This document shows positions 1-39,503 of a stretch of 39,503 nt of DNA, one piece after another. The notes below the pieces were generated by a model. It searched no databases, was not told the origin of the DNA, and saw nothing but the letters and a program-made list of their open reading frames with translations. Numbering within the stretch: position 1 is the stretch's first letter; every line of letters starts with the position of its first letter. The DNA is from a virus, in the IMG/VR virus record IMGVR_UViG_3300025151_000106, positions 1 to 39,503 of that record; one strand, 5' to 3'. Made by a program: the position numbers and the translations under genes.

Positions 1-75
1 TTTACAATTACAAGCTCCGCACCTGCTGACTTAAACGCCAGTAGCGGGACTTATATCTTTTTAGCAATAGCATAG
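1..75 (+). CDS. C-terminal end of a tail fibre/tail protein (partial)
   Basis: Reading from base 1 in frame 1 gives 24 codons and then TAG, ending in the residues GTYIFLAIA. Ends of this kind (GTYIYLAIA-like) are common at the C-terminus of marine phage tail and fibre proteins; that comparison is from memory. The next gene starts 8 nt later and is a tail assembly chaperone, which usually follows its fibre gene. The body of the gene is outside the window, so its size and domains cannot be judged. Confidence 0.55.
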   Translation, partial: FTITSSAPADLNASSGTYIFLAIA

Positions 76-82
76 GTGACAC

Positions 83-568
83 ATGGAATACAGAGTACGA
101 TCAAGCGGTGAGCTAAAAACTCAAGGCGAAATCCGCAAACTCAATCCAAATGTTTCTTTGCCAAAGGTGTGGAATAGCAACGTCTATGACACTCTAGGTA
201 TTGACCCAGTATTAGAAACACCCAAGCCGGACACTACTGGTGACTACAAGGTAGTCGTTCGTGACGGGGCGGAGCAAGACGCAAATAACAACTGGGTTCA
301 AAAGTGGGTAGAACGAGATATGTTCACCGACACTGATGACGCTACAAAAGCAGAGCAAGAAGCTGCTTATCAGGCATTAGTAGATTCTGAAGCTGCAAAA
401 TCAGTAAGAACAGATCGTGATGAGCGATTAGCCAAAACAGATTGGATGGGTATGTCTGATGTAACTATGTCAGCGGATTGGGCTACCTATAGACAAGGAC
501 TTAGGGATGTTCCGGCGCAGTCTGGATTTCCACACACAATAACTTGGCCCAGTGAGCCGGGAGCATAA
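83..568 (+). CDS. Phage tail assembly chaperone-like protein (first copy)
   Basis: 161 aa. The C-terminal 60 residues carry the pattern RDERLAKTDW...WATYRQGLRDVPAQSGFP...WPSEP, which matches the phage tail assembly chaperone family (Phage_tail_APC type). These proteins help fold or assemble tail fibres and are normally not very abundant in virions. The N-terminal 100 residues (a PKVWNSNVYDTLG segment and a KVVVRDGAEQD strand-rich region) look like the proline-poor lead domain often fused to this tail. AGGTGAC lies before the ATG. It sits between a fibre C-terminus and a complete fibre gene. A second shorter copy of its C-terminal domain is encoded at 2642-3007, about 60% identical over 50 residues by eye. 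Confidence 0.75.
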   Translation: MEYRVRSSGELKTQGEIRKLNPNVSLPKVWNSNVYDTLGIDPVLETPKPDTTGDYKVVVRDGAEQDANNNWVQKWVERDMFTDTDDATKAEQEAAYQALVDSEAAKSVRTDRDERLAKTDWMGMSDVTMSADWATYRQGLRDVPAQSGFPHTITWPSEPGA

Positions 569-570
569 CT

Positions 571-2649
571 ATGAGTAGAGCAAGAGACATAGCAGATAGC
601 GCAGCTACAATTAATGCTCTAGATGGCGTTACTGCAACAGGAGCAGAACTTAATATCCTTGATGGGGTTACAGCGACTACTGCTGAACTTAACTATGTTG
701 ATGGTGTTACTTCTGCAATACAAACGCAGATAGACGCTAAAGCTACCTATCCATCGCAAACAAGTAATTCAGGTAAGTTTTTAACCACAGATGGTTCTAC
801 TGCGTCTTGGGCAACCCTTTCTACTGTTGGAGGAGGTGGCTCTACAACTGCCGTTCCTGTAACACTTACAAGTTCGAGTGATTCTGCTCATAACCTAACT
901 GCTACAAGTTGGGGAAGAGAAGTTACATTACCAGACGCAACAACAATGTCAGAAGGAACTCCAGTTTTTTTCTTTAACAATAGGAGTAGATACGACATTC
1001 CAATTTTAAACAATGGAGGAACTCTGCTTGGGTTTGTGTTGTCTGGTGATAGCACAATGTGTAGTTTGCTTGATAAGTCAACATCTAACGGTAAATGGGT
1101 ATTTTCTAACCCGCAGCCTCTTGGTACTTATGCAGAGCAGCGTGTTGAAGCCCCACGAGCAAATTCAAGCAACCAGTTTGGATATGAAAAAATTACAGAT
1201 ACAAAATGGATGCTGTTGCACATGAATGGCAGCTATCTATATGCGTCTGTTTACGATATGACAACCCGCACGTTTGGCTCGTTTACAAACATTCATAGTG
1301 ACGGATCGAACGGTATAGTGGGAGTTCAAAAACTAGCCGATAATACTGCTTTGATAGTATACAGTAATAACGGAGCAACAAGTGTTAAAGGCGTTGTAGC
1401 TACTGTATCGGGGACAACAATTTCACTAGGTACTGTTCACAGCAGAACGGTTACATCTCAGACATCTAAAGGCGGGCGATTCTTTAAGTTTGGTGATATT
1501 GATTCTAACGGTATTGGTTGCGTTTCTATTTCAAGAAATTCAAGTAATCAGTTAGATATTATTGGATGGAAATGGGACGGCTCAACAGGAGTTTCTTCTG
1601 ATAAATATACAGTTGATGGAACAAACTATCTGGCGGGGCCGATTGGAAATACTGGTCATAATAGCGGATTCGTAGTTGTTTCTTATGACTCTTCATCAGC
1701 GCACCTTGATGTTCAGTCTTTCTATGTATCCTCTACTGGCAATGTAACTAATATTTCAGGCACTACTGTAAGTAATGTTAATGCTGACGCGCCTCCGTTT
1801 ATGACTTTGCCGAACTCAAATGGCAATGTGATGTTGCAGTATAAATCAAATACTGGCGTTGCCAGAGGCATGGTCGTAAAAACAACAACGAGCAATATTA
1901 CTGCATCCACAGGCGCACCGCCGAATGCTATGACGATTAATCCAGATGGCCCAATTACTTACATGTTTGATAGTACAAACAATCAATTAATTACCATTAA
2001 CGATCTAAACAATAGGCTCTGTGCTCTATATATCGCCGATGTAAGCAATGGCACTGCTGATGTACAGAATAGAAATTTCGTTTCTAGTGCAGGTGCGGCT
2101 GCTGTTGGTTTTGATGACGATTCTGTATATGTTGCTACAAGCGATCAGAATAATTTCTACAATTTATATAGATACTACGTTGATGACAGTGCTGCTCAGC
2201 CAGTACCAAACAGAGAGCATTGGGACGCTCAGGGGGCAATTGAATATGAAAGCAATCAAAAATTTCCGTTTCACGGAACCAGAGTTTATAGCGAAGAAAA
2301 AATTGAAGCGGGTGCAACAACTACTTTTTCTAGGGAGCAAGGCGGTCAGACTTATATCCCACACGGTCGCAATTACATAATGGAAAGCGAACGATATGCA
2401 ATGGTTGCTTTTGGTGGAGGACACAGTGGCGGTTTTGGCGCGGGTATGTTTGATCGGGAAACAAAAGCAATGATAAAAATTGATCCAAGACGTTTGGGTA
2501 ATATGTCACAAACATGTATGGGATATAACAATAGATCATTAGCCGATGCTTCACAAGGTTGGGACATTCAAACATACGAAGACATTGATTCCAACCCAAC
2601 CGCTCAATACTATGTGAAGATGTCATTAAAGAGGCTTGCAAATGCTTAA
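571..2649 (+). CDS. Tail fibre protein
   Basis: 692 aa. Residues about 20-55 contain repeats of the form TGAELNILDGVTAT and TAELNYVDGVTSAIQTQID, the ELN-DGVT repeats typical of marine phage tail fibre shafts, followed by a Gly/Ser linker (VGGGGSTT). The remaining 600 residues are rich in Ser, Thr, Asn and Gly with repeated WD/Y-type strands, consistent with a beta-rich receptor-binding domain, possibly propeller-like; this fold is inferred. GGGAG precedes the ATG. Its stop overlaps the next gene by 8 nt. It is the likely host-recognition protein, recognising a cell-surface glycan or outer-membrane protein. No peptidase or enzymatic motif was noticed. Confidence 0.8.
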   Translation: MSRARDIADSAATINALDGVTATGAELNILDGVTATTAELNYVDGVTSAIQTQIDAKATYPSQTSNSGKFLTTDGSTASWATLSTVGGGGSTTAVPVTLTSSSDSAHNLTATSWGREVTLPDATTMSEGTPVFFFNNRSRYDIPILNNGGTLLGFVLSGDSTMCSLLDKSTSNGKWVFSNPQPLGTYAEQRVEAPRANSSNQFGYEKITDTKWMLLHMNGSYLYASVYDMTTRTFGSFTNIHSDGSNGIVGVQKLADNTALIVYSNNGATSVKGVVATVSGTTISLGTVHSRTVTSQTSKGGRFFKFGDIDSNGIGCVSISRNSSNQLDIIGWKWDGSTGVSSDKYTVDGTNYLAGPIGNTGHNSGFVVVSYDSSSAHLDVQSFYVSSTGNVTNISGTTVSNVNADAPPFMTLPNSNGNVMLQYKSNTGVARGMVVKTTTSNITASTGAPPNAMTINPDGPITYMFDSTNNQLITINDLNNRLCALYIADVSNGTADVQNRNFVSSAGAAAVGFDDDSVYVATSDQNNFYNLYRYYVDDSAAQPVPNREHWDAQGAIEYESNQKFPFHGTRVYSEEKIEAGATTTFSREQGGQTYIPHGRNYIMESERYAMVAFGGGHSGGFGAGMFDRETKAMIKIDPRRLGNMSQTCMGYNNRSLADASQGWDIQTYEDIDSNPTAQYYVKMSLKRLANA

Positions 2650-3007
2650 ATTAGTAATAGATGCGGATACCTCTCATGGGCCGTTCACAACCATCACTCG
2701 CGAGTCAGATCATTACGTTTGCGATAATGCGATTTATTATTTCAGCGTTATCGGTGAAGGTACTGATGGCGAGGACATAGTGGATTGGGAGGGTGCGTTA
2801 CCAGAACCAGAAGTGCCACAATATCTTGTTGATACTCAGAGGGCAAAAAGAGATTTATTGCTTGCTGATAGCGATTGGACTCAAATGGCAGACTCTGCTT
2901 TGACTGACGAAAAGAAAACAGAATGGGCGACTTATCGTCAAACATTACGCGATGTTCCTTCTCAGGATGGTTTTCCCCGCGATATAACTTGGCCTAGTGA
3001 ACCTTGA
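2642..3007 (+). CDS. Phage tail assembly chaperone-like protein (second copy)
   Basis: 121 aa from the ATG at 2642, which has AGAGG 8 nt upstream; an in-frame TTG at 2636 is less likely. The C-terminus (KRDLLLADSDW...WATYRQTLRDVPSQDGFP...WPSEP) is the same chaperone domain as in the gene at 83-568. The N-terminal half (LKLVIDADTSHGPFTTITRESDHYVCDN) differs, so only the C-terminal domain is shared. It overlaps the end of the fibre gene and its stop overlaps the next start (TTGA). Probably the dedicated chaperone of the fibre encoded just before it. Confidence 0.75.
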   Translation: MLKLVIDADTSHGPFTTITRESDHYVCDNAIYYFSVIGEGTDGEDIVDWEGALPEPEVPQYLVDTQRAKRDLLLADSDWTQMADSALTDEKKTEWATYRQTLRDVPSQDGFPRDITWPSEP

Positions 3008-3216
3008 TACATGTTTTTGTTTTAATTTTACTTATAGCAGGTGAAGAAGAGTCTAGTACTTGTGATACAGCTATGTGCTTCTATGACGTAAACAGGTGTA
3101 ATTATTTTGCACAACAATTGCATTACAGAGGAACACCAAGCACATCTAGACCTATCACAGCGTATTGTAAACCTATACTAGTTGATCCAACTCAAGACGG
3201 GATAAGGATCTACTAA
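3004..3216 (+). CDS. Small cysteine-containing exported protein
   Basis: 70 aa, starting with TTG that overlaps the previous stop as TTGA; no in-frame ATG is available. Residues 3-13 (HVFVLILLIAG) form a short hydrophobic signal-like segment, followed by a small domain with four cysteines (C20, C25, C32, C55). Two disulphides in the periplasm would fit. I do not recognise the family. It sits in the small membrane-protein group before the holin, so a role in the envelope, lysis or virion is possible. Its stop overlaps the next ATG as TAATG, which supports translation. Confidence 0.55.
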   Translation: MIHVFVLILLIAGEEESSTCDTAMCFYDVNRCNYFAQQLHYRGTPSTSRPITAYCKPILVDPTQDGIRIY

Positions 3217-3683
3217 TGGCAGCAGAAATAATAGCAGCCGTTTCAGCGGCTAATCAAGCTTTTAATTTTATTAAGAAAGCTGTACATAAAGGAAAAGAGG
3301 TACAAGATCTAACTAAAGCTATAGGGGCTTTCTGGGATGCACGTGAGGAAGTTAGTGTCCTTGAGCAGAAAGCAACAAACCCTAGCAAGATTCAAAAGTT
3401 ATTTGGAGGAAAGTCTGTAGAGGCTCAAGCATTAGAAGTAACTTTACAAAAACAACGTGCAGAAAATTTGGAACGTGAATTAAAGGATATATTTTTGTGG
3501 ACAGGGAATGGTCATCTATGGACTGAAATGATACGAGAAAGATCACGCATAAGAAACGCTAGAATTGCAGCAGCCAAACAAGCTGCTCAAACAAAAGCAG
3601 CAATGGTAGATCTAACAATTATTGGAGGAACTATACTTGCTATATTTCTAATTGTGATGGGAGTCACATCTGCTGTAGTATAA
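3216..3683 (+). CDS. Membrane-anchored coiled-coil protein, function unknown
   Basis: 155 aa. Residues 1-20 are an amphipathic Ala-rich segment (AAEIIAAVSAANQAFNFI). Residues 20-125 are charged and helical, with Lys/Glu/Gln-rich coiled-coil character, and residues about 130-152 (VDLTIIGGTILAIFLIVMG) form one strong membrane helix at the C-terminus. AAGGATC precedes the ATG. A cytoplasmic coiled coil with one transmembrane anchor next to a holin could be a spanin-like or holin-modulating protein, but inner spanins usually have the membrane helix at the N-terminus, so this is open. Confidence 0.65.
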   Translation: MAAEIIAAVSAANQAFNFIKKAVHKGKEVQDLTKAIGAFWDAREEVSVLEQKATNPSKIQKLFGGKSVEAQALEVTLQKQRAENLERELKDIFLWTGNGHLWTEMIRERSRIRNARIAAAKQAAQTKAAMVDLTIIGGTILAIFLIVMGVTSAVV

Positions 3684-3696
3684 ATGGAACAAGAAT

Positions 3697-3939
3697 ATGG
3701 AACTGGAAAAACTTGAAAAAATAATTAATAGGGCTGCTGAACAAGGAGCCAAACAAGCACTAAAAGATATTGGGCTGTCAGACGAAGAAGCCTATGACGA
3801 TGTGAAAGAGCTAAGAGGTCTTTTAGATGCTTGGAGAGCTACTAAGTCTACGGTAGGTCAAACGATGGCTAGAATGCTAACTACATCAATTCTTACGGCT
3901 TTGGCTGTTGGTATTTGGATGTCTTGGGGTGTGGAATGA
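3697..3939 (+). CDS. DUF6127-like small membrane protein
   Basis: 80 aa. The stretch ALKDIGLSDEEAYDDVKELR followed by GLLDAWRATKST matches the DUF6127 family as I remember it, found near holins in phages and gene-transfer agents. The C-terminus (ILTALAVGIWMSW) is a single predicted membrane helix. The stop overlaps the holin ATG as ATGA, so the two are translationally coupled. It may act with the holin, for example as a regulator, but no function is established by the sequence. Confidence 0.7.
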   Translation: MELEKLEKIINRAAEQGAKQALKDIGLSDEEAYDDVKELRGLLDAWRATKSTVGQTMARMLTTSILTALAVGIWMSWGVE

Positions 3940-4343
3940 TTGGATTAGTAGATACACTAATAGGGCCTGTTTCTTCTGTACTTGACAAGTTTATAGAAGA
4001 TAAAGATAAGAAGGCACAGCTTGCTCATGAGATAGCTACTATGAGTGAGCGTCACGCAAACGAAGTTGTGAAGGCTCAACTAGAGATTAACAAAACAGAA
4101 GCGCAGCATTCAAGCGTGTTTGTCTCTGGGTGGAGACCGGCTATTGGGTGGGTGTGCTGCCTTGGGATGGCAGGTAACTTTTTAATTATTCCATTTGTAA
4201 ATATGGCACTAGAGCTAATGGAAACTGGAGTGCTAGTTCCAATGATAGAACTTGATATAATGATGCCCGTCTTAATGGGTATGTTAGGATTAGGTGCTAT
4301 GAGGACTGTAGAAAAAGTTAAGAAGGTAGATAGGAAAGCATAA
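3936..4343 (+). CDS. Holin of the 3TM gene-transfer-agent type
   Basis: 135 aa from the ATG at 3936, which overlaps the upstream stop (ATGA); the TTG at 3915 would only add a poor N-terminus. An amphipathic cytoplasmic region (about 1-60, with KDKKAQLAHEIATMSERHANE and KAQLEINKTEA) leads to the signature WRPAIGWVCCLGM, then two to three membrane helices (about 70-87, 90-105 and 110-128). This is the layout of the 3TM holin family for gene-transfer release. It would make the inner-membrane lesion that lets the endolysin at 18121-18534 reach the cell wall; the two lysis genes are 14 kb apart. Confidence 0.8.
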   Translation: MIGLVDTLIGPVSSVLDKFIEDKDKKAQLAHEIATMSERHANEVVKAQLEINKTEAQHSSVFVSGWRPAIGWVCCLGMAGNFLIIPFVNMALELMETGVLVPMIELDIMMPVLMGMLGLGAMRTVEKVKKVDRKA

Positions 4344-4630
4344 TGGCTCAGAAGAAAGATCCTAGACTAGCTAGAGCAGGAGTAGCAGGGTTTAACAAAC
4401 CCAAAAGAACTCCTAGTCATCCTACTAAAAGTCATGTTGTTGTAGCTAAGCAGGGTGACCAGATTAAAACAATACGTTTTGGTCAGCAAGGCGTTAAAGG
4501 TGCAGGCAAGAATCCAAAGACAGCAAAAGATAAAGCTAGAAAGAAATCATATTATGCTAGACACAATGCTCAAGATGCAAGCCCGTCTAAGCTTTCTGCG
4601 CGTTATTGGTCTCACAAGGTTAAGTGGTGA
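4343..4630 (+). CDS. Conserved basic phage protein
   Basis: 95 aa, strongly basic. The motif HVVVAKQGDQIKTIRFGQQG and the ending SARYWSHKVKW are shared with a small protein common in marine podoviruses, recalled from memory, with no assigned function. High Lys content and a terminal aromatic-basic motif fit nucleic-acid binding or virion packing. It starts on the last base of the holin stop (TAATG) and is followed 5 nt later by the 949-aa virion protein, so it belongs to the late operon. Confidence 0.7.
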   Translation: MAQKKDPRLARAGVAGFNKPKRTPSHPTKSHVVVAKQGDQIKTIRFGQQGVKGAGKNPKTAKDKARKKSYYARHNAQDASPSKLSARYWSHKVKW

Positions 4631-4635
4631 TATAG

Positions 4636-7485
4636 ATGGCTAAGAAAAGAAAAAATTATCAGATGGGTGGTAGGACTGACGAGACTTACTATGGTGATAC
4701 AGAGGGGTCAGATATTATAGATCTACCAGAGCTTCCGGGCATAGATGATGGTGATGGTAACGGCAATGGTAATGGCAACGGCAACGATGGTAATGATGCT
4801 GTTGATCAATCTGCTTTAACTCAAAGCGTTGTTGACTTTGCAGCTAATAATCCTAACGCCTCTAACCTTGAATTAGCTAGATATGTCAGAGACACTGGAG
4901 CTGATATTGGTTTGGTTGCTGATGCCTTTGGTATTGATAGGGCTACTGGGCAACAAATGTATCAGGATGCCTTAGGTGCAGAGTTTGAAACGCAGCAAGT
5001 GGCAGAAACTCCTGTAGCCGGAATTACATCTGAAACTCCCGGCACATACAAAGCTCCTCCTATTGCTGTAGAAAAATATATACAAAAACCTGAAGTAGAA
5101 GCTATCAATATAGAAGATGGTATAACTGCTGATGACGCTATTGAACAGCTAGATAAGTTTACACAAATAAATGCTCCAGACTCTGTAACAGCAAGGGAGA
5201 TGGAAACTACTACTGCTGCGATACAAGAAGCAATAATGCAGGGTGACATTCCTCCTCAAGAATATGAAGCTGCATTAGTAGAAACTCTAAACAGGACTGT
5301 TGCTGCCGTAGGAACTCAACGTCCTCCTATCTCTATAGATGAGATTCGTGAGCTGAGTCAAAGAGCGCAGGCTGCAACAATGGGAGATGTCTCAGCGGGG
5401 TTAGCGCGTCCTGCCGAATTTAAGATTGATCCTAACTCTTTTGTTCCCGGCGTTAGGGCTACTGACGTAAAAGTCTCTGCAACTCCTGAAGCTGAAAAGC
5501 AACAAAGAGAAGCAATACTAGGGACTGCTGCATCAGGCGTAGAAGCTCAGATACTAGGTACAGTAAACTTTGACGCTGCTCAGGCTAGAGCAATCAAAGG
5601 AACTGCTGCTAAAGGTGCATCTGCTTCAATGATTGCAGAGGTAGCTAATCTACCCCCATCAGTAGCAGAGGTTATTGTAGAAGATCCTGCATCAGTAACC
5701 GCAGCTATAGATACACAGCCTATGGAAATACAAGCTGCTGTAGCTGCGCTACCCGAAGAAGCTTTGGTATCTTCACAGCTAGAAACTTTATTAGGTGGTC
5801 TTGAGGATGGGAACATACCTGCATGGGCTAAACCTGCTGTAGATCTGGTTGAGTCTCAGTTGCAACAAAGAGGTATGTCTGTTTCAACTGTAGGTAGGGA
5901 TGCTTTGTTTAATGCAATTATTCAATCAGCATTACCTATAGCTCAAGCAAATGCTACAGCACTACAGCAGAGATCATCTCAGAATCTTTCTAACGAGCAG
6001 CAGGCTAACTTACAAGCTGCTCAGTTGGATTCTACTAGAAGGCTGCAAAATCTGGCTAACCAACAGAATGCTGCAAGCCAAACAGCGCAGATGGCTCAAG
6101 AGATGGGACAGCTTCAGAGCCAGTTTCGTCAAGACGCAGCGATCCTTACAGCGCAGCAGAACCAACAGATTCGTACACAGAACTTGGCTAACCGCCAACG
6201 AACTGCTGAGATCAATGTTCAAAACCTACAAGCCACTAATGCTTTAAATCTATCTAACGAACAGCAGATAGAACTAGCAAACCTAGAGGTCATGAATCTT
6301 ACTGAACGTGAGAACATGAGCGCAGAGAATCAGGCAAGGCTTGCAGAGTTTCAAGTAGCAGCAGATTTCATGAGTAAGAATGCTGCCTTTGTTCAGCAGA
6401 TGGAGTTGGCAAATCTAGATGCAGATCAGCAGGTACGACTTGCTAATCTTACTGCTCAGAATAATGCAAGCTCAGAGAATCTTAACGCTGCTCAACAAAC
6501 AGAGTTAGCTAATCTAAATGCAAGGATGGAAACAAACCTTGCTCAAGCTAGTATCGCTCAAGCAATGGGTATTGCACAGCTAAATGCGGATCAGCAGAGA
6601 GCAGTTGAGAATGCTAGGATGGTTGCTAATATTGATCTGACTAAGTTCAATGCAGATCAACAAGTTCGGTTGGCTAACAGTCAGTTTATGCAAACTGTAA
6701 CCTTGACAGACTTTAATGCTAGACAACAAGCAGCCATGCAGAATGCTACGGCCCTAGCGTCTTTAGACTTAGCTACTGTTGACCAAAGAACTAGAGTAGC
6801 TATAGAGAATGCTAATAACTTTTTACAGATGGATCTAGCTAATCTGTCTAACGAGCAACAGGCAATAATATTAGATCAGCAAAATGCTCAACAGAAGATG
6901 TTGTCTGATGCCGCAGCTCAAAATGCAGCAAGGCAGTTTGCGGCTACATCAGCGCAGCAGGTCGATCAGTTTAATACTAATCTAGCTGCTCAGATGGAAC
7001 AGTTTAATGCTTCACAGAGAAATGCTATGGAGCAGTTTAACGCCTCTGAAAAGAATAGAATGGAAGCTCAGGCGGCTGCAAATGAACTAGAAGCAGATAA
7101 ATTCAATAACCAACTAGCAGTACAAGTTGATCAGTTTAATTCAGAGATGGATCAGCAGAGAGAAATTTGGAATGCTCAAAATGCTCAAGCTGTAGAGCAG
7201 TCTAATACTGAATGGCGTAGGCAGGCTAATACAATTAATACTGCGGCTGAGAATGCAGCGAATGCTACGGCAGCTCAACAGGCATATAATTTATCAACCC
7301 AAGAGCTTGCAAACACTTGGCAGCAGCTAAGAGATGACGCTTCATATGCCCGAACAGCTTATGAAAACGAAGAGCAGCGTAAGACAACTTTGTATGCTAC
7401 TGCTTTGGCTAACGAACCCGGCGAGGCCGGAAGCACAGAGTATGTAGACAAGTTGGTTACAATGGTTGATGGGATGTTTACTTGA
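4636..7485 (+). CDS. Gln/Asn/Ala-rich repetitive virion protein
   Basis: 949 aa. Residues 30-55 hold an acidic Gly-Asn linker (GNGNGNGNGN). Residues 60-430 look like an ordinary folded region. Residues about 435-890 are a long run of degenerate repeats built on phrases such as LANLNADQQ, NLSNEQQ, ANEQFNAS and QQVRLANLTAQN, with almost no Pro or Gly, so a long helical rod or coiled coil is expected. It has no enzymatic motif. It comes first in a run of very large structural-type genes; comparable Gln-rich proteins in marine podoviruses are thought to be virion or ejected proteins. That role is inferred from context. Confidence 0.7.
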   Translation: MAKKRKNYQMGGRTDETYYGDTEGSDIIDLPELPGIDDGDGNGNGNGNGNDGNDAVDQSALTQSVVDFAANNPNASNLELARYVRDTGADIGLVADAFGIDRATGQQMYQDALGAEFETQQVAETPVAGITSETPGTYKAPPIAVEKYIQKPEVEAINIEDGITADDAIEQLDKFTQINAPDSVTAREMETTTAAIQEAIMQGDIPPQEYEAALVETLNRTVAAVGTQRPPISIDEIRELSQRAQAATMGDVSAGLARPAEFKIDPNSFVPGVRATDVKVSATPEAEKQQREAILGTAASGVEAQILGTVNFDAAQARAIKGTAAKGASASMIAEVANLPPSVAEVIVEDPASVTAAIDTQPMEIQAAVAALPEEALVSSQLETLLGGLEDGNIPAWAKPAVDLVESQLQQRGMSVSTVGRDALFNAIIQSALPIAQANATALQQRSSQNLSNEQQANLQAAQLDSTRRLQNLANQQNAASQTAQMAQEMGQLQSQFRQDAAILTAQQNQQIRTQNLANRQRTAEINVQNLQATNALNLSNEQQIELANLEVMNLTERENMSAENQARLAEFQVAADFMSKNAAFVQQMELANLDADQQVRLANLTAQNNASSENLNAAQQTELANLNARMETNLAQASIAQAMGIAQLNADQQRAVENARMVANIDLTKFNADQQVRLANSQFMQTVTLTDFNARQQAAMQNATALASLDLATVDQRTRVAIENANNFLQMDLANLSNEQQAIILDQQNAQQKMLSDAAAQNAARQFAATSAQQVDQFNTNLAAQMEQFNASQRNAMEQFNASEKNRMEAQAAANELEADKFNNQLAVQVDQFNSEMDQQREIWNAQNAQAVEQSNTEWRRQANTINTAAENAANATAAQQAYNLSTQELANTWQQLRDDASYARTAYENEEQRKTTLYATALANEPGEAGSTEYVDKLVTMVDGMFT
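4756..4785 (+). repeat. In-frame hexamer repeat encoding (Gly-Asn)5
   Basis: Five tandem copies of GGYAAY (GGTAAC, GGCAAT, GGTAAT, GGCAAC, GGCAAC) encode five Gly-Asn dipeptides in the 949-aa protein. The third-position changes show an old repeat that is kept at the protein level. It makes a flexible linker and is a place where repeat number could vary by slippage. Confidence 0.85.
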
Positions 7486-7494
7486 GGACTAATC

Positions 7495-8523
7495 ATGGGA
7501 TTTTTTAGTAAAATTTTTAAAGGCGTTAAAAAAGTCTTTAAGAAAATTGGTAAAGGTATAAAAAAAGTTGCCATGAAAGTTGGCAAGTTTATGGATAGGA
7601 TCGGAGTTGTTGGTCAGATTGCTATGGCCTTTATTCTTCCGGGTGTTGGGAGTGCCTTAGCCAGTACGATAGGCAACGTAGGGACATGGGCCGCAGCAGC
7701 AATAGCTAATCCTGCTACAAATGCTATTGTAAAAGGTGCTGCTCATGTCGTAAACGGAGCAGTTAAGTTTGCGGCAGGTGCAGGAAGAGTGTTTAAGACC
7801 GCTACTAGTGCTGTAAAAAACTTTGTAGGCGAAAGTGCTAAAACATTATTGAATAAAGTTCCCGGTATCAAAATGGAAGGAGCAGCCACTAACTTGTTTG
7901 GTAAAGGTGGTGCGTTTGATATAGCAGCTCAGAAAACTGGAGAAACTTGGAACAGTGCAATAGGAAGTGAAAAGTGGTGGGATAGTTTTGCAAGATCTCC
8001 TGATAATGTTCCTCCGGGTTTTACAGGGCCTCCAGAGCTACAACGTGAGTACACACCGCTGAAAGCAACCGATGATCCATATGCTAAAGTATTTACTGAT
8101 CCAACAGATCCAAACTTTGTAGCTGAAGGGGCTTATGGTGAGTTACCTGCTGATTCTTCTTTGCTACAAGGGCCAATGACTCCACAGGCAGAAGAGTTTG
8201 TAGTTCCAGATATTCCTGCTACAGGAGTAAGTGATGTGGTTGAAGATGTAGGTAAAGATTACGTTATCACAGAGCGTAGTTTAGCGGCAGCAGGGACGGA
8301 AGCAGTCAAGGCAGTCGGACAGAGCTTGATGGCTCCAGAGGCTCCTGAGTATGACTACAGAGGATCTACAGGTCAGGTAGTAGTTGCTGAGAACGCCTAC
8401 GCCGTAGCCCCTTCTACAATATCTCAAATGCCAGAGATAGGATATGGGCTACCTATGGTTCAGTATGACGCATTGTATAAACCAATGGGAACGTATTCTA
8501 GAAGAATGCAAGGCTTCACATAA
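7495..8523 (+). CDS. Virion protein with cationic amphipathic N-terminus
   Basis: 342 aa. The first 35 residues (FFSKIFKGVKKVFKKIGKGI and on) alternate Lys with Phe/Ile/Val every three to four positions, a strongly cationic amphipathic helix like those of membrane-lytic peptides. A hydrophobic Gly/Ala segment follows (about 42-85, IAMAFILPGVGSALAST). The C-terminal half is acidic and Pro-rich. GAGGAC precedes the ATG. It lies among the large structural genes, so an ejected protein that helps the genome cross the membrane is a reasonable guess. No known domain recognised. Confidence 0.7.
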   Translation: MGFFSKIFKGVKKVFKKIGKGIKKVAMKVGKFMDRIGVVGQIAMAFILPGVGSALASTIGNVGTWAAAAIANPATNAIVKGAAHVVNGAVKFAAGAGRVFKTATSAVKNFVGESAKTLLNKVPGIKMEGAATNLFGKGGAFDIAAQKTGETWNSAIGSEKWWDSFARSPDNVPPGFTGPPELQREYTPLKATDDPYAKVFTDPTDPNFVAEGAYGELPADSSLLQGPMTPQAEEFVVPDIPATGVSDVVEDVGKDYVITERSLAAAGTEAVKAVGQSLMAPEAPEYDYRGSTGQVVVAENAYAVAPSTISQMPEIGYGLPMVQYDALYKPMGTYSRRMQGFT

Positions 8524-8524
8524 A

Positions 8525-9079
8525 ATGGAAAAAAGTTACGTTGATAATTTATTGAGAGCAGGAAGGTCTGTTCCGGGGCAGTCTCTCACAAACGATCCTG
8601 AGCAGCGTTATGAGTTTGAGAAAGCTCCAGAGATAACTAACCTACGCGAAGGGATAGAGTTTGTTTTTCTAAAGTTAATTGAAGAAGAAACCTATCCACA
8701 GATACTAGAGCTTGTAGGCGCGGGTGTTCCTATTATGGAAATAACCCAGAACATTCTGTTTCAAGCGTTTGATAGAGGGATAGTTAATCCTGATCTAATG
8801 ATGTTGTTAGCGGAACCTACGGCTTATATGATTATGGCCTTAGCCGAAAGAGCGGATATAGACTATACAATCTATAAGGGCGAAGAAGAAGAGGAAGCTG
8901 CTGAGAATGCTGCCAATGGCTATAGCGAACAAGAAGCTAGACTCAAAGAGTATAAGAAAACAAATCAAATACCTCAGGGTGCTTTGCCCACAGAAATAGT
9001 AGAACAAATAGCTACTATGGAAACTCCCCAAGAAGAAAGTTTAATGGCTAGACCAGAGCCTAGCTTGTTACAAGGATAA
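8525..9079 (+). CDS. Conserved phage structural-module protein
   Basis: 184 aa starting at the ATG one base after the previous stop; the longer in-frame reading from 8444 overlaps the upstream gene by 80 nt and is not needed. The N-terminus (NLLRAGRSVPGQSLTNDP) and the acidic helical middle (LIEEETYPQILELVGAG) are of a type seen in marine podovirus virion regions. A Glu-rich stretch is at about 119-130. The end (ESLMARPEPSLLQG) repeats the SLLQG present in the protein before it. Function unknown; probably a virion or assembly component. Confidence 0.65.
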   Translation: MEKSYVDNLLRAGRSVPGQSLTNDPEQRYEFEKAPEITNLREGIEFVFLKLIEEETYPQILELVGAGVPIMEITQNILFQAFDRGIVNPDLMMLLAEPTAYMIMALAERADIDYTIYKGEEEEEAAENAANGYSEQEARLKEYKKTNQIPQGALPTEIVEQIATMETPQEESLMARPEPSLLQG

Positions 9080-9084
9080 AGAAT

Positions 9085-11031
9085 ATGGCTATCGAAGAAA
9101 CTTTTAAGGGACTACAGCAAGTTAGGCGTGGTCAATACGAAAGAATACGTGAGCAGCAGCGTAAGCAGCAGCGTGTTGATACCCTTTTTACTGCCGGTAA
9201 TATTCTGAGTAGAGTGGGTAATGTTTTTTTAAGAGAGCAAATGAATAATTTCATTAACAATGAAGAAAACATGGCTAGACAGGCTAAGTATAAGTCTTAT
9301 CTAAATACTGCTAATAATACTATTGAAGAGTATAAAAAAGCTGAAAAGCATCAGGGAGGTGTGCTTCAGTATTTGATTGATACAAGAGCTAATTACTTAA
9401 TGAATGATGCAACTCAAGAGTATGCAAAAGTAAACGAGCTTAATCCAACAGAATTAAATCAGTACATTCAAGGCGAAGCTAGAGCTTGGGCTGAAGCAAA
9501 TGAAAAAGATTTTAAGGCTGAATATGAATCGGCTTTGAATCTAGGAACTATGGAAGAATATCAAGCTGCATTGGCTCAAGAGTATGATGGGCCTAAAAAT
9601 GTAGGAGAGTTTCTGTGGCGTGGAGCTAAAGGTTTCTTTGCGGGTAAAAATAAAAATCAAATTAGAGCTGCTACTGTACAAAACAGAAGAGCTACCTTGA
9701 TGGATCAAGCCGGACAAAATGTTCAGGCTTTTGATGCTGCTGTTAATTCCGGATATGATATTGATAGTGCTACAGCTATACAGTCTGCTATAAATGATAA
9801 AAAAATTAATATCAAAGAAGATAAGTTGTTATCAACAGAATATGAGGATCAAGTTTCACATAGGTTTGGAGGTCAGCTTACTCTTACTTATACAGTAAAA
9901 ACCTTTGAAACTGCAAGCGGTGAACAACGAGTAGAAAGAATTTTAGAAGATGATGATGATATTAATCCAAATAACAAATATGCTATTCAAGCGGCTACTG
10001 AAGCCGGAGTAGATCCAGATTCATTTATAATAAGGCCTCCTAAAGTAGAAACAAAAGATAATGAATGGAAGGTTCCTGTAACAACAAGCACCTCAGACAT
10101 AGTAGATCCTTGGGGAAGGGTTGTAGATCAAGTTATTTATCGAACCTTTGATCTAGCAGAAGATGCCTCTCTAGCCATGTCTAGGGTTACGGATACCGAA
10201 ATGCTGCAAATTAGCAATGCTAATAATATGTTAGCAGGTGTACGAACTTATAAAGATAATATGACCCAAACATACGCAGGACTTGCTGAGGCTTATTATA
10301 CTCAAGGCTTAGGCGATGCAGCTACTTCTGAGCAAATAGATGATGCTAGAAAATTATTCCTAGCTGAAACCGCAGGAGAGCTTAGAGTTCTTATAAATAA
10401 GATATCTGAAACAACGCCTTTATTTAAAGACGAAGAAGGAAACCCTATTCCTACAAATATATTTAATCAGTCTGCTACAGGTGAAATGACTAATATAAGA
10501 ATGACTTCAGAAGAAATAATGGATATTTATCACAGTGATTTAGCTCCTTTATATACCATGAGCAAGCTAAGAAGTATTAATAGTAAACGATCAGATGATG
10601 GTAGAGTTTTTGAAGAAGAAATAAGGGGGTTTGATATAAAACCAGAGAACGCTTCTCTAGATATGTTAGTGTCTTTGGTTTCACTTGAAAATTCTAATAC
10701 TCCTGTAGATGTAAACCCAGAAACTCTTAGGTATTTATTTGACAATATCAATGTAGCAGATATCCCAAATCTGCCTAAAAACTATAGCATAAATTTGCTT
10801 AATTCAATTACAAGAACAGAGTCTGTTGCAGATTGGATGGATACAGCAACTGCACAGCCTGAGTATTATTTTAAACGAAATTATTCTTCTTTTGATGTAG
10901 GTAACATAATGAGTATTGTGGCAATGTTAGATAAAAGCACACAAGACAGAACCTTTGAAAATAAACAAAAACAAATGACTGAAGAAGAAAGAGAGCTATC
11001 AAAAGTAGGGCCGAGGGTATTCTTCTTTTGA
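9085..11031 (+). CDS. Putative internal virion protein (648 aa)
   Basis: 648 aa, mostly helical and charged. The N-terminus is basic and Gln-rich (QQVRRGQYERIREQQRKQQR), a possible DNA- or protein-binding helix. The remainder has no motif I recognise. AAGGAT lies upstream of the ATG and the gene is 5 nt after its neighbour. Its size and place, between two other large virion-type genes and just before the 1852-aa protein, match the second internal core protein of T7-like phages, which is injected with the genome. This assignment is by position, not by sequence similarity. Confidence 0.6.
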   Translation: MAIEETFKGLQQVRRGQYERIREQQRKQQRVDTLFTAGNILSRVGNVFLREQMNNFINNEENMARQAKYKSYLNTANNTIEEYKKAEKHQGGVLQYLIDTRANYLMNDATQEYAKVNELNPTELNQYIQGEARAWAEANEKDFKAEYESALNLGTMEEYQAALAQEYDGPKNVGEFLWRGAKGFFAGKNKNQIRAATVQNRRATLMDQAGQNVQAFDAAVNSGYDIDSATAIQSAINDKKINIKEDKLLSTEYEDQVSHRFGGQLTLTYTVKTFETASGEQRVERILEDDDDINPNNKYAIQAATEAGVDPDSFIIRPPKVETKDNEWKVPVTTSTSDIVDPWGRVVDQVIYRTFDLAEDASLAMSRVTDTEMLQISNANNMLAGVRTYKDNMTQTYAGLAEAYYTQGLGDAATSEQIDDARKLFLAETAGELRVLINKISETTPLFKDEEGNPIPTNIFNQSATGEMTNIRMTSEEIMDIYHSDLAPLYTMSKLRSINSKRSDDGRVFEEEIRGFDIKPENASLDMLVSLVSLENSNTPVDVNPETLRYLFDNINVADIPNLPKNYSINLLNSITRTESVADWMDTATAQPEYYFKRNYSSFDVGNIMSIVAMLDKSTQDRTFENKQKQMTEEERELSKVGPRVFFF

Positions 11032-11099
11032 TTTAGATCAAAGCACTCAAAGCAGAATAGACCAAGTTAAAACATCAGTAATTTAGGGGTAGCATATAA

Positions 11100-14000
11100 A
11101 TGCCTATCAAAAGAAAAACTCTTAGGACTAGCCCAGAGATTATTCAGGCTAACAGAGACAGTTACGACTCTGTTGATTTTAGTGATTACACAATAAGTCA
11201 GAAGCCTAAACTAAATCCTAATTTACAGTATTTAGAAAACAATGAAGACTTCCAAGAAGATATGGAACTGTATATGCAGTACATTGCTTCTCAGGATGAT
11301 AACTTTATAGATCAAATACTGTCAGGGACTTTGGCTACTGATGATTGGAAAGAGTTTATGCGCGATGAAGATTGGCGCATTACTTCTGTTATAGATAGAA
11401 ATATGGCACTAAAAGATGCCCCAGAAGATGTAAAGCAAGCTTACAAGCGAGTAAGAGAAAACTGGGAACGTGCTGATGTAGAAGGCTATGGAGAATGGGT
11501 TGAAGCTATAACAGACATGGGGCTAGATGCCGTAGGAGATCCTGTAAATCTAGCAATGCTTTTAGCCATTCCTTTTACTGGAGGAGGTTCGGCAGCTACT
11601 GCGGCTCTTGCAAAGGAAGGAGCCAAGAAATCAGCTATGCAAACAATAAAGCGTATGGCTGTTTCTCCTACTACCACTGGTGTTGTAGAAGGTGGTGTAT
11701 GGGCAGGAGTAGATAATTACAATCGTCAAAACATAGAAATTGCTACAGGAATGCGTAATGAGTTTTCTAACAGCGATTTTGCAATGGCTTCAGGTATCGG
11801 TAGTTTAGCCGGTGGGTTTATTGGTAAGGCGTTTGGTTACTTTGGTAACTCTAAAAATGCAGCAAAAGTAGAGCGTGATATTGTCCCTGACAACAAAGCT
11901 TTAGATAGACAAGCAGATAATTTAGCTGCTAATGATGACGAGATAGTAGATAACATTATAGAAGGTAATCTTCCTCAGTCTCAAGAAGTGGTAGATGCAG
12001 TATCTGAAGTTGTAAGTAGATTACCTTTAAGGTCGGCTACGTTTCAAAATGGTGTGCTAAATGAAACCAGAGGGTTTCCTCTAGATTTTGATATAGATGA
12101 CTTTGCTGACGTAGATGAAATTGCTAAAGACTTGGCTGAGAAGTTAGGTGGTGGAGACTACACGGCAGAAGAAATTGCAGATACTATACGACAATCTTTA
12201 GTAGCCGCCAAGCGAGGCAATGTATCTGGAGATGAGTTATCAGACTTTATAACTGGTAGGATTACCAAAGGGTTGGACACTCCTCCAGAACAACTTGCTC
12301 CTACTACACCTGACCCTTCTCCGGGTCAAGAAGTAGCAAGACCTATACAAAATAAACTGCTGTTTAAAATAGGGCGAATTGCGAACAAACTAAACAGCAC
12401 TGTATTAGCAGGTAAAGCTACAGATCTTATCAGCCCCTATGCCAAGTATTCTGCTACTGCGGCAAGACTACAAAGACTTCTTAGGTATGATTCATCTTTA
12501 AAGCTGACAGGCTCTTTAACGCCTGATGAAAAACTAGGCAGAGATTACTTTGAAACCTTGAAAGAAAACTACGGTACTTTTGTTACCGATTTCAAAAAAG
12601 CGTATGAGCCTATTGCATTAGGGCCTAAAGGTGATACCCGTCAAGATATGGACGATATGATTGTAGCTGCACTCAGAGGTGGAGCCTTACCTGATAATGC
12701 GCCTGACGCTGTAAAAAATATTGTTCCTGTACTTAGAAAGCTGTTTGACGATAGAGCCGAAGCTTTGTTTATGGAAGAGGTTCCTGCTAACTATGTTCCA
12801 AGGATGTGGAAACGTAGTGCTATTGAGCAAAATCAATTTGAATTCAAAAAGCTTTTAGAAAACGAAGGGTATGCGCCTGAAGAAGCCGATAGTATTTTAC
12901 AAAGTATGTTAAGCAAAACAGAAAACTCGGCGGTCATTGATTCTGCGGGAACAGGAGATACTGTCTTCTTAATGCCCAGAGTGCTAGACAAAATAGCTGA
13001 TGATAATGTGTATGCTAATTTCTTAGAAAATGATTTAAATAAAATTGTACATGAATATGGTATGCAGTCTGCAAGACGTATCTCAAAGTTAAATGTTCTC
13101 GGTGTAAGAAATAAAAATGACTTTGAAAAAATTTGGATTCCTCAGATTCAAAAAGAACTAAGAGAGGCGGGATTAGAAGTAGGAGATCCTCTCATAGGCA
13201 AAGCTGCTAACGATATAAGTGCTGTTTATTCTTCTATGACGGGTGAAGGTATTCAGCGGTACGGCAGCACAGTACAAACTGCTGCTGATTCCTACACAAT
13301 GCTGACCCGAATGGCTACGTTACCTCTTGCTCCTCTTTCAAGTTTAACAGAAATATTTTTAAATATATCTAAAGCAGGATTCCGTAATAGCTTTAAAGGA
13401 CTTGCTGTAGCTATGAATGAGGGCTTTACCACTATGTCAACCAAGAGCAAAAACCTTTTGGCTGACGCAGGACTAACTGAACCTGAGATATGGCGAGAAA
13501 TGCAAGAGCTTGGTATCGCTATGGATCAAGCAGCCGGTGATGTTGCTGATAGGTTAGGTGGTGAAACTATTGCTAATGACAAAATTAGAACTTTAAACAA
13601 TGCTTTTTTTAGAGCTAACATGCTAGATCAATGGACAAAGTTTGTTCAGATGACTTCTTACATTACTGGTAAGAACATGATCTCAGACAATATAGCTGAC
13701 ATAGCGGCAGCTAGAGGAAGTAGAGACAGTCGTAGAATCTTGCGTAAAAAGAAAGAGCTACGTGAGCTTGGTATTGATATAGATCAGGCAATGGATTGGT
13801 TTGATGGAGGCATGAAAGCTGACGATGCCTTTAATAAAGAAATTCAAAGAGGTGCGGGTAGATATACTAATGAAGTTATTCTAAACCCTGAATCTGCCTC
13901 AGGCTTAAAGCCTTTGATGCACTCTAATCCTAAAACATCAATATTGTTTCAGTTGATGGGTTATCCTGCTGCGTTTACAAATACTATTCTTAAAAATGCA

Positions 14001-16658
14001 GCTCGTAAAATGATAGAAGATCCAAGAGGGAATGTTCCCCATACTTTAGCTGCCGGTTTAATTATGACAGAGACAGCTAGATTCACTAACTGGGCGAGAA
14101 GTCGGGGACGTAGTGAAGAAGAGGGAGAGAACCCATATGCAGCAGCTATCATGCGTTGGGGCGGTGGTGGCGTATATTTAGATATGTTCCGCAGAGCAGA
14201 GTTTGCGGCTAAAGATAGTCCTGCTCTTGCTCCTATATTGGGTATATCTGGGCCATTGTCTCAGGACATCTTTGCACTTGCTAGATATCAAGGCCCTGTA
14301 GAATTTGCAGCGCGGAAGTCTCCGGGCTTTGGGGCTTTTGAGTTTGTGTTCGGCAGAGAATTTAGGGACAACTACACCAGTGCTGCTAGAAGCATGGATA
14401 AAGTTATTAACGATATGTTTAGCGGCAAAGAGCCTGATCGTCTTAAATTTAAAAAAGGTGGTGAGGTGTATGATGTGCCTAACGCATCAGAAGAACCTGA
14501 TGAGCGTGTAGATCGTATAACAGGACTTCCTTATGATCAGCAAGCCGGAGGTGCTTTTGTAGACGAAGAAGAGCGCATAGGGTTTGCTTTAGGTACTGTT
14601 GTTACTAAGTATGCAAGGTCTGCCCTTAGTGATGCGGTAGGTAAAATTGCAAACAAAGGAGAGAACATTCCGTTTAATAGATTAATGAAGCGACTTGAGG
14701 TTGAGGGCGTAAGACCTGATGAGATTCAAGCTTCTCGACTAATAGATCTTGTAGATGAAAAGGACATAGTTACTACAAGATCAGGTAATAAGGCTGTTAC
14801 TCCAGAAGGTTTGAGAAACGCAGAAGCCCGAAGGACTGATGTGTTTAAACAAGAAGAAAGTACGTATCTAGAAGCTCAAGAAGAAATAACTGAAGTGGCT
14901 GAAGATTTAGAGCTAGAAGTAGAAGCGTCAATTGCTGAAAGCGAGGAGCTAGACAGGGCAATAGACGAAGAATTTGGAGATGATTATTTTGTAGAAGATT
15001 TAGATACATTTGATCCAGAGGCAGAAGATCCTACATATACGTACACGGGTAGAATGTTAGATACGGCTTTAGATCCTGAAAAGTCTTTAAGAGAAAGAAC
15101 GGATGCAATAAGTGAAGTTGAAAGAGTATTAAGAAAAAGCCCCGCAGAACTTAAACAAATGTACAGTGAGGTTGTTCCAGAAGATGCTGAGTTAAGCACG
15201 TATAGAATTAATTATTTTTCTGATCCCAGAATTACTAGACCCACTTGGTCTGGACATTGGGAAAAAGGCAGAGATTATCCTATGGATTTAGATAATTTTA
15301 CCTACTGGACTAGAGGGGACGTTGCGTCTGGAGATAAAACTATAACTGGGGGAGAAGCTTCCAGAGTTTATGAGATTCAGTCAGACAGTAGAGTTGAATT
15401 AGATCCTGAAAAATTAAGTCCCTATCAAAAATTACTAGAAGAATTTGATGAGCTAAATGACAAGATAGGCGAAATAGAAGATTCTATTTTGGATGTAGAT
15501 TCGAAATTAGAGGAGTTTAATATTTACCGTTCTTCTACTGAAGATCGTTATGTTATTCCTCCTGACTCTGAAGAAAAGGTACAAACATTAATCAAAAGAA
15601 ATAATGAGTTAATGGACGAGTTAACTTCTACTAGAAAACAACAGAGGGGCTTAGAACCAAAACTAAAAGATGCTAGTAAAAATATGACAGCATCAGAAGT
15701 TAAAAAAGAGCGAGATGAAATTTTCTATGGTGGAACTAAAGTCCCTATAAATGTCTGGAAGAATGCAATTCATAACGAAATTATTAGAGCTAAAGAAAAT
15801 GGTCTAGATGAAATACAATTTCTTATTGACGATAAACTTGTAGAAAGGAATGGGCAAAGAGTTACTGAATTTATGATTAGATCTCCAGAAATTCAGAAAG
15901 CCTATCAAACTATAGTAGCTCCTTTAGTTATTAAGACTGCTAAAAAGATAGGAGCTAGGGCGCAACGCAAAGGAAAGTATATAGCTTTTGCATTACCCGC
16001 ATCGTTTACGCTACCCCTTTATGCTCAAGAGGAAAAAGACTTATCTGAAGTAGCAACAGACATATCTCTAGGCATGGAGATAGATGAAGCTCTTGTTATT
16101 AATAGAGAAAGCTTTTCAGAAGGTGGGTTACTTGAAAGGGCTATTAAGTTTGCACTAGGAAGAGGTGCTAAAGCTTTTGGTTTTGGCGCGGATCAACAAC
16201 GTCAGCATGAGAAAGAAGTAGTAGCTCTTGTTAATGAAGCAGCCGACAAAGGTTTTATCCCTGAGCGATCCCGTATACCTACAGATGAAGCAGGGTTTGG
16301 AAGGTTCAGTGGCGCAGATGAAGAAGTCTTCAATGCTTTTAATCATGCCTACCTAGTTTACAAGCATGGTTCTAAGCTTAAAGATCCTTTGCTTCAGGGT
16401 AAAGAGTATCTACAGATGTTGTATTACCCTAACCCAGACACTGAAAGAGTTGATCAACACAACAATGCTTTTGGGTCTAACTTGAGGGATATGGCTACAG
16501 ATGATGCAGATGCAAAGCAAAAGATAGTTTTGGGCTACTACAATACTCAAAGGAAACTGGCAGAAGGAAAACCGCTTGTGTACGGAGAAGATCTTATATT
16601 TAATGTAAATGATCTAGAGAATGTAGAGCCTCGTAGTTTTAGATTTAGACCGAGGTAG
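11100..16658 (+). CDS. Giant gp16-like internal virion / polyvalent protein
   Basis: 1852 aa. Residues about 130-250 (DPVNLAMLLAIPFTGGG and Gly-rich hydrophobic stretches) and 930-1110 (ILFQLMGYPAAF, ETARFTNWARSRG) resemble internal virion proteins of marine T7-like phages. Near 1119 there is KKGGEVYDVPNA and PDERVDRITGLPYDQQAG, a motif I have seen in other marine phage virion proteins. Residues about 1380-1640 contain VYEIQSDS, IIRAKENGLDEIQFLIDD and IVAPLVIKTAKKIGARAQRK, the order seen in the EIQSD domain of phage polyvalent proteins. Near 1742-1800, FNAFNHAYLVYKHGS with VDQHNNAFGSNLRD resembles DUF6973. These last two matches are tentative. The protein is probably ejected into the host with the DNA. 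AGGGG precedes the ATG. Confidence 0.7.
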   Translation: MPIKRKTLRTSPEIIQANRDSYDSVDFSDYTISQKPKLNPNLQYLENNEDFQEDMELYMQYIASQDDNFIDQILSGTLATDDWKEFMRDEDWRITSVIDRNMALKDAPEDVKQAYKRVRENWERADVEGYGEWVEAITDMGLDAVGDPVNLAMLLAIPFTGGGSAATAALAKEGAKKSAMQTIKRMAVSPTTTGVVEGGVWAGVDNYNRQNIEIATGMRNEFSNSDFAMASGIGSLAGGFIGKAFGYFGNSKNAAKVERDIVPDNKALDRQADNLAANDDEIVDNIIEGNLPQSQEVVDAVSEVVSRLPLRSATFQNGVLNETRGFPLDFDIDDFADVDEIAKDLAEKLGGGDYTAEEIADTIRQSLVAAKRGNVSGDELSDFITGRITKGLDTPPEQLAPTTPDPSPGQEVARPIQNKLLFKIGRIANKLNSTVLAGKATDLISPYAKYSATAARLQRLLRYDSSLKLTGSLTPDEKLGRDYFETLKENYGTFVTDFKKAYEPIALGPKGDTRQDMDDMIVAALRGGALPDNAPDAVKNIVPVLRKLFDDRAEALFMEEVPANYVPRMWKRSAIEQNQFEFKKLLENEGYAPEEADSILQSMLSKTENSAVIDSAGTGDTVFLMPRVLDKIADDNVYANFLENDLNKIVHEYGMQSARRISKLNVLGVRNKNDFEKIWIPQIQKELREAGLEVGDPLIGKAANDISAVYSSMTGEGIQRYGSTVQTAADSYTMLTRMATLPLAPLSSLTEIFLNISKAGFRNSFKGLAVAMNEGFTTMSTKSKNLLADAGLTEPEIWREMQELGIAMDQAAGDVADRLGGETIANDKIRTLNNAFFRANMLDQWTKFVQMTSYITGKNMISDNIADIAAARGSRDSRRILRKKKELRELGIDIDQAMDWFDGGMKADDAFNKEIQRGAGRYTNEVILNPESASGLKPLMHSNPKTSILFQLMGYPAAFTNTILKNAARKMIEDPRGNVPHTLAAGLIMTETARFTNWARSRGRSEEEGENPYAAAIMRWGGGGVYLDMFRRAEFAAKDSPALAPILGISGPLSQDIFALARYQGPVEFAARKSPGFGAFEFVFGREFRDNYTSAARSMDKVINDMFSGKEPDRLKFKKGGEVYDVPNASEEPDERVDRITGLPYDQQAGGAFVDEEERIGFALGTVVTKYARSALSDAVGKIANKGENIPFNRLMKRLEVEGVRPDEIQASRLIDLVDEKDIVTTRSGNKAVTPEGLRNAEARRTDVFKQEESTYLEAQEEITEVAEDLELEVEASIAESEELDRAIDEEFGDDYFVEDLDTFDPEAEDPTYTYTGRMLDTALDPEKSLRERTDAISEVERVLRKSPAELKQMYSEVVPEDAELSTYRINYFSDPRITRPTWSGHWEKGRDYPMDLDNFTYWTRGDVASGDKTITGGEASRVYEIQSDSRVELDPEKLSPYQKLLEEFDELNDKIGEIEDSILDVDSKLEEFNIYRSSTEDRYVIPPDSEEKVQTLIKRNNELMDELTSTRKQQRGLEPKLKDASKNMTASEVKKERDEIFYGGTKVPINVWKNAIHNEIIRAKENGLDEIQFLIDDKLVERNGQRVTEFMIRSPEIQKAYQTIVAPLVIKTAKKIGARAQRKGKYIAFALPASFTLPLYAQEEKDLSEVATDISLGMEIDEALVINRESFSEGGLLERAIKFALGRGAKAFGFGADQQRQHEKEVVALVNEAADKGFIPERSRIPTDEAGFGRFSGADEEVFNAFNHAYLVYKHGSKLKDPLLQGKEYLQMLYYPNPDTERVDQHNNAFGSNLRDMATDDADAKQKIVLGYYNTQRKLAEGKPLVYGEDLIFNVNDLENVEPRSFRFRPR

Positions 16659-16660
16659 CC

Positions 16661-16831
16661 ATGCACCGTTTAATTCTGATTGCTCTTTTACTTTCTTCTT
16701 GCTCAACAGCAACCTACGACTTCCCCATAGAGTTTCCTAACAGGATGCCTCAGGGATTGTTTGAAAACAATCTTAGAGACTGTAGAGCGCAGCCCCAATG
16801 CTCAGCGGATCAATTATTTGATAGGTGGTGA
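16661..16831 (+). CDS. Small lipoprotein
   Basis: 56 aa. MHRLILIALLLSSCSTATYD is a textbook lipoprotein signal: one Arg, an eight-residue hydrophobic core and a lipobox LSSC with Cys14 as the lipidated residue. Ser at +2 predicts sorting to the outer membrane. The mature part (about 43 aa) has two more Cys (C41, C47). GAGG lies 6 nt before the ATG. It is two bases after the giant protein and one base before the cytochrome/copper protein. Size and lipobox fit an outer spanin, but no matching inner spanin is adjacent, and it could instead serve the secreted enzyme that follows. Confidence 0.75.
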   Translation: MHRLILIALLLSSCSTATYDFPIEFPNRMPQGLFENNLRDCRAQPQCSADQLFDRW

Positions 16832-16832
16832 T

Positions 16833-18134
16833 ATGAGAAAAACTTTACTAGCTGCTTGTATAGGACTAGCTACAACGGCACAAGCCGATGATACATATGT
16901 TGACACTGTAGCAAGTATTATAAATAACAACTGTGTTGTTTGTCACAGAGAGGGCGGTATAGGCCCTATGTCTTTTGAGACTTATGAGCAGGTCAGACCT
17001 TGGTCACCTCTCATCTCTTACAAAGTAGCTAACAGAGAGATGCCACCCTATGCCTATGACCAACATATAGGCATTCAAAACCTTGAAGGGGATTGGAGAC
17101 TATCACAGGATCAGATAGATTCTGTTGTTAACTGGGCAAACTCTGGATCTCCTTATGGTGATACTGATACAGTTGTTCAGCCTCCAAGCCTTCCAAGTTT
17201 AGACTCTTGGAACTTTGAGCCTGAGTTTGGTGCGCCTGATCTTATTGTTCCCTCATCACCCTATGACATTCCTGCCAATGGTAATGACCTTTGGAGTAAA
17301 GAGTTCGTAGATCCTCAACTTGCAGAATCTCGCTGCATCAAGGCTGTACAAGTTAAGCCAAAAGGTGATGCAGCCGCTGTAGTCCATCACGCTAATTCAG
17401 ATATATACATGTATGATGAAGAAGGTGAGCTGCAACAATATGGTCAGTTGACTGAGTATGCAATGGGAAAATGGGGAGAGGTGATGCCCCAAGGAGTATG
17501 CCGCACGTTTCCGGCCAACTCTCTAGTCCGATGGGATATCCACATGTTCCCCGGCGGCGTAGGAGCTACAGCCGAAGGAGAGATGATTGAAGATAATGTG
17601 GTTGAAATTGGTCTTTGGTTTCATGATGAGAACTATGAGGAGGTCAACGATGTGTACCGTCAAGACCTCAGGCTATATCCTCTACGCGAAGGGTACGAGA
17701 ACGGACACCTAATTATCCCTCCAAATGGCTACGCTATGACACAGGGCTTTCACAGCTTTGATCACCCTGTACGCATTGATAGCTTTCAGCCTCACGGACA
17801 CCTCCGTATGAATGCTGCGTCACTAGAGATATTTAATCCTCTTACAGGACGCACCAAGTCAATAAGTCAGATCTCTAACTGGAGTGCTACATGGCATCAT
17901 AGTCATATATATGATCCCTCAGAAGCTCCTGTGTTGGCTGTGGGAGAGGTTCTGGTAATCAAGCAGTGGTATGACAACACCTCTGACAATCCCAACAACC
18001 CTGACCCAGATCAGTGGGTATATGGTGGCAGCAGGACAGGAGATGAAATGTCTCATGCTTGGATTGCTGTTACTCACCTAGACGATCAGGGTTATCAACA
18101 AATAATGGAAGAAAGATTTAATGGGGCTGATTGA
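16833..18134 (+). CDS. Secreted cytochrome c / PHM-like copper monooxygenase fusion
   Basis: 433 aa from the ATG at 16833 (AGGTGG upstream); an upstream TTG would spoil the signal peptide. Residues 1-18 are a Sec signal ending AQA. Residues 19-110 are a c-type cytochrome domain: CVVCH at 34-38 binds heme, and Met70 in REMPPY is the likely distal ligand. Residues 120-430 resemble peptidylglycine alpha-hydroxylating monooxygenase: His185-His186 and His237 match the first copper site; His321, His323 (PHGHLRM) and Met406 (GDEMSHAW) match the second. NPNNPDP before the Met is typical of bacterial cytochrome/PHM fusions. Ligands look complete, so an active periplasmic or virion-borne copper oxidase is plausible; the substrate is unknown. 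The gene lies between virion genes and the endolysin and overlaps the latter by 14 nt, so it should be expressed late. Confidence 0.8.
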   Translation: MRKTLLAACIGLATTAQADDTYVDTVASIINNNCVVCHREGGIGPMSFETYEQVRPWSPLISYKVANREMPPYAYDQHIGIQNLEGDWRLSQDQIDSVVNWANSGSPYGDTDTVVQPPSLPSLDSWNFEPEFGAPDLIVPSSPYDIPANGNDLWSKEFVDPQLAESRCIKAVQVKPKGDAAAVVHHANSDIYMYDEEGELQQYGQLTEYAMGKWGEVMPQGVCRTFPANSLVRWDIHMFPGGVGATAEGEMIEDNVVEIGLWFHDENYEEVNDVYRQDLRLYPLREGYENGHLIIPPNGYAMTQGFHSFDHPVRIDSFQPHGHLRMNAASLEIFNPLTGRTKSISQISNWSATWHHSHIYDPSEAPVLAVGEVLVIKQWYDNTSDNPNNPDPDQWVYGGSRTGDEMSHAWIAVTHLDDQGYQQIMEERFNGAD

Positions 18135-18534
18135 TCTACTTATAAAACATGAAGGCTTGAAGCTTGAGCCTTATCGTTGTACTTCAGATAAACTAACTAT
18201 AGGCGTAGGAAGGAATCTAGAAGACTGCGGCATCACTGAAGATGAGGCTATGTACCTGCTCAAGAATGATATAGAAAAATTTCATGAAGAACTGACTGAG
18301 AGATTTTATTTCTACAGGTATCTAGATGGGGCTAGGAAGGATGCCATGCTGAATATGGCATTCAATATGGGAGTCCCAAGGCTTGCTAACTTTGTCAATG
18401 CTCTAGACTTTATGTCTCAGAGGAAGTATGACGAAGCAGCAGATGAGTTTCTGGACTCGCGGTGGGCCAAGCAGGTAGGTAACAGGGCCATAGAAGTTGC
18501 CCAGATGATACGTACTAACAAATACCCCGACTAA
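18121..18534 (+). CDS. Endolysin, GH24 T4-type lysozyme
   Basis: 137 aa. The N-terminus IKHEGLKLEPYRCTSDKLTI then GVGRN carries the GH24 catalytic pattern E-8aa-(D/C)-5aa-T with Glu11, Cys20 and Thr26. Cys in place of Asp at the second position is a known variant. The rest (AMLNMAFNMG, FVNALDFM, DSRWAKQVGNRA) follows the T4 lysozyme C-terminal helical lobe. It cleaves the glycan strands of peptidoglycan. No signal peptide or SAR helix is present, so it needs the holin at 3936-4343 for release. It is the last rightward gene; its TAA overlaps the stop of the convergent leftward gene. Confidence 0.9.
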   Translation: MGLIDLLIKHEGLKLEPYRCTSDKLTIGVGRNLEDCGITEDEAMYLLKNDIEKFHEELTERFYFYRYLDGARKDAMLNMAFNMGVPRLANFVNALDFMSQRKYDEAADEFLDSRWAKQVGNRAIEVAQMIRTNKYPD

Positions 18535-18755
18535 ACTATAGTTGAAGTAACTGCCTGTATTTCTTTTTCTAGAGATATAGAAGCATCTTTAAACCTTTTA
18601 TTCATGAACTTATGAATAGTTTGGATTAGAGATGCTTCATATTTATTCTCAAATATATTTTCTATCTCTTCAAAAGGCAGCTCAGCAAACTCACAGTAGA
18701 TGTTACCGTCAGTCCCTAGCTGAACTGCCATAGAGACAATATTCCCTGTCTTCAC
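18531..18755 (-). CDS. Hypothetical protein, last gene of the early operon
   Basis: 74 aa, starting with GTG that overlaps the nrdB stop (GTGA). Sequence features: MAVQLGTDGNIYCEFAEL followed by an acidic helical C-terminal half (FEEIENIFENKYEASLIQTI). Not recognised. It is the final leftward gene and ends in a 4-nt overlap with the endolysin stop. Coupling to nrdB suggests expression together with RNR, but nothing in the sequence shows a link in function. Confidence 0.6.
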   Translation of the reverse strand: MKTGNIVSMAVQLGTDGNIYCEFAELPFEEIENIFENKYEASLIQTIHKFMNKRFKDASISLEKEIQAVTSTIV

Positions 18756-19714
18756 GAGAAAGTAATTCCTTCCTGATTTCCCCGAAGTCCGGCCTTCATG
18801 TAGGCGGTTGCCCTGCCTTCAAAGAAGTTCTGGTGTTCAACACCCAGTACATCATCCAACCAATCTAGCGGGTTATCTTTTACGTTGTAATTAGGCTTCA
18901 AGCCAAGCTGAAGAAGTCTACGATCTGCAATGTATTCAACATAGTCTGACATCTGTTTACGTGTTAGACCGGGGATATCTCCCATCTCAAATACTAGATC
19001 AAGAAACTTCTGTTCTAGATTTACCATGTCCCTGCATGACTGATATATTTCTTTCTTGAACTCATCAGTCCATATATCAATGTTCTCTTGTATAAACTCT
19101 CGAAAGAGCTTGGTCATAGCTTCAACATGAAGTGACTCGTCCTTGATGCTGTAGCTTACAATCTGCCCCATGCCCTTCATCTTGCCAAAGCGCGGGAAGT
19201 TAAGAAGGATTACAAAGCTTGAGAACAACTGTAGTCCCTCTGTAAAGGCACTGTAGACTGCTAGGTTCTTAGCGATAGACTTCTTGTCTGACTTAGAGAT
19301 CTTCAGATCGTTGATGTATTCATGCTTGTCTGACATCTCTTCATATTCTGCAAAGGCTTTGTACTCAACCTCTGGCATACCTACAGTATCTAGCAGCAGA
19401 CTGTAAGCGTGTTGATGTATGGACTCCATGTTGGCAAAAGAACCCATCATCATACGGGCCTCAGGCTTCTTGAAGATACGCATATATCTATCTATATACC
19501 CTGCACCTACATCTACATCTGACTGAGTAAAGAGCCTAAAGATCTGGGTCAGTAGATTCTTTTCTTGGTCTGACATTTCTTGCCAATCTTTTACATCATT
19601 ATGCAGCGGAACATCTTCAGGGAACCAGTGCATCTGATTCTGTTGGAAGTAGTAATCAAACATCCAAGGGTGATCAAAGGGTTTGTAGTAGTCGCGTGTT
19701 GATAATAGGCTCAC
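18752..19714 (-). CDS. nrdB: Ribonucleotide reductase class Ia small subunit
   Basis: 320 aa starting with GTG, chosen because AAGGAG lies 6 nt upstream and the GTGA overlaps the preceding stop. It makes the diiron-tyrosyl radical used by NrdA. Ligand set in order: Asp66 (TQSDVDV), Glu97 and His100 (ESIHQHAY), Glu159 (FTEGLQLF), Glu193 and His196 (DESLHVEAM); the radical Tyr is Tyr104. Length is slightly short of the 340-390 aa usual for the family. Reduces ribonucleotides to deoxyribonucleotides with NrdA, feeding phage DNA synthesis. Two small genes separate it from nrdA in the same operon. Confidence 0.95.
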   Translation of the reverse strand: MSLLSTRDYYKPFDHPWMFDYYFQQNQMHWFPEDVPLHNDVKDWQEMSDQEKNLLTQIFRLFTQSDVDVGAGYIDRYMRIFKKPEARMMMGSFANMESIHQHAYSLLLDTVGMPEVEYKAFAEYEEMSDKHEYINDLKISKSDKKSIAKNLAVYSAFTEGLQLFSSFVILLNFPRFGKMKGMGQIVSYSIKDESLHVEAMTKLFREFIQENIDIWTDEFKKEIYQSCRDMVNLEQKFLDLVFEMGDIPGLTRKQMSDYVEYIADRRLLQLGLKPNYNVKDNPLDWLDDVLGVEHQNFFEGRATAYMKAGLRGNQEGITFS

Positions 19715-19860
19715 TTTTTCTCCTTAGGTTTTTCTATTCTAAATTGGCAGAAAGGACACTGCCATGCTTCATGGTAAAGTTTTTTTGTTTCATCATTGCG
19801 GTCATAAAATAATATCTCAGTCATTTTACAGCCACAGTTATCACATTGTTTGTATGACAT
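19711..19860 (-). CDS. Small zinc-ribbon protein between nrdA and nrdB
   Basis: 49 aa. MSYKQCDNCGCKMTEILFYD opens the protein, and CPFC follows at residues 35-38. The CxxCxC...CxxC arrangement (Cys6, Cys9, Cys11, Cys35, Cys38) is a zinc-ribbon pattern. The ATG lies inside the end of the preceding gene (20-nt overlap) and the TGA overlaps the nrdB GTG, and the nrdB ribosome site is inside this reading frame. It could be a metal-binding accessory or a small DNA/protein-binding factor. No glutaredoxin signature is present. Confidence 0.65.
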   Translation of the reverse strand: MSYKQCDNCGCKMTEILFYDRNDETKKLYHEAWQCPFCQFRIEKPKEKK

Positions 19861-20086
19861 CGTATTTATACATAGTAGTTATCATACCAGACGGAATGAC
19901 AATCGGTGTGTTGATTACTGATTTATCTTTGTCGTAGTAGTCAGTGCATAATACAACGCAATGATCACTTTCAGCAACCAACCAACCAACAGTAGTCCTT
20001 GGTATTGGTTTAAGTTTCTTGGCCCTGCTTATGTCTACATCTTGAAAGTCTGTCCAAGCATCTTCCCACTGCACCTCTACTAGCAT
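19841..20086 (-). CDS. Conserved phage hypothetical protein
   Basis: 81 aa from the ATG at 20086 (GAAGGA just upstream, directly after the nrdA stop); a GTG at 20098 would add four residues. The pattern VQWEDAWTDFQDVDI, AKKLKPIPRTTVGWLVAES and VIPSGMITTM is of a small protein frequent in phage genomes near replication genes, function unknown. Likely a small beta-rich fold. Coupled to nrdA upstream and to the zinc-ribbon gene downstream. Confidence 0.65.
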   Translation of the reverse strand: MLVEVQWEDAWTDFQDVDISRAKKLKPIPRTTVGWLVAESDHCVVLCTDYYDKDKSVINTPIVIPSGMITTMYKYDVIQTM

Positions 20087-20087
20087 T

Positions 20088-21995
20088 CTATCCTTCACAG
20101 CTCAAACACTCCCCGTCAGAGAGGTTAATTCTAGGAATCTTTATGTTTACATTCTCAGCAGATCTTGCTGCGTCTGACCTGAGATAGTACATAGATTTCA
20201 GATTCTTAGCACCTGCCCAGTGTACATCATTGACATACTGTAGATAGGCATCGTGTGTTTCCTGATCCGCAGTAGATTTAGGAGGTACAAAGAACAGATT
20301 AACGCTCTGACTTTGGCAGATGTATTTCTGCCTGTTGGTTGCATGTTCAATAACCCATATCTGGTTGATCTCAGGAGCTGTTTTGTACACCTCCTTAACC
20401 TCTTCAGACAGCTCTTCTATATGCTGCACAGAACCATCATGGGCTGCAATATCTTTCCATACCTTTTCGCGTTGCTCTTTGGTAGGAAATACAGCCTTGA
20501 GTTCTTTCTCTAAGAATTTGTTCTTGACTCTGAACGAGCCTGAAAGAGTTTTATGGGTAAACGTGTTGGCCCTGAAAGGCTCAATGGATGGGCTAGTAAC
20601 GCCACAGATGATAGAGCTAGAGGCGTTGGGAGCTACAGCCATAAGGTGAGCATTCCTTCTACCACTGCCTAGCATATCAGGAGCTTCACCTCGCTCTTCA
20701 GCTAGTATACGTGAAGCAGCAGCAGCCCGATCTTTAATTAGAGAGAAAGATTTATGGTTGAAAGAAGCAGCATACATACTCTCAAAAGGTATGCCCTTAG
20801 ACTGTAGATAGCTATGAAAGCCCATAGCTCCTAGACCCAAAGATCTTTCACGATAAGCTGAGTAAGCAGCCTTGGAATACCCAATCTTTACAGGGTCGCA
20901 ACAGCCCTGAAACTCTTGAAAGCTCAGAGGCTTGTTTATCATATACTCATTATTCGTAGGCCATTCACCTACAGAATGATTTATAAAGTGTTGGATCACA
21001 TTATCTAGCATAGTAATCAGGTCAGGTATAAATGTATCTACCGTAGACCAATCATCAAAGTATTCTAAATTAACACTAGACAAACAACAGACAGCAGTCC
21101 GTTCTTCATTAGTAGCCAGTGTTATCTCAGAACACAAGTTGCTTTGCTTGATATCAAGTCCTAAAAGCTTCTGCTCTTCTGGTAGAGATTCATTGCATCT
21201 ATCTATGTTTACTATGTAAGGCTCACCTGTTTCTGCCCTAGTAGATATAAGCTGCCACCAGAGATCCCTAGCAGATACAGTCTTAACGGCTGTATTAGTT
21301 TTAGGATCTATAAGTCTCCAATCGTCATCACGCCTAACCGACTCCAGAAAAGCATCGGTAATATTGACACCATTATGTAAGTTTAAACATTTCCTGTTTA
21401 TATCGCCGCCTGTAGTCTTACGCATTGATATAAACTCTTCAATCTCTGGGTGAGAGATATCCATATAGGCAGCGTAGCTTCCTCTGCGGGTAACACCCTG
21501 ATTGAAAGCTAACATCTGACTATCAACTACGTGCATGAATGGGATAGAACCAGTAGATTTACTGCCGTTAGCAGTATCCACGCCGTTACTACGGATATCA
21601 CCCCAATATCCACCAATGCCTCCACCTCCACTAGCGAGCCATACGTTCTCATCATAGTGAGCAGATAGACCATGACGGGAATCAGGAACATAATTAAGAA
21701 AGCAACTGATAGGAAGGCCACGGCTTGTACCCCCGTTGCTAAGGATAGGAGTGCTAAACATAAACCAAAGTAGGCTACTATAGTCATAAAGCCGTTGTGC
21801 CAAAGCGTAGTCAGTAGTTTCATTATAAGTTGCTCCAAATATAGCTGCTCTTGCGAAAGCTTCTTGAGCATGATCTTCATCAGCCCAGAAGTATCTGTCT
21901 TTTAAAGTAGCGATTGCAAAATCGCCAAGCAGAGACTCTCTGGAATAATCTATCTTTATTCCTTTGTAGTCTTGTACGCCAATTTTAGTTGTCAT
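20088..21995 (-). CDS. nrdA: Ribonucleotide reductase class Ia large subunit
   Basis: 635 aa. Catalytic residues are all visible: Cys98 (PISCFLNYV), the NLCSE motif with Asn286, Cys288 and Glu290, the partner Cys at 303/304 (AVCCLSS), the radical-path Tyr603-Tyr604 (KSMYYLR) and the C-terminal redox pair CLSC (630-633). It is about 125 residues shorter than E. coli NrdA because no N-terminal ATP-cone is seen, so dATP feedback at that site should be absent, which is common in phage enzymes. With NrdB it supplies dNTPs. No intein or frameshift. Starts 2 nt after the preceding gene. Confidence 0.95.
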   Translation of the reverse strand: MTTKIGVQDYKGIKIDYSRESLLGDFAIATLKDRYFWADEDHAQEAFARAAIFGATYNETTDYALAQRLYDYSSLLWFMFSTPILSNGGTSRGLPISCFLNYVPDSRHGLSAHYDENVWLASGGGGIGGYWGDIRSNGVDTANGSKSTGSIPFMHVVDSQMLAFNQGVTRRGSYAAYMDISHPEIEEFISMRKTTGGDINRKCLNLHNGVNITDAFLESVRRDDDWRLIDPKTNTAVKTVSARDLWWQLISTRAETGEPYIVNIDRCNESLPEEQKLLGLDIKQSNLCSEITLATNEERTAVCCLSSVNLEYFDDWSTVDTFIPDLITMLDNVIQHFINHSVGEWPTNNEYMINKPLSFQEFQGCCDPVKIGYSKAAYSAYRERSLGLGAMGFHSYLQSKGIPFESMYAASFNHKSFSLIKDRAAAASRILAEERGEAPDMLGSGRRNAHLMAVAPNASSSIICGVTSPSIEPFRANTFTHKTLSGSFRVKNKFLEKELKAVFPTKEQREKVWKDIAAHDGSVQHIEELSEEVKEVYKTAPEINQIWVIEHATNRQKYICQSQSVNLFFVPPKSTADQETHDAYLQYVNDVHWAGAKNLKSMYYLRSDAARSAENVNIKIPRINLSDGECLSCEG

Positions 21996-21996
21996 T

Positions 21997-22263
21997 CTAA
22001 TGATCCTTTAAATGATCTAGGTAAGGTTCCTCTTTTACCTTACATCCAGTTTTTTCTATATACTTTATAAGTCTATCTTCGTACCAGTTAGCCTTATACA
22101 AATCTTCTACGCCATTCTTGTAGCGGAAACGCCACCTATACTTCAGGCTGTTGCCGCGCAAGTAGCCTATAAACTCTTCTGTTGTAAGCATACTCTCAAT
22201 GGCTTCAATACACTCCACACCACCTTTGTTGTAGTGAGGAGGGCTGTTTACATTATCAGTCAT
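21997..22263 (-). CDS. DUF3310 protein
   Basis: 88 aa. NSPPHYNKGGVECIEAIESM followed by a Tyr/Lys-rich region (LRGNSLKYRWRFRYKNG) is the DUF3310 signature, sometimes called phage nucleotide-kinase-like although no P-loop is present here. The function is unproven. Its 5' end overlaps the endonuclease gene by 4 nt and its stop is adjacent to the nrdA ATG, so it is part of the DNA-metabolism cluster. Confidence 0.8.
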   Translation of the reverse strand: MTDNVNSPPHYNKGGVECIEAIESMLTTEEFIGYLRGNSLKYRWRFRYKNGVEDLYKANWYEDRLIKYIEKTGCKVKEEPYLDHLKDH

Positions 22264-22772
22264 TCTTGCTCCTTATCTATATCAAAATACTCTTCTTTAA
22301 ATTCCTCGCTGTCACGGTACTCCATGTCTACCCAATCATCTGGAATACTTTCTTCACTGTACCACTCAAACCCATTAGCACCGGCCCATTCACCGTGGCT
22401 TCTCTTTGTACCATCCTTACGCCGTTTGGCCTGAGGCATCGGGGCATTGGGATCTGCAAATAGAAACACTAGCTCTACGTTTGGAGGAAGCATCTTCTTT
22501 ATCCAAATGTATTTGCTGTACTCTGAGTAGTCCCAGAAGCGGCCTTTAGCTTCAATGAGATAAGTCTTACGGCCTATCTTCTTACTAAAGTCTGGGTGAT
22601 AGACATGATTAACTACATAAGGAATCTTTCTGTCATGATGCTTCCATTTCTTTAACAGCCCATGATGCAGATTATATTCCCATATGGAATCATAATTAGT
22701 AGGTACGTCCTTTTCTACAGGACGTTTAACTCTACGTTTCCTGTATCCCTTCCTGACCTTTGCTTTCTTCAA
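22260..22772 (-). CDS. Endonuclease I / Holliday-junction resolvase, T7 gp3-like
   Basis: 170 aa with a TTG start overlapping the previous stop (TTGA). The core YHPDFSKKIGRKTYLIEAKG contains the PD...ExK nuclease triad (Asp, Glu, Lys) exactly as in T7 endonuclease I; an upstream helix with Glu32 (SIWEYNLHHGLLKKW) supplies the fourth acidic residue. The segment HGEWAGANGFEW...IPDDW lines up with the T7 C-terminus. It resolves branched DNA and degrades host DNA. The very basic N-terminus (KKAKVRKGYRKRRVKRP) and Lys/Arg-rich insert are extra compared with T7. Confidence 0.9.
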   Translation of the reverse strand: MKKAKVRKGYRKRRVKRPVEKDVPTNYDSIWEYNLHHGLLKKWKHHDRKIPYVVNHVYHPDFSKKIGRKTYLIEAKGRFWDYSEYSKYIWIKKMLPPNVELVFLFADPNAPMPQAKRRKDGTKRSHGEWAGANGFEWYSEESIPDDWVDMEYRDSEEFKEEYFDIDKEQE

Positions 22773-22939
22773 TGTACTGTACTCTCAAGTCTAAAAGCTA
22801 ACTCATAGTCTGCAAGATCACAGAGTCTTTCAATTACAGAGTCTGGGACTTCAGAAATGTCAGCATTCTTAGATAACAAGAAAGCACTCGTAGCAACAAT
22901 CAAATGCGCTAGATCAACACTATCCAGATTTTCTACCAT
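22769..22939 (-). CDS. Small acidic hypothetical protein
   Basis: 56 aa (NLDSVDLAHLIVATSAFLL, then an acidic helix VPDSVIERLCDLADYELAFR). It begins inside the end of the preceding gene (20-nt overlap) and its TGA overlaps the TTG of the endonuclease gene, a spacing that only makes sense if it is translated. No motif recognised. Too short to be picked by usual length cut-offs. Confidence 0.55.
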   Translation of the reverse strand: MVENLDSVDLAHLIVATSAFLLSKNADISEVPDSVIERLCDLADYELAFRLESTVH

Positions 22940-23168
22940 TTATATTATCCACGCCAGATGCTTTGACCTGCTTGATGAACCACCTATAGGTATTCGGCAT
23001 TAAACGCATCTGTCCTTCGTTCATGATATGGGTCTGTGTTGGCATAAGATCCATAAAATTATCTTTGTTTATTTTCTTTGCTTCTTCTTCGCTGACCAAA
23101 GTTTTAAGCCAACCAAAGGCTAGGTCTTTAGCAAGCCGCCTAGCAAGTTTACTTTTTCTACCGTTCAT
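22920..23168 (-). CDS. Small basic hypothetical protein
   Basis: 82 aa. Basic N-terminus (NGRKSKLARRLAKDLAFGW) with later MRLMPNTYRWFIKQ; the C-terminus ends INGRKSG, echoing the start. Not recognised, although similar short proteins occur next to the exonuclease gene in marine phages. Its start overlaps the exonuclease stop by 4 nt. Confidence 0.65.
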   Translation of the reverse strand: MNGRKSKLARRLAKDLAFGWLKTLVSEEEAKKINKDNFMDLMPTQTHIMNEGQMRLMPNTYRWFIKQVKASGVDNINGRKSG

Positions 23169-24019
23169 AGTATCTCTTCTACGTTAGGCTCTTTGACAAC
23201 CTTGGTGAAATAAGTAACACCCTTGGCATATCTAAATCCTCTAAGCCCCACACCATCATTAGCATCAGCATGACATACAAACTTATGTGGGCAGTATGAA
23301 CATCCACGATTGAGTTTCATGTTTCCTTTAGTTCCTTCAGGTACATCATCATAACATTTGGCAGGAGGCTTATCAGCTTTTAGTGTTCTTTTGAGAGAGG
23401 TTATACGCTTCTTTGTATCTATCTTTTCAAACTCATCAGGGGCATAGAATACTAACTCGCCTGTCTCTTTGTTGATGGTGAGGAAGCCTCCATGCTCACT
23501 ACTCTCAGCCTGCTCATAGCCAGACAGTTGAGCTATATAACCAAAAGGATCGTCATCAGCCAGAGTACCATACTTAAACTTTTTGAAGGCGTATGATGAT
23601 GCAGTCTTAACATCAACTACCTCACCATCTATCTTACAGTCTATATGGCCTTTGACCCCATTAACTGTTACTTCTTTCTGTTCATCTGTTACGTTATGGC
23701 CTGACATTCTAGCCAACATAAGCACCACTTCTTCAAGAATATGTCCGTAAAGAAACTTAATCATTGTGCTAGGAGCAACAGCAGAAGAACCCTCTGCCCT
23801 GTTATCATACCAGAGCTGACGGGCAGGTTTACCTACGTTAGACATCCTGAGAGTGAAGGCTGAATCTCTAGCTGTAGGGATGGCCCAGTGGCGTAATATG
23901 TTTTTCATATCCTCGCCAAACTTATCTATCTCTTCTTCAGATAGATCTAAAGCCTCTCCTTCGCATAGAGGCTTCAAGTTTTGATATATATCTTCTACTA
24001 TATTTTGTAGTGATTTCAT
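23165..24019 (-). CDS. PD-(D/E)XK exonuclease with C-terminal Cys cluster
   Basis: 284 aa. GHIDCKIDGEVVDVKTAS at about 124-141 carries the Asp127...Asp136-x-Lys138 nuclease motif, with GHILEE (92-97) as the upstream acidic helix. The C-terminal NRGCSYCPHKFVCHADAND and an earlier Cys in KCYDDVP give four cysteines, the layout of the RecB/Cas4-type family in which they may bind an iron-sulphur cluster. It likely acts as the phage 5'-3' exonuclease in recombination and host DNA breakdown, taking the place of T7 gp6. It overlaps both neighbours by 4 nt. Confidence 0.8.
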   Translation of the reverse strand: MKSLQNIVEDIYQNLKPLCEGEALDLSEEEIDKFGEDMKNILRHWAIPTARDSAFTLRMSNVGKPARQLWYDNRAEGSSAVAPSTMIKFLYGHILEEVVLMLARMSGHNVTDEQKEVTVNGVKGHIDCKIDGEVVDVKTASSYAFKKFKYGTLADDDPFGYIAQLSGYEQAESSEHGGFLTINKETGELVFYAPDEFEKIDTKKRITSLKRTLKADKPPAKCYDDVPEGTKGNMKLNRGCSYCPHKFVCHADANDGVGLRGFRYAKGVTYFTKVVKEPNVEEIL

Positions 24020-24294
24020 TTTCTATGCCTGACAAAGCGACATTTACGTGTCTCTGAGTTGTAGTGTAAATACTGTACGCCTAGTTCTTTTTGTGCTTCT
24101 GTTTTTGCTGATAGCCTAGCGTCTTTATAAGACTTAACATCTATCAGTGTTACCTTTCCTTCAGGTGAGAGAGCAACAATGTCAACTGGGCCTGTGCAGC
24201 CGCAGTTTTTAAAGACATGATAGCCGTTATCCCACAACCAAGTGATAGCATAATGCTCTGCTAGATCACCTACTCTACTTGGATCATGTTTCAT
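24016..24294 (-). CDS. Small PD-(D/E)XK nuclease-like protein
   Basis: 92 aa. DLAEHYAITWLWDNGYHVFK, then GPVDIVALSPEGKVTLIDVK, gives Glu13, Asp38 and Asp52-x-Lys54: the compact Holliday-junction-resolvase or restriction-like nuclease fold with GP-D and DVK. It may act as a resolvase or nicking enzyme. It lies between the wHTH-like protein and the exonuclease with 4-nt overlaps, which suggests balanced synthesis of the nuclease set. Confidence 0.75.
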   Translation of the reverse strand: MKHDPSRVGDLAEHYAITWLWDNGYHVFKNCGCTGPVDIVALSPEGKVTLIDVKSYKDARLSAKTEAQKELGVQYLHYNSETRKCRFVRHRK

Positions 24295-24566
24295 AATACT
24301 AACCTGTATTTATAAAGTGTTCCCTTGATATGCTTTCTCTCTACTGTGTAGCTACCAAATTTAGGCATCCGTAAGTTTCTCATACAGGCAGAAGCTCCTG
24401 AACCTGTCATTCCTACTTTCTTAGCCAGAGTTTCTAAAGTCATCCACTTTCCATCTTTCATAGCGTCATATATTTTTTGATGACTTCCTTTTAATTCGTT
24501 GCCTTCTATATCATAAGCTTTAGGAAACATCTCTATTTGACTATTTAAATCATCAGTGTGTTTCAC
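24291..24566 (-). CDS. Winged-helix DNA-binding-like protein
   Basis: 91 aa. The C-terminal 65 residues (SHQKIYDAMKDGKWMTLETL followed by AKKVGMTGSGASACMRNLRM) have the helix-turn-helix spacing of a winged-helix domain, ending in a beta wing (YTVERKHIKGTLYKYRLVL). Known members of this type occur beside phage DNA polymerase genes. It overlaps the polymerase stop by 14 nt. A regulator of early transcription or a replication accessory are both possible; nothing decides between them. Confidence 0.65.
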   Translation of the reverse strand: MKHTDDLNSQIEMFPKAYDIEGNELKGSHQKIYDAMKDGKWMTLETLAKKVGMTGSGASACMRNLRMPKFGSYTVERKHIKGTLYKYRLVL

Positions 24567-26298
24567 TCCAGTTTGCTCCTATTTTATATTCACCATCTAG
24601 AGGACAGTTGAGTCCAAGATCTATACCTGCTTGTATAATAGACTCAACACCTGCCTTGCCTACTTCTTTAGCATACTGCTCTGGTACTTCTACTTGCCAT
24701 TCATCATGAACATTACCAACAACAACAGCACCGTACTGCTGTATCTTCTCATGAAACAGAATCAGTCCCTGCTTCATAACAATAGCACCACCACCCTGTA
24801 GCAGAGCGTTTAGTGCGCTGTGTTGTGATCTAACTTTTATCTTCCTACCATCTAATCCTTTGAGGAATCCTTTGGATGCAGCTCTTGATACTTTAGCGAT
24901 AAGAGTTCTAAATGATGGGAGATTATTGAGGAAAGTATCTCTAAGTCGTTTACCATCTTTTTTGCTTCCTCCAACCACTGTCCCAATCTTTTCATCTCCT
25001 GCTCCGTATATGAGTGCATAGATGAATGTCTTTGCCTGATTTCTTGATTCAAGTCCTGCAAGTCTTTGGTTAGCTGTATGTATGTCTCCGTTGAGAATTT
25101 CATCTATAAAGCCTTCATCATTCATGTAATGAGCCAACATCCTTAGCTCAAGACCACTAGCATCAATACCTACTAGCTTGTGTTTAGGAGGAACTACCCA
25201 ACAGGCTCTGCATTCCTTACCGTAAGGAGCGGAACAGTTAGGAACTTGAGCCATGTTGGGGTTCCTGTGAGTCATTCTACCAGTAACAGTACCATTATGG
25301 TTAACAAATCCATGCACTCTGCCATCCTTGCCTAGCTCCTTGAACCATGAATTTATCTGAGATATCCGCTTCTGTAACATCAGATATCTACCTATCAATG
25401 CTGCTTCTGGTATTCCTTTTACATTAGATAATATCTTCTCATCAACCATTGGCTGACCAGTAGGAGTAAACTTCTTTGGCTTCCAACCAAACTCCTGTAG
25501 ATATTCTCCGATCTGTTTACGTGAGCCAAGATTAAACTCTATTCTTTTCTCACGAATGATAGATCCTTTACGACATATTTCTTTATAATCATCGTCAGTA
25601 AGCCTTACGCCTTTGCCCTGTAAGGTTTCACCCATCTTGGATACCTTACCCGTCTTGGTCTGACGTTTGAATATTTCAATCTTTTCTATCTTAGGCTTGA
25701 ACCGCTTCTTAACTTCATCAGTTACCAACTCTACTTCTTCAGTCAGCTCTGCCAATAAAAGGGAGGCGGCTCTCTGATCAAACAGAAACCCATGCTCTTC
25801 CTGTTCCTTCAAGATGTTAGCTACTTTGTTCTCTATATCTATAGACTGCTTAGAGAAACCCGCAGCTTCCTTGCGTAATTCAAAATAAACTTTCTTATTA
25901 AGAATAACATCACTGGTACATCTAGCCATCATCTCAGGGCTATAGGCTGTAAAGTCATCGTAGCCACTCTTAGAGAAGCCTACTGATTCACCCCATTGCT
26001 TGAGACTATGGCCTCCTTCACGAACTGGATTGAACAATCTGGAAATGATCAGAGTATCTACCAACTTCTTATCTGATAGATCTACGCCGCACATTCTGTA
26101 TATCCAAGGTATATCATAGTTAATGATATTATGACCGATAAGCTTATCAGCCTGTTGTAATAGCTTAACTCCTTCATCTATTTGGTCAGGGCCAAACTCA
26201 TAAACAGCAGAGCTATCTAAATCTACAGCAGAGATACACCAGATAACACTAACATCTGTTACTCCATCTGTCTCAATATCAAAAACTAATGATTTCAT
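24553..26298 (-). CDS. DNA polymerase, family A with 3'-5' exonuclease
   Basis: 581 aa. Exonuclease: DIET (Asp7, Glu9), HNIINYDIPW, and the YSPEMMARCTSDVI segment. Polymerase motif A is GIDASGLELRM (about 375), motif B is RNQAKTFIYALIYGAG (about 420), and motif C is VHDEW (about 531). The residue equivalent to E. coli Pol I Phe762 is Tyr, which lowers discrimination against ddNTPs and is associated with virulent phages. It is about 120 aa shorter than T7 gp5; the thioredoxin-binding loop of T7 is not obvious. Replicates phage DNA with the helicase upstream. Confidence 0.93.
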   Translation of the reverse strand: MKSLVFDIETDGVTDVSVIWCISAVDLDSSAVYEFGPDQIDEGVKLLQQADKLIGHNIINYDIPWIYRMCGVDLSDKKLVDTLIISRLFNPVREGGHSLKQWGESVGFSKSGYDDFTAYSPEMMARCTSDVILNKKVYFELRKEAAGFSKQSIDIENKVANILKEQEEHGFLFDQRAASLLLAELTEEVELVTDEVKKRFKPKIEKIEIFKRQTKTGKVSKMGETLQGKGVRLTDDDYKEICRKGSIIREKRIEFNLGSRKQIGEYLQEFGWKPKKFTPTGQPMVDEKILSNVKGIPEAALIGRYLMLQKRISQINSWFKELGKDGRVHGFVNHNGTVTGRMTHRNPNMAQVPNCSAPYGKECRACWVVPPKHKLVGIDASGLELRMLAHYMNDEGFIDEILNGDIHTANQRLAGLESRNQAKTFIYALIYGAGDEKIGTVVGGSKKDGKRLRDTFLNNLPSFRTLIAKVSRAASKGFLKGLDGRKIKVRSQHSALNALLQGGGAIVMKQGLILFHEKIQQYGAVVVGNVHDEWQVEVPEQYAKEVGKAGVESIIQAGIDLGLNCPLDGEYKIGANWSETH

Positions 26299-27938
26299 AA
26301 TGCTTCATCCGCATCTTCTAATTCATCTTCGTAATCAATTATCTCGGACAGCCTGCCCGTTTCTTTATCATACATCAGATGTGTAGCCATTCCAACGTCA
26401 CCAGTGTACCTAGACTTCAGCACTCTGACATGAGTTGTATTGGCTTCGTTAGGATCATCAGACTGTTGGTTGCGCTCCAAAGCCAGAACACAATCAGATA
26501 ACTGAGCTATAGACTGAGAGCCTCTGAGGTGACTGAGATTAACAGTAACACCATTCTCATGGCCTCTGTTGCCTTCAATCCTCTTGAGGTGAGATACAAG
26601 AATCAAACCTGCATTTGTTTCTTCAACAATAGATCGCAGCTTGTGCATAATAGTATCTATAGTTCTTCTCTCATCGCCTTCAGCACTAGCCGACAGCAGC
26701 ATATGTAAGTGATCTACTACTACCCACTTACAATCCAAACCAACAATCATGTATCTGACCTTGGCAAAGATCTCATCAATATCGTTAGATCCAAAGTGTG
26801 AATGAATCCAAACACGATCATCACCAAAGAGATTATCTAGCATAGTATCTAGCTGCTCTTTGGGATACTCTTTTCTGATGTGGTCAATGTATAGTCTGGC
26901 GTTAGCCTCAATGGATACCAGACAGTCAGCAGTCTTATAGTAATCTTCCTCAAGAGCAATGATACCTACGTTGTCTTGAGTGTTCTTTATCAGCCAGTGT
27001 TCTAGCTCTCTGGTGATACTAGACTTACCTAGACCAGTGCCACCTGTCACAGTAACAAGCTCTCCGGTTCTCAGGCCATAGAGTTTGTCGTTCAAGCCAT
27101 GCCAAGGATAAGGTATAGATTCTTTTTCAGGGCGATCATGATACTTAGAAAGAATATCTTTAGCACTCATGATACCGGAGGGAGTGTAAGTTTTAGAAGC
27201 CCACCAAGATGTAGTGTATGCCCTATGATTACCGCTACGCAGCATATCATTAGCATCCTTGAACTCTTCTGGCAGACTCATGATCAAAGCTTTGCCGGGA
27301 GTAAATAACCTAGCAGCTTTTCTGGCCGCTTCTCTGCCCGGAGTGTCACTGTCAAAGTTTATAACTATCTTGTCAAACTTCTCCAAGAACTCTAGAGATG
27401 ACTTGATATCTCTGACCGCACCGGCAGCACCATTCTTTAGTGAGACAACAGGCCACTTTGATCCTAGAAGTTCATAAGCTGCCATAGCATCACACTCACC
27501 CTCAGTGATAGTGATGTACTTGCCTCCTTCTTGGAACAACTGCTGACCAAACAAACCAGTACCAGTAGAAGATCCCTGCCAAAAGAATGTCTTGTTTGTA
27601 TCTCTGAGTTTGAATGCACCAATCTCATTGACGTTATAGTACGGATAGATGTGAGTATCTACATCACCTCTGGAGTTAAGAATAGATTTAACGCCATACT
27701 TCTTAGCTGTATCAAGAGAGATACTTCTATCTGTTAGGGCGTTGAAAGAACCATCAGAGGTATTCACAGAATTATTTTTATAAGTTTTAAATTCTATGGC
27801 TGTAGGTGAGATACTGTTGTCATGATTAGGAATTAATTTATCACAACTGAAACAGTATAGTGAGCCATCATCATTTAGAGATGCGGGGTCGCTGCCGCCA
27901 CATTCGGGGCAGGGTATATGTGTTTTAACGAATGCCAT
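26295..27938 (-). CDS. Primase-helicase, T7 gp4-like
   Basis: 547 aa. The zinc finger has Cys10, Cys13, Cys29 and Cys32 (CPECGGSDP, YCFSCDK); Toprim primase is at about 140-215 (ITEGECDAMAA, VINFDSDTPGREAA); the RecA-like hexameric helicase has Walker A TGGTGLGKSS (about 300), Walker B WVVVDHLHML, the HLKR motif and LRGSQSIAQLSD. It primes lagging strands and unwinds DNA ahead of the polymerase. AAGGAG lies 5 nt before the ATG, immediately behind a terminator-like hairpin (27950-27976). Its stop overlaps the polymerase ATG. Confidence 0.95.
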   Translation of the reverse strand: MAFVKTHIPCPECGGSDPASLNDDGSLYCFSCDKLIPNHDNSISPTAIEFKTYKNNSVNTSDGSFNALTDRSISLDTAKKYGVKSILNSRGDVDTHIYPYYNVNEIGAFKLRDTNKTFFWQGSSTGTGLFGQQLFQEGGKYITITEGECDAMAAYELLGSKWPVVSLKNGAAGAVRDIKSSLEFLEKFDKIVINFDSDTPGREAARKAARLFTPGKALIMSLPEEFKDANDMLRSGNHRAYTTSWWASKTYTPSGIMSAKDILSKYHDRPEKESIPYPWHGLNDKLYGLRTGELVTVTGGTGLGKSSITRELEHWLIKNTQDNVGIIALEEDYYKTADCLVSIEANARLYIDHIRKEYPKEQLDTMLDNLFGDDRVWIHSHFGSNDIDEIFAKVRYMIVGLDCKWVVVDHLHMLLSASAEGDERRTIDTIMHKLRSIVEETNAGLILVSHLKRIEGNRGHENGVTVNLSHLRGSQSIAQLSDCVLALERNQQSDDPNEANTTHVRVLKSRYTGDVGMATHLMYDKETGRLSEIIDYEDELEDADEAL

Positions 27939-27949
27939 TTTTGCTCCTT

Positions 27950-27976
27950 AAAAAAATGGGGAGCCGAAACTCCCCT
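27950..27976 (-). terminator. Intrinsic terminator/attenuator before the primase-helicase gene
   Basis: On the minus strand a perfect 6-bp stem GGGGAG/CTCCCC with loop TTTCGG is followed by ATTTTTTT. The U-run is immediately followed by the AAGGAG of the primase gene, so it lies inside the operon and probably cuts, rather than stops, readthrough into the replisome genes. Confidence 0.75.
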
Positions 27977-27992
27977 AATCAACAGCACACAA

Positions 27993-28295
27993 CTAACTTT
28001 GAACATAAGCTTCATTTTCAGGAGTGTCAGGATCATCAGCAATGAACCTACCATCCTCATCTCTAGCTCTCTTTTTACTGGGAATATCAACACCCTTTCG
28101 GATTATCGTAGTCTCATTACACTCAGTCTGAAGCTGTGCTTTGAACCACTCAAGCGCAGCTTTCTTAGACTCAATGTCATCTGACAAAGACTTGATATCA
28201 GCAATCAGTTTCTGAGCTAACACAAAGATATGTTGGTTTTGTAGTGACATTCTGGAGACATCAAAGTCTCCATCGTCAGTTTTGAATACTGTCAT
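27993..28295 (-). CDS. Hypothetical helical protein
   Basis: 100 aa, strongly helical and charged (LAQKLIADIKSLSDDIESKK, then a basic patch KKRARDEDGRF). Not recognised. It overlaps the SSB stop by 4 nt (ATGA), so it is co-translated with SSB, and is followed by a terminator-like hairpin. A helical SSB partner or replication accessory is possible, on context only. Confidence 0.6.
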   Translation of the reverse strand: MTVFKTDDGDFDVSRMSLQNQHIFVLAQKLIADIKSLSDDIESKKAALEWFKAQLQTECNETTIIRKGVDIPSKKRARDEDGRFIADDPDTPENEAYVQS

Positions 28296-28720
28296 AGCTC
28301 ATCCTCAAGGGACTCTTCTACATCAAACTCATCACCGACACCACCACTGGAGTATGGAACCAGATCAATGACCTGCATAGCTAGAAACTCAAGACCTTGA
28401 TAAGTCTTACCACCTCTATCCATCTCCCATTCACGGTACTGAACCTTGACCTTGGAGCCGTTGCCAACTTCAACATCAATCTCATTCTTCATCCGATCAT
28501 AGAGTTTAGGAGGTTCTCTAGTTCCCTTCGGCCCACCATTCACTTTACGTTTAATGATTACGGCAGGGCCTTCTTGCATATCTTTGACAGTAAATCCACG
28601 GCGTTTGAAATCCGCAGCAGTGTCATCATTAACAACAAGATTAACACTGTATACTGGTTCATAAGTTGTATTGGGACGTTTAACACTAGCCCAATAAGCA
28701 GTACCTTCTACTATAGCCAT
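28292..28720 (-). CDS. Single-stranded DNA-binding protein, gp2.5-like
   Basis: 142 aa. GTAYWASVKRPNTTYEPVYS at the start and GNGSKVKVQYREWEM later fit the OB-fold SSB of T7-like and marine phages. The C-terminus (DEFDVEESLEDEL) is the acidic tail through which such SSBs dock on polymerase and helicase. It coats single-stranded DNA in replication and recombination. GAGGAG precedes the ATG. Confidence 0.8.
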   Translation of the reverse strand: MAIVEGTAYWASVKRPNTTYEPVYSVNLVVNDDTAADFKRRGFTVKDMQEGPAVIIKRKVNGGPKGTREPPKLYDRMKNEIDVEVGNGSKVKVQYREWEMDRGGKTYQGLEFLAMQVIDLVPYSSGGVGDEFDVEESLEDEL

Positions 28721-29011
28721 TTATAGCTCCTCTTTAGCTTTAGTGTATAAATATTTGTGACCTGCCCAGAACAAAAAGGCCATAATCACGTTCTCAACAG
28801 TTGATGGTAACACACCTGTCCTCGTAGGTAAATCCATAATTTCTAAGAACTCACCGGCGATTAAGAGTGTCAAGGCGTAGAAACCAGTAACAAATATTAC
28901 TGCTCCACCCATCAGTGCCTTTGCTTTTAAACTACCTTTCAGCGTTGCATTCCAGATATTTTTAAAGTATTCTTTAATATCAGTAATAAGATCTGTGTTA
29001 TCTGTATTCAT
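28721..29011 (-). CDS. Small two-TM membrane protein
   Basis: 96 aa. A charged N-terminal amphipathic helix (ITDIKEYFKNIWNATLKG) leads to two hydrophobic segments, about 33-52 (MGGAVIFVTGFYALTLLIAG) and 71-87 (ENVIMAFLFWAGHKYLY). Topology resembles a class II holin, but it sits in the early, DNA-metabolism operon, so membrane or replication anchoring is equally possible. Function unknown. Confidence 0.55.
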   Translation of the reverse strand: MNTDNTDLITDIKEYFKNIWNATLKGSLKAKALMGGAVIFVTGFYALTLLIAGEFLEIMDLPTRTGVLPSTVENVIMAFLFWAGHKYLYTKAKEEL

Positions 29012-29454
29012 TCAGTGTCTCCAATTATTGTAAACTTGCCAATATCAATAGTTAGCAATGGTTCTACATCTTGCCAATCGTTTCGATCATAACGACCTCC
29101 AATAGTGATGTCAATAGAATCATCCTCAATATCATCAAGGCAGATATAACCACTGGTATCTGACCATCTAACACAGAGGAATGTATGTAAACTTAAAGAT
29201 CTATATATCTCTTTAGCTTTTAAGAATTTAGATAAAGATATTATATAAGTAGGATAGGTAGTATGTTTACACCTCCGCTCTTTGAGTTCTAAGAAGAACT
29301 TAGGTTTATAACTTCTAGTATCTAAAGCTATAAAGTCTAACCCATATTGGATAGGTAGCTTTTTTAAATTAACTTTAAAGTATTTCTCTAAATCTTTTGC
29401 AAAGCTTTTCTCAGCAGCTAAAGACTGTTTAGTTTCATATAGTTTTCTAGGCAT
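29008..29454 (-). CDS. Predicted PD-(D/E)XK endonuclease-like protein
   Basis: 148 aa from the ATG at 29454, supported by GGGAG 7 nt upstream and an 8-nt overlap with the preceding stop. YGLDFIALDTRSYKPKFFLE followed by LKERR gives an Asp...Glu-x-Lys pattern, and VRWSDTSGYICL matches the conserved strand of this nuclease-like class. No other domain. It would be the fourth such fold in the early region. Confidence 0.6.
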   Translation of the reverse strand: MPRKLYETKQSLAAEKSFAKDLEKYFKVNLKKLPIQYGLDFIALDTRSYKPKFFLELKERRCKHTTYPTYIISLSKFLKAKEIYRSLSLHTFLCVRWSDTSGYICLDDIEDDSIDITIGGRYDRNDWQDVEPLLTIDIGKFTIIGDTE

Positions 29455-29740
29455 AGAGTTTCTCCCAGTTACGCGGCTTACGTTTCTTACCATCAGCCAA
29501 AGCCCTGTAGTAAGCGTCAGCACTAGCAGCCTTCCAATACATAGTCTTCAGTATCTCTTGGCCCTGTTTCACTCGTAGCTTCTTCCTTGGATAGCCACCA
29601 TGAACAGGCTTAACATGAATAAACTTCCTGCCCACACTGATATCACAGAGCCTCCAACCCTCATAGTAATACCAAGTTGTTACCTTATCACTCATCTTTG
29701 GAGAAAGTAAAAAGTCTTTTAAGTCTAGATGTTCCTGCAT
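29447..29740 (-). CDS. Hypothetical basic protein
   Basis: 97 aa. The ATG at 29740 is chosen because AAGGAG lies 8 nt upstream; it begins inside the preceding gene (53-nt overlap). Features: YYYEGWRLCDISVGRKFIHV and a basic C-terminus GGYPRKKLRVKQG...KKRKPRNW. Not recognised. Confidence 0.55.
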   Translation of the reverse strand: MQEHLDLKDFLLSPKMSDKVTTWYYYEGWRLCDISVGRKFIHVKPVHGGYPRKKLRVKQGQEILKTMYWKAASADAYYRALADGKKRKPRNWEKLYA

Positions 29741-29873
29741 TGTTGCGCTCCTTAGTGTGTACTTCATGCCATTTCTGAAATGCTTTCTTATTCATAATAT
29801 AGTTATCATATTCTTCGTTCCTCATAACTGGAACCATTTCTAATAGTTGTTTTTGAGTATAATTACTAGCCAT
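29688..29873 (-). CDS. Hypothetical helical protein
   Basis: 61 aa. The ATG at 29873 has GGAG 7 nt upstream and overlaps the previous stop by 8 nt. Basic and helical: YTQKQLLEMVPVMRNEEY, KKAFQKWHEVHTKERNNAG, ending RLKRLFTFSKDE. Unknown function. Confidence 0.55.
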   Translation of the reverse strand: MASNYTQKQLLEMVPVMRNEEYDNYIMNKKAFQKWHEVHTKERNNAGTSRLKRLFTFSKDE

Positions 29874-30396
29874 TAAACCACTCCGGTATAGGTCTGTTAG
29901 TCCACTTAGCAAAGTGTTTCGTATGGTAATAGTCTCGGTAACACTCAATGTTACAATCCGAAACCTTGTTTTCATCAGGCATTGCTAGAGTCGGAGGAGT
30001 GAATGAGCCTATCTCTATATTATCTGGCGGTTCATGTAGAAGATCTTTTAGCTCTGCACACTTATGAACCTTGTCGTATCTATAAGTATATTCATCTAGA
30101 CAGGCTTCAAACAAATCGTCTAGCCAAACATAGTTACTAATAGTTTCACGACACCAAACAGCAGAAGGATGGTGCATATGTGTAGCTTGATATAGTTTAG
30201 CTCTCGGCCCATCAAGGTGAAAGCGTTTGACCATACGACCAGAGCGTCTTGATGGTTCGTAATACTGATCGCCATCAAGCATTCTGTGGGCCGTAGATAG
30301 TAACTGAGCATACTCAAGGATCATCTTGACTACATGTTTGTCACAGTGCTGCTTGGCACACTCTGTAGGGTTCTGATCTAGATAGAATATATTCAT
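29866..30396 (-). CDS. Pyrimidine-dimer glycosylase-like phage protein
   Basis: 176 aa. MNIFYLDQNPTECAKQHCDK then HVVKMILEYAQLL is the hallmark of a common marine phage protein usually annotated as pyrimidine-dimer DNA glycosylase-related (T4 endonuclease V type). Residues after this (HHPSAVWCRETISNYVWL) are conserved in the same group, and RYDKVHKC is probably also shared. If the annotation holds, it repairs UV damage; the true activity is not shown by the sequence. ATGA overlap with the 58-aa gene before it. Confidence 0.65.
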   Translation of the reverse strand: MNIFYLDQNPTECAKQHCDKHVVKMILEYAQLLSTAHRMLDGDQYYEPSRRSGRMVKRFHLDGPRAKLYQATHMHHPSAVWCRETISNYVWLDDLFEACLDEYTYRYDKVHKCAELKDLLHEPPDNIEIGSFTPPTLAMPDENKVSDCNIECYRDYYHTKHFAKWTNRPIPEWFNG

Positions 30397-30569
30397 ACCG
30401 GATTGCCCTCATCAGCAGTTACCCATTGCTCAGTCTCTTTATCAAATATTACTCCTAGTTGATTAGCGATATGTTTTATAGAGCTTTCAAACTCTTTCCA
30501 ACTATCATCATCAAGCTGATCGAAATCAGTGAGGTCAGTTATATTTTGTAGTGCTTCATTGGTTGTCAT
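30393..30569 (-). CDS. Small protein, second copy of a tandem pair
   Basis: 58 aa, ATG at 30569 overlapping the previous stop (ATGA), stop overlapping the next start. The C-terminus ETEQWVTADEGNPV is nearly identical to ETEQWVTADEGHPV of the neighbouring 69-aa protein. The N-terminus (NEALQNITDLTDFDQLDDDS) is acidic. Function unknown. Confidence 0.6.
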   Translation of the reverse strand: MTTNEALQNITDLTDFDQLDDDSWKEFESSIKHIANQLGVIFDKETEQWVTADEGNPV

Positions 30570-30775
30570 ACTGGATGCCCCTCATCAGCAGTTACCCACT
30601 GTTCAGTTTCAGAATCATAAACAACATTAAGAACATCTAATATTGTAGTCATAGCGTCTTCCATATCATTAACATACATATGATTAAAGAGATCATCTAA
30701 GGCTTGGCCTAGAGTCATAGGCTTTACAAACTTACTTATAATTTCATTAGATGCTGTGTGGTCTGGTGCTTTCAT
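30566..30775 (-). CDS. Small protein, first copy of a tandem pair
   Basis: 69 aa. The C-terminal domain (LDVLNVVYDSETEQWVTADE) is shared with the 58-aa protein that follows, so the pair arose by tandem duplication; N-termini differ. Its start overlaps the preceding gene by 4 nt. Function unknown; probably an early host-interaction or regulatory protein. Confidence 0.6.
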   Translation of the reverse strand: MKAPDHTASNEIISKFVKPMTLGQALDDLFNHMYVNDMEDAMTTILDVLNVVYDSETEQWVTADEGHPV

Positions 30776-31023
30776 GGCTTGCTCCTTTGATTTAAATATG
30801 CTGTAAGCATTATGGGTAAAAGACTATCTAGCTCTACCGTTGAAGAAACTTGCTCCCAAGGCATGAGTCTTTCTCTGTCACTCTTTGCATAGCCTGCTAA
30901 CTCATCTTCAACCAACTGAATAAAACTGCCTATGAAAGATCGTGAAGGGAGTGGTGCGCTGATCTTTACAAAGTTATAGGCTACCCAATCATCTATGTGG
31001 TGATAAAACTTCTCTCTTTCCAT
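30772..31023 (-). CDS. Hypothetical protein
   Basis: 83 aa from the ATG at 31023, preceded by GAGGAG at about 9 nt; an in-frame TTG at 31041 is less likely. Features: FYHHIDDWVAYNFVKISAPL and a helical acidic tail. Not recognised. It overlaps the end of the 57-aa gene by 35 nt. Confidence 0.55.
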   Translation of the reverse strand: MEREKFYHHIDDWVAYNFVKISAPLPSRSFIGSFIQLVEDELAGYAKSDRERLMPWEQVSSTVELDSLLPIMLTAYLNQRSKP

Positions 31024-31162
31024 CTTGTTGTCGCTCCTCAATATAATAAATTACTTCATCAAGATAAGTAAAAAACTTTATGTCTTCAGTACACTCAAAG
31101 GGACACCCAATAAGGGCATCCCTGAGAGCAATTAGATCTTGCAGTGTACTTTCTTTTACCAT
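30989..31162 (-). CDS. Small hypothetical protein
   Basis: 57 aa (KESTLQDLIALRDALIGCPF, then EDIKFFTYLDEVIYYIEERQ), with the ATG on the last base of the DUF932 stop (TAATG). Acidic and helical, not recognised. It overlaps the next gene by 35 nt in another frame; translation is supported by the tight start. Confidence 0.5.
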   Translation of the reverse strand: MVKESTLQDLIALRDALIGCPFECTEDIKFFTYLDEVIYYIEERQQDGKREVLSPHR

Positions 31163-32067
31163 TATGCAGCCTGTCGAAAGTAATAGTCATTAGAAATAAC
31201 CTTAGAAACCTTGTTAGCTCTACGGTTCTGTAAGGTTACAACAGGAGATGATGTCTTCTTCATAGACGGAGCATGAGTAGCCCAGTCAGTCAGAGCATTA
31301 TATACTGCCCAAAGATTGTTACCCTGTCGGCGAGAGTAAGTTTCTGTAAACACTCTCCATAGATACAGATAGTTTCTGTTCTTAGAAGCATTCTCATCAC
31401 TCAGGTCAATCCCTGCCGCAGCACTGAAGATAGCTTCAATAAGCTGTTGAGATGGGACAGTCTGATACCAGATCTTCCAGAGTTCATTTTGTTGCATCAT
31501 GATCTCTAAACCTCTACCAACAATCTGCGCTCCTTGATGGATATCTAGCTGCCGAGTATGTCTAGATTTATATATCGTAGAGCTACCCTCTGTAAATATC
31601 TGACCATTCATACAGGCTGACTGCCTAGCTCCTGCCGATAACATGAAACTAAACAGACCATCAAAGCTATTAACTCCAAGAAAACTCAAAGCAGCAGTAT
31701 CACCATCAGGAGTTTGTAGGGCCTGATTAGGCAGAGTGTGTTTTACATAACACCTAGCACCGTTACGATCAGTAACAATATTTTCTACAATTCCATCAGT
31801 GTTTAGACCACTACGAGCAATGATAGCCCTTTGATTGTCAATCATCTCTCTGTGGTTGACAGCTTTATATCTAGGGCCAACAACACCTAGACACTGGTTG
31901 GTATCAGTACGAACCACAGCAAGTTTATTTACTCTTGAAGACTGTATGGAATCAACAGGCGATTCCCTAAAGTTAAAGTACAAAGGCTTCATGGCGATAT
32001 CAAAATCTGCATCACCGTAAGGTAGGTAAGAAAGATTGTTGTTGTAAAGGTTGATTACATTTTCCAT
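31162..32067 (-). CDS. DUF932 protein
   Basis: 301 aa. Features of the family: NQCLGVVGPRYKAVNHREMI, ARCYVKHTLP, FLGVNSFDGLFSFMLSAG, FTEGSSTIYKSRHT and LWAVYNALTDWATH. DUF932 proteins are found in phages and plasmids; their role is unknown although association with DNA modification or replication is suspected. AGGAGC precedes the ATG. Medium-length gene in a zone of very small ones. Confidence 0.85.
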   Translation of the reverse strand: MENVINLYNNNLSYLPYGDADFDIAMKPLYFNFRESPVDSIQSSRVNKLAVVRTDTNQCLGVVGPRYKAVNHREMIDNQRAIIARSGLNTDGIVENIVTDRNGARCYVKHTLPNQALQTPDGDTAALSFLGVNSFDGLFSFMLSAGARQSACMNGQIFTEGSSTIYKSRHTRQLDIHQGAQIVGRGLEIMMQQNELWKIWYQTVPSQQLIEAIFSAAAGIDLSDENASKNRNYLYLWRVFTETYSRRQGNNLWAVYNALTDWATHAPSMKKTSSPVVTLQNRRANKVSKVISNDYYFRQAA

Positions 32068-32079
32068 AGTTATTGCTCC

Positions 32080-32295
32080 TTAGTCTAAGATTTCTACAGG
32101 TTGTTGAGTTTCTATCCAAACTTTAGCACCGCATGACAATGGTTTGTCAGGTGAGTACTTAAGCTCTCCATCTACAAACTTAACACGATTACAGTAAGTG
32201 TTTGATTTGTAAGTCTTTACAGTTAATACAGGCTTGTTAGCTCCTTTAGCATTAGCCCTGATGTTGTGCTGATTAACGTGAATTATTGTTTTCAT
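32080..32295 (-). CDS. Small basic hypothetical protein
   Basis: 71 aa, beta-rich and basic (HVNQHNIRANAKGANKPVLT, KTYKSNTYCNRVKF, IETQQPVEILD). A conserved small phage protein type; function unknown. Overlaps the preceding gene by 4 nt. Confidence 0.6.
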   Translation of the reverse strand: MKTIIHVNQHNIRANAKGANKPVLTVKTYKSNTYCNRVKFVDGELKYSPDKPLSCGAKVWIETQQPVEILD

Positions 32296-32453
32296 TTCAT
32301 ATGCTCCTCTGCAATTTCATCTGCTATTTCATTAGCTCTGTTCCAATCGTCAGTAATAATAACTTCATCAGAAAAACTGGAGCTAACTTCATAGTAAACA
32401 AAAGGCGTACCTTGAAACTCATCCATCACTGGCTCTATATTTATTTTAAACAT
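32292..32453 (-). CDS. Small acidic hypothetical protein
   Basis: 53 aa (NIEPVMDEFQGTPFVYYEVS, then NRANEIADEIAEEH). The ATG overlaps the preceding stop (TAATG) and the stop overlaps the next start (ATGA). Not recognised. Confidence 0.6.
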   Translation of the reverse strand: MFKINIEPVMDEFQGTPFVYYEVSSSFSDEVIITDDWNRANEIADEIAEEHMK

Positions 32454-32722
32454 TAGTGGATTGCCCCATCAAATCGGGAATACTCATCAGCTTCTGCTTC
32501 ATTAATAGCTTCAATAACCATATTAGTTAATTTATCTACAAACTCTTCATCTTCTTCATCCATATGTATATGGGCTTGGTGACTGAGGGCAGAGAGGGCG
32601 ATTGCACCTACGATAGGATGTACTTCATGCTTATCTAAGGCTTTAGCTAAAGCTGTTCTTGCGTCTTCAATACAATCCATCAATTCACTGAACTGCTTTT
32701 CTGATTCGGTTTGGTCTGTCAT
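32453..32722 (-). CDS. Acidic helical hypothetical protein
   Basis: 89 aa, acidic, helical (SELMDCIEDARTALAKALDK, HMDEEDEEFVDKLTNMVIEA). GGAGCCGACC precedes the ATG, the leader motif shared with genes at 33811, 34049 and 34723. It follows hairpin A. Unknown function; possible host-takeover protein. Confidence 0.6.
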   Translation of the reverse strand: MTDQTESEKQFSELMDCIEDARTALAKALDKHEVHPIVGAIALSALSHQAHIHMDEEDEEFVDKLTNMVIEAINEAEADEYSRFDGAIH

Positions 32723-32746
32723 GGTCGGCTCCTTGTAAGGTTTTAT

Positions 32747-32775
32747 AAAGGTCTTTCACTTTGTAAAAGACCTTT
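32747..32775 (-). other. Early-gene junction hairpin A
   Basis: A perfect 10-bp inverted repeat AAAGGTCTTT / AAAGACCTTT with loop CACTTTGTA, in which ACTTTGT can pair further. It lies after the stop of the 52-aa gene and before the GGAGCCGACC leader of the next. One of four related hairpins (see B, C, D). No U-run follows, so it is unlikely to be a simple terminator. Confidence 0.7.
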
Positions 32776-32933
32776 TAAAACTTATTAAAATATTTTTTAT
32801 TAATATCTTTTCTCATCTTCACAACTTCAGGGGACATCGGAAGCTTAGTAACTTCACCACCTTTCTTAAAGTAATTATCCATATCTTTATGGAGTTGGTC
32901 TATATATTTATTTTTATCAAACGAATTAGTCAT
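32775..32933 (-). CDS. Small basic hypothetical protein
   Basis: 52 aa (NSFDKNKYIDQLHKDMDNYF, KKGGEVTKLPMSPEVVKMRK). AAGGAG lies 9 nt before the ATG. The stop lies at the edge of hairpin A. KKGGEV also occurs in the giant virion protein, but the similarity is too short to interpret. Unknown function. Confidence 0.55.
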   Translation of the reverse strand: MTNSFDKNKYIDQLHKDMDNYFKKGGEVTKLPMSPEVVKMRKDINKKYFNKF

Positions 32934-32946
32934 ACATTGTCACTCC

Positions 32947-33594
32947 TTAGTGCCACAGATAGGCAACAGTTTTAGTTGATTTATCCCAACAACTCCGGCA
33001 GCTACCACATTTGCCATCGTTGTCCGGCTTGGTACACTTCTTAACATTGACAGGAGCTTGGCTCCAATCCTGAACTATTGTAGAAGTACAATCACCTTCA
33101 ATGATTTCGCCATTGATACCATCAGATGACCAACGAACTACAACATTATCCAAGCTTTGCATCTCTTTGAGAACAGATAAGAACTTCTTAAACTTGTGTT
33201 GTCTAGTAGGAAACCAGTGATTAGTGTTTGGAGTACGCTTCATAACCTCCAGTATTTTTCTAGCTAAATCAATATGATAGCAATCACCGCTATCAAACCA
33301 CCTGAAGTATCTAACATTATCAACTTCCTGAACCATAACATCTATCCAATCATCATGTTTCCAATCTTCTTTGTTATGATCTCGGACAGCTTTTACAGTA
33401 GGCATTCTGTAAAAACCCTTGGCGGCATAGCAAGTAGAGCAAGCATCTACTAACTCACCATCAGTATTTAAAGATCCGGGACAAGTAGTCCTAGCTTCAA
33501 GCGACCAACTAAGTCCCGGCATCGCCGAAGTTCTAGAGAACCTCGGCGTTGCTGAGATATTTTTAAGTTTAATCATCGGATTTGTTTTTGACAT
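32947..33594 (-). CDS. Gp88-domain-like cysteine-rich protein
   Basis: 215 aa. SLEARTTCPGS, DACSTCYAAKGFYRM, RYFRWFDSGDCYHIDLARKI, NHWFPTRQHKF, then a C-terminal CGSCRSCWD give about nine cysteines in clusters and match the phage gene-product-88 domain known from actinophages and marine phages. Metal or iron-sulphur binding is likely. Function unproven. The ATG at 33594 has AGGG upstream; an in-frame ATG at 33576 is an alternative. Confidence 0.75.
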   Translation of the reverse strand: MSKTNPMIKLKNISATPRFSRTSAMPGLSWSLEARTTCPGSLNTDGELVDACSTCYAAKGFYRMPTVKAVRDHNKEDWKHDDWIDVMVQEVDNVRYFRWFDSGDCYHIDLARKILEVMKRTPNTNHWFPTRQHKFKKFLSVLKEMQSLDNVVVRWSSDGINGEIIEGDCTSTIVQDWSQAPVNVKKCTKPDNDGKCGSCRSCWDKSTKTVAYLWH

Positions 33595-33811
33595 TTAAAG
33601 TTTCCCTGATTGCTTGTTCTACAGAGTCTCTAAGACCGGCAAGGAATTGATACATATCAATATTTTCATCATGGCTTTGCCGCAGAAACAAAGTGAGTTC
33701 AAACGTCTGAGCTTTACTATTTGTAATCTCAAGTTCTACCCAGTTATAATCTTCATTTGGGACTTTAACTTTTATATCTGTGATTCTGTGCATTGATAGT
33801 TCTTCAATCAT
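33569..33811 (-). CDS. Hypothetical protein
   Basis: 80 aa, beta-alpha character (HRITDIKVKVPNEDYNWVEL, LFLRQSHDENIDMYQFLAGL). GGAGCCAACC precedes the ATG, one of four shared leaders. It overlaps both neighbours. Not recognised. Confidence 0.6.
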   Translation of the reverse strand: MIEELSMHRITDIKVKVPNEDYNWVELEITNSKAQTFELTLFLRQSHDENIDMYQFLAGLRDSVEQAIRETLNVKNKSDD

Positions 33812-34049
33812 GGTTGGCTCCTGTAAGTATTCCAGTTATATTTTCTTCATATGTATATCTCAAACCTTCTTGAGATTCGTTGAAGTCGGTGTAAATTTTA
33901 TCTAACAAAGTATCCAGTTTATCTTGTATGTCACAGACAGCATCATTTAACTGTCCACCCAAAGGGATCATGTCTTGTTTATCTTTGTCGTAAATAAAAT
34001 GATATAGAAATGTAAGAGTGACACAGCGTTTTGCCTCATCTCTGGTCAT
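33804..34049 (-). CDS. Hypothetical protein
   Basis: 81 aa (TRDEAKRCVTLTFLYHFIYD, LNDAVCDIQDKLDTLLDKIY). AAAAGGGGCCGACC is the leader, after hairpin B. Mostly helical, acidic; not recognised. Confidence 0.6.
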   Translation of the reverse strand: MTRDEAKRCVTLTFLYHFIYDKDKQDMIPLGGQLNDAVCDIQDKLDTLLDKIYTDFNESQEGLRYTYEENITGILTGANHD

Positions 34050-34063
34050 GGTCGGCCCCTTTT

Positions 34064-34107
34064 AGATTTATGAAGGTCTTTCACTACGTTAAAGACCTTC
34101 TAAATCT
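34064..34107 (-). other. Early-gene junction hairpin B
   Basis: Two-part stem: AGATTTA pairs with TAAATCT outside, and GAAGGTCTTT pairs with AAAGACCTTC inside, separated by one bulged T, for 17 bp. Loop CACTACGTT, where ACtacGT can pair. It sits just after one stop and just before the shared leader of the next gene. Confidence 0.75.
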
Positions 34108-34117
34108 TTTAAATAAA

Positions 34118-34306
34118 TTATAATAAATCTTTCAACTCAACAGGTCGTTGCTCTAACTCAATACCTAACTGCCTAATCCAATAGACTTTATCAATCGGAA
34201 TAGTTTTAGTATTCATAAGATTTACAAGTGACCTAGAAACATCACAGTCTGGATAGATTCTATCCTCACCATAAAGATTCTTAACTTTAATATATGCTTT
34301 CATCAT
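34118..34306 (-). CDS. Small hypothetical protein
   Basis: 62 aa; the ATG at 34306 overlaps the previous stop (ATGA) and is preceded by GGAGAAGA. Basic N-terminus (KAYIKVKNLYGEDRIYPDCD), ending IELEQRPVELKDLL. Not recognised. Confidence 0.6.
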   Translation of the reverse strand: MMKAYIKVKNLYGEDRIYPDCDVSRSLVNLMNTKTIPIDKVYWIRQLGIELEQRPVELKDLL

Positions 34307-34503
34307 TCTTCTCCGTATAGATTGTTCCACTCTTTAGCAGTGATGCCAGTTTTAATAAACTCTCTCTGACTTGGTGACAGATTTGGAAAGGCATCCTGAA
34401 GCAGCATACCTTTCAGATAATAATTCTCTAACTGATCTACTGTGATCGGTAAAGACATCATATTAACTTGTCCTGAAATAACAGAAGTTCTTTCTACTAA
34501 CAT
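34303..34503 (-). CDS. Small conserved phage protein
   Basis: 66 aa. The C-terminus NLSPSQREFIKTGITAKEWN is of a small protein type common in phages, where a short helix precedes it (VDQLENYYLKGMLLQDAF). Function unknown. GAGGAG lies 8 nt before the ATG, inside the end of the previous gene. Confidence 0.6.
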   Translation of the reverse strand: MLVERTSVISGQVNMMSLPITVDQLENYYLKGMLLQDAFPNLSPSQREFIKTGITAKEWNNLYGEE

Positions 34504-34504
34504 A

Positions 34505-34723
34505 TTAAATCTCCTCAGTATCTAAACTTAACTCTATATCAACATGATTAGCCCAAGTTTGAATCTCTTCATTAGACATTCTTGAAAACCTGTAGCCAAG
34601 TTTACCCATCCAATCCCAAGTATAACTATCCTCTCCGACATGAGCTTTATATCTATCACAGATATACTTTTGGTTTTCAAATCTTTGTTTCAACACCAGT
34701 TTTTCTTCGTTGCTCAGTAGCAT
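34505..34723 (-). CDS. Small acidic hypothetical protein
   Basis: 72 aa from the ATG at 34723, selected because it carries the GGAG-GCGACC leader common to this set; the longer reading to 34771 would begin inside hairpin C. Features: NEEKLVLKQRFENQKYICDR, YTWDWMGKLGYRFSRM. Upstream it keeps a second copy of the AAAAGCCGACC leader, a sign of duplication. Not recognised. Confidence 0.6.
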   Translation of the reverse strand: MLLSNEEKLVLKQRFENQKYICDRYKAHVGEDSYTWDWMGKLGYRFSRMSNEEIQTWANHVDIELSLDTEEI

Positions 34724-34750
34724 GGTCGCTCTCCACATCGGTCGGCTTTT

Positions 34751-34794
34751 AGATTTATGAAGGTCTCTCACTACGTAAGAGACCTTCTAAATCT
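34751..34794 (-). other. Early-gene junction hairpin C
   Basis: AGATTTA/TAAATCT outside and GAAGGTCTCT/AGAGACCTTC inside, one bulged T, loop CACTACGTA. Compared with hairpin B, TCTTT/AAAGA has changed to TCTCT/AGAGA: both sides changed together, so pairing is kept. Confidence 0.8.
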
Positions 34795-34805
34795 TTTAAA
34801 TATTA

Positions 34806-34994
34806 TTAAACTCTGTTCGGAGTTTTAACACATCTGAAACCAGATATAGCTCTTCTGGTTCCATGTTTCCAAACAGATCTACTGCGAGGAGTACTATCAA
34901 ACAGTTTCTTAAACTGAGTCCTAGTAATTCTGTTAGTAATAGTTCTACGTTTAGGATCTGTAGACCTAGAGAGTCTATAAAAGTATTTAATCAT
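34806..34994 (-). CDS. Small very basic protein
   Basis: 62 aa, about a third Arg/Lys (FYRLSRSTDPKRRTITNRIT, RSRSVWKHGTRRAISG). AAGGAG lies 7 nt before the ATG. Likely nucleic-acid binding by composition only. Its start overlaps the previous stop (ATGA). Confidence 0.6.
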   Translation of the reverse strand: MIKYFYRLSRSTDPKRRTITNRITRTQFKKLFDSTPRSRSVWKHGTRRAISGFRCVKTPNRV

Positions 34995-35179
34995 TTTAAG
35001 CTCCTTCGCCGTTTGAAATAATAAACTCTAGAACCTCGGCGGCCATAAGGTTTAGAGATTCTAACAATGTTAGTTTCTTTATAAATTCCTTCAGTTTTTC
35101 TACTGAATTTATATTTATTATAACTCTCTAGAATCCAGAGAGGATGTAAGAAATAATATAAAATATTTATATATATCAT
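34991..35179 (-). CDS. Small basic protein with hydrophobic N-terminus
   Basis: 62 aa. The first 18 residues (IYINILYYFLHPLWILES) are hydrophobic, possibly membrane-associated; the rest is basic (PYGRRGSRVYYFKRRRSLK). AGGAG lies 8 nt before the ATG, directly behind a terminator hairpin. Not recognised. Confidence 0.55.
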   Translation of the reverse strand: MIYINILYYFLHPLWILESYNKYKFSRKTEGIYKETNIVRISKPYGRRGSRVYYFKRRRSLK

Positions 35180-35191
35180 ATAGATACTCCT

Positions 35192-35222
35192 AAAAACTCA
35201 AGAGGGCCGAAGCCCTCCTGAG
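35192..35222 (-). terminator. Intrinsic terminator after the H1-like gene
   Basis: On the minus strand an 11-bp stem (CTCAGGAGGGC / GCCCTCTTGAG, one G-U pair) closes a TTCG tetraloop and is followed by TTTTT. This is a canonical rho-independent terminator placed 10 nt after the stop of the 184-aa gene, with the next AGGAG directly behind the U-run. Confidence 0.85.
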
Positions 35223-35232
35223 CGTTTTGGCT

Positions 35233-35787
35233 TTAGCCAAGCTTGAGCTGAGTTACTAGTTGGTCAAGCGTAGACTTGATAAGGTTGACATCATCTGACA
35301 TCTGAGACACCTCACCTTCAAGGAAGGTCATGCGTGTCTCCAAGGCTGACTGATTTGCCGGAGTTTTAGTAACTCGCTTGAGGTTCTGAAATTCCTGCTT
35401 GGAAATCGTAGATTTCTTCACGGGTGATTTCTTGGTGACCTTCTTGGCAACCTTCTTCTTGGCGACCTTGGTCGCTGTGCGCTTAGCAGTCTTGACTGCT
35501 TTGACCTTGACCGGAGTCTTTGACTCCACCATGTCCTCGGTTTTGACCTGCTTGGTCAGGAAAGCCGGAACCTTAGTCGCCTCGAAAAGCTCTTGAGCTT
35601 TCCCACGACTAAGTGAGGAGGCCGGAAACTGGGAGTATAAAACTCCCAAGCAACGCTTCCGAATTATTGGAAACTTGATCTCTGGAATTTCCAGAGACTC
35701 ACAAATCTGGTAAGCAAACTTACCAGCGAGGCCAAAGTACTGCTTAGGAGTTGCTTGAATTTCATTCAAAGTTACTGATTTTGTCAT
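35233..35787 (-). CDS. Histone H1-like Lys/Ala-rich early protein
   Basis: 184 aa. Residues about 1-80 look like a folded domain (QATPKQYFGLAGKFAYQICE). Residues about 95-125 are Lys/Ala/Thr/Val-rich (AVKTAKRTATKVAKKKVAKK), like bacterial histone H1-type tails. Residues 145-184 form an acidic coiled coil (LETRMTFLEGEVSQMSDDVN). It likely coats or bends DNA and may oligomerise. It is the second gene after the early promoter and is flanked by hairpin D and a terminator, so it is probably made early and abundantly. Confidence 0.65.
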   Translation of the reverse strand: MTKSVTLNEIQATPKQYFGLAGKFAYQICESLEIPEIKFPIIRKRCLGVLYSQFPASSLSRGKAQELFEATKVPAFLTKQVKTEDMVESKTPVKVKAVKTAKRTATKVAKKKVAKKVTKKSPVKKSTISKQEFQNLKRVTKTPANQSALETRMTFLEGEVSQMSDDVNLIKSTLDQLVTQLKLG

Positions 35788-35790
35788 TGT

Positions 35791-35805
35791 AAAATCTCCG
35801 ATTTT
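35791..35805 (-). promoter_or_regulatory. Hairpin presenting the ribosome-binding site of the H1-like gene
   Basis: On the minus strand AAAATC-GGA-GATTTT forms a 6-bp stem whose loop and first stem base make GGAG, the ribosome-binding site, 8 nt before the ATG at 35787. The adjacent gene at 36068 has the same design. Confidence 0.65.
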
Positions 35806-35836
35806 AAAGTTGTGTTGTGGTTTGTCGGTGTTGCTA

Positions 35837-35884
35837 AGAGACTTTTAAGTGTCTCTCACTACGTAAGAGACACTAAAAAGCTCT
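35837..35884 (-). other. Early-gene junction hairpin D
   Basis: The inner stem AGTGTCTCT/AGAGACACT with loop CACTACGTA is extended by CTTTT/AAAAG and AGAG/CTCT, giving about 18 bp with one mismatch and one bulge. The loop is the same as hairpin C, while the stem differs in sequence from A-C but keeps pairing. It lies between the 58-aa and the H1-like genes. Confidence 0.8.
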
Positions 35885-35891
35885 AAGGGGT

Positions 35892-36068
35892 TTAGCGGCT
35901 CAGCTTTCGAAACTGAGCAGCTTGTATAAACTCAACGAGTTTATCGTACTCGGGATCGTTTGGATCAATCGTGAGTTTAATCGTGGGCCTTGATTCGGTG
36001 ACTTCCTTGGCGGTGAACAGTCCACACTCAAAACCTTTGACTCTGTCAAGCGTAAATTCAACTTTCAT
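35892..36068 (-). CDS. First early gene, small hypothetical protein
   Basis: 58 aa. The ATG at 36068 is selected because AAGGAG lies 8 nt upstream; the reading from 36194 would cross the leader. Features: KVEFTLDRVKGFECGLFTAK, IDPNDPEYDKLVEFIQ, FRKLSR. Not recognised. First coding gene after the leftward promoter. Confidence 0.65.
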   Translation of the reverse strand: MKVEFTLDRVKGFECGLFTAKEVTESRPTIKLTIDPNDPEYDKLVEFIQAAQFRKLSR

Positions 36069-36072
36069 GTGT

Positions 36073-36089
36073 AAAACTCCTTGAGTTTT
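36073..36089 (-). promoter_or_regulatory. Hairpin presenting the ribosome-binding site of the first early gene
   Basis: AAAACTC-AAG-GAGTTTT on the minus strand gives a 7-bp stem; the AAGGAG ribosome site spans the loop and the top of the 3' arm, 8 nt before the ATG. The upstream ACACCGA...CAAACCA part is also shared with the leader of the H1-like gene. Confidence 0.65.
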
Positions 36090-36108
36090 CGTGTGTGAGT
36101 TTTTGGTT

Positions 36109-36129
36109 TGTCTCGGTGTCGCTGAGACA
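36109..36129 (-). other. Small leader hairpin upstream of the first early gene
   Basis: TGTCTCGG/CTGAGACA forms an 8-bp stem (one G-U) in the leader of the 58-aa gene. A related, partly decayed version (TTTGTCGGTG...GCTAAGAGAC) is present in the leader of the H1-like gene at about 35821-35842. Confidence 0.5.
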
Positions 36130-36187
36130 TTTCCATTAAAGGCATATCTGATTTTTGATTGCAAAGCTTTCTGGTGGGTGATTTTGG

Positions 36188-36266
36188 TGCGCATAATGCG
36201 CAGGAAAACAGGCGAAGAAAGCCTGCATCACGCGCAGCGCGTCACGATCACGTAGCGCGATCACGT
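36188..36266. repeat. GC-rich palindromes and a 9-bp direct repeat
   Basis: TGCGCAT-A-ATGCGCA (36188-36202), ACGCGC-A-GCGCGT (36230-36242) and two copies of CGATCACGT at 36245-36253 and 36258-36266 (13-bp period). They are much richer in G+C than their surroundings. Replication origin, protein binding site or RNA structure are all possible. Confidence 0.6.
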
Positions 36267-36287
36267 TGAGATTTTTAAACTTCGGGG

Positions 36288-36527
36288 ATAGATTATTTAG
36301 CTTGCTAAATATTCTATAGGTTGTTGAATTTTCTAGACTCTTGAGTCTATAAAATTTATTCAGAAGACTTACAAAATCTCTTGAGATTTTGTAAACTAGG
36401 GAGAGTTTGAAGTCTCGGGCGCAGAATCTCTAAAGTTCTTTAGAGATTCTGGAGCTTTGGAGAACTTTAGAGTCTAACAAGTTAGACTCTAAGATTTTTT
36501 AGCCCTCTAAAGTTCTTTAGAGGGCTA
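36288..36527. repeat. Array of long perfect inverted repeats with 2-nt loops
   Basis: Six palindromes, each with a TT or AA loop: 36288-36317 (13 of 14 pairs, GC-TT-GC centre), 36327-36356 (13 of 14, CTC-TT-GAG), 36369-36394 (12 of 12, CTC-TT-GAG), 36422-36451 (14 of 14, AAAG-TT-CTTT), 36467-36492 (12 of 12, AAC-AA-GTT), 36500-36527 (13 of 13, AAAG-TT-CTTT). Arms differ in sequence between most units, although 36422 and 36500 share CTCTAAAGTTCTTTAGAG. The units lie in the transcribed leader of the leftward operon and have no U-run on that strand. Confidence 0.85.
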
Positions 36528-36737
36528 GGCAGGAGGCCACCCCACCCCCCCGTATATATATACTAATACGTATACATTTTACAGGCTTGGGAGTGTTAAG
36601 CAGTTTGGGGGATAGGGACTTCAGAGTCTTGGAAGGTTTTTGCGGCCATAGAGACTTTAAAGTCTTTAAAGGATCAATCCGATAGGATTGTTGTTGTCTA
36701 TATAAATATATATATGAACCCGGAGGGTACAAAGTAT
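36528..36737. other. Non-coding leader segment next to the leftward promoter
   Basis: Contains a C-run (36541-36551), the AT palindrome GTATATATATAC (36552-36563), the 14-bp palindrome AGACTTTAAAGTCT (36652-36665) and CAATCC-GATA-GGATTG (36675-36690). No convincing gene; an open frame on the minus strand here starts with TTG at the transcription start and has repetitive composition. Confidence 0.6.
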
Positions 36738-36766
36738 ATTATACACTCCACAGAGCATTTTGTCAA
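36738..36766 (-). promoter_or_regulatory. Sigma70 promoter of the leftward early operon
   Basis: On the minus strand, TTGACA (36766-36761) and TATAAT (36743-36738) with a 17-bp spacer: a perfect consensus for the host housekeeping sigma factor. Predicted start near 36731, giving a leader of about 660 nt before the first gene at 36068. Confidence 0.85.
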
Positions 36767-36793
36767 GTATTTTCGTAAAAAACTAAAAAAGAC

Positions 36794-36822
36794 TTGACAG
36801 AACCTCTATTTAGGGCTATAAT
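36794..36822 (+). promoter_or_regulatory. Sigma70 promoter of the terminase operon, leaderless
   Basis: TTGACA (36794-36799), 17-bp spacer, TATAAT (36817-36822): perfect consensus. Two A6 tracts (36777-36782, 36785-36790) just upstream look like an UP element. The predicted start, about 36829, is 0-3 nt before the terminase ATG and no ribosome site is present, so the mRNA should be leaderless or nearly so. Confidence 0.85.
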
Positions 36823-36830
36823 AGTATAAG

Positions 36831-37202
36831 ATGAGTAAAGAATTAACAGTAAAGCAAAAAGATTTCTTGGACTATCTAGTTGAAACTGGAGGTGATCCTA
36901 AGAAAGCTGCTGAGTTGGCGGGATACGCCCAGAATGGACATTGGCAGGTAGTCAAGGCTCTCAAACACGAAATCATAGATCTGGCCTCTAACATTCTAGC
37001 TCAGTCAGCACCCCAAGCAGCAATGAAGCTTGTGGAGGTTATGCACTCTGATCAGCCTATACCACAGGCTAATATGCGTCTTCAGGCTGCACAAACCATC
37101 CTAGACCGCACAGGACTAGGAAAACAAGAAAGACTAGACGTAAATAATAATATGACAGGTGGTTTATTTATACTACCGGCTAAAGCTAATGAGGCGAACT
37201 AG
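36831..37202 (+). CDS. Terminase small subunit
   Basis: 123 aa. LTVKQKDFLDYLVETGGDPK followed by KAAELAGYAQNG is the N-terminal helix-turn-helix of small terminases. The middle is helical (ASNILAQSAPQAAMKLVEVM, ANMRLQAAQTILDRTGLG), the oligomerisation region; the C-terminal tail would contact the large subunit. It recognises phage DNA for packaging. The ATG lies 8 nt after a perfect TATAAT box, with no Shine-Dalgarno. Confidence 0.85.
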   Translation: MSKELTVKQKDFLDYLVETGGDPKKAAELAGYAQNGHWQVVKALKHEIIDLASNILAQSAPQAAMKLVEVMHSDQPIPQANMRLQAAQTILDRTGLGKQERLDVNNNMTGGLFILPAKANEAN

Positions 37203-37422
37203 CAGCACAATACCTTTTGGATATAAATTATCTGAAGATGAAAAGACTCTAGAACCTGTAGAGCAGCAACTAGAATCTTTAGATAAAATAAAAGAATTGG
37301 TATCTTCAGACATGATGTCACTAAGAGAGGGTGCTGAGTGGTTAACTCACATGACAGGTAGAAGTATTAGTCATGTTGGCTTAAAGAATATTATTTATGG
37401 AAGATTGGGAGATAAATCCTGA
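37189..37422 (+). CDS. Small conserved protein between terminase genes
   Basis: 77 aa from the ATG at 37189, 14 nt inside the small terminase. PFGYKLSEDEKTLEPVEQQL then LREGAEWLTHMTGRSISHVG resembles the start of a serine-recombinase recombinase domain (PFGY...E...), without catalytic domain, and is common beside marine phage terminases. Likely a helix-turn-helix DNA-binding protein, perhaps part of the packaging complex. Its end overlaps the large terminase by 26 nt. Confidence 0.7.
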   Translation: MRRTSSTIPFGYKLSEDEKTLEPVEQQLESLDKIKELVSSDMMSLREGAEWLTHMTGRSISHVGLKNIIYGRLGDKS

Positions 37423-39073
37423 GAACTACCTCACAGACGAGGAGGGTAATTTCGTTCTAAAGAAGGACGGAACTCCAAGACGTAAAGGTGGTAGACCTAA
37501 GGGTTCAAAGGGTAGAGGCTATAACTACCATTCAGAAACGAAAGCAAAGATACAGGCGCGGAGATCTGTACGCAAAAAAGAAAAAGAAACAGAGCGTACA
37601 CGACTTAAACTCTCCCAACAACGAGAAAAACTAAAAGCCTCTAAAGAAACCCTAACAAAGCTAGATAATAATAATAAAAATAAAGTAATTACTGATGATG
37701 TTCTGTCTAAGGTTCCAAAAGCCTTACGGGAAGAAGCTAACGACAATGTTATCTTCAAACCTAACTCAGGGCCACAGACAGACTTCTTAGCAGCTCCTGA
37801 GAGGGACGTATTGTACGGTGGAGCAGCAGGGGGTGGTAAGTCCTATGCCATGCTCATAGATCCTCTCAGATACGCTCACAGGCCCTCTCATAGGGCTTTA
37901 ATACTTAGACGGTCTATGCCAGAGCTACGAGAGCTTATAGACAAGTCTAGAGAGCTGTATCCAAGAGCTTTCCCCGGTTGTAAGTATCGGGAGGTAGAAA
38001 AGCTTTGGAACTTTCCGTCAGGGGCTAAAGTAGAATTTGGATTCTTGGAAAGAGATGCAGATGTATATCGCTACCAAGGACAAGCGTACAGTTGGATAGG
38101 GTTTGATGAGATTACTCATCTACCCACAGAGTTTGGTTGGAACTATCTGGCTTCACGACTGCGTACTACAGATCCAGATATTGTACCTTATATGCGGTGT
38201 ACCGCTAACCCCGGTGGTGTTGGAGCGCATTGGGTAAAGAAAAGATATATATTACCATCACCGCCCAACGAATCTTTTAGGGGTGATGACGGTCTAACAA
38301 GAAAGTTTATTCCGGCTAGACTAGATGACAATCCATATCTAGCTGAAGATGGACGTTACGAGGAGATGCTCAAAGCTCTCCCTGATATCCAACGAAAACA
38401 ATTACTAGAAGGTAATTGGGAAATAGCAGAGGGTGCTGCATTCACAGAGTTTGATATAGCAGCCCACGTAGTCATACCATTTGAGATCCCAATAGGATGG
38501 GAGCGAATAAAAGGTATTGACTATGGATATGCTTCTGAGAGTGCCTGTGTCTGGGGGTGTGTTGATCCAACAGACGGTACTTTGATTATATATAGAGAAT
38601 TATACCGTAAAGGACTTACGGGCGAAGATCTTGGACATCTTATTGCAGAGATGGAAGTTCAAGATCCTTTTGCTGTACCCGGCGTTTTAGATACAGCAGC
38701 TTGGGCTAAGACAGGTTCTACCGGCCCTACAGTTGGAGAAGCCCTTATGAGAATAGGGCATAAGCTAAGGAGAGCTGATAAGAACCGCATACAAGGGAAA
38801 ATACAAATTCACGAATACTTGAAGTTACAGCAAAGCGGTAGGCCCCGATTGCAAATATTTAATACTTGCCCTAACCTGATACGCGAACTACAAAGTATTC
38901 CTCTTGATCGCTCAAACCCAGAGGATGTTGATACACACGCCTCTGATCACGCATATGATGCACTTAGGTATCTGATTATGTCCAGACCTAAGATTGCTGA
39001 TCCTTTATCTAGAATAAGGGATATGCACAGAGCGCAAGCATTTACCCCGTTGGATTCGGAGTTTGGGTACTAA
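37397..39073 (+). CDS. Terminase large subunit
   Basis: 558 aa. ATPase: Walker A GGAAGGGKS (141-149), Walker B WIGFDE (233-238), coupling motif NPGG (271-274). RNase-H-like nuclease: Asp375 (KGIDYGYAS), Asp432 (VLDTAAW), Asp517 (HASDHAYDAL). It cuts concatemers and pumps DNA into the prohead. An extra N-terminal region of about 110 residues, Lys/Arg-rich with GGRPKGSKGRG at 31-41 (AT-hook-like), precedes the ATPase. Confidence 0.93.
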   Translation: MEDWEINPENYLTDEEGNFVLKKDGTPRRKGGRPKGSKGRGYNYHSETKAKIQARRSVRKKEKETERTRLKLSQQREKLKASKETLTKLDNNNKNKVITDDVLSKVPKALREEANDNVIFKPNSGPQTDFLAAPERDVLYGGAAGGGKSYAMLIDPLRYAHRPSHRALILRRSMPELRELIDKSRELYPRAFPGCKYREVEKLWNFPSGAKVEFGFLERDADVYRYQGQAYSWIGFDEITHLPTEFGWNYLASRLRTTDPDIVPYMRCTANPGGVGAHWVKKRYILPSPPNESFRGDDGLTRKFIPARLDDNPYLAEDGRYEEMLKALPDIQRKQLLEGNWEIAEGAAFTEFDIAAHVVIPFEIPIGWERIKGIDYGYASESACVWGCVDPTDGTLIIYRELYRKGLTGEDLGHLIAEMEVQDPFAVPGVLDTAAWAKTGSTGPTVGEALMRIGHKLRRADKNRIQGKIQIHEYLKLQQSGRPRLQIFNTCPNLIRELQSIPLDRSNPEDVDTHASDHAYDALRYLIMSRPKIADPLSRIRDMHRAQAFTPLDSEFGY

Positions 39074-39076
39074 TAT

Positions 39077-39503
39077 ATGAATAATGATAGCGCAAATAAT
39101 GTTTACTTTCAGGATGTGGAAGGTGAACAAGGCAAGAGCATTGACCTTGAGAATGTTGTCCACAATCAGTTTGTAGGCATTATTACGGATCGTTATACAT
39201 CGGCAAAGATGGCTAGAGATCATGATGAGAAGCGGTGGATTACTGCTTATCATAATTATCGTGGTTTGTACCCAAAACACTACCGATTTAGAGAATCAGA
39301 AAAATCTAGAGTATTTGTAAAAGTAACTAAAACAAAAGTACTTGCAGCTTTTGGACAGCTAGTTGATGTTGTCTTTGGTTCCAATAAGCTCCCGATTGGA
39401 ATATCTGAAACAAAGATGCCGGAGGGTGTAGCTGAATATGCACACCTAGACACTCAGAATCCGGTTCCAAGCATCGAAACTAGTGTGCCTGCCCCGGAGC
39501 CTG
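39077..39503 (+). CDS. Portal protein, N-terminal part (partial)
   Basis: 142 codons, open to the window end. DHDEKRWITAYHNYRGLYPK, SEKSRVFVKVTKTKVLAAFG and QLVDVVFGSNKLP are the conserved start of head-tail connector proteins of marine podoviruses. It forms the dodecameric gate for DNA and sits directly after the large terminase, 3 nt after its stop. The remainder is outside the window. Confidence 0.85.
   Translation, partial: MNNDSANNVYFQDVEGEQGKSIDLENVVHNQFVGIITDRYTSAKMARDHDEKRWITAYHNYRGLYPKHYRFRESEKSRVFVKVTKTKVLAAFGQLVDVVFGSNKLPIGISETKMPEGVAEYAHLDTQNPVPSIETSVPAPEP

Follow-up and report, generated by a model that had tools for sequence, protein, structure and literature searches.

What is a protein that resembles an exported, heme-carrying copper monooxygenase doing in a phage genome? 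The question is raised by gene A, at 16833..18134 (+ strand) of a linear IMG/VR virus record of 39.5 kb, which was analysed at its full length and is called the window here. A preliminary description had read A as a cytochrome c fused to a PHM-like copper monooxygenase. The bacterial cytochrome c-PHM architecture, the fold of PHM and dopamine beta-hydroxylase (DBH), phage auxiliary metabolic genes (AMGs) and phage copper monooxygenase genes are all already known.

Ligands and predicted fold of the A protein

The A reading frame begins with an ATG directly preceded by AGGTGG, has no internal stops and encodes 433 amino acids, assigned as a cytochrome c-PHM-like copper monooxygenase from the ORF, its ligands, their conservation and the predicted structure. 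Read by eye, the N-terminus is Sec-like, as the preliminary description had held, with a predicted signal peptide at residues 1-18 (16833..16886; MRKTLLAACIGLATTAQA, the cut falling between AQA and DD). The heme c site C34-V-V-C37-H38 (16932..16946) and M70 in an MPP motif (17040..17042), the likely distal heme ligand, give the CxxCH and distal methionine of a class I cytochrome c. The predicted CuH ligands are H185-H186 (17385..17390) and H237 (17541..17543), and the predicted CuM ligands are H321-G-H323 (17793..17801) and the methionine M406 in a DEM motif (18048..18050), all on the + strand; the residues for a three-histidine CuH site and a CuM site of two histidines and a methionine thus appear to be present. 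Each of these ten ligands was found at the residue number first proposed for it, and all ten were invariant across 61 homologs (66-96% identity). They were also among the 42 invariant columns of an alignment of A with a second phage-borne family, B (~26% identity). Five extra histidines (H355, H356, H358, H408 and H415) were invariant in A and absent from B.

Pfam searches with A gave only cytochrome c matches below the cut-off. Pfam cytochrome c scored 17.3 bits on window A, which is below its cut-off of 21.3, and matched 61 of the 61 A family members (best 1.4e-5). Neither the window protein nor the family matched Pfam Cu2_monooxygen or Cu2_monoox_C, and searches of PHROGs, NCBIfam and PDB sequences with A returned no monooxygenase; weak PDB sequence matches to SMC3 and RhoB were set aside as chance. 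As Pfam finds no copper monooxygenase, what supports the PHM assignment is the predicted structure together with the conserved motifs; we call A PHM-like on the strength of its fold and ligands and place it outside the curated Pfam family.

Two AlphaFold2 models of A were built without templates, the second from the A and B alignment (pLDDT 74.7 for the first; pLDDT 84.7 and pTM 0.82 for the second). In Foldseek, human DBH and PHM ranked top for the first model (2e-10), and for the second DBH (4zel, E 9e-15) and PHM entries (~1e-12) came ahead of everything else, with TM-scores that were modest, the best being 0.63 by target length. Nothing credible matched the model of A in a viral structure library. 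The predictions support a PHM-type two-domain beta-sandwich fold, and the proposed cytochrome c-PHM fusion is supported by ligand conservation and predicted structure together.

The window phage and the neighbours of A

The large virion-type protein, lipoprotein and lysozyme named earlier as neighbours of A are all there. A protein of 1852 amino acids (11100..16658, + strand), which its size and position mark as probably of internal virion type, ends shortly before lipoprotein C and A; a family search with it gave no convincing match. Lipoprotein C (16661..16831, + strand) has 56 amino acids, a lipobox LSSC and a CR(x4)C(x4)LF motif. On the other side, the start of a phage lysozyme, the endolysin (18121..18534, + strand), overlaps the A stop by 14 bases, and this overlap makes late co-transcription of A with the endolysin plausible in the window lineage. 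Further along are two markers of phage context, the small (18752..19714) and large (20088..21995) subunits of ribonucleotide reductase (RNR), both on the - strand, and a terminase large subunit (37397..39073, + strand) that is 65-69% identical to those of Pelagibacter phages HTVC103P/104P/115P.

For its terminase, RNR, primase and polymerase, the window has matches in HTVC115P/104P/103P and more distant ones in HMO-2011, by which it is classed as an HMO-2011/HTVC115P-like podophage. As the related HTVC115P has 54.8 kb, the window is probably ~72% of a ~54-kb genome. The nearest cultured relatives infect SAR11, and it is from homology only that we infer a host for the window phage; a tRNA search of the 39.5-kb window for a host hint found none.

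Occurrence of A among viruses

The preliminary description knew of no other phage with this fusion. A is no one-off: 232 IMG/VR stretches that encode it, in several phage types, came out of a scan of viral contigs, and the best 80 of the 232 were examined in detail. In about 30 other viral contigs, the lysozyme-RNR neighbourhood of A was the same as in the window. In T4-like contigs, A lies beside tail tube/uvsY-like genes (L036), beside clamp loader/polymerase genes (L056) or in a region with portal and SbcC-like nuclease genes (L043), and in a 340-kb contig (L072) it lies with tail sheath and virion proteins. The tested gene identities in these other phage types are based on PHROGs matches, and those of uvsY, clamp loader and tail tube are ones that we presume from their N-termini. 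Sixteen further virus records each held one A, or one A and one B, and neither A nor B had a match in 50,697 phage records, isolate phages included. With its neighbourhood repeated in independent contigs and phage genes close by, A is truly encoded by phages.

At L072:5519-9376, just upstream of its A and B, the 340-kb jumbo-phage contig also carries a CsgG-like curli secretion gene (PF03783, E 1e-45), followed by genes for curli-subunit-like secreted repeat proteins.

A is presence/absence cargo. Of 80 contigs picked out by a similar RNR small subunit, 14 had A, another 32 extend at least 3 kb further without it, and 34 are too short to judge. A close relative, L172 (RNR beta 94% identical), has a clean empty site, in which the large protein runs straight into the lysozyme with neither A nor lipoprotein C between them. 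Where A is present it is strongly constrained, with dN/dS of 0.04-0.09 in nine comparisons, like phage lysozyme, RNR and polymerase, though between more distant sequences the synonymous sites approach saturation. The earlier view that the intact ligands speak for use rather than decay is thus backed by purifying selection.

Enzyme B, a small cytochrome c and lipoprotein C

Genes for further redox proteins often accompany A. B, a cytochrome c-monooxygenase ~26% identical to it, lies downstream of A in 35 of the 80 phage contigs (for example L049:11283-12521, L025:6179-7441 and L072:11256-12482). Phage B looks exported and keeps every heme, CuH and CuM ligand. PF03712 (copper monooxygenase C-terminal) was weakly matched, below its cut-off, by 19 of 22 B members (best E 0.0013), one of which scored 16.4 bits where 23 would be required; PHM was not matched by B profiles searched against the PDB. 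Most phage B proteins are without the redoxin domain of the bacterial B proteins examined. Three contigs have a longer B, perhaps with a redoxin domain, as two overlapping ORFs (L027 from 6223 on; L031:5220-6867; L034:11611-13897), and since the split is alike in these related contigs it suggests gene fission, not sequencing error.

In eight loci (L027, L028, L031, L034, L064-L066 and L069) a stand-alone monoheme c-type cytochrome follows A, usually ahead of B (for example L064:11272-11640, L031:4916-5230 and L066:11575-11961), and those tested exceed the Pfam cut-off.

Lipoprotein C adjoins A or the A-B pair in 41 of the 80 viral A loci. Its family (56-72 amino acids) has an invariant lipobox cysteine and a CR(x4)C(x4)L motif, matched no known family and was not found near bacterial A. 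T4-like phages also have it in comparable positions where A is lacking (L268, L270, L277 and L281, near 3000-3180), for which reason we dropped the idea that C is an obligate partner of A. Fifty-five viral loci extend beyond A by more than 1.5 kb in each direction; C only was present in 26 of them, B only in 24, both in four and neither in one, a descriptive tally of rows that are related to each other.

Bacterial origin

The earlier statement that this fusion occurs in marine bacteria holds, the same architecture being found in gammaproteobacterial MAGs, many of them labelled Pseudohongiella or Pseudomonadales, whose closest copies are at most 80% identical to A. In 16 such genomes (G001-G016) there were 14-39 members of the cytochrome c-PHM superfamily each, many in tandem arrays. 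Viral A is nested among these gammaproteobacterial paralogs: in a tree of 150 proteins, a strongly supported clade of 22 viral sequences that includes the window adjoins a bacterial paralog group. By this phylogeny, phage A is host-derived, an old acquisition from bacteria of the Pseudohongiella type that resemble its presumed hosts.

The free quick tree placed viral A in two clades and one further row. Constraining all viral A to one clade improved the log-likelihood by 67 units (p-AU 0.909), which removes the need to postulate a number of separate captures. One capture followed by spread among phages is therefore the better-fitting history, short of proof.

Gammaproteobacteria have a conserved gene cluster whose first A paralog is the nearest bacterial sister of phage A. 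These sister paralogs mostly follow a conserved secreted protein of ~317 amino acids and lie beside a redoxin-cytochrome-PHM protein, with an MFS transporter and a cupin also present at many of the loci; other bacterial A paralogs are near genes for a GMC oxidoreductase and gluconate-2-dehydrogenase subunit 3. The redoxin-cytochrome c-PHM proteins beside bacterial A (L134:1880-3574 and relatives) have lost the CuM HxH and have RxN instead, and are therefore perhaps non-catalytic partners of A. The missing HxH pair also led us to reject this neighbour as the source of phage B.

Possible roles of A during infection

We favour, as rather more probable than its competitors taken together, the reading of A as an auxiliary metabolic gene that would keep or boost a periplasmic oxidation of the host during infection. 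Phage pmoC/amoC, which have been proposed to help host oxidation in infection (PMC7674155), are an analogous case. As we infer it, the course of events (export, metallation, the cytochrome as reductant, hydroxylation and timing) would run as follows. A would be exported by Sec, the host maturation system would attach its heme c, and two coppers would be loaded in the periplasm, after which A would hydroxylate a small substrate at CuM with O2. Ascorbate is the electron donor of the animal enzymes; in A, the electrons would come from the fused cytochrome c domain instead, and in some phages from an extra phage cytochrome c. The separate cytochrome c next to A supports such a donor, and the presence in phages of the second enzyme B, a stand-alone cytochrome c or both points to a cytochrome-fed periplasmic monooxygenase. 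With host genes switched off, phage A would most likely stand in for the paralog of the host or boost it, and the oxidation would be kept going until lysis for carbon, energy or redox balance.

Other roles have to be weighed against this one. One idea, possible but unlikely, is that of a mobile, virus-specific redox cassette (A, B, cytochrome c and often C) common to marine phages that are not related: a self-contained periplasmic oxygenase whose viral function, such as oxidation of an envelope or signalling molecule, would go further than mimicry of host metabolism. Unlikely too is an action on the envelope of the infected cell, in which a lipid, glycan, surface protein or signal molecule would be altered to block superinfection or aid lysis. 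The overlap with the lysozyme start and the position after lipoprotein C in the window lineage speak for it, as does the frequency of C near A in other phages, but A lies away from lysis genes in T4-like phages, C occurs without A in many phages, and the closest bacterial relatives, near transporters and elsewhere dehydrogenases, look metabolic. We also doubt, a shade more strongly, that A is kept for electron transfer or for O2 or copper handling, as an oxidase or scavenger and not a hydroxylase. The extra invariant histidines found in A and not B would suit such a role, and altered-CuM members do exist, since the bacterial paralog adjoining A has lost its HxH pair; every CuH and CuM ligand is nevertheless kept in phage A and B.

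Two further readings carry far less weight. The preliminary description had suggested inclusion in the virion as one alternative, and in podophages the placement of A right after the gene for a giant virion-type protein would agree with packaging, or with ejection alongside internal proteins to act at the start of infection. Neither virion delivery nor a tie to lysis is supported, and packaging or ejection we judge very improbable, given the Sec-like signal and the need for periplasmic heme attachment, the varying gene position across phage types, with unrelated neighbours in T4-like phages (tail tube/uvsY, clamp loader, nuclease/portal), and the clean absence of A from a close relative, which marks it as accessory. 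Hardly credible at all is that A is a host contaminant, a misassembly or decaying cargo. Its family is bacterial in origin, but shared synteny in many independent assemblies contradicts this, viral A clusters apart from bacterial genes, and the gene is under purifying selection and free of stops.

Comparison with known systems

Several known systems come close to A, none of them matching it in full. It shares with PHM and DBH its predicted fold and the HH...H and HxH...M ligand pattern, and differs from them in its low identity (11-16%), its lack of a Pfam match, its N-terminal cytochrome c and its reductant, probably that cytochrome rather than ascorbate. The paralogs of marine Gammaproteobacteria (Pseudohongiella, SAR86- and OM182-labelled MAGs) have the same architecture at up to 80% identity, but the phage copies form their own group and number one per record, where a bacterial genome has 14-39 superfamily members. 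HMO-2011-type and HTVC115P-like podophages share the terminase, polymerase, primase and RNR genes of the window, whereas HTVC115P has no match for A. Among the main texts of the open-access literature we found no earlier report of a PHM-type enzyme in phages, and none is named in the AMG section of a study of HMO-2011-type phages.

The carriers of A are relatives of an abundant marine phage group. Functions carried by phages are often rate-limiting, and A points to an important, uncharacterised periplasmic oxidation in Pseudohongiella-type bacteria; the compact, strongly conserved phage proteins offer a handle for finding the substrate of the bacterial family. The closest parallel in phages is pmoC/amoC, likewise a host-derived, phage-borne piece of copper monooxygenase (PMC7674155), although of an unrelated protein family, A being a whole enzyme that is sometimes accompanied by a cytochrome c and B. 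A would extend the short list of phage copper monooxygenases (pmoC, amoC) by a PHM-type, heme-fused member.
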